A stretch of 64,000 bases of DNA from Xanthomonas sp. CFBP 8443 (GTDB lineage Bacteria; Pseudomonadota; Gammaproteobacteria; Xanthomonadales; Xanthomonadaceae): contig NZ_CP102592.1 of the NCBI RefSeq assembly GCF_025666195.1, forward strand, positions 3,410,001-3,474,000, in the 5' to 3' direction. Within the stretch, counting starts at the first letter, position 1. Every line of letters starts with the position of its first letter. The translations under genes and the position numbers were made by a program. The notes under the pieces are model-generated. The model was not told the origin of the DNA and searched no databases. It was given only the letters and a program-made list of their open reading frames with translations. Shown here in pieces: positions 1-64,000 of the stretch.

Positions 1-14
1 CGGCTGAAGCCGCT
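1..14. repeat. Left part of a REP palindrome split by IS110
   Basis: The window opens with CGGCTGAAGCCGCT, the right arm of the REP repeat found intact at 24751-24819 and 61879-61948. The rest of that arm, CCTACAA, appears at 1167-1173 directly after the IS110 element. Joining the two pieces restores GAAGCCGCTCCTACAA, so the element interrupts one REP arm. The left REP arm would lie before base 1 and cannot be seen. Confidence 0.85.
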
Positions 15-48
15 TGTGTCTTACGCAGGTCTATCGTTGAGGTGAGAG

Positions 49-193
49 CGGAGTGCGGCAGGCCGCTAAGTCGCAGTGCCTCACGAGCACGAGTAGGAGT
101 CAGGGCCGCCGCACTCCGTTTCTCCTGCCAGCAAGCCCGAACAGTTGCCTGAGCCGCGAGCTCGAACCTACAAGCATGGGCATCGGCAGGAGA
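49..193 (+). ncRNA. Candidate bridge RNA of the first IS110 element
   Basis: Two stem-bounded loops lie between the left end and the recombinase. The first is closed by an 11-bp perfect stem (49-59 with 108-118) and capped by GTGC/GCAC (76-79, 87-90). It holds GCCGCT (62-67), identical to the left target plus core (9-14), and GTAGGAG (93-99), complementary to core plus right target CTCCTAC (1165-1171). The second is closed by a 9-bp stem (121-129 with 185-193) and capped by GAGC/GCTC (151-154, 160-163). It holds ACAGTTGCCT (141-150), matching the right end ACAGTTGACT (1157-1166) at 9 of 10 bases, and ACAAG (170-174), complementary to core plus left end CTTGT (13-17). This is the order of target and donor guides in IS621 bridge RNA. 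Transcript ends are not determined. Confidence 0.8.
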
Positions 194-227
194 TCTCTCG
201 TCCCTGAGTTTACTGCGGAGAACGCCT

Positions 228-1157
228 ATGTCTATGCAGCGCTTTGTCGGGATCGATGTCTCCAAGGCCGAGCTGGTCGTTCACGTCTTGCCGGATGGGC
301 TGACCTGGACTCAGGCCAATACGCCCGAGGGGCACGCCGGCCTGGCCGAACGCCTGGCCTTGCTGGGATGCGAGCGGATCGTGCTGGAGGCCAGCGGTGG
401 CTACGAACGGGCGATAGTGCAGGTGCTGACGCAGGCTGGTCTGCCCGCGGTCCGGCTGCCTGCCCAGCGTCCTCGTGCGCTGGCGCACGCGTTGGGACTC
501 AAGGCCAAGACCGATGCTCTGGATGCGCGGTTGCTGGCTGTGGCGGCCCAGTGCATCCACGCTCAGCCCACCGCGGTGCTCCCTGCGCCGCTGCAGGCGC
601 TGCGCGAACTGCTCCACCTGCGCAGCACCCTGGTCGCCCAGCGCGATGCGCAGCGCCGCTGCATGGAGCACGTGACCTGCAAGGCGGTGCGCGACCAATG
701 GCTCGAGGTGATCGCGCTGCTGCAGCAGCGCATCTGTAACGTGTCCCGGCAGATCGCACAGGCGGGGGCTGCCTGCTCCAGCCTGCCCAAATTGCCTGGG
801 CTTGGCCCGATCCTGCGCGCCACCCTGGCAGCCCGGCTCCCCGAGCTGGGCACCGTGCATCCGCGCAAGATCATCGCCTTGGTCGGGCTGGCGCCGTTCA
901 ATCGCGATAGCGGCCGCTGGCGCGGCCAACGCCGCATCCAGGGCGGACGCGCCGACGTGCGACGAGTGCTGTACATGGCCACGTGGGCCTCCATCCGCAC
1001 CGGCTCCCCGCTGTCACACACCTACGCCCGCCTGACCGCCGCAGGCAAACCCGCCAAGGTCGCCATTGTCGCGTGCATGCACAAGTACCTGCGATGGCTC
1101 AATGCCATTGCCCGAGACCAGGCGCCTTACGCTCCTCCGGAGATCGCTTCTGCATGA
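228..1157 (+). CDS. IS110-family recombinase (transposase)
   Basis: This 309-residue serine/DEDD recombinase catalyses excision and insertion of the surrounding element. The N-terminal RuvC-like half opens with VGIDVSK, followed by the acidic positions of LEASGG and KTDALDAR. The C-terminal half is a Transposase_20 domain beginning LPGLGPILRATLAARLPELG, with the conserved serine in NRDSGRWRGQRR. Length is normal for IS110 (about 300-350), so the protein looks intact. In this family the enzyme works with an RNA encoded just upstream; a matching structure is present at 49-193. The first ATG (228) is used; a second lies two codons later. It differs in sequence from the other IS110 recombinase at 17459, so the two are separate lineages rather than copies. 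Confidence 0.93.
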   Translation: MSMQRFVGIDVSKAELVVHVLPDGLTWTQANTPEGHAGLAERLALLGCERIVLEASGGYERAIVQVLTQAGLPAVRLPAQRPRALAHALGLKAKTDALDARLLAVAAQCIHAQPTAVLPAPLQALRELLHLRSTLVAQRDAQRRCMEHVTCKAVRDQWLEVIALLQQRICNVSRQIAQAGAACSSLPKLPGLGPILRATLAARLPELGTVHPRKIIALVGLAPFNRDSGRWRGQRRIQGGRADVRRVLYMATWASIRTGSPLSHTYARLTAAGKPAKVAIVACMHKYLRWLNAIARDQAPYAPPEIASA

Positions 1158-1216
1158 CAGTTGACTCCTACAAGGGATTCGCTCGTCCGTAACCAGCGCC
1201 CCAGCTTCCTTGGCCG

Positions 1217-1822
1217 CTACGGATCCAGCCAGCCGCGCTCCACCGCGGCCAGCACGTCCTGCTGGGTGTCCAGGTCCAGCGCCAGCGCCGGCGCGACGAT
1301 GCAGCCGAGGCTGTCCGGCGCCATCGCCTCGAACAGCGCGCGCAGGCCGCGGTCGCCGGACAAGCGCAGCCCGCGCCAACAGTCCTGCGCCACCACCGCC
1401 GGCATGCCGCGCACGCCGGCGTAGGCGCTGATCGCGCAGCCGGAGGCGGCGCGCATGGCCGCGGCCAGCAGGTCGTGCAGGTGCGGCAGATCCAGCGCCG
1501 GCTGGTCGCAGCCGAGCACCAGGCTATGGGTGATGGAGGCGTCGTCGTGGACGACCGCGCGCAGGCACTCCAGGCTGCCGCCCATGCCGCTGGACCAGTC
1601 CGGATTGCGCACCACTTCCACCGGCAACCCGTCCAGCGCCGGGCGCAGCGCCTCGGCCTGCGCGCCCAGCACCACCACGCAACGCGCCGGCGCCGTGGCC
1701 AGCGCCAGGCGCGCGGCGCGGCGCAGCAGCGGCTCGCCGTCGCGGGTCAGCGCCTGCTTGGCGTGGCCAAGGCGGCGGCTGGCGCCGGCGGCCAGGATCA
1801 ACGCCGCATGCGCCTGGCTCAT
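1217..1822 (-). CDS. MobA-like nucleotidyltransferase family protein
   Basis: This 201-residue protein belongs to the NTP_transf_3 family, which includes MobA, MocA and MobB-type enzymes that attach CMP or GMP to molybdopterin. The N-terminus reads ALILAAGASRRLGHAKQ, the nucleotide-binding signature; LVLGCDQPALDLPHL supplies the metal-binding aspartate. The ATG at 1822 overlaps the stop of the xdhC-like gene by four bases (ATGA), implying translational coupling. MocA-like cytidylyltransferases paired with XdhC-like proteins usually serve maturation of molybdenum hydroxylases of the xanthine dehydrogenase type. No such hydroxylase is encoded in this window, so its client must be elsewhere. The distinction between MocA and MobA specificity cannot be made from sequence alone. 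Confidence 0.85.
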   Translation of the reverse strand: MSQAHAALILAAGASRRLGHAKQALTRDGEPLLRRAARLALATAPARCVVVLGAQAEALRPALDGLPVEVVRNPDWSSGMGGSLECLRAVVHDDASITHSLVLGCDQPALDLPHLHDLLAAAMRAASGCAISAYAGVRGMPAVVAQDCWRGLRLSGDRGLRALFEAMAPDSLGCIVAPALALDLDTQQDVLAAVERGWLDP

Positions 1823-2874
1823 CGCGCTTCCTCCTCGGCATCCAAGGGCACCGGCGGCGCCACTGCATCGCGGTGCGAGCGCCGCGGCCTGCCGCCCGCC
1901 TCCGCCACCGCGTCCGGCCGTGGCGGCGCGGTGCGGGTGGCCTGCAGCTGCGCGGCGATGCTCAGCGCGATCGCCTCCGCGCCGCTGCCGCCCAGCCGCA
2001 GCCCAACCGGCGCATGCAGCCGCGGCAGCAGTTGCGCGTGCTGTTGCGGGCGCAGCAGGCGGAACAGATCCTCGCGCCGGCGCGGCGGCCCCAGCAGGCC
2101 CAGGAACGGGATCGTGCTGCCCGCCAGCGCGTCCAGCGCTTCGCGGTCCAGTTCGAAATGGTGGTGCATCACCAGCGCCGCATCGCTGTCGGCGCAGTCG
2201 GCCAGCGCGCGGGTCGGCGTGCAGGCCAACGCCAGGTCGGCCAGCACGGCCTGCGCCATCCAGCGCGGCCGCTGCTCGACCAGCGTGGTCATCCAGCCCA
2301 GTTGCCGCAGCAGCGGCAACAGCACCGCGGTTTCCGGACCCGCGCCGAACACGCTGACCCGCGGCGGCGGCGGCACCTGTACCTGCCCGCCGCAGGCCGC
2401 CGCGCCATTCCAGGCCTGGCACGGCACCCACCACTGCAGCATCTGCCCGGCCACCGCCGCAACCACGCCACCGTCGCCATCCAGCGCCAGGGTCAAGCCG
2501 CCGCGCCGCTGCAGCCAGGCCTGCGCCAGGCGCTCGATGCCGGGCAATGCGGCCAATGGCAACAAGGCCAGGCGCAGGCGGCCGCGGCAGCCCACCGCCG
2601 AGCCGGACAGCAGGTCGTCGTCGTCGCGCGTGTCGATCTCCATCCACGCCAGTGCGCCGGCCGCCGCCGCGCGCGCCGCGCAGCGCGCGATCTCCGGCTC
2701 CAGGCAGCCGCCGCTGAGCCAGCCCTGCTGCGCGCCGTCGGCGCCGAACAGCGCGATCGCCCCGGCATGCGCATAGGTGGAGCCTTCGCTGGCCATCACT
2801 ACCACCAGCACGGCGGGTGCGCGCTGTCGGCAGGCGACGATGGCGGCGTGGAGACAGTGTCTGGCGGCGGACAT
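1819..2874 (-). CDS. XdhC family protein (molybdenum hydroxylase maturation)
   Basis: XdhC-like proteins bind sulfurated molybdenum cofactor and help insert it into xanthine dehydrogenase-like enzymes. The N-terminal XdhC/CoxI domain includes ASEGSTYAHAGAIALFGADG and SGGCLEPEIA, the cysteine-containing motif typical of the family. The C-terminal half carries a Rossmann-like segment starting VSVFGAGPETAVLLPLL and ends with QLQATRTA. With the ATG at 2874 the protein is 351 residues, within the family range; a GTG at 2901 would add nine. It is the first gene of a two-gene operon with the MobA-like gene. No strong ribosome binding site precedes either start, so the start is the least certain point. 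Confidence 0.85.
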   Translation of the reverse strand: MSAARHCLHAAIVACRQRAPAVLVVVMASEGSTYAHAGAIALFGADGAQQGWLSGGCLEPEIARCAARAAAAGALAWMEIDTRDDDDLLSGSAVGCRGRLRLALLPLAALPGIERLAQAWLQRRGGLTLALDGDGGVVAAVAGQMLQWWVPCQAWNGAAACGGQVQVPPPPRVSVFGAGPETAVLLPLLRQLGWMTTLVEQRPRWMAQAVLADLALACTPTRALADCADSDAALVMHHHFELDREALDALAGSTIPFLGLLGPPRRREDLFRLLRPQQHAQLLPRLHAPVGLRLGGSGAEAIALSIAAQLQATRTAPPRPDAVAEAGGRPRRSHRDAVAPPVPLDAEEEAR

Positions 2875-3207
2875 GCGGCTGTCGCTGAAGGTGGGAATCA
2901 CAGACTAAGCAGGCGCTTGTGAAGGCCCGATCCGTTCGCCGGTGGACGCGGGCAATGTGTTCGCCGCCATCGCCCCGCGGCGGCGCACGGCCGCGGCTTT
3001 GTGTCGCGCACGATCCGCGCGAGGCATGCGCCGCGCTCGCCACGCCGGCCGCGCACCCTTCGCCGATGCCCCGCGCCGTCGTGCATGCCAGATGCCTGCC
3101 GGTCCCGGATCGGCCCGCCTGCGCGCATGAACTCCATGTCATGGCCGGCGCAGAACGCTCCGGTAAAGTACCGCCGCTTACCCGCACGACGCCGGCAATT
3201 CCCCCTC
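2875..3207. other. Intergenic region between divergent xdhC and sensor kinase genes
   Basis: About 330 bp separates the two divergent genes and presumably holds both promoters. Open frames cross it in both directions, but they are GC-driven extensions without family features. No clear -35/-10 pair, inverted repeat or RNA structure is evident. Confidence 0.5.
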
Positions 3208-6200
3208 ATGAGCCCTGACCACGCGACTCCCGCCGCCGAGGCCCACGCGCACCCGTTCCTGCACGGCGGCGGCGGGACCGGCGCGCTGATCGGCCGTTTC
3301 GACTGGTCGCGTACGCCGCTGGGGCCGTTGTCGGCATGGCCGCAGAGCCTGCGCACGGTAACCGCGATGCTGCTGCGCTCGCCGCTGCCGATCGTGCTGC
3401 TGTGGGGGCCCGAGGGCATCATGATCTACAACGACGCCTACGCGGTCTTCGCCGGCGCGCGGCATCCGCAGCTGCTCGGCTCGGAGGTGCGCCAGGGCTG
3501 GGCGGAAGTGGCCGAGTTCAACGACCACGTGATGAAGGTGGGCCTGGCCGGGCAGACGCTGTCGTACAAGGACCAGGAACTGACCCTGCACCGCCACGGC
3601 CGCCCCGAGCAGGTGTGGATGGACCTGGACTATTCGCCGGTGCTGGACGACGACGGCGCCCCCGCCGGGATCATCGCCTTCGTCGTCGACACCACCGAGC
3701 GGGTGCGCGCGCAGGCCCATATCCAGGCCGAGCGCACGCGCCTGACCCGCCTGTTCGACCAGGCACCGGGGTTGATGGTGATGCTGACCGGACGCGACCA
3801 CGTGGTCGAACTGGCCAACCCGGCGTTCGTACGCCTGATGGGCGGCGGCGAGCTGCTCGGCCTGCCGATCCGCGCCGCACTGCCGGACATGGCGCGGCCG
3901 GACTTCCTCGACATCCTGGACAACGCCTACCGCACGGGCACGGCCTTCGTCGCCAATTCGGCGACGTTCCAGCTGCAGCACGACGGCCAGGCGCACGAAC
4001 GCATCCTCGACTTCGTCTGCCAGCCGGTGACCGGTCCGTCCGGCGAGGTCACCGGCATCTTCATCGAAGGCCACGACGTCACCGAGCAGCGCCGGAGCGC
4101 CGACGCGCTGCGCGCCAACGAGCGGCGCCTGCGGTTTCTCGACGCGCTGGCCAAGGCCACCGCCGCCAGCACCGATGCCGGCGCCATCCTCGCCACCACC
4201 ACGCGCCTGCTCGGCGAGTACCTGCGCGTGTCGGTGTGCGCCTATGCGGACATGGATCCGGACCAGGACGGCTTCACCATCCGCGGCGACTGGAGCGCGC
4301 CCGGCGCGCAGAGCATCACCGGCCACTACAGCCTGGCCGCGTTCGGCCAGCTGGCGGTGCGCAACCTGCGCGCCGGCCTGCCGCTGGTGCTGGACGACAA
4401 CCGCGCGCAGCTGCCGCCGCACGAAGCGGTCACGTTCCTGGACATCGGCCTGGCCGCGACCATCTGCATGCCGCTGGTCAAGGAAGGACGGCTGACCGCG
4501 CTGATGGCCATCCACGACAGCGCGCCGCACCGCTGGACGCAGGAGGAGCTGTCGCTGCTGACCGAAGTGACCGAGCGTTCCTGGGCGCACATCGAGCGCG
4601 TGCGCTCGGAGGCGCAGCGCCGGCTGGACGAACAGCGCTTCCTGCGCGAACTGGAGCGCAAGGTGGCCGAGCGCACCGCCGAGCTGGCGCAGAGCCAATC
4701 CAACATCCGCACCGTGCTGGAGACCTCGCACCTGTTCCAGGGCCTGCTGGACCTGGACGGGCGCCTGCGCTACACCAACGCCACTGCGCTGCAGGGCATC
4801 GGCGCGCGCCTGGACGACATCCGCGACTGGCCGCTGTGGACCACGCCGTGGTTCGCGAAGACGGACGGTGCGCCGGAACTGGTCGAGGCCGCGGTGCGCC
4901 GCGTCGCCGCCGGCGGCACCGAGCACATGAGCATGACCTTGAACCTGCCGACCGGCGTGCGCGCCTTCGACCTGTCGCTGCGGCCGGTGCTGGATGCGGC
5001 CGGCATGGCGATGGGGATGGTGTTCGAGGCGGTGGAGATGACCGCGCGGATCATGGCCGAGAAGGCGCTGCGGCAAGCGCAGAAGATGGAGGAGATCGGC
5101 AACCTCACCGGCGGCATCGCGCACGACTTCAACAACCTGCTGACGGTGATCCTGGGCAACCTGGAACTGCTGCGCGGGCGCGTGCCGGACGACCCGCTGC
5201 TGCGGCGGCTGCTGGACAACGCCACCGCCGGCGCCGAGCGCGGCGCCGCGCTGACCGCGCGCATGCTGGCCTTCGCGCGCAAGCAGGACCTGCGCACCGA
5301 GCGGCTCGACGTGAAGGCGCTGGTCGAGGGCATGACCGACCTGCTGGAACGTTCGTTGGGCGCGACCATCGCGCTGCAGTTGGAACTGCCGACACGGTTG
5401 CCAGCGGTGGAGACCGATGCCAACCAGCTCGAAACGGCGCTGCTGAACCTGGCGGTCAACGCGCGCGACGCGATGGACGGCCAGGGCCGCATCCTGATCG
5501 CCGCCCGCGCGGCGCGGCGCCGGCACCCGGCCGATGGGCTGCGGCCCGGCCGCTACGTATGCCTGGCGGTCACCGACACCGGCACCGGCATGGACGAGGC
5601 CACGCTCAAACGCGCCGCCGAGCCGTTCTTCACCACCAAGGGCGTCGGCAAGGGCACCGGCCTGGGCCTGTCGATGGTGCATGGGCTGGCCCAGCAGTGC
5701 GGCGGCGCGTTGCTGATCCACAGCACGCCAGGCCTGGGCACCACCGCGGAAATCTGGCTGCCGGCCACGGACGCGGATGCCGCCGCCGCGCCCGCGGCGC
5801 GCACGCCGGCGCTGCCGGCGGTGGCGGCCGGCGCGCTGAAGATCCTGGCGGTGGACGACGACCGGCTGGTGCTCGCCAACACCGCGCAGATGCTTGGCGA
5901 ACTCGGCCACAACGTCGCCGCGGCCGGCTCCGGTCCCGAGGCGCTGGCCATGCTCGCGCAGCAGCGCTTCGACCTGGTGGTCACCGACTACGCGATGCCG
6001 GACATGACCGGCATGCAGCTGGCGGTGGCGATCCGCCAGGCGCAGCCGGCGCTGCCGATCCTGCTGCTCTCCGGCTACACCGACCTGGCGCCGGGCGCGC
6101 ACCCGCAGATCCCGCGCCTGTCCAAGCCGTACTCGCGTGCCGGGCTGGCGCGGGCGGTGATGGACGCGGTGGGCGCCGGCGACAACGCGGGCGGGAACGA

Positions 6201-6222
6201 AGCGGCGGCCTGCGAAAACTAG
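3208..6222 (+). CDS. Hybrid sensor histidine kinase with PAS, GAF and receiver domains
   Basis: This is a soluble 1004-residue signalling kinase. In order: a PAS region near residues 20-170 (starting FDWSRTPLGPLSAWPQSLR, typical of PAS-containing bacteriophytochrome-like hybrid kinases), a second PAS near 180-300, a GAF domain near 320-470, a coiled linker, a third PAS near 500-600, HisKA with phospho-acceptor His639 in GGIAHDFNNLL, HATPase_c with DTGTGMDE and GKGTGLGLSMV, and a C-terminal receiver whose phospho-acceptor is Asp927 in VVTDYAMPDMTG. No membrane segment is seen, so it senses cytoplasmic cues, possibly redox or small molecules. The start chosen (3208) is the ATG just before the conserved region; upstream in-frame ATGs would add unconserved sequence. 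No dedicated output regulator lies next to it. Confidence 0.9.
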   Translation: MSPDHATPAAEAHAHPFLHGGGGTGALIGRFDWSRTPLGPLSAWPQSLRTVTAMLLRSPLPIVLLWGPEGIMIYNDAYAVFAGARHPQLLGSEVRQGWAEVAEFNDHVMKVGLAGQTLSYKDQELTLHRHGRPEQVWMDLDYSPVLDDDGAPAGIIAFVVDTTERVRAQAHIQAERTRLTRLFDQAPGLMVMLTGRDHVVELANPAFVRLMGGGELLGLPIRAALPDMARPDFLDILDNAYRTGTAFVANSATFQLQHDGQAHERILDFVCQPVTGPSGEVTGIFIEGHDVTEQRRSADALRANERRLRFLDALAKATAASTDAGAILATTTRLLGEYLRVSVCAYADMDPDQDGFTIRGDWSAPGAQSITGHYSLAAFGQLAVRNLRAGLPLVLDDNRAQLPPHEAVTFLDIGLAATICMPLVKEGRLTALMAIHDSAPHRWTQEELSLLTEVTERSWAHIERVRSEAQRRLDEQRFLRELERKVAERTAELAQSQSNIRTVLETSHLFQGLLDLDGRLRYTNATALQGIGARLDDIRDWPLWTTPWFAKTDGAPELVEAAVRRVAAGGTEHMSMTLNLPTGVRAFDLSLRPVLDAAGMAMGMVFEAVEMTARIMAEKALRQAQKMEEIGNLTGGIAHDFNNLLTVILGNLELLRGRVPDDPLLRRLLDNATAGAERGAALTARMLAFARKQDLRTERLDVKALVEGMTDLLERSLGATIALQLELPTRLPAVETDANQLETALLNLAVNARDAMDGQGRILIAARAARRRHPADGLRPGRYVCLAVTDTGTGMDEATLKRAAEPFFTTKGVGKGTGLGLSMVHGLAQQCGGALLIHSTPGLGTTAEIWLPATDADAAAAPAARTPALPAVAAGALKILAVDDDRLVLANTAQMLGELGHNVAAAGSGPEALAMLAQQRFDLVVTDYAMPDMTGMQLAVAIRQAQPALPILLLSGYTDLAPGAHPQIPRLSKPYSRAGLARAVMDAVGAGDNAGGNEAAACEN

Positions 6223-6233
6223 GTCGCGGCCGC

Positions 6234-6641
6234 TCAGCCGGTGAGTTCGGCCATGAAGTCGTCAAAGCAATCGCTTACCAGGGCCAGTTCCTCCTCGTCC
6301 ATCAGGTAGAGGTAGATGGTTCCGTAGTCGTCCTTGTTGAGCGACAGCAGGAAGGAATGGCCGAACCGATCGTAGGCGAAGGGAATCATTCCCTGCAGGA
6401 AGGGAACGCTGTCGGTCAGGTCGCGGTAGACGGTCTCGATGGGAGCCATGCCGTACTTGATCGGCGTGAAACCGCCCAGCAGAAGATCGTTGTCGCCATG
6501 GTCGTCGGACAGGTCCCCGCCATTGTGCTGCAGATAGAACTGCCTGAAGCCGGCCGGCAGTTGCGCATCGAATTGCTGCTGGAATTCGTCCAGCTCCTGC
6601 ATGGTGAGGGCCTGCCCGGAGTCTTCGAGGATCAGTTGCAT
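6234..6641 (-). CDS. SMI1/KNR4 family protein (possible orphan immunity protein)
   Basis: This 135-residue acidic protein has the SMI1/KNR4 (SUKH) fold markers: an N-terminal helix rich in Glu/Asp, LPAGFRQFYLQHNGGD near residues 29-45, FTPIKYG and IPFAYDRFGHSFLLSLN near 85-105, and YLMDEEELALVSDCFDDFM at the C-terminus. SUKH proteins commonly act as immunity partners of contact-dependent or polymorphic toxins. No toxin gene is present on either side, so it may be a leftover or a generic anti-toxin acquisition. Its local base composition is less GC-rich than the neighbours, consistent with transfer. The gene sits alone, tail-to-tail with the sensor kinase. Function is inferred only from the family. 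Confidence 0.82.
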   Translation of the reverse strand: MQLILEDSGQALTMQELDEFQQQFDAQLPAGFRQFYLQHNGGDLSDDHGDNDLLLGGFTPIKYGMAPIETVYRDLTDSVPFLQGMIPFAYDRFGHSFLLSLNKDDYGTIYLYLMDEEELALVSDCFDDFMAELTG

Positions 6642-6777
6642 TCGAGCGCTCCCGCTGCTCTGCTCTGGCACGAGGCGGCGAGTATAGGGCGTGTCCGCAG
6701 TGGCCATGCATCGCGCGGGCGGCTTGGCCAAGTTCGCACAACCCAGCTGCACACGGACGCGACAAGCGTGCGCTTGG

Positions 6778-7929
6778 CTATTGCAGATGGAAGCGTTCGA
6801 ACCGCTGCAGCGCCGCCTCGATCGCACGCTTCAGCGCGGGTCGCTGCGGCACCAGCCAGGTCCATTTCTGGATCAGCAGCCTGCCCGCCTGGCGGTCCAT
6901 CTTCAGGTCGAGCGCGGCGACGATGCGGTCGCCGACCAGCACCGGCAGCGCGAAATAGCCGAGCACCCGCTGCGCCGCCGGCACGTAGGCCTCGAAGCGA
7001 TGTTCGTAGCCGAAGAACTGCTGCAGCCGCTTGCGCTGGATCACCAGCGGATCGAATGGCGACAGCAGATGCGCGACGGTCTCGTCCGGCACAGGCGGCG
7101 CGTGCTCGAGCAGCGCCGGCTCGGCCCACAACGCCGCCTGCTCCTGGCCCTGCAGGTGCACCGGGAGCAGCCGCCCGGCGGCGACCGCGGCGGCGATCAG
7201 CGCGCGCACCGCGGGCTTGGCGCCGGCGTTGCCGTAGCAGATCGCGTCCACGCCGACCAGGCCCTGCGCGCGCAGCGCGCGCTGCAGCAGGTAGCGCGCG
7301 TACTGCACGTCGCTCGCCGGGCGCGGGCGCCGGGTCCAGCCGAAATGGCGCGCGGCCAGCTCGTAGGTCTTGAGCATGCCGCTGCGCTGGCTGACCACCA
7401 GGTCGCCGCTGAAGAAGCCGTAGCGCAACGCCGCCCGCGACGGCTTGCGGCTGCCCCACGGATGGGTCTTCTCGACCAGCACGTCGTCGTCGATGTCGCG
7501 GATCGACAACGGCCCGTCGTTGCGGATGCGCCGCAGCAGCTTGGCGTAGTCGGCCGGATCGATCCTGCCGGCCGCGTCCGTCTCGGCGCGGTAGCGCGCC
7601 ATCTGCGCCACGTACATGCGGTAGTCGGCGATCGGCACGTAGGCCAGCGCATGCGTCCAGTATTCGAACACCGACTTGTCGTGCGACTGCGCCTGTTCCA
7701 GGTCCTGCTTGCGGTAGTCGGGGATGCGGCTGTACAGCACGTGGTGGTGGCTGCGCTCGATCACGTGGATGGTGTCGATCTGCACGTAGCCCAGGTGCGC
7801 GGTTGCGCGCCGCACCGCTTCGGCGCCGGCGCCGAACGGCGCGGGCGTGGTCAGCCGTTGCGCGTCCAGCCACAGCGCGCGCGCCCGCGCGGCGGCGATG
7901 GGGACAGAGGCGGCGGGGGTCTTCGGCAT
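6778..7929 (-). CDS. ycaQ: YcaQ-like winged-helix DNA glycosylase family protein
   Basis: This 383-residue protein belongs to the HTH_42 family of AlkZ/YcaQ DNA glycosylases, which unhook interstrand crosslinks and remove bulky alkylated bases. The catalytic QxD motif is seen as Q50-I-D52 in LGYVQIDTIHVIERSHHH. Further family landmarks are FEYWTHALAYVPIADYRMY, the wHTH region around RYAKLLRRIRNDGPLSIRDI, and FDPLVIQRKRLQQFFGYEH near residue 290. The ATG at 7929 is favoured because upstream in-frame sequence is unconserved. The gene is divergent from marR, with 236 bp between starts. E. coli YcaQ (AlkX) is the nearest characterised relative; substrate range here is inferred. Confidence 0.85.
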   Translation of the reverse strand: MPKTPAASVPIAAARARALWLDAQRLTTPAPFGAGAEAVRRATAHLGYVQIDTIHVIERSHHHVLYSRIPDYRKQDLEQAQSHDKSVFEYWTHALAYVPIADYRMYVAQMARYRAETDAAGRIDPADYAKLLRRIRNDGPLSIRDIDDDVLVEKTHPWGSRKPSRAALRYGFFSGDLVVSQRSGMLKTYELAARHFGWTRRPRPASDVQYARYLLQRALRAQGLVGVDAICYGNAGAKPAVRALIAAAVAAGRLLPVHLQGQEQAALWAEPALLEHAPPVPDETVAHLLSPFDPLVIQRKRLQQFFGYEHRFEAYVPAAQRVLGYFALPVLVGDRIVAALDLKMDRQAGRLLIQKWTWLVPQRPALKRAIEAALQRFERFHLQ

Positions 7930-8135
7930 CGGTGCGGCACTCCGGCAGGCGCAAGGCGCCGCAGAGCATAGCAACGTCGGGCACCACGCGATCGCGCGTG
8001 CGCATGCATGCGTCGTTGCGCCGCGCAGGATGCGCTGCCACCGCTGCAACTGCACGCACTCTGCCCGGCTCGGCCCGTGCTACGCGCGAACGACGGCGAC
8101 ATGCCGCCGTCCCTGCCGACCTTGCGCTTGCCAAG

Positions 8136-8153
8136 TACATGCATATGCACGTA
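8136..8153. promoter_or_regulatory. Palindromic operator upstream of marR
   Basis: TACATGCATATGCACGTA is an 18-bp palindrome matching at 16 of 18 positions around an ATAT centre. It ends 12 bp before the marR start codon at 8166. MarR dimers typically bind such palindromes and repress their own operon, here marR plus the MFS exporter. Binding is inferred from form and position. Confidence 0.65.
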
Positions 8154-8165
8154 GTTTGCCGAACC

Positions 8166-8609
8166 ATGGACGACGCCCTCCCCTGCCGCTGCACCTGTTT
8201 CCTGTTGCGCCGCGCCGCGCGCCGTACCTCGCAGGTCTACGACCGCGAACTGAGCGCGGTGGGGCTGAGCCTGAACGAGTATTCGATCCTGCGCCGCGCC
8301 GGCACCGTACAGCAGCTCGGCGCGTTGGCCGAACGCCTGGGCATGGACCGCAGCACGCTGTCGCGCAATCTCAAGCCGATGCAGGCGGCCGGCTGGATCG
8401 AGCAACGCCGCGGCGACGATGCGCGGCAGAAGCTGGTGGTGGTCAGCGCCGCCGGCCGGCGCCTGCTCAAACGCGCGCTGCCGCACTGGGAGCGCGCACA
8501 GGCGCGGATCGACGCCCTGACCGGCACCACCGCCATCGACGCCCTGCACCGCCAGCTGCGGCAGCTGGAACGCGCGTTGGGCACCGATCGCGAGGACGCC
8601 GCCGCATGA
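8166..8609 (+). CDS. MarR family transcriptional regulator
   Basis: A 147-residue winged-helix regulator. The HTH and wing region reads GALAERLGMDRSTLSRNLKPM followed by WIEQRRGDDARQKLVVVSAAG, the standard MarR recognition helix and wing. The N-terminus carries a cysteine cluster, PCRCTCFLLRRAARR, which in some relatives (for example OhrR and related proteins) relates to redox sensing; here this is only suggestive. The start at 8166 directly follows the palindromic operator at 8136-8153. The stop codon overlaps the MFS start (ATGA), so the two are one operon. Likely role: ligand-responsive repressor of the exporter. Confidence 0.92.
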   Translation: MDDALPCRCTCFLLRRAARRTSQVYDRELSAVGLSLNEYSILRRAGTVQQLGALAERLGMDRSTLSRNLKPMQAAGWIEQRRGDDARQKLVVVSAAGRRLLKRALPHWERAQARIDALTGTTAIDALHRQLRQLERALGTDREDAAA

Positions 8610-9838
8610 GCGACGCGGCGCCGCACGCGCAGGCCAGCCGCCACTGGGGCCTGCTGCTCATCGCCTCGGCAACGCTGATGCTGACCATGGGCGCGCGCCA
8701 GACCACCGGTCTGTTCGTCGATCCGATCCATCGCAGCAGCGGCGTCGGCATCGCCGCGATCAGCTTCGCGCTGGCGGTTGGCCAGTTCGTGTGGGGCGCG
8801 GTGCAGCCGGTGTTCGGCGCCATCGCCGACCAGCGCGGCCCGCTGCCGGTACTGTGGCTGGGCGGCATACTGCTGGCGCTGGGCCTGGGCCTGGCGCCGC
8901 TGATGCCGACCGAATGGGGCCTGATCGTCAGCCTCGGCCTGCTCGCCGCAGCGGGCGCCGGCGCCGGCAGCTTCTCGGTGCTGATCGGCGCCACCGCGCA
9001 TCGGCTCGCGCCGCAGCAGCGCTCGTTCGCCGCCGGGCTGATCAACGCCGGCGGGTCGCTGGGTCAGTTCCTGTTCGCGCCGCTGGTGCAATGGATGATC
9101 GGCGCCGCCGGCTGGGCGATGGCCATGACCGGCATGGCCGCGCTGTCGCTGCTGACCCTGCCGCTGGCCTGGCCGCTGCGCCGCAAGGGCCAGGCGCAGG
9201 TAGCGACCGCGACGGCGGCCGCGCCGGACGGCGGGTTGCGCGCGCAGTTGCGCATCGCGCTGCGCGACCGCAGCTACTGGTGCCTGCACCTGGGTTTCTT
9301 CACCTGCGGCGTGCACATCGCGTTCCTGGTCACCCACCTGCCTGGCGAGATCGCGCTGTGCGGGCTGGCGCCCAGCGTCTCGGCGATCGCCATCGCGCTG
9401 ATCGGCCTGTTCAACGTCGCCGGCAGCCTGGTCGCCGGCAAGCTCGGCGAGCGCGTGCGCATGAAATGGCTGCTGCTGGCGATGTACGCCAGCCGCGCCG
9501 TGCTGATCGCCCTGTACCTGCTCGCGCCGCCGACGCCGCTGACCTTCTACCTGTTCGCCGCCGCGCTCGGCTTCACCTGGTTGGCCACCGTCCCGCCCAC
9601 CGCCGGGCTGATCGGCAAGCTGTTCGGGCCGCGTTACCTTGGCACCCTGTTCGGCCTGACCCTGCTCTCGCACCAGATCGGCGGGTTCTTCGGCGCCTGG
9701 CTCGGCGGTGTGGCGCTGGAGCGCTTCGGCGACTACCAGTGGATGTGGTACGCCGACATGGCGCTGGCGGTGGCCGCAGCGCTGGTCAATCTGCCGATCC
9801 GCGAGCAGCGCCCGCTGCGCGCCGCGCAGCCCGCCTAG
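8606..9838 (+). CDS. MFS transporter
   Basis: A 410-residue major facilitator with about 12 predicted membrane helices, beginning WGLLLIASATLMLTMGARQT. The loop 2-3 motif is degenerate (VFGAIADQRGPLPVLW), placing it near the oxalate/formate-like or CynX-type MFS group rather than classic DHA1 drug pumps. It is translationally coupled to marR through a 4-bp ATGA overlap, which argues for a small-molecule efflux or uptake role controlled by the same ligand. The 3-prime end overlaps the convergent TetR gene by 53 bp. The substrate cannot be predicted. Confidence 0.88.
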   Translation: MSDAAPHAQASRHWGLLLIASATLMLTMGARQTTGLFVDPIHRSSGVGIAAISFALAVGQFVWGAVQPVFGAIADQRGPLPVLWLGGILLALGLGLAPLMPTEWGLIVSLGLLAAAGAGAGSFSVLIGATAHRLAPQQRSFAAGLINAGGSLGQFLFAPLVQWMIGAAGWAMAMTGMAALSLLTLPLAWPLRRKGQAQVATATAAAPDGGLRAQLRIALRDRSYWCLHLGFFTCGVHIAFLVTHLPGEIALCGLAPSVSAIAIALIGLFNVAGSLVAGKLGERVRMKWLLLAMYASRAVLIALYLLAPPTPLTFYLFAAALGFTWLATVPPTAGLIGKLFGPRYLGTLFGLTLLSHQIGGFFGAWLGGVALERFGDYQWMWYADMALAVAAALVNLPIREQRPLRAAQPA

Positions 9839-10517
9839 GCGTCGCCGGCACCGGCGACGCGGCAGCGGACATCGGATCGGGCCGGTAGCCCTGGACGAAC
9901 AACGCGACGGCGCTGTCCACGCACGCCGCCGCCGACCGTTCCGGCGCGACCGCCGCGCCGGTCAGCAGCACGCGCAGCGCCGGTGCGCCGGCGACCAGCC
10001 CGAAGAACTGCGCGGACGCATGCGCCACGTCGGCGATCGCCAACGTGCCGTGCCCGGTCTCGGCGCGCAGGAACCGCTGCATGGCGCGATCGTAGCGTTC
10101 GAAGCACAGGTCCCAGTGCGTATCGGCATGCGGCAACGCGAACTGCGTGGACAACGCCAGCATGCGATGGATGGCCTTCGGCAGCGGTCCGGTCGCCATC
10201 TCCATCAGCGCGTGCGCCACCGCCGCCAGCCGCGGCTGCAGCGGTCCGGCGCTGGCGAGCAGCGCCTCCCAGCGATCCGGCATCTCGCCCACCATCGCGT
10301 CCACGGTCGCGCGGAACAACGCGTCCTTGTTGGCGAAATGCGCGTAGATCGTGGCCTTGGACACGTCCGCGCATGCGGCGATGGCGTCCATGTTGGTGTG
10401 GTCGAAGCCGTCGCGGGAAAACAGCTGCCGGGCGGCGCGCAGGATCGCGGCGCGCTTCTCGCGCGTGGCCGCGGGTGCGCGCCGCCGCGGCACCGGCGCG
10501 GCGCGGTGCCGCGGCAT
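9786..10517 (-). CDS. TetR/AcrR family regulator distal to the RND operon
   Basis: A 243-residue TetR-type repressor. After a basic N-terminus, residues 18-64 form the HTH: TREKRAAILRAARQLFSRDG, then MDAIAACADVSKATIYAHFANK. The C-terminal domain resembles AefR-type regulators (TetR_C_7-like), with HADTHWDLCFERYDRAMQRF. Its start lies 2 bp after the outer-membrane factor stop codon, so it is probably the last gene of the efflux operon. The Arg/Ala-rich tail runs 53 bp into the end of the convergent MFS gene. It could modulate the operon together with the divergent TetR at 16511, or control a distant target. Confidence 0.88.
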   Translation of the reverse strand: MPRHRAAPVPRRRAPAATREKRAAILRAARQLFSRDGFDHTNMDAIAACADVSKATIYAHFANKDALFRATVDAMVGEMPDRWEALLASAGPLQPRLAAVAHALMEMATGPLPKAIHRMLALSTQFALPHADTHWDLCFERYDRAMQRFLRAETGHGTLAIADVAHASAQFFGLVAGAPALRVLLTGAAVAPERSAAACVDSAVALFVQGYRPDPMSAAASPVPATPRRAARRAAGAARGSAD

Positions 10518-10519
10518 CG

Positions 10520-12001
10520 CTAGCGATCCACCGCTGCCGTGGCCTGCGTGGCCGCGGCCATCTCCACCCAGCCGCCACCCAGCGCCTTGTAGAAGGTCAC
10601 CAGGTTGGTGAAGCGCGACAACCGCGTATCGATCAGCGCCTGTTCGGCGGCGTACAGCGTGCGCTGCGCGTCCAGCGCGCCGAGGTAGCTGTCCACGCCG
10701 CGCTCGAAGCGCGCCTGCGACAGCCGGTAGCTGTCGGCGGACGCGTCCACCAGCGCCTGTTGCGCCTGCAGCTGGCGGCCCAGCGTGTCGCGCGCGGCGA
10801 GCGCATCGGACACTTCGCGGAACGCGGTCTGGATCGCCTTTTCGTAGTTGGCCACGTCGATGTCGCGCTGCGCCTTGGCGATGTCGAGATTGGCGCGGTT
10901 GCGGCCGCCGTCGAAGATCGGCAACGAGATGCTCGGTGCGAAGCTCCAGCTGCCCGAGCCGCCCTTGAACAGCCCGGACAGGCCGGCGCTGGCGCTGCCG
11001 GCCGAGGCGGTCAGGCTGATGCTCGGATAGAACGCGGCGCGCGCGGCGCCGATGTTGGCGTTGGCCGCCTGCAGGGTGCGCTCGGCTTGCAGGATGTCCG
11101 GACGGCGTTGCAGCAGTTCCGACGGCAGCCCCGCCGGAATGCCGGCCAACACGTTGGCGTCGGCGCTGGCGCTGTCCGGCAGCGCGGTGGGCAGCAGTGC
11201 GGCCGGCACCTCGGCACCGGCCAGCAGGCGCAGCGCATTGCGGTCCTGCGCCACCTGCGCGGAGTAGCGCTCCACGTCCACCCGCGCGCTTTCCACCGTG
11301 GTCTGCGCCTGCCGCAGGGTCAGCGCCGAGGCCGCACCGAGGTCGAAACTGCGTTGCTGCAGCCGCAAGCTCTCGCTCTGGCTGGCCAGCGTGTCCTGCG
11401 CCAACCGCAGCAGGTCCTGATCGGCGGCCAGGGTGAGATACGCCGTGGCGACCTGCGCGATCAGGCTGATGTGGGTGCTGCGCTGCGCCTCGGTGGTGGA
11501 CAGGAACTGCTGCAGCGCCTGTTCCTTGAGGCTGCGCACGCGGCCGAACAGATCCAGTTCGTAGGCGCTGATGCCCAGCGTGGCGCTGTAGCTGTGCGCG
11601 ACCGACGGCCGCCCGGTGGCCGACAGATCGCCCGGCGTGCGCGAACCGCTGCCGCTGCCGGACAGGTCCACGCCCGGCGCCAGGTCGGCGCGCTGCACCC
11701 GGTACTGCGCCCAGGCCTGGTCGATGGTGAGCGCGGCCACGCGCAGGTCGCGGTTGTTGTCCAGCGCCAGTTCGATCACCTGCTGCAGCTTGGGATCGGT
11801 GAACACCGCGCGCCAGCCGATGTCGGCGACCGGCAGCGTGCCGGTCTGCGCGGCACCGGCCTGCGCGCCGCTGTCGGCGTCGGCGTCGGCGAAGGCCGCC
11901 GGCACCGGCGCCGCCGGGCGCTCGTACGTCGGCATCAGGCTGCACCCTGCGAGCGCGGCGGACACCGCCAGCGCCAGCGGGGCGAACAGGAAACGGGACA
12001 T
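10520..12001 (-). CDS. RND efflux outer membrane factor lipoprotein (OprM/NodT family)
   Basis: A 493-residue TolC-like channel that completes the tripartite pump. The signal peptide ends in a lipobox, LAGCS, with lipidated Cys20. Two OEP domains follow, containing the tandem coiled-coil repeats of this family, for example [20 protein letters not shown] near residue 63, [18 protein letters not shown] near 190 and the second-half [20 protein letters not shown] near 345. Length matches OprM-type proteins (about 470-500). It starts 1 bp after the permease stop codon, so it is co-translated with the pump. Confidence 0.93.
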
Positions 12002-12002
12002 C

Positions 12003-15000
12003 TCAGGCTCCTTCCGCGACGCGCGCGGCGGACGGGTCGTCGGGAGTGCCGGCGCGGCGCTTGAACAGGCCGCACACCAGCACGAAGAACAGCGGCACGA
12101 AGAAGATCGCCAGGATCGTGCCGGACAGCATGCCGCCGATCACCGCGGTGCCCAGCGCGTGCTGCGCGCCGGAACCGGCGCCGCTGCCCAGCACCAGCGG
12201 CACCACGCCGAGGATGAACGCCAGCGAGGTCATCAGGATCGGCCGCAGGCGCATGCGCGCCGCTTCCAGCGCCGACTCCAGCAGGCTCGTGCCGCTCTCG
12301 TGCAGCTCGCGGGCGAACTCCACGATCAGGATCGCGTTCTTGCACGCCAGGCCGATGGTGGTCAGCAGCCCCACCTGGAAGTACACGTCGTTCATCTTCC
12401 AGGTCAGGATCGCGCCGAGCAGCGCGCCGAACACGCCCAGCGGCACCACCAGGATCACCGCGAACGGGATCGCCCAGCTTTCGTACAGCGCCGCAAGGCA
12501 CAGGAACACGATCAGGATCGACAGCGCGTACAGCATGCCGGTCTGGCCGCTGGACGCCTTCTCCTGCCGCGACAGGCCGGTCCACTCGTAGCCGATGCCC
12601 GGCGGCAGCTTCGCCGCCGCGGCCTCGACGATGGCCATCGCTTCGCCGCTGGACGCCGCGCCCGGCAGCGCCATGCCCAGGATCTCCACCGACGGCACGC
12701 TGTTGTAGCGCTCCAGCCGCGGCGAGCCCATGCTCCAGCTGGCCTTGGCGAAGGAACTGAAGGCGACCATGGTGCCGGCGCTGTTGCGCACGTACCAGCG
12801 GTCGATGTCCTCCGGCAGCATGCGGTACGGCGCATCGGCCTGCAGCATCACCTTCTTGACCCGGCCCTTGTCGATGAAGTCGTTGACGTAGGTGCTGCCC
12901 CAGGCGCTGGAGAAGGTACCGTTGATGTCGGCGATCGACAGGCCCAGCGTCTCGGCCTTGTGCGGGTCGATGTCCAGCTTGAACTCGGGCGTGTCCTCCT
13001 GCCCGTTCGGGCGCACCGCGACCAGCCGCTTGTCCTGCGACAGCTCGGCCAGCAACTGGTTGCGCGCCTGCATCAGCGCGGCGTGGCCGAGGTTGGCGCG
13101 GTCCTGCAGCATCAGGTCGAAGCCAGTCGCATTACCCAGCTCGGACACCGCCGGCGGCGCGAACGCGAACACCTTGGCGTCGCGGATGCCGGCGAAGAAC
13201 GCGCCCGCCTTGCCCGCCACGTCGGTCACGCTCTGGCCCTTGCCGGTGCGCTCGTCCCACGGCCGCAGCTTGATGAAGGCGAAGCCGACGTTCTGGCCGC
13301 TGCCGGCGAAACTGAAACCGGACACGGCGAACACGCCGGCGACCGAGTCCTTCTGCTCGACCAGGAAATGCTGCTCGACCTGGCGGATCACCGCATCGGT
13401 ACGCGATGCGGTGGCGCCCGGCGGCAGCTGCACCAGCACGAACAGCGTGCCCTGGTCCTCGTCCGGCAGGAACCCGACCGGCAGCTTCATGAAGCCGAAC
13501 ACCACCAGCGCCAGCACCACCGCGTAGGCGATCATGTAGCGCCAGCCCTTGCCCAGCATGTGCCGCACGACGCCCTGGTAGCGGCCGTTGCCGCGGTCGA
13601 ACAGGCGGTTGAACCAGCCGAAGAAGCCGGTGGTGGCCATGCCGTGCTGCTTGGCCGGCTTGAGCAAGGTCGCGCACAGCGCCGGGGTCAGCACCATCGC
13701 CACCAGCACCGACAGGGTCATCGCCGCGACGATGGTGATCGAGAACTGGCGGTAGATGACGCCGGTGGAGCCGCCGAAGAACGCCATCGGCACGAACACC
13801 GCCGCCAGCACCAGGGCCACGCCGACCAGCGCGCCGGTGATCTGGCCCATCGACTTGCGCGTGGCTTCCTTGGGCGGCAACTGCTCCTCGTTCATCACCC
13901 GCTCGACGTTCTCCACCACCACGATGGCGTCGTCCACCAGCAGGCCGATCGCCAGCACCATCGCGAACATGGTCAGCGTGTTGATGGTGTAGCCGAACAC
14001 GGCCAGCACGCCGAACGTGCCCAGCAACACCACCGGCACGGCGATGGTCGGGATCAGCGTGGCGCGGAAGTTCTGCAGGAACAGGTACATCACCAGGAAC
14101 ACCAGCACCACCGCCTCGATCAGCGTGCGCACCACCTCTTCGATCGAGATGCGCACGAACGGCGTGGTGTCGTAGGGCTTCTGCACCTTCATGCCGGGCG
14201 GGAAGAACTTCTCCTGTTCGGCCATGCTGGCGTCGATCGCCTTGACCGTGTCCAGCGCGTTGGCGCCGGTGGCGAGCTTGATCGCCAGGCCCGCGGCCGG
14301 CTTGCCGTTGTAGCGACCGACGGTGTTGTAGCTCTCGCTGCCCAGCTCGATCCGGGCCACGTCGCGCAGGCGCACCTGCGAGCCGTCGGACTGCGTGCGC
14401 AGCAGGATGTCCTCGAACTCGGCGGCGGTCTTCAGCCGCGTCTGCGCGGTGATGGTGGCGTTGAGCTGCTGGTTGGCGGCGGCCGGCAGCGCGCCGAGCT
14501 GGCCGGCCGAGACCTGCGCGTTCTGCGCCTGGACCGCGGTCTTCACGTCCAGCGGGGTCAGGCTGAAATTGCTCAGTTTGTTCGGGTCCAGCCAGATCCG
14601 CATCGAATACTGCGAACCGAACAGGGTGGTGTCGCCGACGCCCTCGACGCGGCTGATCGCTTCCTGCACGTTGGCGGCCACGTAATCGGACAGGTCCGAG
14701 TCGCTCATGCTGCCGTCTTCGGAGGTGAAGGCCAGCACGTTGAGGAAGTTGGTCGCCGACTTGGTCACGGTCACGCCCTGCTGCTGCACCTCTTGCGGCA
14801 GCAACGGCGTGGCCAGCGACAGCTTGTTCTGCACCTGCACCTGCGCGGTGTCCGGGTCGGTGCCGTTGTCGAAGGTCAGGGTGATGGTGACCTGGCCGCT
14901 GGACTCGCTGGTGGAGGCCAGGTAGCTCAGGTGGTCCAGCCCCTTCATCTTCTGCTCGATGACCTGGGTGACGGTGTCCTCGAGGGTCTTGGCCGAGGCG

Positions 15001-15152
15001 CCGGGATAGTTGGCGGTGATCGCCACGGCCGGCGGCGCGATGCTCGGGTATTGCGCGATGGGCAGGGTGACGACGGAGAGGATGCCGGCCAGCATCACGA
15101 TGATGGCCAGCACCCAGGCGAAGATCGGGCGGTCGATGAAGAAACGTGCCAT
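12003..15152 (-). CDS. RND multidrug efflux inner-membrane permease (AcrB/MexB type)
   Basis: A 1049-residue HAE1-family proton/drug antiporter. The N-terminus [20 protein letters not shown] is diagnostic. TM4 contains the proton-relay aspartates in [15 protein letters not shown] (residues near 407-408), and TM10 the conserved lysine in [19 protein letters not shown]. Two large periplasmic loops are present, including the docking-domain repeat. Length equals AcrB (1049). It lies between the adaptor (14 bp upstream) and the outer membrane factor (1 bp downstream), a complete operon. Relatives in Stenotrophomonas (SmeE) and Pseudomonas (MexB) export many antibiotics and plant phenolics; the exact substrate range here is not readable. 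Confidence 0.96.
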
Positions 15153-15166
15153 GACGGTCTAGCGCC

Positions 15167-16372
15167 TCAGTTGGTCGCGCGCGGCGCGGGCGCGGCGGCA
15201 GCGGCAGGCGCCGCGGCGGGGGCGGCCTTCGCCTGCCACGGCACGGTCTTGACCGTCGCCCCGGGCCGGGCCCGCGACTGGCCCTCGACCACCAGCTGCT
15301 CGCCGGGCTTGAGCCCGCTGCGCACCAGCCATTGGTCGCCGACCGCGCGGTCGGTCTCCAGCACGCGCAGCTGCAGCGTGTGGTCGCGGCCGACCACGTA
15401 CGCGGTCGGCTTGCCCGCGCCGTTGCGCGACACCGCCTGCTGCGGCACCAGGATCGCCTGGTCCTTCATCCCCTCCTGCAGCACCGCGCGCACGTACATG
15501 CCCGGCAGCAGGTCCGCGTTCGGGTTGGGGAACACCGCGCGCAAGGTGATCGAGCCGGTGTTCTGGTCGACGGTGACGTCGGAGAACTCCAGCCGCCCCT
15601 GCAACGGGTACGGACTGCCGTCCTCCAGCAGCAGCGACACCTTGGCCGCGGTGGCGTCGGCCTTCTCCAGTTCGCCGCTGGCCAGTGCCTGCCTGAGCCG
15701 CAGCAGCGAGGCGCTGGGCTGGGTGACGTCGACGTAGATCGGATCCAGTTGCTGGATCGTGGCCAGCGCCGTCGCCTGGCTGGCGGTGACCAGCGCGCCG
15801 GCGGTGACGCTGGACTTGCCGATGCGCCCGGAAATCGGCGCATCCACCCGCGCATAGGCCAGGTTGATGCGTGCGCTTTCCACGTTGGCCTTGGCCGCGG
15901 CGACATCCGCCTCGGCCTGCCCGAGCGCGGCATCGGCATCGTCGCTGTCCTGCCGGCTGATCGCCGACACCTTCACCAGTTCGCGGTAGCGCTCGGCCTT
16001 CAGCCGCGCGGTGCGCAGCGTGGCCTGCGCCCTGCCGAGCGCGGCCACGTAGCTGTCGTAGGTGGCGCGATAGCTGGCCGGGTCGATCTGGTACAGCGTC
16101 TCGCCGGCCTTGACCTCGCCGCCCTCGCGGAACTTGCGCGCCTGGATGATGCCGTTCACCTGCGGCCGCACATCGGCGATCAGGTACGGCAGCGTGCGCC
16201 CCGGCAATTCGGTGGTCAGCGCGACCGGGCGCGTGGCGACGGTGACGACGCCCATCTGCGGCGTGCCCTCCTCCGGCGGCGGGCCGCCCGGGGGCGAACC
16301 GCAGGCGCTCAACAGCAGGGTGGCCGCCACGGCCAGGGCCGGCGAGAGACGAGAGGACAGGACAGGACGCAC
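15167..16372 (-). CDS. RND efflux periplasmic adaptor lipoprotein (AcrA/MexA type)
   Basis: A 401-residue membrane fusion protein linking permease and outer membrane channel. A lipobox LLSAC places the lipidated Cys at residue 24. Then come the first barrel-sandwich strand (LPYLIADVRPQVNGIIQARK), the alpha-hairpin (LGRAQATLRTARLKAERYRE onwards) and the second lipoyl half (RVDAPISGRIGKSSVTAG). The C-terminus is an Ala/Pro-rich tail. It is the first gene of the operon; the promoter with a TTGACG -35 and TAGTAT -10 lies at 16432-16460. The length matches the family. Confidence 0.94.
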   Translation of the reverse strand: MRPVLSSRLSPALAVAATLLLSACGSPPGGPPPEEGTPQMGVVTVATRPVALTTELPGRTLPYLIADVRPQVNGIIQARKFREGGEVKAGETLYQIDPASYRATYDSYVAALGRAQATLRTARLKAERYRELVKVSAISRQDSDDADAALGQAEADVAAAKANVESARINLAYARVDAPISGRIGKSSVTAGALVTASQATALATIQQLDPIYVDVTQPSASLLRLRQALASGELEKADATAAKVSLLLEDGSPYPLQGRLEFSDVTVDQNTGSITLRAVFPNPNADLLPGMYVRAVLQEGMKDQAILVPQQAVSRNGAGKPTAYVVGRDHTLQLRVLETDRAVGDQWLVRSGLKPGEQLVVEGQSRARPGATVKTVPWQAKAAPAAAPAAAAAPAPRATN

Positions 16373-16427
16373 GAGGGAATCTCCGGGTGGGAACGCAGGC
16401 GGGCGAAAGAATCTAAACGGTACGGTT

Positions 16428-16484
16428 CGGTATACTAATCACGCGATCCGGCGCCGTCAATCATTTCTGCCCTCCCGGTATACT
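16428..16484. promoter_or_regulatory. Efflux operon promoter with paired CGGTATACT boxes
   Basis: On the minus strand TTGACG (16460-16455), 17 bp, then TAGTAT (16437-16432) forms a strong sigma-70 promoter for the efflux operon. CGGTATACT occurs twice in the same orientation, at 16428-16436 overlapping that -10, and at 16476-16484 near the divergent TetR gene, where TATACT may also act as its -10. A related CGGTACGG lies at 16418-16425. These boxes are likely operators of the divergent TetR regulator. Confidence 0.6.
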
Positions 16485-16510
16485 TAAGCGCCCTTCCCCA
16501 CGGCAGAGCG

Positions 16511-17113
16511 ATGCGCGTCAGGACCGAAGCCAAACGCGAAGCGATCGTCGAAGCGGCGGCCGGCGTGTTCCTGGAAGCCGGCTTCGAGGGCGCCTCGATG
16601 ACCCAGATCGCCAGCCGCGCCGGCAGCTCCAAACGCACCCTGTACGGCTATTTCCCGTCCAAGGAAGAGCTTTTCGTGGCGGTGGCGCACAGCGTCGCGG
16701 AGCGCTTCATGGATCCAATCCTGGCCGCGCTGATGCAGACCGAGGACGATCTGCCGACCGCGCTGCAACGCCTGGGCGAGGACGCCCTGGGCTTCCTGTG
16801 TTCGGAACAGTCGGTGCAGGTGTGGCAGACCATCATCGGCGTGTCGGGACGCTCCGACATCGGCCTGCTGTTCTTCGAGAGCGGCCCCGACCACGGCATG
16901 AGCCGCCTGGGCATCTACCTGCAGGAACAGATGGAGCACGGCCGGCTGCGCCGCGCCGACCCGACCACCGCCGCCCGCCACCTGGCCGGGCTGCTGGAAG
17001 CGGAAACGCTGATGCCCTGCCTGTTCGGCGCGCTGAAGAACCCGTCGCCGGAGTACCTGCGCGAGGCGACGCGGCGCGCGCTGCAGGTGTTCTTCGGCGG
17101 TTATGGGACTTAG
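16511..17113 (+). CDS. TetR/AcrR family regulator divergent from the RND operon
   Basis: A 200-residue TetR-type repressor. The HTH is at residues 5-50: AKREAIVEAAAGVFLEAG, then MTQIASRAGSSKRTLYGYFPSKEEL, closely following the family pattern. The C-terminal domain resembles the TetR_C_AcrR-like set found beside RND pumps. It is divergent from the adaptor gene with a 138-bp control region that holds paired CGGTATACT boxes, the arrangement of SmeT, TtgR and AcrR with their pumps. Likely role: ligand-released local repressor of the pump and of itself. Confidence 0.93.
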   Translation: MRVRTEAKREAIVEAAAGVFLEAGFEGASMTQIASRAGSSKRTLYGYFPSKEELFVAVAHSVAERFMDPILAALMQTEDDLPTALQRLGEDALGFLCSEQSVQVWQTIIGVSGRSDIGLLFFESGPDHGMSRLGIYLQEQMEHGRLRRADPTTAARHLAGLLEAETLMPCLFGALKNPSPEYLREATRRALQVFFGGYGT

Positions 17114-17150
17114 CTGGAATGGTGGGTGGCGTATTCGCCAATAGGCGCAT

Positions 17151-17216
17151 TTGTAGGAGCGGCTTCAGCCGCGACAGGCTCTATCGGTAATGCCTGTCGC
17201 GGCTGAAGCCGCTCCT
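17151..17216. repeat. REP palindrome interrupted by the second IS110
   Basis: An inverted pair: TGTAGGAGCGGCTTCAGCC at 17152, about 25 bp, then its complement ending GGCTGAAGCCGCTCCT at 17216. The missing tail ACAG follows the IS element at 18448-18451. The uninterrupted repeat would form a long hairpin like that at 24751-24819. Confidence 0.9.
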
Positions 17217-17270
17217 TGTATCTGGACATGGCGCCCCTGAAGGCGTTATGTCTTCCGACTGATCATCGGA

Positions 17271-17414
17271 GGAGGTGCGGGAAGTCCAGTCGCTCCTGAA
17301 GCTTCGAGCTTGTGCTGTAGATCGGCTCCCGCCCTCCATCTGCTGGCCCTGCGGTGTCCGCACGGTATCCAGAGTCCGCCGCTGGCGTGAACTCGCATCC
17401 ACAAGGCAGGACCG
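17271..17414 (+). ncRNA. Candidate bridge RNA of the second IS110 element
   Basis: The leader repeats the two-loop layout of the first element. Loop one is closed by GGAGG-U-GCGGGA (17271-17282) with TCCCGC-CCTCC (17327-17337) and capped by AAGC/GCTT (17299-17302, 17308-17311). It holds CGCTCCT (17291-17297), identical to left target plus core (17210-17216), and CTGTAG (17315-17320), complementary to core plus right target CTACAG (18446-18451). Loop two has a cap GAGT-CGCC/GGCG-ACTC (17372-17394). It holds ACGGTATC (17362-17369), identical to the right end before and into the core (18439-18446), and ACAAG (17401-17405), complementary to core plus left end CTTGT (17215-17219). The outer stem of loop two is weaker here. 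RNA ends are unknown. Confidence 0.75.
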
Positions 17415-17458
17415 GGCGCAGCGATGATCGTGATCACCCATCCGATGGAGGAGTCCTT

Positions 17459-18430
17459 ATGTCCCCAGTCGTCGGCATTGACGTCGCCAAGCGCAGTTTC
17501 GACCTGGCCATCGACCTGGCCAATGGCAAATACCGCACCAAGGCCAAGCTTCCCAACGATCCGAAGGGCTTCCAGGCCTTGCACGCGTGGCTGCAGACGC
17601 ACGCGCAGGCGGACAGCTGGATCGTGATGGAAGCCACCGGCACCTACCACGAGGCGCTGGCCGAGTTCGTGCATGGGTTGGGCTACCGCGTGTGCGTACT
17701 CAACCCAGCACAGATGGCGCTGTATGCACGCAGCCAGCTGACCCGGGTCAAGACCGACCGCAGCGATGCCAAGCTGATCGCCAGCTACGGCCAGCGCCAT
17801 GCGGCGCAGCTGCGGCCCTGGCAACCCGACCCGCCGGCGCTCAAGCAGCTCAAGGCGCTGGTGCGGCGCCGGGACGACCTGCTGCAGATGCTGCAGATGG
17901 AGCGCAACCGCCTGGACGTCGCGGCGCGCGTGGTGCGCGACTCGATCCTGGAGAGCATCGACCACCTGCAGGCACGCATCGCGCAGATCGAACGGGCCAT
18001 TGAGGACCATATCGACCAGGACCCGACCTTGCGCGGGCAGCGCGACCTGCTGGTGAGCATCGATGGGATCGCCGACACCAGCGCGGCGTTGATGCTGGCC
18101 GAGCTTGGCAATGTGGAGCGCTTCGCCCACGCCTCGGCGGTGACCGCCTTTGCCGGGCTCAACCCCCGGCTGCAGGAGTCCGGCAAGCGCCAGGGCCAGG
18201 TCTGCATCTCCCGCACCGGCTCCCCGCGCCTGCGTGCGGGCCTGTACATGCCGGCCCTGGTCGCCATGACCCACAATCCGGTCGTCCGTGCGCTGAAGCA
18301 GCGCCTGCGCGAACGCGGCAAAGCCGGCAAGCAAATCGTCTGCGCCGCCATGCGCAAGTTGCTGCATCTTGCCTACGGCGTCCTCAAATCAAACACGCCA
18401 TTCGATCCTCAAAAGGCCATTGCCTGTTAG
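17459..18430 (+). CDS. IS110-family recombinase (transposase)
   Basis: A 323-residue IS110 recombinase. The N-terminal RuvC-like domain starts SPVVGIDVAKRSFDLAID, with acidic residues in VMEATGTY and KTDRSDAKLIA. A coiled-coil spacer runs from residue 125 to 190. The C-terminal Transposase_20 domain begins SIDGIADTSAALMLAELGN and has the conserved serine in LQESGKRQGQV, then SRTGSPRLRAGLYMPAL. The start at 17459 follows a good GGAGGAG ribosome binding site (17447-17453). The protein looks full-length. It is only distantly related to the recombinase at 228. Confidence 0.93.
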   Translation: MSPVVGIDVAKRSFDLAIDLANGKYRTKAKLPNDPKGFQALHAWLQTHAQADSWIVMEATGTYHEALAEFVHGLGYRVCVLNPAQMALYARSQLTRVKTDRSDAKLIASYGQRHAAQLRPWQPDPPALKQLKALVRRRDDLLQMLQMERNRLDVAARVVRDSILESIDHLQARIAQIERAIEDHIDQDPTLRGQRDLLVSIDGIADTSAALMLAELGNVERFAHASAVTAFAGLNPRLQESGKRQGQVCISRTGSPRLRAGLYMPALVAMTHNPVVRALKQRLRERGKAGKQIVCAAMRKLLHLAYGVLKSNTPFDPQKAIAC

Positions 18431-18493
18431 ACGGGAAGACGGTATCTACAGGTCAATCGCAATCGCGCACCTCTCCCGCACAGCTGTATCCCC

Positions 18494-18964
18494 TCACTCC
18501 CCGCGGTACTGACTCTCCGACACCGGCTCCAGCCAGGTCACCGGCGAGCCGTCCACCGCTTCGGCGATGGCGATGTGGGTCATCGCCACCTGCGCGCTGG
18601 CGCCGTGCCAATGCTTGACGCCCGGCGGGATCCACACGATGTCGCCGGGACGGATCTCCTGCGCCGGCTTGCCCCACTCCTGCACGCGGCCGACACCGGC
18701 GGTGACGATCAGGGTCTGGCCCAACGGATGGGTGTGCCAGGCGGTGCGCGCGCCCGGCTCGAAACTGACCGTGGCGCCGCTGATGCGTGCCGGCGCCTGG
18801 CCCTTGAACGGCGCATCGATGCGTACCGCGCCGGTGAAATAGTCCGCCGGACCGGCCGCCGAGGCGGTCGTGCCGGCACGGGTGACGGTGATCGGCCCGG
18901 CGTCCTCGTCCGGGACCGCAGCGGCCATCATCGACAGCGACATGGCAGTGGCGAACAGGCTCAT
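18494..18964 (-). CDS. Cupin protein resembling Mn-dependent (R)-hydroxynitrile lyases
   Basis: A 156-residue single-domain cupin. Motif 1 is [17 protein letters not shown] and motif 2 is [17 protein letters not shown]. The metal ligands His77, His79, Gln83 and His118 line up with those of the bacterial cupin hydroxynitrile lyases (GtHNL type), as does the segment [13 protein letters not shown]. Such proteins cleave or form cyanohydrins in vitro, but their natural role is uncertain. The first 16 residues are hydrophobic ([18 protein letters not shown]) and may be a weak signal peptide. The start is supported by AAGGAG just upstream. It sits alone next to the second IS110 element, downstream of its right end. 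Confidence 0.78.
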
Positions 18965-19584
18965 CGGAATCTCCTTGCATGGACGTCTGCACCGACTGTA
19001 GGCGCGCTGCGCCGGCGGCACTAGCCCGCATCGGATTCATGCGGCCATAAGCGCCTCTCATCAATCCTCCGCGTCGTTGAAGCACAGTGGCGCGGTTGCC
19101 CGGAGGGCCGCGCATGAATGGCATGCCCTGCTTCGGCATCGGCGACACGGCCGTCGAACTCCCGCGGTCCGCCAGCATCCGTCCTCGTCGCTTGGAGCCG
19201 CACATTCTTCGCCCACGCAGCGCAGCGGCAATGCGCGCCATGCCCCATGCCACGCCACCGCATGACCGCGACATCGAACGCGACGACCCGCTGCGCGGAA
19301 ATCCAATAGCCGACGGGTTGCCGGAGGCACATCAGCCTTTGCCAGAACAACGCATCGCCGCAGTGCAACATTGCAATAACCGTATAACCGCCGCGATTTA
19401 AATCATTGGTCGTGCGCGAAGGGCGGCGCCTATCCTCGCCCCTGCGCTGGCGCCGCGACATCGTCTACGGTCCTGCGCGACAACGCCGCACCACGCGAGA
19501 CGGCTGCGGCGCGGCAGCGCAGGCAGATGCCTCCGCGCATGCCCAACGACAGACCCGCAACAGCGCAGAGAGGACACACCCACG
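18965..19584. other. 620-bp region without a supported gene
   Basis: Short frames here have no family features. The last 200 bp are less GC-rich; TTGCAA (19371-19376), TATAAC (19383-19388) and TTTAAAT (19397-19403) may belong to the promoter of the sugar transporter at 19585, but no pair has ideal spacing. Nothing else is recognised. Confidence 0.45.
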
Positions 19585-20886
19585 ATGGCAGGACCGATGG
19601 GGCCGGCGGCTCCGCTCCCGAACTCCGCGCCGCTCGCCGGCACCGCACCGTCGTACCGCGCCGCGCTGTCGCTGCTGGCCTCGCTGTTCTTCATGTGGGG
19701 CTTCATCACCGTCATCAACAACACCCTGCTGCCGCACCTGCGCAGCGTGTTCGAACTCAGCTACACCCAGGCCACGCTGATCGAGTCGGTGTGGTTCATC
19801 GCCTACTTCTTCGCCTCGCTGCCGTCGGCCAAGCTGATCGAGCGGATCGGCTACCAGCGCGCGCTGGTGATCGGCCTGGGCATCATGGCGCTCGGCGCGC
19901 TGGGCATGATCGCGGCCGCGCGCCTGGTTTCGTACGGCATCACCCTCGGCTCGCTGTTCGTGATCGCCAGCGGCATCACCTTGCTGCAGGTCGCGGCCAA
20001 TCCGTACGTGGCGGTGATCGGCAGCGCGGACACCGCCTCGTCGCGACTCAACCTGGTGCAGGCGTTCAATTCGGTCGGCACCACCCTGGCACCGCTGTTC
20101 GGCGGCTACCTGATCCTGGGCCGCTCGACCTCGGGCACCGCCAAGGGCGATGCGGTGCTGACCCAGGCCGAACGCCTGGCCGACGCGCAATCGGTGCAAC
20201 TGCCCTATCTCATCGTCGCCGTGGTGCTGGTGCTGCTGGCGGTGGTCATCGCCCGCTTCAAGCTGCCGGCGCTCGGCCAGGCCACCCAGCGCGCCACCGG
20301 CCAGCAGCGCGCCAGCCACTCGCTGTGGCGGCATCGCAACCTGGTGCTCGGCATCCCGGCCATCTTCATTTACCTGATCGCCGAGATCGGCGTGTCCAAC
20401 CTGTTCATCAACTTCGTGTCGCAGCCGCACATCGGCAACCTCACCCACCAGCAGGCCTCGCACTACCTGTTCCTGTTGTGGGGCGGGATGATGGTGGGGC
20501 GCTTCGCCGGCAGCGCGTTGATGCGCCGCATCGCCCCGGAGGCGGTGCTGGCACTGTTCTCGGTCGGCGCGTTCGTGGTGATGCTGCTGACCGTGTTCAC
20601 CACCGGCCATGTCGCGATGTGGTCGCTGATCGCGGTGGGCCTGTTCCATTCGATCATGTTCCCGACCATCTTCACCCTCGGCATCAAGGGCCTGGGGCCG
20701 CTGACCGAGGAAGGCTCCGGCCTGCTGATCATGGCCATCGCCGGCGGCGCGCTGGTGGTCGTGCAGGGTTGGCTGGCCGACCATGTCGGCCTGCAGCGCG
20801 CGTTCCTGCTCACCGCCGTGTGCGAGCTGTACGTGCTGTTCTATGCGCTGTGGGGCGCGAAGACGCCATCGCAGGCAAGCGCCTAG
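19585..20886 (+). CDS. FucP/GluP-family sugar:proton symporter (MFS)
   Basis: A 433-residue inner-membrane transporter with about 12 helices. The opening LASLFFMWGFITVINNTLLP and the later GITLLQVAANPYVAVIG and NSVGTTLAPLFGGYLIL are signatures of the fucose/glucose/galactose-proton symporter family. The loop after helix 7 and ISNLFINFVSQPHIG-like segment also fit. Length is normal. In xanthomonads such carriers move hexoses or N-acetylglucosamine across the inner membrane after TonB-dependent uptake, but no partner genes lie beside it, so the sugar is undetermined. A GAGAGGA stretch some 10 bases before the ATG is the probable ribosome binding site. Confidence 0.9.
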   Translation: MAGPMGPAAPLPNSAPLAGTAPSYRAALSLLASLFFMWGFITVINNTLLPHLRSVFELSYTQATLIESVWFIAYFFASLPSAKLIERIGYQRALVIGLGIMALGALGMIAAARLVSYGITLGSLFVIASGITLLQVAANPYVAVIGSADTASSRLNLVQAFNSVGTTLAPLFGGYLILGRSTSGTAKGDAVLTQAERLADAQSVQLPYLIVAVVLVLLAVVIARFKLPALGQATQRATGQQRASHSLWRHRNLVLGIPAIFIYLIAEIGVSNLFINFVSQPHIGNLTHQQASHYLFLLWGGMMVGRFAGSALMRRIAPEAVLALFSVGAFVVMLLTVFTTGHVAMWSLIAVGLFHSIMFPTIFTLGIKGLGPLTEEGSGLLIMAIAGGALVVVQGWLADHVGLQRAFLLTAVCELYVLFYALWGAKTPSQASA

Positions 20887-21153
20887 CTGCGGCGGTCGGA
20901 GCGACAAGTAGCAGCGCCAGCAGACGCGCTGCAGCGATCCGGCCTGCGCCGGATCGCGCTCGACGGCGGCCGGCCACGCCGACAGCGCACTCGCCTTCGC
21001 CCAGACCGGAGCGTGCGTGCGACCCTGCCGCCGCCGTTCGGTAGACAACCGCAGCATGGCTGTCCGCCAGTCGGCGTTGCCCACGTTGGCTCTGGTGGCA
21101 GACAACCAGATCGCGAAGCCTCTGCCGCCTCGCCTACATCAGGAACCGACACC

Positions 21154-21477
21154 ATGGACGCACGCTTTGTCGCACTCTCCACTCTGTTGCTCGCCGCTTC
21201 GACCTTCGCCGCGCCGGCCGCCGCCAAAGGCACGCAGCTCGACTGCCAGCCCGGCTCGCAAGCGGTCTGCGAAGAATGGTGCACGCATGCCGGCGGCGGC
21301 ATGTCCAGCAACCCGGACGGCTCGGTCACCTGCACGGTGATGGCGTCGGCACGCAGCAAGAAGGGATTCGCCTTGCCGGAGGGCAGCTATCAGATCAGGA
21401 AGATCGCCGACGACCCTGGCCACGGCAAGGCCTCCGGCGCCGACACCGCGCCCCCCAAGGCGAAGGACAAGCACTAG
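21154..21477 (+). CDS. Small secreted cysteine-containing hypothetical protein
   Basis: A 107-residue protein of unknown family. Residues 1-24 are a typical signal peptide (FVALSTLLLAASTFAAPAAA), with cleavage expected after Ala23 or Ala24. The mature part has four cysteines: C in QLDCQ, two in AVCEEWCTHAGGG and one in VTCTVM, spaced to allow two disulfides. The C-terminus is Lys/Asp-rich and low-complexity (PPKAKDKH). The start at 21154 follows the pattern ACACC-ATG just before the signal peptide; longer in-frame extension upstream lacks features. It is monocistronic. Confidence 0.72.
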   Translation: MDARFVALSTLLLAASTFAAPAAAKGTQLDCQPGSQAVCEEWCTHAGGGMSSNPDGSVTCTVMASARSKKGFALPEGSYQIRKIADDPGHGKASGADTAPPKAKDKH

Positions 21478-22002
21478 GCGCGCCTCGCGCCGCTGTTCCG
21501 GAGGATGCGGAGCGGCGCAACGCGCCGCCACTGCCCGTTGCCGCGGCGTCGCGCCAACATGCCGTTGGCCGTCGTGCGCGCAGCAGCGCAGCCAGAGAGG
21601 TTGCATGGACGTGCTGGCAGCGCGGCTGTGCGGCGCGCGCCTGGACGCCAGCACGCAGGGAGACCGCGCCGGCACATGCCGACCAGACAGCGGCAAGCCG
21701 GCGCGAGCGCCCTGGCGGGCAGGCGCCTTAGCGCCCGGATTGCTCACACATCTCTTTCAAAAACAATAGCTTGAAACGGAAAAAAGCGCTTGTCGCAGCC
21801 GCCGGGAATGGGTACGCTGCGGCGGTCGAAAGAGAGCAGGCCGGATGGTAGCCCGGCCGTCGCCGCATCCAGCGGCGGCATCTCAGCCAATCGGGCACCC
21901 GCGACACCAGCCACCGGCACCGCCCGCCGGTCGACGCAGGTGTGTCCGATGGGGTCTCGCATGTCTCCCCGGCACGCCTTCTTTGCCACAGAAGGAGCGA
22001 GC
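21478..22002. other. 525-bp region without a supported gene
   Basis: No frame here looks like a gene. An AT-richer patch contains the inverted repeat TTTCAA-N10-TTGAAA (21755-21776), which could be an operator or part of a promoter for the small gene at 22003. No other feature was seen. Confidence 0.4.
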
Positions 22003-22368
22003 ATGTACAAGACGACCACCCCGATCCCCTCCGCGCACCCCGTCCTCGCCGCGACGTTGCCGCGTGCGCGCCTTGTCGCGACGCGCGCCGCCGCCACGGG
22101 CGACACGGCACGGCCGCGCTGGCAACGCGATGCGCTGGCGGACCTGTCGATCTGGCGTTGCGACGTGGCCACCGGCAGGCCGGAGCTGCCTGCGCTGCTG
22201 CTCGCGGTGTGGCTGCCCAAGCGAACGCGGACCTGGGAATGGGAAGTGATCGATCCGCGCGGCGATACCAGCCTGACCGAGGGCGCCAGCGATTCGCATG
22301 CGCTCGCGCGGGCGGCGGCCGAAGCGTGGACACGGCTGCGCTTCGGCGATGTGCTCGAGCGCGGCTGA
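22003..22368 (+). CDS. Hypothetical protein
   Basis: A 121-residue protein not assigned to a family. A good GAAGGAG ribosome binding site (21991-21997) supports the ATG at 22003. The middle is rich in Trp (RPRWQRDALADLSIWRCDV; RTRTWEWEVIDPRGD), and the end is an Ala-rich helix (SDSHALARAAAEAWTRLRFG). There is no signal peptide or membrane segment. The pattern of a short beta-rich core followed by a helix may suggest a small single-domain protein. It is followed by a decayed gene remnant on the other strand. Confidence 0.6.
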   Translation: MYKTTTPIPSAHPVLAATLPRARLVATRAAATGDTARPRWQRDALADLSIWRCDVATGRPELPALLLAVWLPKRTRTWEWEVIDPRGDTSLTEGASDSHALARAAAEAWTRLRFGDVLERG

Positions 22369-22494
22369 TACGCGCGGCGGACGCCGGCGCGCCGACGTGG
22401 ATCGAACGTACCGTACGCGACGCCTTGCCGAGCTTCCCTTAGTGGATTGCCCGGCCTCGGCCGCCGCCAACGGCTGTCGCTGCGGCGGCGGCGA

Positions 22495-22640
22495 TCAGGT
22501 CGGGGCGATGATGCCGGCGGCCATGAACAGCGAGGCCTTCAACAGCGCGGTTGAGATGTGGAACAACGCCGGCCACCACCAGCGTCGGCGTGGACAGCCC
22601 GAACGGCATGGCGATCAGCCCCAGGTGCGAGACGCGCTCA
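22495..22640 (-). pseudogene. Remnant of a proton-translocating antiporter/NuoL-family subunit
   Basis: On the minus strand ERVSHLGLIAMPFGLSTP, then VVAGVV, is followed after a one-base frame change by HISTALLKASLFMAAGIIAP and a stop at 22495. Together these resemble the S-x-x-HLGLI region and the H-x-x-x-H/A-x-x-KASLF-x-AAG helix of NuoL/NuoM and Mrp-type antiporter subunits. Only about 45 codons survive, split by a frameshift and with no start or flanking homology, so it cannot be functional. The match is by eye to the family pattern. An alternative is chance resemblance, but two adjacent motifs in order make that unlikely. Confidence 0.5.
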
Positions 22641-22745
22641 GCCGCCGGCGCGCCGCGGCCATGCGTGCGCCGGCCGCAGCCCGCAACCGGCAACCGGCAA
22701 GCGCTGCAGCTACAACCGCACCCACGCCGCCGAAAGCGCTGCGCC

Positions 22746-23234
22746 CTACCCCGCGCAGCGCGCGCACAGGCCGTGCACTTCCAGGGTCTGCGCCTGCGGC
22801 TGGAAACCCAGCGCCTTGGCGCGCTGCTCCAGTTGCGCGACCACGTCGCGGTCCTCCAGTTCGACCGCGCTGTGGCAGCGGTCGCAGATCAGGAACGGCA
22901 CCGAGTGCTGGGCGCTGCTGGGGTGGTGGCAGGCGACGAAGGCGTTGACCGACTCGAGCTTGTGCACGAAGCCGTTGGCCATCAGGAAATCCAGCGCGCG
23001 GTACACGGTGGGCGGCGCGTCGGCGCCCACGCTCTTGCCCTCGCGCACCCATTCCAGCAGTTCGTAGGCCTTCACCGGGCGCGCCGCTTCGGCGATCAGG
23101 CGCAGCACGTTGGCGCGGATCGGGGTCAGCCGCAGCCCGCGTTCGCGGCTCACCCGCTCCACCACCTTGACGAAGTCGTCGGCGTCGTGGACGTGGTGGT
23201 GCGGCTCGGTGCAGGCGGTCTTCTTGCTGGACAT
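22746..23234 (-). CDS. zur: Zinc uptake regulator Zur (Fur family)
   Basis: A 162-residue Fur-family repressor that shuts off zinc uptake genes when loaded with zinc. The DNA-binding domain spans residues 25-85 (GLRLTPIRANVLRLIAEAAR, then PPTVYRALDFLMANGFVHKL). The dimerisation domain carries CHHPSSAQHSVPFLICDRCH and the C-terminal LCARCAG; the paired CxxC motifs bind structural zinc as in Zur. The His-rich N-terminus (EPHHHVHDADD) is typical of Xanthomonas Zur. It begins 16 bp after gltX ends and is probably transcribed with it. Confidence 0.88.
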   Translation of the reverse strand: MSSKKTACTEPHHHVHDADDFVKVVERVSRERGLRLTPIRANVLRLIAEAARPVKAYELLEWVREGKSVGADAPPTVYRALDFLMANGFVHKLESVNAFVACHHPSSAQHSVPFLICDRCHSAVELEDRDVVAQLEQRAKALGFQPQAQTLEVHGLCARCAG

Positions 23235-23250
23235 GGGCTTCTCCGGGGAA

Positions 23251-24657
23251 TCAGCTTCCCGCTGGGATCTTGATGAGCGCGGCGTCGATGCGTTTCAAGG
23301 CCTGCTCGCGCCCGGCCAGGTAGACCGTATGCGAGATGTCCGGGCTGACCTGGGTGCCGGTGATGGCCACGCGCAGCGGCTGCGCCACCTTGCCCATGCC
23401 GATCTCCAGCGCCGCGGCGGCGTCGTGCAGCGCGGCGGCCACGCCGTCCACGCTCCACTCGCCCAGCGCGGCGAGCAGCTCGCGCGCCTTGCCCAGCGCC
23501 AGTTCCGCGCCCGGCTTGAGGTGCTTGGCCACGGCCGCGTCGTCGTAGGTCTCCAGCGGCCGGTACCAGACCAGCGCCTTCTCGGCCATTTCCTTCAGCG
23601 TCTGCACGCGCTCGCGCAGCGCCACCACCACGTCGGCGGCGGCCGGGCCGGCGGCCGGGTCGATGCCGAGCCTGGCCAGTTGGTAGTCCAGCTGCGGCGC
23701 GATCGTGGCCGGGTCGTCGCTCTTCAGGTAGTGCTGGTTGACCCAACCGAGCTTGGCCATGTCCAGCCGCGCGGCCTTGGAGTTGACGTCCTTGACGTCG
23801 AACAGATCGATCAGTTCCTGGCGGCCGAACAGTTCCTGGTCGCCGTGCGACCAGCCCAGCCGCGCCAGGTAGTTGATCAGCGCGTGCGGCAGGTAGCCGG
23901 CGTCCTTGTACTGCATCACGTCGGCCGCGCCGGTGCGCTTGGACAGCTTGGCGCCCTGCTCGTCCAGGATCATCGGCATGTGCGCGAACTTCGGCACCGG
24001 CGCGCCCAGCGCCTCGTAGATATTGATCTGGCGCGGGGTGTTGTTGATGTGGTCGTCGCCGCGGATGACCTCGGTGATGCCCATGTCCCAGTCGTCCACC
24101 ACCACCGCGAAGTTGTAGGTGGGGTAGCCGTCGGGGCGCAGGATCACCATGTCGTCGAGCTCGCTGTTGGCGATCTCGATGCGGCCCTTGATCAGGTCGT
24201 CGAACACCACGCTGCCGCCTTCGGGGTTCTTGAAGCGGACCACGCGGTTCGGATCGTCGCGGTGCGGCAGGTGCTGCTCGCGCGCCGCGCCGTTGTAGCG
24301 CGGCTTTTCCTGCTTGGCCATCGCCGCCTCGCGCATGGCGTCCAGTTCCTCGCGGGTCTCGTAGGCGTAGTAGGCCTTGCCGGCGGCGAGCAGCTGCGCA
24401 GCCACTTCCTGGTAGCGGGCGATGCGCTGGGTCTGGTAGATGGGGCCTTCGTCGTAGTCCAGGCCCAGCCACTGCATCGCTTCGAGGATCGCGTCGATCG
24501 CCGCCTGGGTGCTGCGCTCGCGGTCGGTGTCCTCGATGCGCAGCACGAACTCGCCGCCGCGGTGGCGCGCCTCCAGCCAGCAGTACAGCGCGGTGCGCGC
24601 GCCGCCGATGTGCAGGTAACCGGTGGGACTGGGGGCGAAACGGGTGCGGCAGGCCAT
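23251..24657 (-). CDS. gltX: Glutamyl-tRNA synthetase
   Basis: A 468-residue class I aminoacyl-tRNA synthetase that charges tRNA-Glu in the cytoplasm. The HIGH motif is [18 protein letters not shown] at residues 8-25, the KMSKS motif is [12 protein letters not shown] near residue 240. The family segments [11 protein letters not shown] and [18 protein letters not shown] are present. The C-terminal anticodon-binding helical domain is complete. On the minus strand TAAAAT about 35 bp upstream of the start may be the -10. zur follows 16 bp downstream. Confidence 0.97.
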
Positions 24658-24750
24658 GGAACGCTCGGAGCAAACGGGAATCGGGCGATTTTACCCTGGC
24701 CTGCCTTGCGGTGCCCGGAGGCAGCCGGTGCCATGCCTAGGCTCTTCCAT

Positions 24751-24819
24751 TGTAGGAGCGGCTTCAGCCGCGACAGGCACTATCGGCAACGCCTGTCGCG
24801 GCTGAAGCCGCTCCTACAA
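24751..24819. repeat. Intact REP palindrome pair
   Basis: TGTAGGAGCGGCTTCAGCCGC at 24751 is followed after about 25 bp by its full complement, ending GAAGCCGCTCCTACAA. The arms would form a long stem-loop. It lies between gltX and the DUF3616 gene and might end or stabilise transcripts. The right arm contains the exact target sequence that the first IS110 element's guides recognise. Confidence 0.93.
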
Positions 24820-24875
24820 AAGGCCCTGAACCTTGGTCGTTCACCCGGCGCCTGTCACCACAATTGGGGTTGGCG

Positions 24876-25958
24876 CTAGCGCAGCAGGTCGCCATGCACC
24901 ACGCATTCGCCGTCGCTGCGCGCCAGGCCCGGGGCGTCGTACAGCACCAGCCAGCTCGGCACGCCCGCGGTCAGCGCCGGCGGCAGGCTGCACAGCGCTT
25001 CGGCGCGGTCGCTGTCCTCGCCGTGCGGCAACACCAGCGACTTGACCAGCTCGCGCTGAAACCGCACCGGTGCGCGGTTGTCGGCCAACGCGGTGCGCGC
25101 GCCGGGCCAGCGGAACAGGCGGATCTCGCCGTTCAGCACCATGGTCGGGCCGGCCAGCAGGTACAGGTCGTCGCCGTGGAAATGCAGGTCGCGCACGCCC
25201 AGCCCGCCCAGTTGCAGGAAATGCTTGCGCAGCAAGGTGCCCTCGTCGTCCAGCGGCACCAGCCGCAGGTAGTCGTGGTGCGCTTCCACCGCGATCTCCA
25301 GCAGCCCGGCCCAGCCGCGCAGCACCGGGCCGCGCAGGCCCAGCAGCAGGCGCTGGCCGTCCACCGCCATGCCTTCGATGTCGAAGCCGTTGTCCTTGCC
25401 GGGGATCTTCAGGTAGGCGCCGAAATGCGGGTCGTCCTCGAGCAGCGCGGTGAGCTGGTTGTGCTTGGCGTCGCCCTTCAGCCGCAGCGCGCGGCGGCCG
25501 TCGGCGGCTTCGCGCACCAGCTGCGGCGCGCCGTCGGCGTCGTGCTCGATCGGCAGGCAGGCGAGCAGGCGGCGGTTGGCGTCGAGCTTGAGCTTGGCCA
25601 GGCGCTTGCCGTTGTCGGCGTCGTCGCGGTCGGGCTTGGCGTTCTTGCGCTTCATGCCGTGCGAACCGACCACCCACAGGTAGCCGGGCGACAGCGCCAT
25701 GCCCTCCAGGTCGGCCTCGTCGTCGCGGTCGCCGGGCAGGTCGAGCAGATCGCCCAGCGCGAAACTGCGGCCTTCGCCGAAGCGCAGCGTTTCCTCGCCG
25801 ACCGGCGCCAGCGCGTGCAGGCGGTCGACCGCGCAGGCCTCGTCGCCGGCCACCCACAGCCAGTCGTCGGTGAAGGCGGCGCCGGACAGGTTGGCGTGGA
25901 CCAGCGCGCCGGGCGCGAATTCGAGGCGCACGGCGTGCGGCTGCAGGGTCTTGGGCAT
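24876..25958 (-). CDS. DUF3616 domain-containing protein
   Basis: A 360-residue protein of the DUF3616 family, predicted beta-propeller-like from repeated strands such as DDWLWVAGDEACAVDRLHAL, DLEGMALSPGYLWVVGSHG, FDIEGMAVDGQRLLLGLRGP and LHFHGDDLYLLAGPTMVLNG. The repeated D-x-EG motif is characteristic. No signal peptide is seen from the ATG at 25958, so it is probably cytoplasmic. The family has no assigned biochemical function. It is a single gene, flanked by a REP pair on one side and a 320-bp empty region on the other. Confidence 0.82.
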   Translation of the reverse strand: MPKTLQPHAVRLEFAPGALVHANLSGAAFTDDWLWVAGDEACAVDRLHALAPVGEETLRFGEGRSFALGDLLDLPGDRDDEADLEGMALSPGYLWVVGSHGMKRKNAKPDRDDADNGKRLAKLKLDANRRLLACLPIEHDADGAPQLVREAADGRRALRLKGDAKHNQLTALLEDDPHFGAYLKIPGKDNGFDIEGMAVDGQRLLLGLRGPVLRGWAGLLEIAVEAHHDYLRLVPLDDEGTLLRKHFLQLGGLGVRDLHFHGDDLYLLAGPTMVLNGEIRLFRWPGARTALADNRAPVRFQRELVKSLVLPHGEDSDRAEALCSLPPALTAGVPSWLVLYDAPGLARSDGECVVHGDLLR

Positions 25959-26281
25959 GGGGCGATGGGCCGGTAGCGGAGCGGAGGCGACAGCAGAACG
26001 CATCGTGCGTTCGGATGGCGTGTGCTGCACGGGCACGGGGCACCGCGGCGCGAGACGATCGCACGCTCGGCGCCACGCCGGGTGCGGCGAGCGGAGGCGG
26101 GTCCCATGCGCGGCATCGCAGCGCGCCTAGGCGTCTGTGCGCCTGCCCGCGCGGCGGCAGCGCAATCCAAAGCAGCCGGCACCACGCGCACAACGGCCTC
26201 GCTCCTCCGCTCCGTTTCCGCGCACACGATTGCCGAGTACGCATTCGAGCGCCGCGGCGATGCCGGCCGCGCCAGCCAGCG
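25959..26281. other. 323-bp intergenic region upstream of the DUF3616 gene
   Basis: No gene, repeat or clear promoter pair is visible. It must hold the promoter of the DUF3616 gene and the 3-prime end of the nitrilase operon transcript. Confidence 0.4.
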
Positions 26282-27166
26282 CTACTGGAAGCCGGCCAGC
26301 TCCGCGCGGACGATGGCCGGGGCCAGCTGGCCGCGCCAGTCGCGGTCGTTGGCGACCTGGGCGCTGGCGCGGCTGGCCTCGAACGCGTCGAAATCCAGTT
26401 CGGCCACCGCCCAGACCTGCTCGCCCCGGGTCTGCGCGACGATGCCGTCGGCCGGGAAGCCGGCGTCCATCGGCGCGTAGATCGCCGCCTCGCCGGTGTT
26501 CACGTCCAGCGCCGGGCTCCATTCGGCCAGGCCGGCGGTCACCGATTGGGCGACGAAGATGCGGTTCTCCAGCGCGCGCGCCAGGCAACCGATGCGCACG
26601 CGGGTGGCGCCGGCCTCGGTGTCGGTGCAGCTGGGCACCACCAGCAGCCGCGCGCCGGCCTCGTACTGGGCGCGCACCGGCAGCGGGAACTCGCTGTCGT
26701 AGCAGACCGCCACGCCGGCGCGCACGCCGTCGGCGGCGAACACCTTCAACGCGTCGCCGCCGTCGATCAGGCCGGTGGCCTTCTCGAAGCCGGTCAGCTG
26801 CAGCTTGTCCTGCCAGCCGTGGCTGCCGTCGGGCGCGAACCAATAGGCGCGGTTGCGGTAGCGGCCTGCGCCGTTGGCCAGCAGGAAACTGCCGGCGACC
26901 AGATGCAGGCGATGCCGCTGCGCCAGCTGCGCGAACAGCGCCAGGTATTGCGGGTGCAGCGCCTGGGTCGCCGCCAGCGACGCCGGCAGGTCCGCGGCCA
27001 CGGCCGAGTCGAAGGTCGCGGCCAGCTCCAGCGACAGGTATTCGGGCAGCACCGCCAGCTGCGCGCCGACCTGCGCGGCCTGGCCGATCAGGGCCGCCTG
27101 CTTGTCGGCGAAGGCGGCGAAATCGACCGGCGCACCGATCGGGTACTTGGCGACGGCGATCTTCAT
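26282..27166 (-). CDS. Carbon-nitrogen hydrolase (nitrilase superfamily)
   Basis: A 294-residue amidase-type enzyme. The Glu-Lys-Cys catalytic triad is visible: Glu in LPEYLSLELA, Lys in GWQDKLQLTGFE and Cys in VAVCYDSEFPLP, with PVRAQYEAGARLLVVPSCTD after it. It would hydrolyse a C-N bond of a small amide or nitrile; the substrate is not predictable. The ATG at 27166 overlaps the stop of the GNAT gene by 4 bp, so the two are translationally coupled. GNAT-nitrilase pairs of this sort (sometimes fused) are widespread; together they may modify and process a common metabolite. Confidence 0.88.
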   Translation of the reverse strand: MKIAVAKYPIGAPVDFAAFADKQAALIGQAAQVGAQLAVLPEYLSLELAATFDSAVAADLPASLAATQALHPQYLALFAQLAQRHRLHLVAGSFLLANGAGRYRNRAYWFAPDGSHGWQDKLQLTGFEKATGLIDGGDALKVFAADGVRAGVAVCYDSEFPLPVRAQYEAGARLLVVPSCTDTEAGATRVRIGCLARALENRIFVAQSVTAGLAEWSPALDVNTGEAAIYAPMDAGFPADGIVAQTRGEQVWAVAELDFDAFEASRASAQVANDRDWRGQLAPAIVRAELAGFQ

Positions 27167-27768
27167 GCAGCGGGCTCCAGCGGACGGGTCCAGAAACTCA
27201 GGCTGTGCGTGATCTCGCCGCGGTCCAGTTCCTCCCACGGCAAGTGCATGCGCAACGCCGGCTGCGGTTGGTAGCCGCGCTTGCGCCAGAACACGTCGTT
27301 GCCGCGGTAGTCGGGCGGGCGCCGCGGATCGTCGGGATCGCGGTCCACCGCGCAGAACGCGGTCAGCCGGAAGCGGCCGAGCGCGCGCGCATGCGCCTCG
27401 CGCTGATCGAAGAAGGCGTGGCCGACGCCGCGGCCGCGATACTCCGGCAACAGTACCGATTCGCCGAAATAGAACACGTCGGTTACCGCGATGGCGCTGC
27501 CGGCGAAGGCCGCGCCGAACGCCTCGGCGTCGTCGGCGAGCGGCAGCCCGGTGGACGCGCCGACCACGCGCTCGCCGTCGCGCGCCAGCACGAACACGCT
27601 GTCCGGCGAGGCGGCGTAGGCGGACAGGTAGTCGCGCTCGTAGGCCAGGTCGCCGGCATACAGATAGGGCCAGTCGCGGAACACCGCGATGCGCAGCCGC
27701 GCGACATCGTCCAGGAACGGGGCGATCTGCGCGCCGCGCAGGCGCTGGATGGGGAGCGGAGAGTCCAT
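27163..27768 (-). CDS. GNAT family N-acetyltransferase
   Basis: A 201-residue acetyltransferase. The acetyl-CoA binding signature is LLPEYRGRGVGHAFFDQREAH (R-G-x-G motif) near residues 105-125. Core strands precede it (SVFVLARDGERVVGASTG). The C-terminus (RKRGYQPQPALRMHLPWEEL) is typical of the GNAT proteins found beside or fused to nitrilases. It is the first gene of the pair with the nitrilase at 26282. The acceptor substrate is unknown. Confidence 0.87.
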   Translation of the reverse strand: MDSPLPIQRLRGAQIAPFLDDVARLRIAVFRDWPYLYAGDLAYERDYLSAYAASPDSVFVLARDGERVVGASTGLPLADDAEAFGAAFAGSAIAVTDVFYFGESVLLPEYRGRGVGHAFFDQREAHARALGRFRLTAFCAVDRDPDDPRRPPDYRGNDVFWRKRGYQPQPALRMHLPWEELDRGEITHSLSFWTRPLEPAA

Positions 27769-27849
27769 CCGTGAACTCTACCGCAGGCGTTTCCATGGCG
27801 CTGCCAGCTTGGCGATGCCCTGATCGGTGGTGCTCCTGGCGCCGTCCCT

Positions 27850-28130
27850 GGCGGTGGGCGTCCTGCCCGGTCCTGCGTGCTGCGTCCTGCGGCCGCGTCC
27901 ATGGCCGCGGCTGCGTTGCGCGAGAGTGCCTTCCGGCCTGCCACGCATGTCGCCATCCATGGCGGTGGGCGCCCCTGTCCGGCATTGCGTCCTGCGAAGG
28001 CGTCCATCGCCGTGGCTGCGTTGCGCGATAGCGCTTGCCGGCCTATCCACGTGCCGCCATCCATGGCGGTGGGCATTCCAGTGCCCGACGTTGCGTCCTG
28101 CGGCAGCGTCCATGCCCGCGATGCCTTTTT
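27850..28130. repeat. Imperfect tandem repeat of about 105 bp
   Basis: About 2.6 copies of a 104-111 bp unit fill the gap between the GNAT gene and the next gene. Landmarks recur at matching distances: GGCGGTGGGC at 27850, 27961 and 28065; TGCGTCCTGCG at 27881, 27986 and 28092. The units carry CCATCCATGGCGGTGGGC and CTGCGTTGCGCGA. Open frames on both strands simply follow the repeat and have no family features, so it is treated as non-coding. Confidence 0.75.
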
Positions 28131-28193
28131 GAGACGGCTAGCAGCACGCGCGCCGCAAGCTAAACGGCGTTTCCGACAGCGCCGTCGCGCGCT

Positions 28194-28625
28194 TCATCGC
28201 CACCAGCGGCACAGCAGCGCCGCCTGCGCCGGCAGCACCAGCAGCCGTGCGCGGCCCTGCGCTTCCCAGGTCACGAACCCGGGTTCGTGCCCGGGCTGCT
28301 CGCCCTGCCCGGCCGCCGTCCAGGCCGAATCGCGGCGCAGCGCCCGCCACGCGCAGTAGCGCCAGGGCTCGGCCTCGCCCGGCAAGGCGGCGCGGGCCTG
28401 CAGCGCCGCTGCCAGGAACGCCAGGCCGTGCGCGGCCAGCGCCTCGCGGCTGCGTTCGCTCAACCGCAGCCACAGCGCGCCGCCGCGGTCGGCAGCGGTG
28501 ACCAGCGCCGCCTGCGCGCTGCGCGCCAGCGCCGCGCCGGCATTGCCGCGGTGCAGGCCGCGGGTGTCCAACGCGTCCGGCAACAGGGCCTGGACGCGGC
28601 GGTGCAGATGGGTGTGCGCCGACAT
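28194..28625 (-). CDS. Hypothetical protein downstream of creD
   Basis: A 143-residue Ala/Leu/Arg-rich protein not assigned to a family. It starts 25 bp after the creD stop codon on the same strand, so it is likely co-transcribed with creD. Helical segments include RRVQALLPDALDTRG and RSREALAAHGLAFLAAALQA; the second half is Trp-rich (EPWRYCAWRALRRDSAWTAA). There is no signal peptide. A link to the Cre stress response is suggested only by position. Confidence 0.55.
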   Translation of the reverse strand: MSAHTHLHRRVQALLPDALDTRGLHRGNAGAALARSAQAALVTAADRGGALWLRLSERSREALAAHGLAFLAAALQARAALPGEAEPWRYCAWRALRRDSAWTAAGQGEQPGHEPGFVTWEAQGRARLLVLPAQAALLCRWWR

Positions 28626-28650
28626 GGCGTGGTCCTCGTCGCGTGCCGGC

Positions 28651-29970
28651 TCAGCGCAAGGCCGCGCCGAGTTCGTACCAGTCGATCTTGCGGGTGATCC
28701 ACATGATCGCGGCGAGGATGCCGAACAGCAGCAGCGAGCCCATCAGCAAGGCGCTGTCTTCGGAGGCCAGCAACCCGTACAGCGCGCCGTACAGCAGGGT
28801 CAGCATGCTGGCGAAGCCGGCGGCGCGGCCGCGGCTGCGCAACACCCCGGCCAGGTAGAAGAACTGCAAGCCGATGCAGGCCACCGCCGAGATCAGGTAC
28901 GCCTGCCAGAACGCGATGTGCTCGGACAGGCTGAGCAGCAGCAGGAAGAAGATCGCCAGCGCCAGGCCGACCAGCAGGTACTGCAGCGGATGGATCGGCA
29001 GGCGCTTGATCAGTTCGAACAGGCCGAAGGCGACGAAGGTCAGCACAACGAACAGGATGCCGTACTTGCTGGCGCGATCGGCCTGGGTGTAGACGTCGAC
29101 CGGGTCGACCAGGTCCACGCGCAACGCATCGACCTCGCTGCTGCCGGTCGCCAGCTGCGACTGCGCGCCGGTCGCCAGCGACGACAGCGCCCAGCTGGCC
29201 TGGAAGCCCTGCGGGCCGAAGCGGCGTTCGTTGGGCAGGAAGCGGCCGCCGAACAGCGGGTGCGGCCACGGCGAGGTCAGCGCGATCTGGTTGTCGTCGC
29301 CGACCGGCACGATCGACAGCGCCTGGGTCCCGTCGAGCACGAATTCCATTTCCACGCTGTGCAGGTCGGTGAGCCGGCCCTGGCGGGCGTCGGCCAGCGC
29401 CGGCAGCACCGCATGCACGCCCTTGGAGATGCCGGTCATCGCCAGCGAGCCCGGCTGCAGCCCCAGCGCCTTGCCGTCGGCGCGCAGGTTGGGCGTGCCG
29501 ACCAGGCCACGCACGTCCTCGATGCCGAGCACCAGGTAGGGCTGGCCATAGGTGCGGCCGTCGACCTCCTCATAGTCCAGGTCGTCGAACTGCGCCTTGA
29601 GCCGCGCGTGCAGGCTGTACACCTGCACCTTGAACAGGCCGATGCTGCGCTGCGACGGCTTCATCTCGCCGTTGATCGCCAGGTGCCGCGGGGTCTGCAG
29701 GTCGTAGCCGGTTTCCGTCTCGCGCTTGACCACGCGCTTGCCGTCGGCGTCCACCACTGCGACCTCACGCACCTGCGACCAGGGCAGCACGCGCATCGGG
29801 CCGAGCAGGCGCTGCTCGCCGGCCTTGCTCTGCGACACGCGCTCGACCGCCTCGTCGCGATAGCGCTCGCGGCCGCTGATGGTGCCGCGGATCATCAACA
29901 GCGGGATCAGCAGCAACAGGATCAATCCGCCGATGGTGGCGAATCGCAGGACAAGCTTCAGGGATTTCAT
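28651..29970 (-). CDS. creD: Cell envelope integrity protein CreD
   Basis: A 439-residue inner-membrane protein of the CreD family, the main output of the CreBC two-component system. An N-terminal membrane anchor (VLRFATIGGLILLLLIPLLMI) is followed by a large periplasmic part and then five or six helices from about residue 310, including FVVLTFVAFGLFELIK and HPLQYLLVGLALAIFFLLLL. Key family landmarks are YEEVDGRTYGQPYLVLGIED and FGGRFLPNERRFG. In Stenotrophomonas and Aeromonas CreD affects envelope stability and beta-lactam response. A triple cre-tag lies 54-86 bp upstream, showing control by CreB. It is separated from creC by 714 bp filled with REP repeats. Confidence 0.94.
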   Translation of the reverse strand: MKSLKLVLRFATIGGLILLLLIPLLMIRGTISGRERYRDEAVERVSQSKAGEQRLLGPMRVLPWSQVREVAVVDADGKRVVKRETETGYDLQTPRHLAINGEMKPSQRSIGLFKVQVYSLHARLKAQFDDLDYEEVDGRTYGQPYLVLGIEDVRGLVGTPNLRADGKALGLQPGSLAMTGISKGVHAVLPALADARQGRLTDLHSVEMEFVLDGTQALSIVPVGDDNQIALTSPWPHPLFGGRFLPNERRFGPQGFQASWALSSLATGAQSQLATGSSEVDALRVDLVDPVDVYTQADRASKYGILFVVLTFVAFGLFELIKRLPIHPLQYLLVGLALAIFFLLLLSLSEHIAFWQAYLISAVACIGLQFFYLAGVLRSRGRAAGFASMLTLLYGALYGLLASEDSALLMGSLLLFGILAAIMWITRKIDWYELGAALR

Positions 29971-30023
29971 CGACGGTCCTCGGTGTTGGAGGACGCCAGG
30001 GTGCCGCGCCTGGGTGTGCGGGG

Positions 30024-30056
30024 TTTGAGGCGAATTTGAAGCGAGTGTGAAGTGGG
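30024..30056 (-). promoter_or_regulatory. Triple cre-tag (CreB binding repeats) upstream of creD
   Basis: Three tandem 11-bp units (30024-30034, 30035-30045, 30046-30056) read on the minus strand as TTCAC-N6-TTCAA-N6-CTCAA. The known CreB/BlrA cre-tag is TTCAC-N6-TTCAC. One half-site is perfect, one differs at one base and the third at two. It lies on the creD strand just upstream of the gene. Confidence 0.7.
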
Positions 30057-30240
30057 CGGCGTGCGTGCGGGAAGCGGGTCGCGTGCCCGCGCTGATCCTG
30101 GACGGGCTGAGCGTGGCCAGGCGTTCCACGCGCTACTGGTTCAGGCATGCGGCCGAAACTAGTTCGAGCATGCGGCCGAAAGCGGCATCGCGCCGAAGCG
30201 CCGCGGTTGCTGCTGATGCCGGCGCGTTCGCGGCCAATGC

Positions 30241-30675
30241 GTCGGGGCTGAAGTCCCTCCCACAGTGCACCCATCAGGCACAGATGCTTCCTGCAGAAGC
30301 GGCTTCAGCCGCGATGCGCGCTTCAAGGACCTCGTCTCAAGGAGCTCGTCGCTGCAGGCGATCTGTCGGGGCTGAAGCCCCTCCTACAGGGTTCCAGCCA
30401 CCCCCCACGCAGTCCCGCTTAGCTTTTTTGTAGGAGCGGCTTCAGCCGCGACGAACGAAGCAGCAGGCTTTCCGATGCCGGGCGTCGTCAGGGCTTGAGC
30501 CTCTGCAGTGACCCAGCCGCCCAAGCACGAACCTGCCCCCTGTAGGAGCAGCTTCAGCCGCGACGAACGAAGCGAGAAGCTGCCCGACGTCGGGACGCCG
30601 TCAGGGCTCGATCCTCTGCAATGAACCAGCCGACAAGCGCGAATCCGCCCCTGTGGGAGCGACTTCAGTCGCGAC
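30241..30675. repeat. Cluster of six single REP units between creC and creD
   Basis: Six REP half-palindromes lie within 435 bp: GGGGCTGAAGTCCCTCCCACA (about 30244), GCGGCTTCAGCCGCGATGCG (about 30299), GGGGCTGAAGCCCCTCCTACA (about 30368), TGTAGGAGCGGCTTCAGCCGC (about 30429), TGTAGGAGCAGCTTCAGCCGC (30541) and TGTGGGAGCGACTTCAGTCGC (about 30653). They alternate in orientation and differ by paired substitutions in the stem. Confidence 0.88.
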
Positions 30676-30684
30676 GCGCCAAGC

Positions 30685-32127
30685 TCAGCCCGCCGGCAAC
30701 GATAGCCGCGCCACCGCGCCGCCGGCCTCGCGGTTGCGCAGGCTCGCCTCCCCACCGTGCAACCGCGCCACTTCGCGCACGAACGGCAGGCCCAGGCCGG
30801 AACTGCGCTGCCCGCTCGCCGGCCGCGCCAGCGAATAGAACCGCTCGAACACCCGCTCCAGCGCGTAATCGGGAACGCCGGGCCCCTCGTCTTCCACCAG
30901 CAGCACGATGCGTGCGTCGCGGTCGTGCTCGGCGCGCAGGGCCACACTGCCACCGGCGGAAGAGAACCCGATCGCGTTGTCGAGCAGGTTGTGCAAGGCC
31001 TGGCGCAGCAGATAGGGATCGCCGACCAGCGCCAGCTCGGTGTCCGCCAGCTGTACCTGCAAGCGCACGCCGCTGCCCTGCAGCTGCGGCGCCAGCGCCT
31101 CGGCCAGCTGCGCGAACAGCGGCGCCAGCACGATGCGCTCGCGCCGCTGCAGCCAGCCGTGCTGCTCCACTTCGGCCAGCGCCAGCAGCTTGTCGATGGT
31201 CTCGGTGAGGCGCTGCTGCTGCTCGGCGATGTTGCGCACGAAGCGCTGCCGCTCCGCCTCCGGCAACGGTTCCTGCAGCAGTTCGGCGGCGCCGCGGATG
31301 GCCGCCAGCGGGCTCTTCATCTCGTGGGTCAGCGACTGCACGTACTGCTCGACATAGGCCTTGCCCTCGAGCTTGCGCCGCATCGTCTCCAGCGCGCGGC
31401 CGAGGTCGCCGATCTCGTCGCGGCGCGGCGGCGGCGGCGGCACCGGCTCGCCGGCGCTGACCGCCTGCGCGTAGCGGTTGAGCCGGCCGATGCCGCGCAG
31501 CAGGCCCCAGGTCATCAGCAACCCGATCAGCGCGGAGATGCCGATCAGCCAGGCGCCGCGCAGCAGGATGCTGCGCTGGCTGGCGACGATGAACGGCTCG
31601 ATGCTGCGGTTGGGCTGCGACAGGGTCAGCACGCCGATCAGGCGACGGCCGTCGGCCGGGTCGTAGACCGGCGCGGCCACGTGCATGACGGTGTGGTTGG
31701 GGTCGCCGTCGCCCTCGGCGCTGGAGCGCGCGCCGTACTCGCCGCGCAGGGTGCGGTAGACGTCGTTCCAGCGCGAGTTGTCGCGGCCCAGGTCCTGGCC
31801 GCGCGAATCGAATACCACCACGCCGGCCGCATCGGTGATGGTGACCCGGTAATCGACGCTGCGCTTGGGAAAGCGCCACACCATCGCGCGCGGATTGCGC
31901 CGTTGCGCGGCGCCCAGGTCGCGAGCGAAGACGCCGCTGCCGATGCGCCCGGCCTTCAGGTCGGCGGCGGCCATCTGCGCCAGCACGTTGGCCGCGTCCA
32001 CCAGGGTCGATTCCATCGCCTGGCGCACGCCGGGCTTGACCTCGTTGACGAACACCCGCATCACGAAGAACGCGGCGACGCCGACGATCAGGAAGAAGCC
32101 CAGGAACAGCTTCAGCCCCAGCCGCAT
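30685..32127 (-). CDS. creC: Two-component sensor histidine kinase CreC
   Basis: A 480-residue inner-membrane kinase. TM1 is at residues 5-25 (LFLGFFLIVGVAAFFVMRVF), then a periplasmic sensor domain of about 160 residues, TM2 near 185 (GAWLIGISALIGLLMTWGLL), HAMP, HisKA with phospho-acceptor His in LTHEMKSPLAAIRGAAEL, and HATPase_c with NLLDNAIGFS, DEGPGVPDYA and SSGLGLPFVREV. It partners with CreB, encoded just upstream with a 1-bp gap. CreC senses envelope or penicillin-binding-protein stress in related bacteria. The 714 bp downstream contain REP units and the cre-tag of creD. Confidence 0.93.
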   Translation of the reverse strand: MRLGLKLFLGFFLIVGVAAFFVMRVFVNEVKPGVRQAMESTLVDAANVLAQMAAADLKAGRIGSGVFARDLGAAQRRNPRAMVWRFPKRSVDYRVTITDAAGVVVFDSRGQDLGRDNSRWNDVYRTLRGEYGARSSAEGDGDPNHTVMHVAAPVYDPADGRRLIGVLTLSQPNRSIEPFIVASQRSILLRGAWLIGISALIGLLMTWGLLRGIGRLNRYAQAVSAGEPVPPPPPRRDEIGDLGRALETMRRKLEGKAYVEQYVQSLTHEMKSPLAAIRGAAELLQEPLPEAERQRFVRNIAEQQQRLTETIDKLLALAEVEQHGWLQRRERIVLAPLFAQLAEALAPQLQGSGVRLQVQLADTELALVGDPYLLRQALHNLLDNAIGFSSAGGSVALRAEHDRDARIVLLVEDEGPGVPDYALERVFERFYSLARPASGQRSSGLGLPFVREVARLHGGEASLRNREAGGAVARLSLPAG

Positions 32128-32128
32128 C

Positions 32129-32827
32129 TCAGTGCTCCAGCGCGTAGCCGAGGCCGCGATGGGTGCGGATCGGGTCGTGCGCGGCGCCGGCCGCGCGCAG
32201 CTTGGCGCGCAGGGTCTTGATGTGGGTGTCCACGGTGCGGTCGGCGCTGTCGGCGCTGGCGTCCCAGCCGCGGTCCATCAGTTGCGCGCGGCTGAGGATG
32301 GCGCCGGGACGCTGCAGCAGCGCGGCCAGCAGCGCGTATTCGTAGCGGGTCAGGTCCAGCGCCGCGTCGCGGTAGTGGATGCGGCGGCCGTCGCGGTCGA
32401 TCGCGAAGTCGCCGTGCTTCTGCCAGCCCGGCTCGGCGGCCGCCGCCGGCGCGGCCGGACGCCGCAGCCGCGCACGCACCCGCGCGACCAGCTCGCGCGG
32501 CGAGAACGGCTTGGCCATGTAGTCGTCGGCACCCAGTTCCAGGCCGAGCACGCGGTCGATCTCGTCGTTGCGCGCGGTCAGGAAGATCACCGGCACCTGG
32601 CTGAAGCTGCGCAGCTCGCGGCACACCTCGAAGCCGCCCAGGTCCGGCAGGCCGACGTCGAGCACCACCACGTCGATGCCGCCGGCGCGCGCCTGCGCCA
32701 GCGCCTCGCGCCCGAGCAGGCAATGCCGCACCTGGTAGCCCTCGCTGCGCAACGCGTACAGCACGGTATCGGCGATGGCGGATTCATCCTCGACGACGAG
32801 GACACAGGGGGCGGCGGGCGCGGACAT
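32129..32827 (-). CDS. creB: Two-component response regulator CreB
   Basis: A 232-residue OmpR-type regulator. The receiver has the acidic pair in LVVEDESAIADTVLY, phospho-acceptor Asp57 in DVVVLDVGLPDLGG and Lys in DDYMAKPFSPRELVAR. The winged-helix domain ends with TVDTHIKTLRAKLRAAG and the wing IRTHRGLGYALEH. The ATG at 32827 gives the usual N-terminus; one four codons earlier is possible. It is the first gene of creBC, and its probable targets include creD through the cre-tag at 30024-30056. Confidence 0.93.
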   Translation of the reverse strand: MSAPAAPCVLVVEDESAIADTVLYALRSEGYQVRHCLLGREALAQARAGGIDVVVLDVGLPDLGGFEVCRELRSFSQVPVIFLTARNDEIDRVLGLELGADDYMAKPFSPRELVARVRARLRRPAAPAAAAEPGWQKHGDFAIDRDGRRIHYRDAALDLTRYEYALLAALLQRPGAILSRAQLMDRGWDASADSADRTVDTHIKTLRAKLRAAGAAHDPIRTHRGLGYALEH

Positions 32828-32978
32828 GGCGCGCAGCATAGCCGCAGCGAGGCGCGGCGTGCAGCGCGGGCGTCCCGTTGCGGCGACGCCGTGCGCTGCG
32901 ACCCGATTGCCGCAGCGGCTGGCCGGCGCCGGCGGGCGAGGCTCACTGCCCTCGCGCCGCGCCCGTGCACGGGGTGCC

Positions 32979-33338
32979 TCAGCGCAGGAAGCGCACTTCG
33001 TCCACTTCGACTTCGGCGGAACGGAAGTCCTTGTCGAATTCGCCCAGCAGCTCGACCTGGGCCTTGTCGTCGAACGGACGTCCGGCCGGCAGCCGGTGCG
33101 CATCGATCTCGACCTTCACGCTGCCGGTCGCGTCGCGGAAGGTGTAGCGGTCGCCGCCGTCGTGGGACACGATGTTCCCGCGCAGCACCACGTGCTGCTC
33201 GTCCTTGCCCTGGTCCAGCAGCTGCTTGACCGTGGTCACCGGCACGCTGTTGGGCCCGGTGTATTGCGCGGCGGCCTGGCCGGCGGCGAGGACGGCAATG
33301 CTGGCGATGGTCAGCGTGGAGAGAATGGTCTTGCGCAT
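32979..33338 (-). CDS. ygiW: YgiW/YdeI-family periplasmic OB-fold stress protein
   Basis: A 119-residue BOF (bacterial OB-fold) protein. Residues 1-24 form a signal peptide (ILSTLTIASIAVLAAGQAAA), so the mature protein is periplasmic. The OB-fold core contains VVLRGNIVSHDGGDRYTFRD and KVEIDAHRL, and ends AEVEVDEVRFLR, the normal YgiW pattern. The start is supported by AAGGAGC before the ATG. In enterics YgiW/VisP is linked with QseBC and with stress tolerance; here it lies just downstream of qseBC on the same strand with a 201-bp gap. Confidence 0.9.
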   Translation of the reverse strand: MRKTILSTLTIASIAVLAAGQAAAQYTGPNSVPVTTVKQLLDQGKDEQHVVLRGNIVSHDGGDRYTFRDATGSVKVEIDAHRLPAGRPFDDKAQVELLGEFDKDFRSAEVEVDEVRFLR

Positions 33339-33539
33339 GGAGTGCTCCTTGGGTTCGAGGTCATGGCCGATCGCCATGGACGCCATTGCACCCCACGAAG
33401 CTGAAGTGGATCTGATGTCTCGCGCTGCGATTCAGGCAGGCGATCCGAGATGGCACTGCATCGATTGGCGTACAGCCCCGGTGCGGTCTTGGCGGCCGCA
33501 CGTCGATGCCGTCGAAGTGGGCGGCAGACAGGCGGCGTT

Positions 33540-34991
33540 CTAGCCGGCCGTCGGCGATCCGCGCTGCGGCAACTCGATGCGTACCGCCAGGCCCATGCCC
33601 TCGCCGCCGGAATCCAACCGCAGCTGCCCGCCATGCAGTGCGACGATGCGCTCCACCAGCGACAGGCCGAGCCCGCTGCCCTGCCCCGCATTGCCGAGCA
33701 CGCGGAAGAACCGCTGGGTGAGCCGGGCCAGATCGGCCGGGGCCACGCCGGGGCCGTCGTCGCGCACCACGATGCGCACCGCGGACAACGCGCCGGCGGC
33801 GCCGTGCACCGCGGCAGCGTCGATGCGTACCTGGCCCTGCATCCTGCCGTAGCGCACCGCATTGTCGAGCAGGTTGCGCAAGGCGCTGCGCAGCAGATCG
33901 GCATGCGCCCACACCGTGTCCACGCCGATATCCGCGTGCAGATCGATACGCTTGGCTGCCGCCGCGGGCGCGACGTCGGCCAGCACCGCATCGACCAGCG
34001 CCGGCAACGCCACCGCTGCGCAGGCCAGGCTGCCGGGTTGCTGCGGATCCAGCCGCGCCAGCATCAGCAGGTTGTCCACCAGCGCTGTGGCGCGGTCCAC
34101 GTCGCTGCGTAGCGCGGCCAGGTCCTGGCGCTGCGCCGCGTCCAGGGTCGCCGCGTGGCTGCGCTGCATCAGCTGGATCTTCATGCGCAGGGCCGCCAGC
34201 GGCGTGCGCAGTTCGTGCGCGGCATCGGCGGTGAAGCGGCGCTCGGACTGCAGCGCCTCGCCCAGCCGCGCGAGCACGCCGTTGAGCGCCTGCACGATCG
34301 GACGCAGTTCGTCGGCCTGGCCGTCCGCGGACACCGCGTTCAAGTCCTGCGGCGACTGCCGGCCGATGTCCTCGGCCAGGCGCTCCAGCGGCCGCAGCTG
34401 GCGGCGGATCACCCACCAGTTGAGCGCGGCCAGCAGCGCCAGCAGCGCCAGCGCCGGCCACACCAGGTTCTCGGCCATGTCCTCGAGCAACTCGGTACGC
34501 TCCTCCAGCGGCTGCGCGACCTGCACGTACAGATCCTGCGCGCGGGCATGCAGCACGTGCACGCGCCACAGCCGCTGCGCGTGGCGCACGGTGCGCGTCG
34601 CATCGTCGCCGTGCAGCTGCCGCGGCGGCACGAACGGCTGCCGCGGCACGTCCGCCGAGCGGCGCAGCACCGTGCCGTGGCGGTCGACGATCTGGTAGTA
34701 CAGGCGCACGCCGCCGTCGGCGGCCGCCGTATCGCCGTCGTCGGACGCGGCGTCGCCGTGCAGCAGGCCGGGGCCGAAGGTCGCGACCAGGCGCGCGCTT
34801 TCCTCCAGCGCGTCGTCGAACACGTCGCTGGTCTCGGTCCAGGCCACGCCGACGATGACGCCCAGGCTGACCAGCCAGCACACGATGCTCGAACCCAGGG
34901 TGGTGGCGATCAACCGCCGGCGCAGGGAATAGCGCGCCTGCGCCGGGTGCGCCGCGACCGCTGCGCCGCGCCGCCAGCGCGGCCATGTCAT
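33540..34991 (-). CDS. qseC: Sensor histidine kinase, QseC-like
   Basis: A 483-residue membrane kinase. TM1 is near residues 30-52 (TLGSSIVCWLVSLGVIVGVA), followed by a periplasmic domain (residues 55-175), TM2 near 178-195 (VWPALALLALLAALNWWVI), HAMP, HisKA with the phospho-acceptor in FTADAAHELRTPLAALRMKI, and HATPase_c with NLLDNAVRYG, DDGPGVAPADLA and GSGLGLSLVERIVALHGG. Its start codon overlaps the qseB stop by 4 bp (ATGA). QseC-type kinases sense catecholamines or AI-3 in enterics; in xanthomonads the signal is unknown. The neighbouring ygiW supports the assignment. Confidence 0.85.
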   Translation of the reverse strand: MTWPRWRRGAAVAAHPAQARYSLRRRLIATTLGSSIVCWLVSLGVIVGVAWTETSDVFDDALEESARLVATFGPGLLHGDAASDDGDTAAADGGVRLYYQIVDRHGTVLRRSADVPRQPFVPPRQLHGDDATRTVRHAQRLWRVHVLHARAQDLYVQVAQPLEERTELLEDMAENLVWPALALLALLAALNWWVIRRQLRPLERLAEDIGRQSPQDLNAVSADGQADELRPIVQALNGVLARLGEALQSERRFTADAAHELRTPLAALRMKIQLMQRSHAATLDAAQRQDLAALRSDVDRATALVDNLLMLARLDPQQPGSLACAAVALPALVDAVLADVAPAAAAKRIDLHADIGVDTVWAHADLLRSALRNLLDNAVRYGRMQGQVRIDAAAVHGAAGALSAVRIVVRDDGPGVAPADLARLTQRFFRVLGNAGQGSGLGLSLVERIVALHGGQLRLDSGGEGMGLAVRIELPQRGSPTAG

Positions 34992-35650
34992 CGCGGCGCT
35001 CCCAGGCAGTAGCCCTGGCGCCGGATGGTGGTGATCAGTTCGCTGCCCAGCTTCTTGCGCAGGTGCGAGATGTGCACCTCGATCGCATTGCTCTCCACCT
35101 CCTCGCCCCAGCCGTACAGCGCGTCTTCCAGCTGGTCGCGGCCGACGATATGGCCCTTGCGCGCCAGCAGCGCGTGCAGCACCGCGTATTCGCGCGCGGT
35201 CAGCGCCACCACCTGGCCGTCGCGGGTGACGCGCTTGGCGACTGGGTCCAACTGCACGTCGCCATGCGCCAGCACCACGCTGGGATTGCCGTTGCTACGG
35301 CGCAGCGCCGAGCGGATCCGCGCCGACAGCTCTTCCAGGTCGAACGGCTTGACCAGGTAGTCGTCGGCGCCCAGGTCCAGGCCCTGCACCCGGTCCTCCA
35401 GCGCATCGCGCGCGGTGATCATCAGCACCGGCGTGGTCACCCGCGCCGCGCGCAGCGTGCGCAGCAAGGCGTCGCCGTCGAGCCCGGGCAGGCCGCGGTC
35501 GAGCAGCACGCACTGGTAGGGCTGGGCCTGCAGCGCGGCGCGGGCCTCGTCGCCGCGGGTCAGCCAGTCGACGGTATAGCCGTCCAGTTTCAGCCACGCG
35601 CGCAGCGTGTCGCCGAGCGAGGGATCGTCTTCTACCAGGAGGATGCGCAT
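34988..35650 (-). CDS. qseB: Response regulator, QseB-like
   Basis: A 220-residue OmpR/PmrA-type regulator. The receiver has VEDDPSLGDTLRAWLK, phospho-acceptor Asp51 in CVLLDRGLPGLDGD and DDYLVKPFDLEELSAR. The winged helix contains LYGWGEEVESNAIEVHISHL, a hallmark of QseB/PmrA proteins, and the wing TTIRRQGYCLG. It heads the operon qseB-qseC. The upstream 199 bp are shared with divergent rlmJ. Confidence 0.88.
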   Translation of the reverse strand: MRILLVEDDPSLGDTLRAWLKLDGYTVDWLTRGDEARAALQAQPYQCVLLDRGLPGLDGDALLRTLRAARVTTPVLMITARDALEDRVQGLDLGADDYLVKPFDLEELSARIRSALRRSNGNPSVVLAHGDVQLDPVAKRVTRDGQVVALTAREYAVLHALLARKGHIVGRDQLEDALYGWGEEVESNAIEVHISHLRKKLGSELITTIRRQGYCLGAPR

Positions 35651-35849
35651 CGCGAAAACCTAGCGGGCCGGGCTTAAGGGAATCTGACGGCCGCGACCAT
35701 ACGCCATGCGGGGTCCCGCCGGCGCGAGGGTGCGCGCGGGCGAGGACGGCACGCCGCTGGCGGACGGACCCTGCGCGATGCCGGCATCGGCACCCACCGC
35801 CTCGCGCGCCGGCATGGCTCCCCGCGGTGGCGCCCCGTACACTGCGCGG

Positions 35850-36707
35850 ATGAACTATCGCCACGCCTACCACGCCGGCAACCATGCCGATGCGCTCAAG
35901 CACACCGTACTGCTCGCGCTGATCGATGCGCTCAAGCGCAAGGACAGCCCGTTCTTCGTGCTCGACACCCATGCCGGGCGCGGCCGCTACCTGTTCGCCG
36001 GCAGCGAGAGCCGCAAGACCGGCGAGGCCGCGGCCGGGGTGCTGAAACTGATGGGCCAGCCGACCCTGCCCGAGGTGCTGGAGCGCTACCTGCGCGCAGT
36101 GCAGGCCGACAACCCGGTCGGCGCGCTGGTCGCCTACCCCGGTTCGCCGCTGCTGATCGCCCAGGCGATGCGCGAGCAGGACCGGCTCGCCGCCTGCGAA
36201 CTGCAGCCCGAGGAAGCGACCGAGCTGAAGGCGCTGTTCGCCAACGACCGCCGCGTACAGGTGCATGCCGGCGACGGCTACGCGTCGATCCGGGCGTTCC
36301 TGCCGCCCAAGTCGGGCGCGACCAAGATCGGCCGCGGCCTGGTGCTGATCGACCCGCCGTACGAGGCGCAGGACGCCGAATACCCGCTGATCGCCGCGAC
36401 CCTGCGCGAAACGCTGACCCGCTGGCCGCAGGCGATGTGCGCGGTGTGGTACCCGATCAAGCAGCGCCGCAGCCTGCAGCCGTTCCTGCGCAAGGCCGCG
36501 GCGATGCCGGCCAAGGCGGTGCTGCTGGCCGAACTGCAGGTGCGCCCGGACGATTCGCCGCTGCGGCTCAACGGCAGCGGCATGCTGCTGCTCAATCCGC
36601 CGTGGCAGTTCGAGCAGGTGTTGGCGAGCGCGCTGCCGGCGCTGAAGACGCACCTGGGCGAAGCAGGCGCATCGACGCGCCTGGAGTGGCTGAAGCGCGA
36701 GGAGTGA
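35850..36707 (+). CDS. rlmJ: 23S rRNA (adenine-2030-N6)-methyltransferase RlmJ
   Basis: A 285-residue SAM-dependent enzyme that methylates A2030 of 23S rRNA. The N-terminus MNYRHAYHAGNHADALKHTV is characteristic of the family. SAM binding is at FFVLDTHAGRGRYLF, and the catalytic motif IV is LVLIDPPYEAQDAEY. VWYPIKQRR and LNGSGMLLLNPPWQF follow, as in E. coli RlmJ. The ATG at 35850 is chosen because the conserved N-terminus starts exactly there; upstream in-frame sequence is unconserved. It is divergent from qseB. Confidence 0.94.
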   Translation: MNYRHAYHAGNHADALKHTVLLALIDALKRKDSPFFVLDTHAGRGRYLFAGSESRKTGEAAAGVLKLMGQPTLPEVLERYLRAVQADNPVGALVAYPGSPLLIAQAMREQDRLAACELQPEEATELKALFANDRRVQVHAGDGYASIRAFLPPKSGATKIGRGLVLIDPPYEAQDAEYPLIAATLRETLTRWPQAMCAVWYPIKQRRSLQPFLRKAAAMPAKAVLLAELQVRPDDSPLRLNGSGMLLLNPPWQFEQVLASALPALKTHLGEAGASTRLEWLKREE

Positions 36708-36823
36708 CGGGCCGCGCGCCTGGCTGGCCGCGCATACCGATATCGCCCGCTCTCCGCGGCAGCGGGTGCGACCTGCCTTCGATCGCCGCCTGCATGCGCG
36801 GCATCGCGGCCGAACCGCTCGCC

Positions 36824-37786
36824 TCAGTAGCAATCCCAGTGGAACGCGACCCGGCTGAAGTCGCCGCGCTGCAGGTCGGCCGGATCGATGAAGAAGTTGG
36901 CGATGCCGCTGTCGCCCCACATCATGTCTTCGTCGCTGTCCAGCTGCAGCAGCAACACCTGCGCATCCTGTGGCGTGCGCGGATCCTGCTGGGTGAATTC
37001 CGGATAGCCGCCGAGCTTGTGCCCATTGCGGCTCAGGCTTTCGTACAGCGCATCATCCACTTCGTCCTGCGGCCTGCCGTGTGTCTTCGCATAGGCCGCG
37101 GCGACCGCGTCCAGCGGCTGGCCCAGCGCCCGTTCGAAGCCCACGTCGCTGCTGCCCATGGTTTCCTCGCCGACACTGAAGTGCATCGCCCGCGGCCGCG
37201 CCGGATCGAACGGCAGCGTGTCCGCCGACAGCAATGGCACAGCGACCTGGCGCGCCGCCGCCTCGGGCCGCGGCCAGTACATCACGCGGAAATTGCGTTG
37301 CGCGCTCAGCGCGGCCAGGTCCATGTCGCCGTCGAAGTTGGCGCCGTAGAAGTCGTCGCTGCCGATGAAGAACTGCAGCATGCCCTGCGCCGGATAGCCG
37401 CGCAGCGGCGGCATCGTCGCCAGATCGACCTGCGCCAGCAACGCCAGCGGCTGGCCGCGGGCATCGCGCGGGTATGGCTTGTCCGCGGTCCAGTACGGGC
37501 GCCCGCCGACCTTGCTGGCCAGGCGATCGTCCTGCGCCATCGGCTGCAGGCGCAGGTGCGCGACCGGCTTGCGCGTCGCGTCCAGGCGCGCGCGATACGG
37601 CGCCAGCGCCTGCTCGGCCTGCAGCGGCGCAGCGGGTGCGGCAGCTGGTGCCGGTGTCGCCGGCGGCAGCGGCAGCTTCATGCTGTGCTTGAGCCACAGG
37701 CTGCCGCCCAGCAGCAGCCCGCCGAACACGGCGAGCAGGGCCAACGTGATCACGGTGGATACGACGACAGCGTGCGAGGTCTTCAT
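36824..37786 (-). CDS. DUF1963 (YwqG-like) protein with N-terminal membrane anchor
   Basis: A 320-residue protein. Residues 10-30 form a transmembrane anchor (TVITLALLAVFGGLLLGGSLW), followed by an Ala/Pro linker. The DUF1963 domain covers residues 90-320, with LASKVGGRPYWTADKPYPRD, LLAQVDLATMPP, GMLQFFIGSDDFYG and the C-terminal QLDSDEDMMWGDSGIANFFI. The final motif GDSG...NFFI is diagnostic. The family's function is unknown. Many DUF1963 proteins are soluble, so the anchor is slightly unusual. It stands alone, 28 bp after the CDF gene in the same direction. Confidence 0.88.
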   Translation of the reverse strand: MKTSHAVVVSTVITLALLAVFGGLLLGGSLWLKHSMKLPLPPATPAPAAAPAAPLQAEQALAPYRARLDATRKPVAHLRLQPMAQDDRLASKVGGRPYWTADKPYPRDARGQPLALLAQVDLATMPPLRGYPAQGMLQFFIGSDDFYGANFDGDMDLAALSAQRNFRVMYWPRPEAAARQVAVPLLSADTLPFDPARPRAMHFSVGEETMGSSDVGFERALGQPLDAVAAAYAKTHGRPQDEVDDALYESLSRNGHKLGGYPEFTQQDPRTPQDAQVLLLQLDSDEDMMWGDSGIANFFIDPADLQRGDFSRVAFHWDCY

Positions 37787-37814
37787 TCCATTGAGCGTGG
37801 TGGCGAGGCGCCGG

Positions 37815-38762
37815 TCACTGTAGCAACCCCGGTGAGGCGCCGGAAGCGGCGCCCGCCGCGCCCGGTTCCGGCTCGAAGAAGCTCCAGCGCACCATGGGGA
37901 ACTGCTGCTTCAGGCCGCGCTCGATGCGGGTGATATCGGCGAGCAGCGCCGCCGCGTCGTGCTTCTGGCGCAGCGTCGCCTGCACCGACACCATCACGTC
38001 CGCGCCAAGTTGCACCGCGATCAGGTGGATCACCCGCTCGACCTCCGGCCGCGCCTGGAAATACGCATGCAACTGCCGCTGCAGCGCCGGGTCCACGCTT
38101 TGCCCGATCAGCATCGCCTTGATCTCGATCGCCACCAGCACCGCGACCACGATCAGCAGCGCACCGATGGCGATGGTGCCCAGCGCGTCCCACAGCGGGT
38201 TGCCGGTCAGCACCGTCAGCAGCACCGCGGCCAGCGCCAGCGCCAGGCCGAGCAGCGCGGCCAGGTCCTCGCCGAAGATCACGATCAGCTCGGCCTGGCG
38301 GCTCTCGCGGAACCAGGTCCACAGCGAACGCCCGCCGCGCACCTTGCCGATCTCCTGCAGGCAGGTGCGCAGCGACACGCCCTCGGCGACCAGCGCGAAC
38401 CCCAGCACGCCCACCGCCCAGCCCCAGCTGCTCAACGGCTCGGGCTGCAGCAGCTTGTGCACGCCTTCGTACATCGAGAACATGCCGCCGATGCAGAACA
38501 GCATCACCGCCACCAGGAACGACCAGAAATAGATCGCGCGACCGTAGCCCAGCGGATATTCGGCGCTGGCCGGGCGCTTGGCCTGGCGCATGCCCAGCAG
38601 CAACAGCAACTGATTGCCGCAGTCGGCCAGCGAGTGCACGGTCTCGGCGAGCATCGCGCCCGAGCCGGTGGCCAGCGCGGCCGCGCCCTTGGCCAAGGCG
38701 ATGGCCAGGTTGGCGCCGAGCGCGAAGAAAATGGCGCGTCGCGAATCGCCGCTGCCGGACAT
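37815..38762 (-). CDS. Cation diffusion facilitator family transporter
   Basis: A 315-residue inner-membrane metal exporter. The TM2 metal-binding motif appears as ETVHSLADCGNQLLLLLG (H-x-x-x-D), and the second in TM5 as IVIFGEDLAALLGLALAL (E-D in place of the usual H-x-x-x-D), a variant found in SLC30A9/ZnT9-like members. Six helices are predicted. The cytoplasmic C-terminal domain spans residues 220-300. The metal is not certain: zinc, manganese or cobalt are possible. It is transcribed with or just ahead of the DUF1963 gene. Confidence 0.88.
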   Translation of the reverse strand: MSGSGDSRRAIFFALGANLAIALAKGAAALATGSGAMLAETVHSLADCGNQLLLLLGMRQAKRPASAEYPLGYGRAIYFWSFLVAVMLFCIGGMFSMYEGVHKLLQPEPLSSWGWAVGVLGFALVAEGVSLRTCLQEIGKVRGGRSLWTWFRESRQAELIVIFGEDLAALLGLALALAAVLLTVLTGNPLWDALGTIAIGALLIVVAVLVAIEIKAMLIGQSVDPALQRQLHAYFQARPEVERVIHLIAVQLGADVMVSVQATLRQKHDAAALLADITRIERGLKQQFPMVRWSFFEPEPGAAGAASGASPGLLQ

Positions 38763-38877
38763 GGCCGCTCCTCATCGAAAGCCGGCGCATAGCGTAGGCA
38801 ACCGCGGTGAGCGTTGCGTTCACGGCACCGGTCCCAGGTAATGCGAGAATCCAGGCTTCGTCGAGGATCATCCGGCC

Positions 38878-39420
38878 ATGGCTACCCGCAACCGCATGCC
38901 TCCGTGGCATGAAAACTTCACCCTGCCCAGCGGCCGCGAGCTGCTGATCCGGCCGATCCGGCCGGAAGACAGCGCGCCGCTGCAGGGCGCCTTCAGCCTG
39001 CTCGGGCCGACCGAGATCCGCGAGCGCTTCCTGCATTCGATGCAGGAACTGACCGAGGACATGGCGCAGCGGTTGACCCACCCCAATCCGAAGACGGAAC
39101 TGACCCTGGTCGCGGCCGAACCGCTGCCGCCCGGCGAAGCAGTGGTCGGCGCGGTGGCGCGCGCCTCGATCACGCCCGGCACCCGCGAGGCCGAGTACGC
39201 GATCCTGGTCAGCAACTTCGTCGCCGGCCAGGGCCTGGGCCGGCAGCTGATGCGCAAGCTGGTCAAGTGGGCGCGGCGCAAGTACCTGGACCGCCTGTAC
39301 GGCGACGTGCTGGAAAGCAACGTGCCGATGCTGCAGCTGGCCGAGTCGCTGGGCTTCCAGCCGATGCCGCACCCGGACACCCCGGGTCTGGTCCGCGTGG
39401 TGCTGGAACTGGGCAACTGA
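38878..39420 (+). CDS. GNAT family N-acetyltransferase
   Basis: A 180-residue acetyltransferase resembling the C-terminal acetyltransferase part of PatZ/Pat proteins. Features include LLIRPIRPEDSAPLQGAFSL, EIRERFLHSMQEL, the acetyl-CoA loop FVAGQGLGRQLMRKLVKWAR (Q-x-x-G-x-G/R) and the C-terminal LESNVPMLQLAESLGFQPMP. Unlike PatZ it has no acyl-CoA synthetase domain. Its target may be a protein lysine, but this is inference. It stands alone upstream of mfd. Confidence 0.87.
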   Translation: MATRNRMPPWHENFTLPSGRELLIRPIRPEDSAPLQGAFSLLGPTEIRERFLHSMQELTEDMAQRLTHPNPKTELTLVAAEPLPPGEAVVGAVARASITPGTREAEYAILVSNFVAGQGLGRQLMRKLVKWARRKYLDRLYGDVLESNVPMLQLAESLGFQPMPHPDTPGLVRVVLELGN

Positions 39421-39653
39421 GCGAGAGCGGCCCTGATCGGGCTGCCGCCAGGTGCGTCACCCACCTGCAGACCGCGAACCACTCATGGGTTCGCGAGCCC
39501 CAGCGGCTCACCCTCAGTGCTGCGGACGCAGCCGCCGCCTGCGCCGCCCGCCCCCGCTGTGCCCGGCCATGCGACCGCGCCGCAACGCGCGCACGCGTCC
39601 GGCCAATCCCCAATCCCGACTCCCCAATCCCAGCTTGCTAAACTAAGCGGTCA

Positions 39654-42600
39654 ATGGCGCCTCTTTCCTTCCCCGTTCCGCCGCTGCCCAAGTCCGGCCA
39701 GCTCCGCGCCTTCTGGCGCGCCCCTGCGTCCTCGACCGCACTGGCCTGGCATATCGCCTGCGCCGCCGCGGCGCATCGCGGGCCGCTGCTGGTGGTCGCG
39801 CGCGACAACCAGAGCGCGCACCAGATCGAAGCCGACCTGCACACGCTGCTGAGCGGCGACACGCGCCTGCCGGTGGTGCCGTTCCCGGATTGGGAAACCC
39901 TGCCCTACGACCAGTTCAGCCCGCACCCGGACATCGTCAGCCAGCGCCTGTCGGCGCTGCACCGGCTGCCGGCGCTGAAACAGGGCATCGTGGTGGTGCC
40001 GGTGCAGACGCTGATGCAGCGGGTGGCGCCGTTGCGCTACATCGTCGGCGGCAGTTTCGACCTGCGCGTGGGCCAGCGCCTGGACCTGGAGGCGGAGAAG
40101 CGCCGCCTGGAGAGCGCCGGCTACCGCAACGTGCCACAGGTGATGGACCCGGGCGACTTCGCGGTGCGCGGCGGCCTGCTCGACGTGTACCCGATGGGCG
40201 CGGAGACCCCGCTGCGGATCGAGCTGCTGGACGAGGACATCGACTCGATCCGCGCCTTCGACCCGGAATCGCAGCGCTCGCTGGACCACGTGCAGGCGGT
40301 GAAGATGCTGCCGGGCCGCGAGGTGCCGATGGACGACGCCAGCGTCGAGCGCGTGCTGACCACCCTGCGCGAACGTTTCGACGTGGACACCCGGCGCAGC
40401 GCCCTGTACCAGGACCTGAAGGCGCGGCTGGCGCCCTCGGGCATCGAGTACTACCTGCCGCTGTTCTTCCAGGAACCACGTGGCGCCGGCGCGCCGGCGC
40501 GCGACGCCACCGCCACCCTGTTCGATTATCTGGGCGATTCCGTGCTGCCGCTGATCGCACCCGGCGTCGGCGCGGCCGCCGATGCGTTCTGGGCGCAGAC
40601 CCAGAACCGCTACGAGCAGCGCCGCCACGACGTGGAGCGTCCGCTGCTGGCGCCGGAGGAGCTGTACCAGGCGCCGGACACGCTGCGCGAGAAGCTCAAT
40701 GGCCTGCCGCGCATCGAAGTGTGGGCGGCCGACCATGCCCGCATCGCCGAGGCGCAGGCGCTGGGCGACCAACCGCTGCCGCCGTTGCCGGTCGCCGCCA
40801 AGGACGCCGCGCCGGCCGAGGCGCTGAAGGGCTTCCTCGGCAACTACCCCGGCCGCGTGCTGATCGCCGCCGACTCGCCGGGCCGCCGCGAGGCGCTGCT
40901 GGAACTGCTGGCCGCGGCCGGGCTGAAGCCGGAAGTGATCCCAAATTTCGCAGCATTCCTCCCTTCTCCCTCCGGGAGAAGGTGGCGCGAAGCGCCGGAT
41001 GAGGGTACGGCGCTCGCGCCATCCTCAACGAAGAAGGCTTCTGCTTCATCCGCATCCTCCACAGCCGCGCAGAAGCAGGTCACTAGCGGTCGTACCCTCA
41101 CCCCAACCCCTCTCTCCCACGGGGACTCCCTTCGGTCGCCGCAGGGAGAGGGGCTCGACTCCGGCGGGCTCGACGCTGCGCCGGCTGCATTCGCCATCGC
41201 AGTGGCACCGCTGGACGACGGCTTCGCGCTCGACGATCCGCAGATCGCGGTGCTCACCGAGCGCCAGTTGTTCCCCGAGCGCGCCGGCCAGCCGCGGCGC
41301 ACGCGCCGCGCCGGGCGCGAGCCCGAAGCGATCATCCGCGACCTCGGCGAGCTGACCGAAGGCGCGCCGATTGTGCACGAGGACCACGGCGTCGGCCGCT
41401 ACCGCGGGCTGATCGTGCTCGATGCCGGCGGCATGCCCGGCGAGTTCCTGGAGATCGAATACGCCAAGGGCGACCGCCTGTACGTACCGGTCGCGCAGCT
41501 GCACCTGATCAGCCGCTACTCCGGCGCCTCGGCCGAGACCGCGCCGCTGCATTCGCTGGGCGGCGAGCAGTGGACCAAGGCCAAGCGCCGCGCCGCCGAG
41601 AAGGTGCGCGACGTGGCCGCCGAACTGCTGGAGATCCAGGCCCGGCGCCGCGCCCGCGCCGGCCTGGCGCTGCAGGTGGACCGGGCCATGTACGAGCCGT
41701 TCGCGGCCGGCTTCCCGTTCGAGGAGACCACCGACCAGCTGGCCGCGATCGAGTCCACCCTGCGCGACCTGGCCAGCAGCCAGCCGATGGACCGCGTGGT
41801 CTGCGGCGACGTCGGCTTCGGCAAGACCGAGGTCGCGGTGCGCGCCGCGTTCGCCGCGGCCAGCGCCGGCAAGCAGGTGGCGGTGCTGGTGCCGACCACG
41901 CTGCTGGCCGAGCAGCACTACCGCAACTTCCGCGACCGCTTCGCCGACTGGCCGCTGCGGGTGGAGGTGCTGTCGCGCTTCAAGAGCGCCAAGGAGATCA
42001 AGGCCGAACTGGAGAAGGTCGCCGACGGCGGCATCGACGTGATCATCGGCACCCATCGCCTGCTGCAGCCGGACGTGAAGTTCAAGGACCTGGGCCTGGT
42101 CGTGGTCGACGAGGAGCAGCGCTTCGGCGTGCGCCAGAAGGAAGCGCTGAAGGCGCTGCGCGCCAACGTGCACCTGCTCACCCTCACCGCCACGCCGATC
42201 CCGCGCACGCTGAACATGGCCATGGCCGGGTTGCGCGACCTGTCGATCATCGCCACCCCGCCGCCGAACCGGCTGGCGGTGCAGACCTTCGTCACCGCCT
42301 GGGACAACGCGCTGCTGCGCGAAGCGTTCCAGCGCGAGCTGGCGCGCGGCGGCCAGCTGTACTTCCTGCACAACGACGTGGAAAGCATCGGCCGCATGCA
42401 GCGCGAGCTCAGCGAGCTGGTGCCGGAAGCGCGCATCGGCATCGCCCACGGGCAGATGCCCGAGCGCGACCTGGAACGGGTGATGCTGGATTTCCAGAAG
42501 CAGCGCTTCAACGTGCTGCTGTCGACCACGATCATCGAATCGGGCATCGACATCCCCAACGCCAACACCATCGTCATCAACCGCGCCGACCGTTTCGGCC

Positions 42601-43364
42601 TGGCCCAGCTGCACCAGCTGCGCGGCCGCGTCGGCCGCTCGCACCACCGCGCCTACGCCTACCTGCTGGTGCCGGACCGGCGCAGCATCACCAGCGATGC
42701 GCAGAAGCGGCTGGACGCGATCGCCTCGATGGACGAGCTCGGCGCCGGCTTCACCCTGGCCACCCACGACCTGGAGATCCGCGGCGCCGGCGAGCTGCTC
42801 GGCGAGGACCAGAGCGGGCAGATGGCCGAGGTCGGTTTCAGCCTGTACACCGAACTGCTGGAACGCGCGGTGCGCAGCATCCGCCAGGGCAAGCTGCCGG
42901 ACCTAGACGCCGGCGAGGGAGCGCGCGGCGCCGAAGTGGAACTGCACGTGCCGGCGCTGATCCCGGACGACTACCTGCCCGACGTGCATACCCGCCTGAC
43001 GTTGTACAAGCGCATCTCCAGCGCGCGCGGCGCCGAGGAACTGCGCGAGCTGCAGGTGGAGATGATCGACCGCTTCGGCCTGCTGCCGGATCCGGTGAAG
43101 CATCTGTTCGCGATCGCCGAGCTCAAACTGCAGGCCAACACGCTCGGCATCCGCAAGCTGGAACTGGGCGAGAACGGCGGCCGCATCGTGTTCGAGGCCA
43201 AGCCCGACGTCGATCCGATGACCATCATCCAGATGATCCAGAAGCAGCCCAAGCTGTACGCGATGGACGGCCCGGACAAACTGAAGGTGAAGCTGCCGCT
43301 GCCCGAAGCGGCGGACCGTTTCAACGCCGCCCGCGGCCTGTTGGCGGCGCTGGCGCCGCGCTGA
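39654..43364 (+). CDS. mfd: Transcription-repair coupling factor Mfd with an in-frame repeat insertion
   Basis: A 1236-residue DNA translocase that removes stalled RNA polymerase and recruits UvrA. The UvrB-like region covers residues 20-340, the RNA-polymerase interaction domain begins APIVHEDHGVGRYRGLIVLD near 570, Walker A is VCGDVGFGKTEVAVRA, the DEAD-type box is VVVDEEQRFGV, and TATPIPRTLNMAMAGLRDLS, ESGIDIPNANTI and QLRGRVGRSHH follow. The TRCF C-terminal domain ends the protein. It is about 80 residues longer than usual (about 1150). The excess is at residues about 436-500, where a dispersed repeat is translated as low-complexity sequence (RRWREAPDEG..., SASSASS..., GEGLDSGG...) in the domain-3 linker. 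All catalytic motifs are intact, so the enzyme is probably active. Confidence 0.95.
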   Translation: MAPLSFPVPPLPKSGQLRAFWRAPASSTALAWHIACAAAAHRGPLLVVARDNQSAHQIEADLHTLLSGDTRLPVVPFPDWETLPYDQFSPHPDIVSQRLSALHRLPALKQGIVVVPVQTLMQRVAPLRYIVGGSFDLRVGQRLDLEAEKRRLESAGYRNVPQVMDPGDFAVRGGLLDVYPMGAETPLRIELLDEDIDSIRAFDPESQRSLDHVQAVKMLPGREVPMDDASVERVLTTLRERFDVDTRRSALYQDLKARLAPSGIEYYLPLFFQEPRGAGAPARDATATLFDYLGDSVLPLIAPGVGAAADAFWAQTQNRYEQRRHDVERPLLAPEELYQAPDTLREKLNGLPRIEVWAADHARIAEAQALGDQPLPPLPVAAKDAAPAEALKGFLGNYPGRVLIAADSPGRREALLELLAAAGLKPEVIPNFAAFLPSPSGRRWREAPDEGTALAPSSTKKASASSASSTAAQKQVTSGRTLTPTPLSHGDSLRSPQGEGLDSGGLDAAPAAFAIAVAPLDDGFALDDPQIAVLTERQLFPERAGQPRRTRRAGREPEAIIRDLGELTEGAPIVHEDHGVGRYRGLIVLDAGGMPGEFLEIEYAKGDRLYVPVAQLHLISRYSGASAETAPLHSLGGEQWTKAKRRAAEKVRDVAAELLEIQARRRARAGLALQVDRAMYEPFAAGFPFEETTDQLAAIESTLRDLASSQPMDRVVCGDVGFGKTEVAVRAAFAAASAGKQVAVLVPTTLLAEQHYRNFRDRFADWPLRVEVLSRFKSAKEIKAELEKVADGGIDVIIGTHRLLQPDVKFKDLGLVVVDEEQRFGVRQKEALKALRANVHLLTLTATPIPRTLNMAMAGLRDLSIIATPPPNRLAVQTFVTAWDNALLREAFQRELARGGQLYFLHNDVESIGRMQRELSELVPEARIGIAHGQMPERDLERVMLDFQKQRFNVLLSTTIIESGIDIPNANTIVINRADRFGLAQLHQLRGRVGRSHHRAYAYLLVPDRRSITSDAQKRLDAIASMDELGAGFTLATHDLEIRGAGELLGEDQSGQMAEVGFSLYTELLERAVRSIRQGKLPDLDAGEGARGAEVELHVPALIPDDYLPDVHTRLTLYKRISSARGAEELRELQVEMIDRFGLLPDPVKHLFAIAELKLQANTLGIRKLELGENGGRIVFEAKPDVDPMTIIQMIQKQPKLYAMDGPDKLKVKLPLPEAADRFNAARGLLAALAPR
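40960..41153. repeat. Dispersed inverted-repeat element inserted in mfd
   Basis: The element begins CCTTCTCCCTCCGGGAGAAGG and ends with CCCTCTCTCCC...GGGAGAGGGG. The inner edges GAGGGTACG (41001-41009) and CGTACCCTC (41091-41099) are perfect inverted repeats, and each half starts with its own GGGAGA hairpin. About 190 bp are added without breaking the mfd frame. A second copy is at 43501-43670. Confidence 0.8.
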
Positions 43365-43425
43365 CGGCGCCTGGGCGCCAGAAACACGCCACCAATCGCG
43401 TCGCGCCAGCGCACGCTCCCGACGA

Positions 43426-43452
43426 CGGCCGGTCTTACCGGCCGTTTTCTTT
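43426..43452 (+). terminator. Rho-independent terminator of mfd
   Basis: CGGCCGGT-CTT-ACCGGCCG forms an 8-bp perfect stem with a 3-nt loop, followed by TTTTCTTT. It lies about 60 bp after the mfd stop codon. Confidence 0.9.
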
Positions 43453-43471
43453 GTGGCGATGCAGCAGCGCC

Positions 43472-43813
43472 CGAGGTGATCGCAAACTTCGCCGCCTTCC
43501 TCCCTTCTCCCACCGGGAGAAGGTGGCGCGAAGCGCCGGATGAGGGTACGGCGCACGCGCCGTCTTCATCGAAGAAGGCTGCTGCTGCGTCCGCGTCCTC
43601 CACAGCCGTGCAGAAGCAGATCGCTAGCGGTCGTACCTCACCCCAACCCCTCTCCCCGCAGGGAGAGGGGCTCGACTCCGGCGGGCTCGACGCTGCGCCG
43701 GCTGCATTCGCCATCGCAGTGGCGCCGCTGGACGACGGCTTCGCGCTCGACGATCCGCAGATCGCGGTGCTCACCGAGCGCCAGCTGTTCCCCGAGCGCG
43801 CCGGCCAGCCGCC
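43472..43813 (+). pseudogene. Duplicated internal fragment of mfd including the repeat element
   Basis: This segment matches mfd 40931-41294: it begins GAGGTGATCGCAAACTTC (mfd: GAAGTGATCCCAAATTTC), contains the same inverted-repeat element, and ends with the coding part AVAPLDDGFALDDPQIAVL and FPERAGQP. A short frame stays open through it (43476-43853), but it has no Mfd domain and no ribosome binding site, so it is a pseudogene fragment. The repeat part is shorter than in mfd. The join with non-homologous DNA is at about 43813. Confidence 0.88.
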
Positions 43814-43946
43814 GCCTGGCACGGCGCATGCATTCATTCCTGGCAAGCGGTGAAGCGTTTCCCTTGGAACTGGAATGGGCTGCCGGCTCGGCGCCTGAAC
43901 CGCTCATCCTTGTCAAGGATTTGCGAGACAAATATGCCATTGGGCC

Positions 43947-43972
43947 TAAATATTCCGAAAACGCGCCGATAT
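43947..43972 (+). promoter_or_regulatory. Sigma-28 (FliA)-like promoter of the chemotaxis cluster
   Basis: TAAATATT, 10 bp, then GCCGATAT resembles the FliA consensus TAAAGTTT-N11-GCCGATAA, with 7 of 8 matches in the -10 box and a spacer shorter by one base. It lies 87 bp upstream of the STAS gene that opens the chemotaxis operon. Confidence 0.6.
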
Positions 43973-44058
43973 CTGCTTACAGCAAGCCCGAACCGACTTG
44001 TTCGCCCCGTGCCGCGGCCCGGTTCCGCCGTTCCCAATGTTCGTATCGGAGACATGCC

Positions 44059-44379
44059 ATGCGCTCGACCCTCCCGGAATTCCCGCCCCTGCCGCTGCAA
44101 CTGAGCGTGGAAGGCGACATGACCATCCGCCGTGCCGGCGAACTGAAGCCGTTGCTGCTGCCGGCGCTGGAGCATCCCGGCGGCCTGCAGCTGCAATTGC
44201 AGGCGGTCACCGAGATCGACGCCACCGGCGTGCAGCTGTTGCTGGCCACCCAGGCCGCGTTGCGCGCGCTGGGCCGGCCGTTCCGGCTCGACGGCTGCAG
44301 CGCGCCGGTCGACGACGCGCTCGACCTGCTCGGCCTGCGCGACACGCTCGCGCCCGGCACCAACGACATCTTGCATTGA
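44059..44379 (+). CDS. STAS domain protein (anti-anti-sigma-like)
   Basis: A 106-residue STAS protein, mostly one domain: LPLQLSVEGDMTIRRAGELK, LQLQLQAVTEIDATGVQLLL and the C-terminal LDLLGLRDTLAPG. The phosphorylatable serine position of SpoIIAA-type proteins is in EIDATGVQLL, where the usual D-S-x-G is D-A-T-G, so regulation by serine phosphorylation may be altered (Thr present). It is the first gene of the operon and ends 13 bp before cheA. STAS proteins are found at the head of several chemosensory clusters; the partner is unknown. Confidence 0.85.
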   Translation: MRSTLPEFPPLPLQLSVEGDMTIRRAGELKPLLLPALEHPGGLQLQLQAVTEIDATGVQLLLATQAALRALGRPFRLDGCSAPVDDALDLLGLRDTLAPGTNDILH

Positions 44380-44392
44380 TCGGCGCCACCCC

Positions 44393-46447
44393 ATGAATCT
44401 CGCTCAACTGCTGCAGACCTTCATCGCCGAGAGCCGCGACCTGCTCGAGGACATGGAACGCAACCTGCTGGAAGCCGAACGCGGCGAAGCCGGCCCCGAC
44501 GCGGTCAACGCCATCTTCCGCGCCGCGCATACCATCAAGGGCTCCGGCGGGCTGTTCGACCTGGCGCAACTGGTCGGCTTCACCCACGTCGTGGAAAGCG
44601 TGCTCGACCTGGTACGCGAGAACGCGGTGGCGCTGGACACCGAGCTGATCCAGCTGATGCTGGCCTGCTGCGACCACATCCGCGCGCTGGTGGAAGCGGC
44701 GGCCGGCGCCGACGCCGACGAAGCCGTGCTCGCCGCCGACGGCGCGCCGCTGCTGGCGCGCCTGCACACCTACCTGCAGCCGAGTGCCGCGCCGGCAGCC
44801 GCCACGGCCGCAGCCGCGACCGCGGCGCAGACCGGCTACTGGCGGATCTCGCTGCAGCTGTTCAGCGATGCGCTGCGCTTCGGCAACTCGCCGCTGCACC
44901 TGATCCGCTGCCTGCGCAGCCTGGGCACTCTGGAAGCGGTACGCACCCGCCACGAGCGCGTGCCGGCGCTGCCGGAGCTTGACCCGGAAGCGTGCTACCT
45001 GGGCTTCGACATCCTGCTGCGCTCCGATGCGCAGCAGGCCGCGATCGAGGACATCTTCGAATTCGTCCGCGACGACTGCGACCTGCAGGTGGTCGCGGTG
45101 GACCCGCACGGCGACGCCGCCAACCTGGAGCTGCCGTTGCTGGTCGCCGAGGCCGGCAGCCAGGCGCACGCCGACGACTTCGCCGGTTTCGACAGCCCCG
45201 CACCGGCCGCCGCGCCCGCGTCCGCATCCGTGGCGCCGCCCAAAGCCACCGCCACCGCTGCCGCCGCGGCACCCGCCGCCGCGCGCGCGCAGGACGGCGG
45301 CTCGATCCGTGTCGATGCCGACAAGCTCGACCGCATGATCGACCTGGTCGGCGAACTCATCATCGCCGTCGCCAGCACCGGCGCCAACGCGCAGCGCACC
45401 GGCGACGCGCAACTGCTCGAATCCACCTCGATCCTGGCCGGGCTGGTCGAGGACGTGCGCGAGAGCGCGCTGCAGCTGCGCATGGTCAAGATCGGCGGCA
45501 CCTTCAGCCGCTTCCACCGCGTGGTCCACGACGTGGCGCGCGAACTGGGCAAGGACATCGTGCTGGTGGTCAACGGCGAGGACACCGAGCTGGACAAGTC
45601 GGTGGTGGAAAAGATCGCCGATCCATTGACCCACCTGGTCCGCAACGCGATGGACCATGGCATCGAACCGGCCGAACTGCGCCGGGCGCGCGGCAAGCCG
45701 GAGCGCGGCACGGTGCGGCTCAACGCGTTCCACGATTCGGGCAGCATCGTCATCCAGATCAGCGACGACGGCGGCGGCCTGAACCGCGACAGGATCATGG
45801 CCAAGGCGCTGGAGCGCGGCCTGATCGAGCCCGGCCGCAGCCTGTCCGACCGCGAAGTGTTCGCGCTGATCTTCGAGCCGGGCTTCTCCACCGCCGAGAA
45901 GGTCACCAACCTGTCCGGCCGCGGCGTCGGCATGGACGTGGTCAAGCGCAACATCACCGCGCTGCGCGGCAGCGTGGACATCGCCAGCCAGCAGGACGTG
46001 GGCACCACCATCTCGGTGCGCCTGCCGTTGACCCTGGCGATCATCAACGGCTTCCAGGTCGGCGTCGGCAAATCGGTGTTCGTGGTGCCGCTGGACGTGG
46101 TCGAGGAGTGCGTGGAATTCGCGCCGAACTACCAGAGCGACTACATCGACCTGCGCGGCGGGGTGCTGCCGTACGTGCGCCTGCGCTCGCTGTTCGGCAT
46201 CGCCGGCGCGCCGCCGGCGCGCGAGAGCATCGTGGTGATCCGCCAGGGCGCGCAACGTTTCGGCCTGGTCGTGGACACGCTGCTGGGCGAATGGCAGACC
46301 GTGATCAAGCCGCTGGCCAAGGTGTTCGCCGGGGTCAAGGGCATCAGCGGGTCGAGCATCCTCGGCAGCGGCGGCGTTGCCCTGATCCTGGACGTGCCTT
46401 CGCTGCTGACCCAGGTGGAACCCGCCGCCGATTCGCTGGCGGCCTGA
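44393..46447 (+). CDS. cheA: Chemotaxis histidine kinase CheA
   Basis: A 684-residue CheA. The P1 Hpt domain has phospho-acceptor His46 in FRAAHTIKGSGGLFD. After an Ala-rich linker comes an unusual middle segment, residues about 140-245 (GYWRISLQLFSDALRFGNSP, CLRSLGTLEAVRTRHE), in place of a recognisable CheY-binding P2. Dimerisation P3 follows near 305, then the P4 ATPase with HLVRNAMDHGIEPAEL, SDDGGGLNRDRI and FSTAEKVTNLSGRGVGMDVV, and a CheW-like P5 domain. It passes phosphate to CheB (encoded at 53364) and to a CheY encoded elsewhere, and is bound to receptors through CheW. It is second in the operon. Confidence 0.95.
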   Translation: MNLAQLLQTFIAESRDLLEDMERNLLEAERGEAGPDAVNAIFRAAHTIKGSGGLFDLAQLVGFTHVVESVLDLVRENAVALDTELIQLMLACCDHIRALVEAAAGADADEAVLAADGAPLLARLHTYLQPSAAPAAATAAAATAAQTGYWRISLQLFSDALRFGNSPLHLIRCLRSLGTLEAVRTRHERVPALPELDPEACYLGFDILLRSDAQQAAIEDIFEFVRDDCDLQVVAVDPHGDAANLELPLLVAEAGSQAHADDFAGFDSPAPAAAPASASVAPPKATATAAAAAPAAARAQDGGSIRVDADKLDRMIDLVGELIIAVASTGANAQRTGDAQLLESTSILAGLVEDVRESALQLRMVKIGGTFSRFHRVVHDVARELGKDIVLVVNGEDTELDKSVVEKIADPLTHLVRNAMDHGIEPAELRRARGKPERGTVRLNAFHDSGSIVIQISDDGGGLNRDRIMAKALERGLIEPGRSLSDREVFALIFEPGFSTAEKVTNLSGRGVGMDVVKRNITALRGSVDIASQQDVGTTISVRLPLTLAIINGFQVGVGKSVFVVPLDVVEECVEFAPNYQSDYIDLRGGVLPYVRLRSLFGIAGAPPARESIVVIRQGAQRFGLVVDTLLGEWQTVIKPLAKVFAGVKGISGSSILGSGGVALILDVPSLLTQVEPAADSLAA

Positions 46448-46629
46448 CCGCCGCGCGCCGACACCCACCAGGAACCGCTGCCATGCCCCATCGCACCTCG
46501 TCGACCACGCCGGCAGCGGCACGGATCGACCAAGCCGTTCTCGCAACGGCCTGAACCAACGCCACTCCACCCAGCACCGGTCGCAAGACGCCTGGTGCCC
46601 GCCACTCAACCACGCACAGGTACGCCGGC

Positions 46630-48630
46630 ATGTCCAACTCTCTCTCGCTCTCTTCCAAGCTATGGATTGGCTTCGCCGTTGCCGTGCTGGTGCCGTTGGC
46701 GGCCAGCGCAACCGGCTTGGCACTGGCGCTGCCGCCCGGCCAGGTGCTGGCGCTGGCGATCGCCGCGGCGGCGGTCGGCGCCGCAGTGCTCGGCTACGCG
46801 GTCTTCGCCGCCGCGCGCTCGCTGCGGATCGCCCTGGCTGCCCTCGCGCGCTTCGCCCGTGGCGATTTCGACGTGGTGATGCCCACGGTGCGCAGCGACC
46901 AGGCCTGCGAAATCCTGCTGGCGCTGCGCCAGGTGCAGGGCGGCGTGCGCCTGCTCGGGAGCGAGATCCAGCGCATGACGCACGAGCACGATGCCGGCGA
47001 CATCGACGTGGTCATCGACAGCCAGCGCTTCGACGGCGAGTTCCGCACCATCGCCGAGGGCATCAACCATATGGTCGGCGCCCACATCGCGACCAAGAAA
47101 AAGGCCATGGCCTGCATCGCCGAATTCGGCCGCGGCAATTTCCAGGCGCCGCTGGAGAGCTTCCCCGGCAAGAAGGCCTTCATCAACGACACCATCGAGC
47201 AGGTGCGCCGCAACCTGCTGGGCCTGATCACGCAGATGAACCACATGTCCGCCGAGCACGACGCCGGCGACATCGACGTGAGCATCGACAGCACCCGCTT
47301 CGACGGCGACTTCCGCAGCATGGCCGACGGCATCAACCGCATGGTCGCCGGGCATATCGCGGTCAAGAAGCAGGCCATGGCCTGTATCGCCGAGTTCGGC
47401 CGCGGCAACTTCGATGCGCCGCTGGACCGCTTCCCGGGCAAGAAGGCGTTCATCAACGACACCGTCGAGCAGGTGCGTACCAATCTGCGCGCGCTGATCC
47501 GCGACACCGACCTGCTGGTCAGCGCGGCCGGCGCCGGGCGCCTGGACGTGCGCGCCGACGCCAGCCTGCATCACGGCGACTTCCGCCGCATCGTCGATGG
47601 CGTCAACCAGACCCTGGATACGCTGATCGGCCCGCTCAACGAAGTGCGCGAGGTGCTCAAGGCGGTCGAGGACGGCGACCTGACCCGCACCGCCGACAGC
47701 GCCTGCCAGGGCCAGCTGAAGGAGCTGTGCGACAGCATCAATGCCACCGTCGCGCGCCTGGCACAGGTGGTCGCCGAGGTCAACGTCAATGCCGAGGCGC
47801 TGGCCAGCGCCTCGGAGGAAGTCAGCGCCACCGCGCAGTCGCTGAGCCATGCCGCCAGCGAGCAGGCCGCGGGCGTGGAGGAAACCAGCGCGGCGCTGGA
47901 GCAGATGAGCGCCTCCATCGCGCAGAACACCGAGAACGCCAAGGTCACCGACGGCATGGCGGCCAAGGCGGCACGCGAGGCCAGCGAGGGCGGCGAGGCG
48001 GTGCGCTCCACCGTGGCGGCGATGAAGCAGATCGCGCAGAAGATCGGCATCATCGACGACATCGCCTACCAGACCAACCTGCTGGCGCTGAACGCGGCGA
48101 TCGAGGCGGCGCGCGCTGGCGAGCACGGCAAGGGCTTTGCGGTGGTCGCCGCGGAAGTGCGCAAGCTGGCCGAGCGCAGCCAGGTCGCCGCGCAGGAGAT
48201 CGGCGACGTCGCCATCTCCAGCGTCGAGCTGGCCGAGAACGCCGGCAAGCTGCTCGACCAGATGGTGCCGTCGATCCGGCGCACCTCCGACCTGGTGCAG
48301 GAGATCACCGCCGCCTCCGAGGAACAGACCTCCGGCGTCGGCCAGATCAACGCCGCGGTCGGCCAGCTCAACCAGACCACCCAGCAGGCCGCGTCCAACT
48401 CCGAGGAGCTGGCCGCCACCGCCGAGGAGATGAGCAGCCAGGCCGAGCAGCTGCAGCAGCTGATGAGCTTCTTCCGCACCAGCCAGGCGCCGGTGTTGCG
48501 ACGCGCGCCGGCGACGGCGCGCAAGGCCGCAAAGCCGTCCGCCGCGCAGCGCTCGCGCTCGTTCACCTATGGCGATAGCGGCCTGGCGCTGGTGTCGGCG
48601 CCGGACGAAGCGCATTTCGACAGCTTCTGA
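46630..48630 (+). CDS. Methyl-accepting chemotaxis protein without periplasmic sensor, poly-HAMP
   Basis: A 666-residue receptor. Two helices (residues about 10-32 and 40-62) are separated by only a few residues, so there is no periplasmic ligand domain. After the first HAMP, a 90-residue unit occurs twice in tandem ([13 protein letters not shown]...; [13 protein letters not shown]..., 270 bp apart at 46984 and 47254), followed by further HAMP-like units ([23 protein letters not shown]). The signalling domain has the hairpin tip [20 protein letters not shown]. The C-terminus is a linker and the short tail PDEAHFDSF. Input is probably cytoplasmic. It is 182 bp after cheA and 85 bp before the next receptor. 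Confidence 0.92.
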
Positions 48631-48715
48631 ACGATCGCGGCGCACTGCCTGCAGTCCATCCCCAATGCCACCGCGCCGCGGACGGCTCGCATTTCATCCT
48701 CAAGAGATCACGCCC

Positions 48716-50653
48716 GTGTTCGCCAACATGAAAATCGGTACGAGAATCGGCCTGGGCTTCGCCCTGGTCCTGCTGTTGATGCTTGGCATGGGCGTGTTCG
48801 CCACCGACAAGCTGGCCCAGGTCAACCAGTCCTCGACCGACATGGCCGAGAACTGGATGCCCAGCATCCGCTACGTGCAGCAGATGAACACCAACACCTC
48901 CGACCTGCGCGTGGCCGAACTGCAGCACGTGGTCAGCGAGCGTCCGGAGGAAATGGCCAAGCTCGATCACGCGATGGAGCAGATCCTGGCGGAGTACGCG
49001 AGCAATCGCGACCGCTATCTCAAGCTGATCTCCTCGCCTGAGGAAAAGGCCGACTACGACGACTTCGCGCGCAAGTTCGACGAATACCTGGCGCTGCACA
49101 AGCAGGTGCTGCAGCTGTCGCGCGAGCTCAAGACCAGCGAAGCGATGGCGCTGATGAACGGCCGGCAGCAGACCTTGTTCGACGATTCCTCGGCGATCCT
49201 GGACAAGCTGGTCGAGATCAACGTCAAGGGCGGCGAAGCCGCCAGCGCGCAGGGCGATGCGCTGTACGCCAGCGCGCGCAGCTGGATCATCGCGGTCATT
49301 GCGGCGTGCGTGCTGCTCGGCGCCGGCATCTCGGTGTTCATCGTGCGCGGGCTGATGCGCCTGCTCGGCGGCGAACCGGCCTACGTGGCCGAGATCGCCA
49401 ACAAGGTGGCGCAAGGCGATCTCGCGCTGGACGTGAAGATCGGCGCCAACGACGGCGGCAGCGCGCTGTATGCGATGCGCAGCATGGTCGAGCGGTTGAA
49501 GCTGGTGATCGACGGCCAGCGCCGCGTGGTCCTGGCCGCCAACCGCGGCGACTTTTCCGAGCGGATCGCCCTGGACGGCCTGGCCGGTTTCCAGCGCGAG
49601 ATGGGCCAGGGTCTGAACGACCTGGTCGACACCACCGGCAACAGCATCCAGGACGTGGTGCGGGTGATGAGCGCGCTGTCCGACGGCGACCTGACCCAGA
49701 GCATCGACAAGCCCTACGACGGCGCCTACGCGGAGATGAAGAACTACGTCAACGACACCATCGCGCGCCTGTCGCAGGTGGTCAGCGAGGTCAACGGCAG
49801 CGCCGAAGCGCTGGCCAGCGCGTCGGAGGAAGTCAGCGCCACCGCGCAGTCGCTGAGCCAGGCGGCCAGCGAGCAGGCGGCCGGGGTCGAGGAGACCAGC
49901 GCCTCGATCGAGCAGATGACCGCCTCGATCGCGCAGAACACCGAGAACGCCAAGGTCACCGACGGCATGGCCAGCAAGGCCTCCAACCAGGCGCTGGACG
50001 GCGGCGAATCGGTCCGCGCCACGGTGCAGGCGATGAAGCAGATCGCGCAGAAGATCGGCATCATCGACGACATCGCCTACCAGACCAACCTGCTCGCGCT
50101 CAACGCGGCGATCGAAGCGGCGCGTGCCGGCGAGCACGGCAAGGGCTTTGCCGTCGTCGCCGCGGAAGTGCGCAAGCTGGCCGAGCGCAGCCAGGTCGCC
50201 GCGCAGGAGATCGGCGACGTCGCCAGCTCCAGCGTCGAGCTCGCCGAGAACGCCGGCAAGCTGTTGGACGAGATGGTGCCCTCGATCAAGCGCACCTCCG
50301 ACCTGGTGCAGGAGATCACCGCCGCCTCCGAGGAACAGGCCTCCGGCGTCGCCCAGATCAACACCGCGGTCGGCCAGCTCAACCAGACCACCCAGCAGGC
50401 CGCATCCAACTCCGAGGAGCTGGCCGCCACCGCCGAGGAGATGAGCGGCCAGGCCGAGCAGCTGCAGCAGCTGATGAGCTTCTTCAAGCTCGCCGGCGCG
50501 GCGCCGGTGCGCCGCGCCGCGGCCGCGACCGGGCGCAAGCCGCCGCAGCAGCCCGCGCGTACCGCGGCCCGCAAGCCGTTCGTGCGTTTCGCCGAGAGCC
50601 AGCTCGCGCTGGCCGGCGATGCGCCGGACGAAGCCCATTTCGACAGCTTCTGA
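48716..50653 (+). CDS. Methyl-accepting chemotaxis protein with 4-helix-bundle sensor
   Basis: A 645-residue receptor. TM1 is near residues 10-28 ([17 protein letters not shown]), the periplasmic four-helix bundle (4HB_MCP) covers about 30-190, and TM2 is near 190-210 ([20 protein letters not shown]), followed by HAMP units and a signalling domain nearly identical in DNA to the neighbour ([20 protein letters not shown]). The tail is PDEAHFDSF. The GTG at 48716 is preferred because AAGAGAT lies 7 bp upstream; the ATG at 48728 is the alternative and gives the common N-terminus MKIGTRIG. It precedes cheW by 9 bp. Confidence 0.93.
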
Positions 50654-50662
50654 GGACAGGCC

Positions 50663-51196
50663 ATGACCGCTCACGCATCCTCCGCGCCGTCCGGCGGCAC
50701 CGACCTGGCGCCGGACCAGTTCCTGACCTTCCTGCTCGGCAAGGAAATGTTCGGGGTCGGCATCCTCGGCATCAAGGAAATCATCGAGTACCGCACGCCG
50801 ACCGACGTGCCGATGATGCCGCCGGCATTGCGCGGGGTCATCAACCTGCGCGGCGCGGTGGTGCCGGTGGTGGACCTGCAGCAGCGCTTCGGCCGCGCCG
50901 CCAGCGACGTCACCAAGCGCACCTGCATCGTCATCGTCGAAGTCGCCAACGGCAACGAACGCCAGGTGCTGGGGCTGCAGGTGGATGCGGTCAGCGAAGT
51001 GCTGGAGATCGCCGCCGCCGACATCGCCCCGGCCCCGGCCTTCGGCGCCGGCATCCGCCGCGAGTTCATCCACGGCATGGGCAAGGTCGGCGAGCGCTTC
51101 GTGATCCTGCTCGATGCCGATGCCGCGCTGTCCACCCAGGAGTTCGTCGCCATGGCCGGCATCGCGCCGGACGTCGAGGCGGGCGTGGCCGCCTGA
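50663..51196 (+). CDS. cheW: Chemotaxis coupling protein CheW
   Basis: A 177-residue CheW domain protein that joins the receptors to CheA. Motifs are DQFLTFLLGKEMFGVGILGI, the receptor-binding TPTDVPMMPPALRGVINLRG and AVVPVVDLQQRFG, and the C-terminal LGLQVDAVSEVLEIAAADI. The N-terminal 18 residues are Ser/Ala-rich. It starts 9 bp after the second receptor gene, and the REC-EAL gene follows after 62 bp. Confidence 0.95.
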   Translation: MTAHASSAPSGGTDLAPDQFLTFLLGKEMFGVGILGIKEIIEYRTPTDVPMMPPALRGVINLRGAVVPVVDLQQRFGRAASDVTKRTCIVIVEVANGNERQVLGLQVDAVSEVLEIAAADIAPAPAFGAGIRREFIHGMGKVGERFVILLDADAALSTQEFVAMAGIAPDVEAGVAA

Positions 51197-51258
51197 GTTC
51201 ACCGCATGGCGTGGCGCATCGCGCCGCGTCCAGCCCTTGTCCACCGGACGGAGTCCGC

Positions 51259-52512
51259 ATGTCGCTCGTTCACGAAACCGCCACGCTCAGCCACTTCGGG
51301 ACCGTCCTGGTCGTCGACGACAGCCAGGTCCAGTGCGAACACGCGCTGGCGCTGTGCCTGCGGCTGGGCGCGGTGGCGGTGGAAGGCGTGCACGACGGCC
51401 ATGCCGCGCTGGCGCGGGTGATCCAGGGACCGGCGCCGGGACTGCTGATCGTGGACCTGGAAATGCCCGGCATGGACGGCGTGCAGCTGCTCGACGCGCT
51501 GGCCCGCTGCAACGTGCGCGTGCCGATCGTGGTCGCCTCGCAACGCGGCGCGGCGCTGATCGATTCGGTGCTGCAGGTCGGCCGCGCCAACGGCCTGCAG
51601 GTGCTGGCGGGGCTGGAGAAGCCGCTGCGCGCCGCCGAGCTCGGCACCGCCCTGCAGGCCAATCCGCCGCCGGCGCCGGCAGCGCGCAACGACGCCAACC
51701 TGGACGGCGCCACCGACGCGGCGATGCTGCGCGAGGCGCTGCGCCGCAGCGACATCGAAGTGGCGTACCAGCCCAAGGTGGACATGCGCAGCGGCCAGGT
51801 CAGCGGCGTGGAAGCGCTGGCGCGCTGGCGGCATCCGCTCAACGGGCAGATCGCGCCGGACCGCTTCATCGCCCTGGCCGAACGCGAAGGCCTGATCCAT
51901 ACGCTGACCGCCAGCGTCGCCGACCAGGCGATGGCGCGGCTGGCGACCTGGAAGCAATCCGGCTTCCGCCTGACCCTGGCGATCAACCTGTCGCCCTGCC
52001 TGCTGCAGGACCCGGGATTGCTCGACGAACTGCACAGCCAACTGCATCGGCACGGTCTGGTGCCGGCCGACGTGATCCTGGAGATCACCGAAAGCTCGCT
52101 GGTCGAGGCCAGCGCGCTGGGCATGCTGGCGCGGCTGCGGCTGCAGGGTTTCGGCCTGTCGCTGGACGACTACGGCACCGGCTTTTCCTCATTGCAGCAG
52201 CTGACCCGCATCCCCTTCACCGAACTGAAGATCGACCGCATCTTCGTGCACGACGCGCACCGCAGCCGCAATCTGCGCACCGTGCTGGAATCGGCGTTGG
52301 GCATGGCCCAGCGGCTGGGCCTGAGCACCGTCGCCGAAGGCATCGAAACGGTCGAGGACTGGCAACTGCTGCAGGAACTTGGCTGCGACCTCGGCCAGGG
52401 CTACCTGCTGGCGCGGCCGATGGGCGGCGGCGCGCTGAACACCTGGCTGCTCGAGCACCAGGCGCGGCTGCGCGAACACGGACCCACTTCGGCGCAAGCG
52501 CCGCATCACTGA
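51259..52512 (+). CDS. Response regulator with EAL cyclic-di-GMP phosphodiesterase domain
   Basis: A 417-residue REC-EAL protein. The receiver covers residues 14-130 with LVVDDSQVQCE and phospho-acceptor Asp66 in LLIVDLEMPGMDG. The EAL domain covers about 150-400 and looks catalytically complete: EALARWRHP, NLSPC, the EITES glutamate, DDYGTGFSS, KIDRIFV, AEGIETVED and the glutamine in LGQGYLLARP. It should degrade c-di-GMP under CheA-type phosphorylation. Its place between cheW and cheR ties c-di-GMP turnover to the chemosensory pathway. The ATG at 51259 follows a GACGGAG ribosome binding site; the frame extends further upstream through the receptors but is unrelated there. Confidence 0.93.
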   Translation: MSLVHETATLSHFGTVLVVDDSQVQCEHALALCLRLGAVAVEGVHDGHAALARVIQGPAPGLLIVDLEMPGMDGVQLLDALARCNVRVPIVVASQRGAALIDSVLQVGRANGLQVLAGLEKPLRAAELGTALQANPPPAPAARNDANLDGATDAAMLREALRRSDIEVAYQPKVDMRSGQVSGVEALARWRHPLNGQIAPDRFIALAEREGLIHTLTASVADQAMARLATWKQSGFRLTLAINLSPCLLQDPGLLDELHSQLHRHGLVPADVILEITESSLVEASALGMLARLRLQGFGLSLDDYGTGFSSLQQLTRIPFTELKIDRIFVHDAHRSRNLRTVLESALGMAQRLGLSTVAEGIETVEDWQLLQELGCDLGQGYLLARPMGGGALNTWLLEHQARLREHGPTSAQAPHH

Positions 52513-52525
52513 CACGCGGACCATC

Positions 52526-53332
52526 ATGACCAGTACCGCCACCATCACCGAGCAGGAATTCGGCAGATTCCAGCGCTTCATCTTCGACGCCGCCGGCATC
52601 ACCATCTCCCCGGCCAAGAAGGCGATGCTGTGCGGGCGCCTGGGCAAGCGCCTGAAGGCGCACTCGCTGCAGACCTACACCCAGTATCTGAAACTGCTGG
52701 AAAGCCGCGAAGGCAGCGCCGAGGTGCAGACCGCGATCGACCTGCTGACCACCAACGAGACCTATTTCTTCCGCGAGCCCAAGCACTTCGACCTGCTGCG
52801 CCGGCTGGCCGGCGAGCACAAGGGCAGCGCGCCGTTCCGCAGCTGGAGCGCGGCCAGTTCCAGCGGCGAGGAGGCCTACAGCATGGCGATGGTGCTCGAC
52901 GACGCGCTGCAGGGACGCGCCTACGAAGTGGTCGGCACCGACATCAGCACCCGCGTGCTGGAAAAGGCGCGCACCGGCCACTATCCGCTGCAGCGCATCG
53001 AGCACATGCCGCCGGCGCTGCTCAAGCGCTACTGTCTGAAGGGCCGCGGCGAATACGAGGGCAGCCTGCTGATCGACCGCAAGCTGCGCGACAACGTGCG
53101 CTTCCTGCACGCCAACCTCAATGCGTCGCTGCCCAACCTCGGCCAGTTCGACGTGATCTTCCTGCGCAACGTGATGATCTACTTCAACGGCCAGACCAAG
53201 CGCGAAGTGGTCGCGCGGGTGCTGTCCACGCTCAAGCGCGGCGGCATCTTCTGCATCGGCCACTCGGAAAGCCTCAACGACATCAACAACGAAGTCGTGC
53301 AGGTGGCGCCGTCGGTGTATCGCAAACCATGA
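52526..53332 (+). CDS. cheR: Chemotaxis receptor methyltransferase CheR
   Basis: A 268-residue SAM-dependent methyltransferase. The N-terminal helical domain includes [20 protein letters not shown] and [23 protein letters not shown] binding is at [19 protein letters not shown] and [18 protein letters not shown], and [18 protein letters not shown] follows. It adds methyl groups to the two receptors, opposite to CheB. It starts 13 bp after the REC-EAL gene and precedes cheB by 31 bp. Normal length. Confidence 0.95.
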
Positions 53333-53363
53333 GCGCCACTGCGGCCTCCCAAAGGAACGACCG

Positions 53364-54443
53364 ATGACGACGACGATCAAGGCCATGGTGGTCGACGATT
53401 CGGCGGTGGTACGGCAGGTGCTGGTGGCGGTGCTCAACGAAGCGCCCGGCATCGAGGTGATCGCCTCGGCCGCCGACCCGCTGCTGGCGATGGACAAGAT
53501 GCGCCAGCAATGGCCGGACGTGATCGTGCTGGACGTGGAGATGCCGAAGATGGACGGCATCACCTTCCTGCGCAAGATCATGAGCGAACGCCCCACCCCG
53601 GTGGTGATCTGCTCCACGCTCACCGAGAAGGGCGCGCGGGTGACCATGGACGCGCTGGCCGCCGGCGCGGTGGCGGTGGTGACCAAGCCCAAGCTGGGCC
53701 TGAAGCAGTTCCTCACCGACTCGGCCGAGGAACTGGTGGCCACGGTGCGCACCGCCGCGCGCGCCAACGTCAAGCGCCTGGCCGCACGCAGCGCCGCGCC
53801 GCCGGTGGAACCGGAGATCAAGCACAACGCCGACGTGATCCTGCCGGCGCAGGGCGGCCGCGCGCTGGCGCAGACCACCGAACGGGTGATCGCGATCGGC
53901 ACCTCCACCGGCGGCACCCAGGCGCTGGAGGAAGTGCTGACCGCGCTGCCGCGGGTCAGCCCCGGCATCGTCATCGTCCAGCACATGCCGGAGAAGTTCA
54001 CCGCCGCATTCGCCGCGCGCCTGGACGGGCTGTGCCAGATCGCGGTGAAGGAAGCGGCCAACAACGACCGCGTGGTGCCCGGCCGCGCGCTGATCGCGCC
54101 CGGCGGCAAGCACATGCTGCTGCGCCGCAGCGGCGCGCAGTATTTCGTCGAGGTCGTGGACGGGCCGCCGGTCAACCGGCACCGGCCGTCGGTGGACGTG
54201 CTGTTCCGTTCCGCCGCGCGCGCCGCCGGCGCCAACGCGCTGGGCATCATCATGACCGGCATGGGCGACGACGGCGCGGTCGGCCTGCTGGAAATGCGCC
54301 AGGCCGGCGCGCGCACCGTGGCCCAGGACGAACAGAGCAGCATCGTGTTCGGCATGCCCAAGGAAGCGATCAAGCGCGGCGGCGCGGAGAAGATCCTGCC
54401 GCTGAGCGGGATGGCGCGCGAGATCGTGCAGCAGCTCACCTAA
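53364..54443 (+). CDS. cheB: Chemotaxis response regulator methylesterase CheB
   Basis: A 359-residue enzyme. The receiver has [13 protein letters not shown] and phospho-acceptor Asp57 in [16 protein letters not shown]. The methylesterase triad is seen as Ser in [15 protein letters not shown], His in [15 protein letters not shown] and Asp in [14 protein letters not shown]. It removes methyl groups (and deamidates glutamines) of the receptors when phosphorylated by CheA. No cheD lies between cheR and cheB as in many clusters. It ends the operon, followed by a REP repeat. Confidence 0.95.
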
Positions 54444-54465
54444 CGCGCTCGCCGGATTCTGCATT

Positions 54466-54549
54466 TGTAGGAGCGGCTCTGGGTGGCCTCGGGCCATCAG
54501 CCGCGACAGATGCTATCGGCGCCTGTCGCGGCTAAAGCCGCTCCTACAA
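54466..54549. repeat. REP palindrome with an 18-bp insertion in one arm
   Basis: The right arm is normal (GCCTGTCGCGGCTAAAGCCG...CTCCTACAA). The left arm reads TGTAGGAGCGGCT, then CTGGGTGGCCTCGGGCCA (54479-54496), then TCAGCCGCGACAG. Removing those 18 bp restores the standard GCGGCTTCAGCCGC. It lies after cheB and before the convergent PLD gene. Confidence 0.85.
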
Positions 54550-54569
54550 TTTCGCTACGTTCCGTGCCG

Positions 54570-56132
54570 CTACAACTGCGACTCCACCGGCAACCAGCCG
54601 ATCACCCGCGCCGCGGCGCGGCGCCAGAGGCCCGCTTCCGGCTCGCGCTCCCAGCTGCGCGGCGGCTGCGCCGCGTCGTCGTGCCAGCGCAGCGCACCAT
54701 CCTGCTGCAGCGCCAGCCGGTAGCTCACCGGCGCCGACACCTTGGCCCGGTACAGCCGCTCCAGTTCGGCCGCCGCGGCGCGATCGCGGAACAGCAGACC
54801 CATCTCGGTATTGAGGTTCATCGAGCGCGGGTCGAGATTGAACGAGCCGATGAACCCTTCGTCGCCATCGACCACGAAGGCCTTGGTGTGCAGGCTGGCG
54901 CCGCTGGAGCCGAACAGGCTGCCGCCCGGATCGCCCTCGGGCTTGAGCTCGAACAGGGCCACGCCCTGGCGCAGCAATGGCACCCGGTAGCCGGCATAGC
55001 CGCCATGTACGGCGACCACGTCGTTGGCCGCCAGCGAATTGGTCAGCACGCCGACCGCGACCCCGCGCTGGCGCAGCTGGCCGATCCAGCGCATGCCGTC
55101 GTCGCCCGGTACGAAGTACGGCGAGATCAGCGCCAGCTCGCGCTGCGCGCGGGCCATCTCGCCGACCAGCAGCGGCGTCATCCAGTCCGCGCGCGGCGGC
55201 GCGCCTTCGGCCTTCTCCGGCGGGTCGGAAACGATCCTGGCCTCGGCGCTCCAATGGATCGGGCGCTCGCCCTCGAGCAGGTTGCGCACGCTGGGCGAAC
55301 GGCGCAGGCGTTGCGCGTAGGGGTGCGCCCGCGCCGAGCCCAGGCCGGCATCGATGCTGGCGCGCAGCCTGGGCAGCGCGTCCGGCTCGGCCTGGACCAG
55401 CGCGCCGAGCGGCACCGCGGTGCGGCTGTTCCAGTAGGCGTCGAAGATCTGCGTGGCCTGCGCCACCGCCGGCCCGACCACGGCGACATCGGTGTCCATG
55501 AAGTTGGTGTCGCGCGAGGCATCGAAGTATTCGTCGCCGACGTTGCGCCCGCCGACCACCGCCATGCGCCCGTCGGCGATCCAGGCCTTGTTGTGCATGC
55601 GCCGGTTGACGCTGAAGAAGCGCAGCACCAGTTCCACCCCGCGCATCAGCGTGCCTTCGCGGGCGCGGGTCGGGTTGAACAGGCGCACCTCGATCAGCGG
55701 GTGGCTGTCCAGCGCGGCCAGCACCGAATTGCTGCCGTGCACGTTCATGTCGTCCAGCAGCAGGCGCACGCGCACGCCGCGGTCGGCGGCGCGCAGCAGT
55801 TCGTTGTAGAGCAGGTTGCCGGTGAAGTCCGGATGCCAGATGTAGTACTGCAGGTCCAGGCTGCGCCCGGCCGCGCGCGCGGCCACCGCGCGCACCGCGA
55901 ACGCCTCGACGTTGTCGGACAGGATCACCATGCCGCTTTGCCCGGCATGGGCCGCGGTCAGCGGCGCCACCACGCGGTCGATCGGGGTGTGCACCACGCT
56001 TGCCGGCAGCGCATGGCTGGCCGGGCCGCGAACGCGGTCGGCGAAGCGGCCGTAGAAGTACAACGCCGCCAGCGAGGCCAGGACCAGCCCGGCCAGGGCG
56101 ATGCCGCTCCGCTTCAATACCTTCTTCTTCAT
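54570..56132 (-). CDS. Phospholipase D family protein, ClsC-like cardiolipin synthase
   Basis: A 520-residue membrane-anchored PLD enzyme. Residues 8-28 form an N-terminal helix (SGIALAGLVLASLAALYFYG). The two HKD motifs are HNKAWIADGRMAVVGGRN and HTKAFVVDGDEGFIGSFN, both complete (H-x-K-x4-D). Other family landmarks are SLDLQYYIWHPDFTGNLLY and DPRSMNLNTEMGLLF. The closest known enzyme type is E. coli ClsC (YmdC), which makes cardiolipin from phosphatidylglycerol and phosphatidylethanolamine; whether this protein does so is inferred. It is a single gene convergent with cheB. Confidence 0.88.
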   Translation of the reverse strand: MKKKVLKRSGIALAGLVLASLAALYFYGRFADRVRGPASHALPASVVHTPIDRVVAPLTAAHAGQSGMVILSDNVEAFAVRAVAARAAGRSLDLQYYIWHPDFTGNLLYNELLRAADRGVRVRLLLDDMNVHGSNSVLAALDSHPLIEVRLFNPTRAREGTLMRGVELVLRFFSVNRRMHNKAWIADGRMAVVGGRNVGDEYFDASRDTNFMDTDVAVVGPAVAQATQIFDAYWNSRTAVPLGALVQAEPDALPRLRASIDAGLGSARAHPYAQRLRRSPSVRNLLEGERPIHWSAEARIVSDPPEKAEGAPPRADWMTPLLVGEMARAQRELALISPYFVPGDDGMRWIGQLRQRGVAVGVLTNSLAANDVVAVHGGYAGYRVPLLRQGVALFELKPEGDPGGSLFGSSGASLHTKAFVVDGDEGFIGSFNLDPRSMNLNTEMGLLFRDRAAAAELERLYRAKVSAPVSYRLALQQDGALRWHDDAAQPPRSWEREPEAGLWRRAAARVIGWLPVESQL

Positions 56133-56220
56133 TCGCGCATGTCCCCGGGAAGTCGGCGCAGTGTAGGCAATGCGGTGTGTAGAGGGCCGTGCGGTTCGGC
56201 GGCAGCGAGCGTTCGCGCGC

Positions 56221-57051
56221 TCAGCCCGAATTGATGTGCTCCTTGCAGTACAGCCGCCGGTAGGCGGTCGGGGTCATGCCCAGGCGCTGGCGGAAGATGC
56301 GGCGGAAGTAGCCGCCGTCGCTGAAGCCGGCGCGCTGCGCCACCTCGTCGACGCCGCAGGTGTTCACCAGCAGCAGCTTCTCGGCGAAGGCGATGCGCTG
56401 GCGATGGATCGCCTCGGTCAGCGTGGTGCCGAACGCACGGCGGTAGATGCGCCCCAGGTAGTCCGGATTGCAGTGCAGCTGCGCGGCCAGCGTGGAGGCG
56501 TTGAGCGCGGTGTGGAACTGGGTGCCGATCAGTTGTTTGGCGCGGTACGCCAGCGCCACGCCGGCGCGGTCGGAGTCGTGCGGGTCGGGCCAGGCGCCGG
56601 CCACGCATTGCAGCATCGACAGCACGATCGGCTCCAGCATCGGCAGCGTGCGCCGCTCCTCCTGCTCGCCGAGGAACCAGCGGAACAGGCCGACGAAGCG
56701 CTCCGGATCGCGGATCGCGGTGCGTTGCGGCATCGACAGCAGGGTCGCCTCGGCGGATGCGGCGGCGGCCGCCGCCACATCCGCCGCCAGTTCGAAATGC
56801 ACCCAGTAGAAGCGCAGGTCGTCGGCGAAGCGGCCCAGGCCGGCATGCTCGCGGCCCGGCCACAGCAGCAGGGTCTCGCCGGGGCCGATATGGAAGTCGC
56901 TGTCCTGCTCGCGGATCGACAAGGTGCCGCGTTCGACGAAGATCAGTTCGTAGGACTGGATCACCCGCGTCGGATGCGCGCCGAGCCCGCGGGAAATGAA
57001 CAGGCCGCCGTTCTGGACCCGGATCGGATAGGCGACTGCGAGTTCGAGCAT
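56221..57051 (-). CDS. AraC family transcriptional regulator of the arabinoside locus
   Basis: A 276-residue AraC/XylS regulator. The N-terminal cupin-like effector domain (residues 5-100) contains [20 protein letters not shown] and [19 protein letters not shown]; the two helix-turn-helix motifs cover about 175-275 ([20 protein letters not shown] and [20 protein letters not shown]). The ATG at 57051 is preferred because AGGGGAGA lies upstream; a longer frame to 57126 exists. It is divergent from the GPH symporter and GH127 genes and is probably their arabinose-responsive activator. Confidence 0.9.
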
Positions 57052-57157
57052 GTCGGAAACGTCTCCCCTGTCGCGCCTCACGCTGCATTGCAGCAAATAA
57101 CGCACGCTGCGACCGTCCGCGGCCACAGCATCGCGCAGGTCGGAATCGTACCGTTTT

Positions 57158-57163
57158 TATACT
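57158..57163 (+). promoter_or_regulatory. -10 element of the GPH symporter promoter
   Basis: TATACT follows a run of T in CCGTTTTTATACTGC. No good -35 lies 17 bp upstream, which is usual where an AraC-type activator is needed. The intergenic region is about 190 bp and shared with the divergent regulator. Confidence 0.45.
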
Positions 57164-57243
57164 GCACAGGCTCTTGTTCCGTTGCCGGCGGCATGCGACG
57201 TTTGCCGGGCGCCGCACTCCGCGCCCCGCAAGGAACCGTTCCG

Positions 57244-58644
57244 TTGAATGCGACCGCCGTTGGTCCCGTTGCCGCAGGCGCCGAACAGGCCGCCGCGCAC
57301 AAACTCTCGCGCCTGGAAAAGTTCGGCTATGGCCTGGGCGATGCCGGCGGCACCATCGTCACCTGCCTGATCGCCAACTTCCTCACGTTCTTCTACACCG
57401 ACGTGTTCGGGCTGACCCCGGCGCTGGTCGGCACCCTGTTCACCGTGCTGCGCATCGCCGATGCGGTATCCGACCCGTTGATGGGCGTGCTCGCCGACCG
57501 TACCCGCAGCCGCTGGGGCCGCTTCCGCGGCTGGCAGCTGTGGATCGCGCTGCCGATCGGCATCGCCTGCGTGCTGACCTTCAGCACCCCGCAACTGGGC
57601 TACGCGGCCAAGGTCGCCTATGCCTTCGCCAGCTATTTCCTGCTGTCGCTGTGCTACACCGCGATCAACGTGCCGTATTGCGCGCTGATCAACAGCATGA
57701 CCGGCGACCATCGCGAAGTGGTGTCGGCGCAGTCGTGGCGCTTCGTGCTGTGCGGCATCGCCGGCTTCCTGGTCTCGGTCGGCCTGCCGTGGCTGGTGCG
57801 GGTGCTTGGCGACGGCGACGTCGCACGCGGCTACCAGCTCGGCGTGGGCCTGCTCAGCGTGCTGGCGGTGGCGATGTTCCTGTGCTGCTTCTTCGCCGTG
57901 CGCGAGCGCGTGCCGGTCAGCCTGCTCGGCGAGGCGGGCATCGGCCAGCACCTGCGCGGGCTGCTGCGCAACGACCAGATGCGGCTGGTGCTGCTGATGT
58001 CGTTCCTGCTGATCAACGTGTTCAACATCCGCGGCGGCGGCTACCTGTACTTCATCACCTACGTGCTCGGCGGCAGCCCCGGCTACGCCTCGCTGTTCTT
58101 CGCGATGGTGGCGCTGGCCACGGTGCTGGGCGCGATCGTGGTCAATGCGCTGTGCCGCCGCTTCGATCCGCTGGCGCTGTACCTGCACACCAACCTGGCG
58201 CTGGCGGTGCTGGGCGTGCTGCAGTGGTGGATGCCCACCGGCCCGGCGCAGCAGACGCTGTGGCTGGGGCTGATCTTCGTCAACTGCCTGGTGCTGGGCT
58301 TCGCGCTGCCGCTGCACTTCTCGATCATGGCCTTCGCCGACGACTACGGCGCCTGGAAGAACCGGGTGCGCTCTTCCGGCATCAATTTCGCCTTCAACCT
58401 GTTCTGCATCAAGCTGGCCTGGGCGTCGAGCGCGGTGGTGATCAGCTACCTGTTCGTGCGCGTGGGCTACCGCGCCGGCGCCGAACACCAGACCGCCGCC
58501 TCGCTGCAGGCGATCACCCTGCTGGAAACGCTGATTCCCGCGGCCATCCACCTGCTGCTGGCCGCGGTGATCTACCGCTGCCGCCTGCGCCGGCCGCTGC
58601 TGGCCGAGGTCGCCGCCGACCTGGCCGCGCGCCCGGTGCACTGA
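57244..58644 (+). CDS. GPH-family glycoside/pentoside:cation symporter
   Basis: A 466-residue MFS-type symporter (MelB/XynP group) with about 12 helices. The opening [40 protein letters not shown] and [20 protein letters not shown] are diagnostic of the family. GWKNRV-like [18 protein letters not shown] is in the second half. The TTG at 57244 is chosen because AAGGAA lies 8 bp upstream and the N-terminus then matches MelB-type proteins; the ATG at 57193 would add 17 residues. It precedes the GH127 enzyme by 44 bp, so it is likely an L-arabinose or arabino-oligosaccharide importer. Confidence 0.88.
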
Positions 58645-58688
58645 CGCCCTTCCCTCTCCCTCTCTCCCTCCCCAGGATCATCGCCTCC

Positions 58689-60680
58689 ATGCCGCTTTCG
58701 CTCGCCCCGCCGCCCGAACTCCCGCTCGACCGCCTGCGCATCGCCGACCCGTTCTGGCAGCGCTACCAGCGCCTGGTGCAGGAGGTGGTGCTGCCCTACC
58801 AGTGGGACGCGCTCAACGACAACGTCGCCGATGCCGAACCCAGCCACGCGATCGAGAACTTCCGCATCGCCGCCGGCCGCAGCGACGGCGCGTTCTACGG
58901 CATGGTGTTCCAGGACAGCGACGTGGCCAAGTGGCTGGAAGCGGTGGCCTACCTGCTCGCGCAGCACCCCGATCCGGCGCTGGAGCGCGATGCCGACGCC
59001 ACCATCGAGCTGATCGGCGCCGCGCAACAGGCCGACGGCTACCTCAATACCTATTTCACGGTGAAGGCGCCGGAGCAGCGCTGGACCAATCTTGCCGAAT
59101 GCCACGAGCTGTATTGCGCCGGGCACATGATCGAGGCCGGCGTCGCCTACCACCAGGCCACCGGCAAGCGCGCTTTGCTGGACATCGTGTGCCGGCTCGC
59201 CGACCACATCGATGCCACGTTCGGCCCCGGCCCGGAGCAATTGCACGGCTATCCCGGGCATCCGGAGATCGAACTGGCGTTGATGCGCCTGTACGAAGCC
59301 ACCGGCGAGCCGCGCTATCTGGCGCTGACCCGCTACTTCGTCGAACAGCGCGGCCGCACCCCGCACTACTACGACGAGGAATACGAAAAGCGCGGCCGCA
59401 GCTTTTTCTGGGGCGGCCACGGGCCGGCGTGGATGATCGAGGACAAGGCCTACAGCCAGGCGCACGTACCGGTCGCGCTGCAGACCACCGCGGTCGGCCA
59501 TGCGGTGCGCTTCGTCTACCTGTACGCCGGCGTGGCGCATCTGGCGCGGCACAGCGGCGATGCGCAGCTGCGCGCGACCTGCGAGCGGCTGTGGGAGAAC
59601 ACCACCCAGCGGCAGCTGTACCTCACCGGCGCGATCGGCGCGCAGAGCTACGGCGAGGCGTTCAGCGTCGACTACGACCTGCCCAACGACACCGCCTACA
59701 ATGAGAGCTGCGCCTCGATCGGGCTGATGATGTTCGCCAACCGCATGCTGCAGCTGGCGCCGGACAGCCGCTACGCAGACGTGATGGAGCGCGCGCTGTA
59801 CAACACGGTGCTGGCCGGCATGGCGCTGGACGGGCGCCACTTCTTCTACGTCAATCCGCTGGAAGTGCATCCGCCCACCGTACACGGCAACCACGGCTTC
59901 GACCACGTCAAGCCGGTGCGCCAGCGCTGGTTCGGCTGCGCCTGCTGCCCACCGAACATCGCCCGCGTGCTGACCTCGCTCGGCCACTACATCTACACCC
60001 GCCGCGACGACACGCTGTACGTGAACCTGTACGTCGGCAGCGATGCCGCCTTCGACGTGGACGGGCAGACGCTGACCCTGCGCCAGCGCGGCGACTATCC
60101 GTGGCAGGAGCGGGTCGAACTGAGCGTGGATTGCGAGGCGCCGATCGACGCCGCGCTGGCGCTGCGCCTGCCGGACTGGTGCCGCGCGCCGCAGCTGCGG
60201 CTCAACGGCGAAGCGGTCGCAATCGACGCGCACCTGCAGCACGGCTACTGCGTGCTGCGCCGGCGCTGGCAGCGCGGCGACACCCTGCAACTGGACTTGC
60301 CGATGCCGGTGATGCGGGTCAGCGGGCATCCGCGCGTGCGCCATCTGGCCGGCAAGGTCGCGCTGCAACGCGGGCCGCTGGTGTACTGCCTGGAGCAGGC
60401 CGACAACGGCGCGCAGCTGCATCAGCTGCGCCTGCCCGCCGGTGCGGCGATCCGCACCGAACCCGGCAGCGGCACGCTGGCCGGCCAGGTGCTGCTGCAG
60501 GCCGAGGGCGAACGCCTGCACGGCCACGACGACGCCCAGGCCGACGCCTTGCCGCTGTACCGCTACGACGCGCCGCCGGCATCGCGGCAGGCGCAGACCC
60601 TGACCTTCGTGCCCTACTTCGCCTGGGCCAACCGCGGCGAAGGCGAGATGCGGGTATGGGTGGACGAGCGCGGCGACTGA
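58689..60680 (+). CDS. GH127 beta-L-arabinofuranosidase
   Basis: A 663-residue glycoside hydrolase family 127 enzyme. It lines up well with Bifidobacterium HypBA1: catalytic Glu in SYGEAF (Glu323), zinc ligands Glu339 and Cys341 in NESCASIG, and Cys419-Cys420 in FGCACCPPNIARV, of which the first is the nucleophile. The catalytic (alpha/alpha)6 barrel fills residues 10-430, with beta-sandwich domains after it. There is no signal peptide, so it acts in the cytoplasm on imported arabino-oligosaccharides, consistent with the symporter 44 bp upstream. It releases L-arabinose from beta-arabinofuranosides such as those of plant extensin. Confidence 0.93.
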   Translation: MPLSLAPPPELPLDRLRIADPFWQRYQRLVQEVVLPYQWDALNDNVADAEPSHAIENFRIAAGRSDGAFYGMVFQDSDVAKWLEAVAYLLAQHPDPALERDADATIELIGAAQQADGYLNTYFTVKAPEQRWTNLAECHELYCAGHMIEAGVAYHQATGKRALLDIVCRLADHIDATFGPGPEQLHGYPGHPEIELALMRLYEATGEPRYLALTRYFVEQRGRTPHYYDEEYEKRGRSFFWGGHGPAWMIEDKAYSQAHVPVALQTTAVGHAVRFVYLYAGVAHLARHSGDAQLRATCERLWENTTQRQLYLTGAIGAQSYGEAFSVDYDLPNDTAYNESCASIGLMMFANRMLQLAPDSRYADVMERALYNTVLAGMALDGRHFFYVNPLEVHPPTVHGNHGFDHVKPVRQRWFGCACCPPNIARVLTSLGHYIYTRRDDTLYVNLYVGSDAAFDVDGQTLTLRQRGDYPWQERVELSVDCEAPIDAALALRLPDWCRAPQLRLNGEAVAIDAHLQHGYCVLRRRWQRGDTLQLDLPMPVMRVSGHPRVRHLAGKVALQRGPLVYCLEQADNGAQLHQLRLPAGAAIRTEPGSGTLAGQVLLQAEGERLHGHDDAQADALPLYRYDAPPASRQAQTLTFVPYFAWANRGEGEMRVWVDERGD

Positions 60681-60705
60681 GGTTGGTCGCCGCTGCGCTG
60701 CGCGC

Positions 60706-60966
60706 TCACAGCTTGGCCAGGATCTGCTCGCGCCGGTGTGCGTATTCCGCCTGATCGATCAGGCCTTGCGCGCGCAACGCCTCGAGCGCGCGCAGCCGCG
60801 CTTCCACCGATGCCGCGGGCGGCAGCGGTGGCGGCGCAGCGGCGCGCTGGGACATTCGTGCACGCCGGTCCGCGCGCATGGCCAACCACACCACCGCCAA
60901 GACCAGCACCGGCAGCGCCAGCACCACCAACAGAATCACCAAGTGCCAGACACTGAACGCGAACAT
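60706..60966 (-). CDS. SHOCT domain membrane protein
   Basis: An 86-residue protein. One transmembrane helix is at residues 6-29 (VWHLVILLVVLALPVLVLAVVW), then a basic segment, a Pro/Ala linker, and the SHOCT domain at residues 55-86 (EARLRALEALRAQGLIDQAE, then YAHRREQILAKL). SHOCT domains occur at the ends of many small membrane proteins and likely mediate oligomerisation. It starts 36 bp before the end of gpmA on the same strand. Confidence 0.85.
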   Translation of the reverse strand: MFAFSVWHLVILLVVLALPVLVLAVVWLAMRADRRARMSQRAAAPPPLPPAASVEARLRALEALRAQGLIDQAEYAHRREQILAKL

Positions 60967-61002
60967 CCCATCCTCCTTGATGCGGCGCGCACCGTGCGCG
61001 CG

Positions 61003-61752
61003 TTACTTGGCCTTGCCCTGGTTGGCGACGGCCTCTGCCGCCTTCTTCGCCGCTTCCGGATCGCCGAGATAGCGGTAGGACTGCACCAGCAACGCATCGT
61101 CCAGCTCGAACAGCAGCGGGATGCCGGTGGGGATGTTGAGCTCCAGGATTTCTTCGCGCGACACGCCGTTCAAATACTTGTACAGCGCGCGCAGCGAGTT
61201 GCCGTGCGCGGTGACCAGCACGGTCTGCCCGGCCTTCAGCTGCGGCGCGATCGCGTCGTGCCAGTACGGCAGCACGCGCTCGAGCGTGGTCGCCAGCGAC
61301 TCGGTGGCCGGCAGCGCGTTGCGGTCGAGCGTGGCGTAGCGGCGGTCGTGCAGCGGGTGGCCCGGGTCCTCGGCGTCCATCGGCGGCGGCGGGATGTCGT
61401 AGGAACGGCGCCAGATCTTGACCTGCTCCTCGCCGTGCTTGGCCGCGGTCTCGGCCTTGTCCAGGCCCTGCAGGCCGCCGTAGTGGCGCTCGTTGAGGCG
61501 CCAGCTCTTGTGCACCGGCAGCCAGTCCTGGTCCAGTTCCTTCAGCGCGCCCTGCAGGGTGTGGATGGCGCGCTTGAGCACCGAGGTGTGCGCCACGTCG
61601 AACTGCAGCCCCTCCTCGCGCATCAGGCGGCCGGCGGCCACGGCTTCCTGGCGGCCTTGTTCGGTGAGTTCCACGTCCACCCAGCCGGTGAAGCGGTTAT
61701 CCAGGTTCCACTGGCTCTGGCCATGGCGCAACAGTACGAGTTTGCGGGTCAC
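61003..61752 (-). CDS. gpmA: 2,3-bisphosphoglycerate-dependent phosphoglycerate mutase
   Basis: A 249-residue glycolytic enzyme that interconverts 3- and 2-phosphoglycerate. The catalytic His is in [20 protein letters not shown], followed by LTEQGRQEA, the acid in [20 protein letters not shown] and the second His in [18 protein letters not shown]. Length equals the family (about 249). The GTG start at 61752 is supported by the exact N-terminus ([11 protein letters not shown]) and lies in a long upstream frame without conservation. It is followed by the SHOCT gene. Confidence 0.95.
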
Positions 61753-61878
61753 TGCGACGGTCTCCGTTGGGGGATGCAAGGGTCGTGCGGCCCTGGATTG
61801 TAGCGGGATCGCCGTAAGCGGTGCCGTGGCGGCCGCAGCGCGGATCCACCCAAGCGTTTCGATCCGGATCGATGTCAC

Positions 61879-61948
61879 TTGTGGGAGCGACTTCAGTCGC
61901 GACAGGCGTTACCGGGAATGCCCGTCGCGACTGAAGTCGCTCCCACAA
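61879..61948. repeat. REP palindrome pair (variant arms)
   Basis: TTGTGGGAGCGACTTCAGTCGC at the left is matched by its complement at the right, ending GACTGAAGTCGCTCCCACAA. Compared with the 24751 copy, the arms carry compensating changes (GGAGCGACTTCAGTC for GGAGCGGCTTCAGCC), so base pairing is kept. It lies between divergent gpmA and nfi. Confidence 0.9.
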
Positions 61949-62038
61949 CGCTTCGCCATCTGCAATTACCCGAGCCATACCCGAGCGACGGCGCAGCCCT
62001 GCACGCCACAGCCACGATCACCGCGCGATCATCGCCAC

Positions 62039-62749
62039 ATGGACACTTCTTCGCACACGGTCTTCGGCGACTGGGACGGCAGCGTCGTGCAGGCGCGGGC
62101 GCTGCAGGCCACGCTGGCCAAGCAAGTGCGCTTGCACGACGAGGTGCCGGACCCGCCGCGCTGGCTGGCCGGGTTCGACGTCGGCTTCGAGGACGAAGGC
62201 CGCATCACCCGCGCCGCCGCGGTGCTGATCGACGCCGACACCCTGCAGCCGCAGCAAGCGGAGATCGCCCGCGTGCCGACCTCGATGCCCTACGTGCCGG
62301 GCCTGCTGAGCTTCCGCGAACTGCCGGCGCTGCTGGCCGCGCTGGCGCTGCTGCGGCAGCGCCCGGACCTGGTGTTCGTCGACGGCCAGGGCATCGCCCA
62401 TCCGCGCCGGCTCGGCATCGCCGCGCACTTCGGCGTGGTCACCGGCCTGCCCAGCATCGGCGTGGCGAAGAAGCTGCTGGCCGGGCGCTACGACGAACCC
62501 GGGCCGCAGGCCGGCGACCACAGCCCGATCGTGCATCGCGGCGACACCGTCGGCTGGGCGCTGCGCAGCAAGCCGCGCTGCAATCCGTTGATCGTCTCGC
62601 CCGGCCACCGCGTGGTGGTGGACAGCGCGCTGGACTGGACCCAGCGCTACCTGCGCGGCTACCGCCTGCCGGAGCCGACCCGCCTGGCCGACCGCCTGGC
62701 CTCGCGCCGCGGCGAGGTCGCGATCCCGACCCAGCCCGGGCTGCTGTAG
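62039..62749 (+). CDS. nfi: Endonuclease V
   Basis: A 236-residue deoxyinosine 3-prime endonuclease for repair of deaminated adenine. The metal-binding Asp is in [35 protein letters not shown] and [20 protein letters not shown], with the second Asp and the His, are diagnostic, as is [13 protein letters not shown] with the catalytic Lys. The ATG at 62039 is used since upstream sequence in the frame is unconserved. It is a single gene next to a REP repeat; gpmA is divergent. Confidence 0.92.
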
Positions 62750-62876
62750 CCCCGGCGCGACGTGCGCAGGCCGCGTTGCCCCGGCGCACGGCGGAACGTT
62801 GCGTTTTGCCAGCGCCCGGGCGCCCTGCCGCGGCGGCGTGCGAAGCTTGCATCCCCGTTCGCCGCGAGTGCCCGCC

Positions 62877-63746
<870 letters not shown>

Positions 63747-63909
63747 GGGCTGCCGGCACGCCCGGCCGCCGCCGCGTCCGCAGCGGCGACCGTGGCCGTG
63801 GCCGTGGCCGTGCATGATGACGACACAAACGTTGAACTGAGACCGTCCGCACTATTCAATGGCGGAACCGCCCACACGGGGCGGCGCCTTTCATGACACG
63901 GAGCTTGTT

Positions 63910-64000
63910 ATGTCAATGACCAAACGCCTGACGGCGGAATTTCTCGGTACGTTCTGGCTGGTACTCGGCGGCTGCGGCAGCGCGGTGCTCGCCGCCAAGT
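63910..64000 (+). CDS. aqpZ: Aquaporin Z (5-prime end only)
   Basis: The first 30 codons of an aquaporin are present: [20 protein letters not shown], then [10 protein letters not shown], the start of TM1 of AqpZ with the conserved glutamate. The gene runs off the window end. A second ATG lies two codons later. A GC hairpin (CCGCCC-N5-GGGCGG, 63868-63884) stands in the leader about 25 bp before the start. Confidence 0.9.

Follow-up and report, generated by a model that had tools for sequence, protein, structure and literature searches.

A probable REP-targeted bridge-RNA IS110 element in Xanthomonas and a match to the sX15 small RNA family on its antisense strand

The IS110 element and its REP site

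The window analysed here is a stretch of 64,000 nucleotides from Xanthomonas sp. CFBP 8443 (contig NZ_CP102592.1, positions 3,410,001 to 3,474,000). It begins within a REP, and this REP is occupied by an IS110 element. The features discussed below are as follows, with guides, stems and promoter-like sites given as predicted:

1-14, plus strand: left half of the occupied REP, CGGCTGAAGCCGCT
6-14, plus strand: left target (LT), GAAGCCGCT
13-1166, plus strand: IS110 element, bounded by CT cores at 13-14 and 1165-1166; five identical copies
32-37, plus strand: -10-like TATCGT of the circle promoter, with -35 TTGACT at 1161-1166 and spacer 15-31 (17 bases)
36-202, minus strand: match over the full length of the Rfam model sX15 (RF02234), on the strand opposite the bridge RNA; 45.8 bits at E 1.1e-6
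44-199, plus strand: approximate extent of the bridge RNA, its ends placed from the promoter and the outer stem; outer stem 44-48/195-199 closes both loops
49-118, plus strand: target loop, stem 49-59/108-118, extended by 61-64 with 103-107
67-75, plus strand: left target guide (LTG), UAAGUCGCA, in its corrected place; 68-74 pairs with the left target, U71 standing opposite G (wobble) or A (Watson-Crick)
76-79/87-90 and 151-154/160-163, plus strand: cap hairpins, read from the letters
93-99, plus strand: right target guide (RTG), GUAGGAG, complement of CTCCTAC at 1165-1171
121-193, plus strand: donor loop, stem 121-129/185-193, inner stem 136-139/177-180
141-150, plus strand: left donor guide (LDG), ACAGUUGCCU (DNA letters ACAGTTGCCT), 9 of 10 letters against the right end ACAGTTGACT (1157-1166)
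170-174, plus strand: right donor guide (RDG), ACAAG, a sequence match to the left end CTTGT (13-17)
207-234, minus strand: promoter-like site on the antisense strand, TAGACA-16-TAAACT; its -35 (234-229) overlies the start of the transposase gene (tnp), and its -10 is at 212-207
228-1157, plus strand: IS110 recombinase, 309 amino acids
1165-1172, plus strand: right half of the occupied REP, CTCCTACA
17215-18447: second IS110 element, in the same REP with its CT core three bases further on (AAGCCGCTC-CT-ACA)

The host genome holds five copies of the first element, which are identical over 11-1172 and share a common REP junction. The left flank reads AAGCCGCT in four of the five and AAGTCGCT in one, and the right flank is CTCCTACA. 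The intact REP, GCGGCTGAAGCCGCTCCTACA, has 324 exact occurrences in this genome. The boundaries at 13-1166 with their CT cores, proposed in an initial annotation made from the letters alone, are confirmed by these copies, and none of the five carries the same leader into an unrelated target.

The 309-amino-acid recombinase contains the Pfam domains DEDD_Tnp_IS110 (62.9 bits, cut-off 29) and Transposase_20 (58.2 bits, cut-off 21.3) and aligns with the ISCro4 and IS621 recombinases of the structure bank. Residues D10, E54, D96, D99 and S228 (our count) align with identical ISCro4 letters and make up the DEDD and serine active site; the numbering of the IS621 active site follows PMC11208158.

When the right and left ends of the element are joined, they read TTGACT-17-TATCGT, and the core forms the last letters of the -35 hexamer; an inserted copy has GCCGCT at the -35 place instead. 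TAnnnT at a spacer of 17 is present in 24 of the 29 relatives described below. A sigma-70-like promoter rebuilt across joined ends has been reported for IS621 (PMC11208160). Judged by its letters, the excised circle of the window element would likewise form such a promoter, broken in the inserted copy.

The predicted bridge RNA and its guides

The initial annotation had read the leader as two loops closed by perfect stems, each with a small hairpin cap. Both stems are indeed perfect, with predicted pair probabilities of 0.98-1.0 for 49-59/108-118 and 0.86-1.0 for 121-129/185-193, and the two caps can be read from the letters. The folding z was -3.0 for the plus strand and -4.7 for the minus strand; because the minus strand folds at the better z, stable folding alone cannot pick the strand. 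The free-RNA model pairs several guide bases, and forcing all four guides open (with the LTG as initially annotated) costs 13.8 kcal/mol, from -76.5 to -62.7.

A transposase match was found in 74 of 297 genomes of the family. Relatives comprised 29 elements with both ends defined, at 38.8-100% identity to the window element in the best tblastn segment. Five IS110 copies of one genome (G239, L099-L103) were dropped for stretches at their ends that read N. The leader alignment (A1) holds 24 of the 29; left out were L073, L094 and L114, which have a different architecture, and the near duplicates L078 and L108. Elements L094-L098, L073 and L114 have the right end ACGGTTACT, and their copies have CTCAG at the right and variable left targets; the leader of this type is without the outer stem and the antisense -10. 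In genome G019, nine matches to the window transposase are listed, and those shown are partial, as if the element were decaying.

The 24 aligned leaders share 30 consensus pairs, 16 of them with changes on both sides, and 97.5% of cells are paired, against 32-54% in slid versions. Four of five stem measures were reached by 0 of 500 shuffles, and the fifth, further pair types, by 61 of 500. The two-sided changes lie mostly in the target-loop stem, where 11 of 14 consensus pairs show them, and the donor and outer stems are mostly invariant across the aligned leaders. The outer stem has the same five GAGAG/CUCUC pairs in every leader, so covariation is no test of that stem. G-U cells compared with A-C cells number 57 vs 9 in the plus-strand fold and 33 vs 1 in the minus-strand fold; each fold's count favours its own strand, so only the energies separate the strands, with a consensus fold of -43.5 kcal/mol for plus and -38.2 kcal/mol for minus.

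Taken in order over window 36-202, the four guide arms match 28 of 35 letters, whereas dinucleotide shuffles give 22.5 +/- 1.2 and reach 28 in 1 of 5000 cases; this test used the best LTG anywhere and lends the initially annotated LTG no particular support. By right target, the 29 relatives divide into CTCCT (17), CTGAR, which is attC-like (7), CTCAG (3), CTACT (1) and CTCCA (1), and class matrices were made with one representative per target class, that is, 5 of the 29 elements. Counted from the core, the RTGs of the five classes match their own targets at 7, 5, 7, 7 and 7 of 7 letters, and of 120 assignments the true one is best. The register scan also put the annotated RTG first, at the register that ends at 97 ahead of the core, and the placement at 93-99 stands. 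When all elements are taken together, RTG scores against other classes have a mean of 4.0 yet reach 8, because CTGAA and CTGAG were taken as separate classes. Exceptions are the attC-type L075, L078 and L111, which differ from their target at one base, and L114, which matches three non-core letters. For the LTG identity matrix, the true assignment was the best of 120 by one letter (33 vs 32), and in the CTCAG class (row T4) another class fits better than the own target.

On the donor side, the LDG was found where it had been annotated. It switches with the right end, reading ACGGTTA where the right end has ACGGTTA and ACAGTTG elsewhere, which amounts to one switch only; the scan gives its place (ending at 147) the top own score, while the top own-minus-other lies elsewhere. 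For the RDG, ACAAG does match CTTGT in place as the initial annotation had it, a short match whose own-end scores lead in neither the class matrix nor the register scan, by own score or by difference. As far as these alignments go, covariation is strong for the RTG and the LTG and consists of one switch for the LDG. Of the four guides that had been described as visible, three lie where they were placed, and the LTG has to be moved.

The LTG had been read as GCCGCT at 62-67, including the CT core, with the rest of the map as given here. These letters match the left target of the window copy exactly over six positions, and with one column of slack this register is equalled by 160 of 20000 permutations over all classes. 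Yet the family consensus pairs 61-64 with 103-107, and both sides largely change together, so that the proposed guide overlaps, through 62-64, a covarying stem. Held fixed, the 62-67 register is equalled by 14937 of 20000 permutations among the 24 leaders, and among the 17 REP-class leaders by 11270 (fixed) and 9418 (slack); its own score of 3.73 compares with 3.65 against other elements' targets, a difference of 0.08. The scan for the left target arm instead has its top register at 67-73, with the core at 74-75 (own score 4.15, next 3.88; own minus other 0.86, and 0.85 for the runner-up, a register ending at 102). For 67-75, permutations that ignore relatedness, as do those above, were as good in 1 of 20000 cases at fixed register and 0 of 20000 with one column of slack among the 24 leaders, and in 26 and 16 of 20000, respectively, among the 17 REP-class leaders. 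The last LTG base, A75, mismatches the core T. In IS621 the order is stem, three-base linker, nine-base LTG and cap (PMC11208158), and this order fits the window leader, with the linker at 65-67 and the LTG at 67/68-75. For L022, of a second REP-targeting type, we had considered mismatches between LTG and core; the corrected register leaves only the last base mismatched.

Side observations on other relatives concern the same guide. At one LTG position L065 has a different letter from L067 (G or C), and the same difference is seen in their left targets (GGCGCT, GCCGCT). Seven related IS110 elements of Lysobacteraceae (L072, L075, L077, L078, L104, L108 and L111) stand in attC-like sites, TAACGCCT or TAACACCT followed by CTGARTTA, and at the variable base, G or A, the LTG of each agrees with the target.

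A natural comparison is offered by base 71, which would have no effect on REP choice if the LTG lay at 62-67. The REPs come as a C-type and a T-type; the variants CTGAAGCCGC and the rare CTGAAGTCGC number 331 and 20 in the host genome and 212 and 7 in genome G003. Because U pairs with A or G, U71 can read both REP types. Elements with U71 occupy T-type (AAGTCGC) REPs in 6 of 13 cases (G000 1/5, G003 5/6, G015 0/1, G016 0/1), a signal that comes mostly from the one genome G003, and elements with C71 do so in 0 of 40 among the matches listed (Fisher p = 7e-5). Comparing occupied with free sites, p was 1e-6 in G003 and 0.26 in G000. C71 copies (0 of 35), set against their own T-type background (15 of 693), are no more absent from T-type sites than expected (p = 1.0). 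The comparison covered every copy in G003 (six) and in G000 (five), 14 of the 16 sX15 matches of G008, and seven each among the matches listed for G010 and G011 (at most seven scored per genome). The site preference agrees with an LTG predicted at 67-75, and we consider the 62-67 map, for all its exact match to the window copy, highly improbable.

Another explanation would dispense with guides: the leader could be a structured 5' untranslated region that controls translation of the transposase, with the protein or the REP hairpin choosing the site. REPs are palindromes, and the tnp leader of ISPpu9 is reported to hide the ribosome-binding site (PMC8450116). However, the guides follow the target over five classes, including targets other than the window REP, and among close relatives preference goes with one leader base. 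We regard this explanation, too, as very unlikely. The window element is thus very probably a complete insertion sequence of the IS110 group that uses a bridge RNA, is targeted to REPs and has its LTG at 67-75. It is an addition to the bridge-RNA IS110 elements, a known group, and the annotation of an RNA-guided, REP-directed IS110 element with IS621-like guide order in a xanthomonad is supported. Its bridge-RNA code would be legible from sequence to the point that one guide could be moved and a site preference tied to one base (U or C at 71).

By analogy with IS621, the circle promoter would transcribe a bridge RNA of about 44-200. Its target loop would pair with both REP strands through the LTG at 67-75 and the RTG at 93-99, and its donor loop with the joined element ends through the LDG at 141-150 and the RDG at 170-174. 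The DEDD/serine recombinase, for which RNA binding and strand exchange are presumed from the work on IS621, would then exchange strands at the CT core, giving insertion between AAGYCGCT and CTCCTACA.

The second IS110 element of the window is distantly related to the first and has seven genomic loci, one with a shorter open frame. In its leader, the left target is matched by GTCGCTCCT (17289-17297), the right target by TGTAG (17316-17320) and the right end by ACGGTATCC (17362-17370). In order, its arms match 26 of 31 letters, and 1 of 2000 shuffles is as good; the RDG was not recovered in a best-match test of the leader. The element has U at the equivalent LTG base, but a T preference is not supported by its loci, all seven of which lie in C-type REPs. 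It obeys bridge logic at a shifted core, so that each of the two elements reads the repeat at a core of its own.

A match to an Rfam small RNA family opposite the predicted bridge RNA

The sX15 match covers nearly the same letters as the bridge RNA, on the minus strand. Its score lies below the gathering score of 55, and at that score the whole window has no sX15 match. Of 20 genomes of the genus, 11 give a match at E 0.001, two of them above the gathering score; at the class level, sX15 matched 2 of 369 genomes, the host genome among them. An IS110 N-terminal motif stands directly behind the sX15 locus, on the opposite strand, in 28 of 30 cases. One of the two exceptions (L030) was missed by the motif search and has a tnp found by other searches; the other (L029) is without a clear tnp. 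Among 12 further relatives, 11 match at E 0.001 and eight are above the gathering score, all of them antisense to tnp; relatives' scores range from 43 to 167 bits, and the other strand gives two weak matches (E 0.16 and 0.87).

We take sX15 to be one of the 24 sRNAs of X. euvesicatoria strain 85-10. Plasmid pXCV183 of this strain carries an sX15-type leader whose minus strand scores 150.9 bits, against a weak 24.8 bits for the other strand. The leader (L123:1526-1684, minus strand), similar to leaders in eight other Xanthomonas plasmid records, lies near a type III effector gene and has no annotated IS110 transposase beside it. The letters behind it resemble an IS110 start, MNGIGIDVCKA (our reading), and tblastn of this locus with a relative's transposase gave no match at E 1e-3; the leader may be an IS110 remnant. 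The 24 sRNAs of strain 85-10 were found by dRNA-seq (PMC3771888).

Just upstream of the sX15 match stands the antisense promoter-like site TAGACA-16-TAAACT, the sole sigma-70-like site in window 1-400 (0.0 expected). Bases 1, 2 and 6 of its -10 (T, A and T; window 212, 211 and 207) are invariant in 24 of 24 aligned leaders and are the only invariant columns behind the outer stem. In our reading of the listing, TAnnnT occurs at this place in 26 of the 29 leaders, and the remaining three, L073, L094 and L114, are without the region. A close relative on a plasmid of X. sacchari (L137) has the antisense -10 in the same place. Twelve plasmid loci were examined out of 40 listed among 1546 records; of the 11 others, all distant IS110 loci, seven are without TAnnnT in the scanned part and four have it elsewhere, with a -35 of at most 3/6. 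We therefore discarded the idea that the antisense -10 is general to IS110, as distant elements do not share its place.

By position, sX15 lies opposite the predicted bridge RNAs in one clade of IS110 elements, with a conserved promoter-like site ahead of it. It is conceivable, at somewhat less than an even chance, that sX15 is a natural anti-bridge RNA, made from a conserved internal promoter in one IS110 clade and complementary to all four guides. Against this, Rfam may have the family on the wrong strand, or there may be a plus-strand RNA only and no antisense RNA in these elements. The plus-strand consensus fold has the better energy, and the good antisense -35 is that of the window element, the conservation count across leaders covering the -10. 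Against that reading stand the promoter-like site on the minus strand, with its three invariant key -10 bases, and the precedent of ISPpu9, where an antisense sRNA was mapped whose promoter lies at the start of tnp (PMC8450116). We consider a wrong strand or a plus-strand RNA only to be rather unlikely. In the literature searched, whose coverage took in the smaller part of subscription papers, no link of sX15, RF02234 or Asr9 (the antisense sRNA of ISPpu9) to a bridge RNA was found.

If sX15 is indeed an anti-bridge RNA, the inserted state would have its circle promoter broken and its antisense promoter whole. The antisense RNA would then meet stray bridge RNA or read-through tnp mRNA, and circle formation would tip the balance. 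Alternatively, as has been proposed for Asr9, it might make the tnp leader accessible to translation. In both cases it would amount to a built-in control of RNA-guided recombination, and a catalogued sRNA family of plant pathogens opposite bridge RNAs would make on/off control of bridge-RNA systems testable in laboratory strains.

Comparison with known systems

The window element resembles the seekRNA elements ISPa11 and ISKpn4 of the IS1111 group in an RNA-guided choice of a REP or attC and in a DEDD transposase (PMC11187229). In those elements, however, the seekRNA lies downstream of tnp, and the order of target matches is reversed. The window guide RNA is upstream of tnp and in IS110 order, which sets the element apart from the IS1111 group and its downstream RNA.

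ISPpu9 of Pseudomonas putida belongs to the IS110/IS492 family and, like the window element, targets REPs. Its antisense sRNA, Asr9, was mapped, with a promoter at the start of tnp, and is reported to raise tnp translation and transposition (PMC8450116). Both systems have an antisense element, a putative one in the window, complementary to the tnp leader, with a promoter or promoter-like site at the tnp start and ribosome-binding site. Asr9 was mapped and tested, whereas the putative antisense element of the window is known by a promoter-like site and an Rfam match, and the two are likened by description. The Rfam family itself, sX15 (RF02234), an sRNA of Xanthomonadaceae, matches the window leader over its full length on the strand opposite tnp.

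The closest comparison in layout is with IS621 (PMC11208160, PMC11208158). The window element has another REP and other guides, and its RTG has seven letters, compared with four in IS621 (longer ones are reported in orthologues). Both loops lie within an outer stem here, whereas IS621 is described with a 5' stem-loop; the last LTG base of the window element mismatches the core, and an antisense promoter-like site is present. Like IS621, the window element has its predicted RNA in the left end, with the target loop followed by the donor loop and the guides in the order LTG-RTG and LDG-RDG, a CT core, a REP target, a promoter-like sequence rebuilt across the joined ends and a recombinase of the DEDD and serine type.
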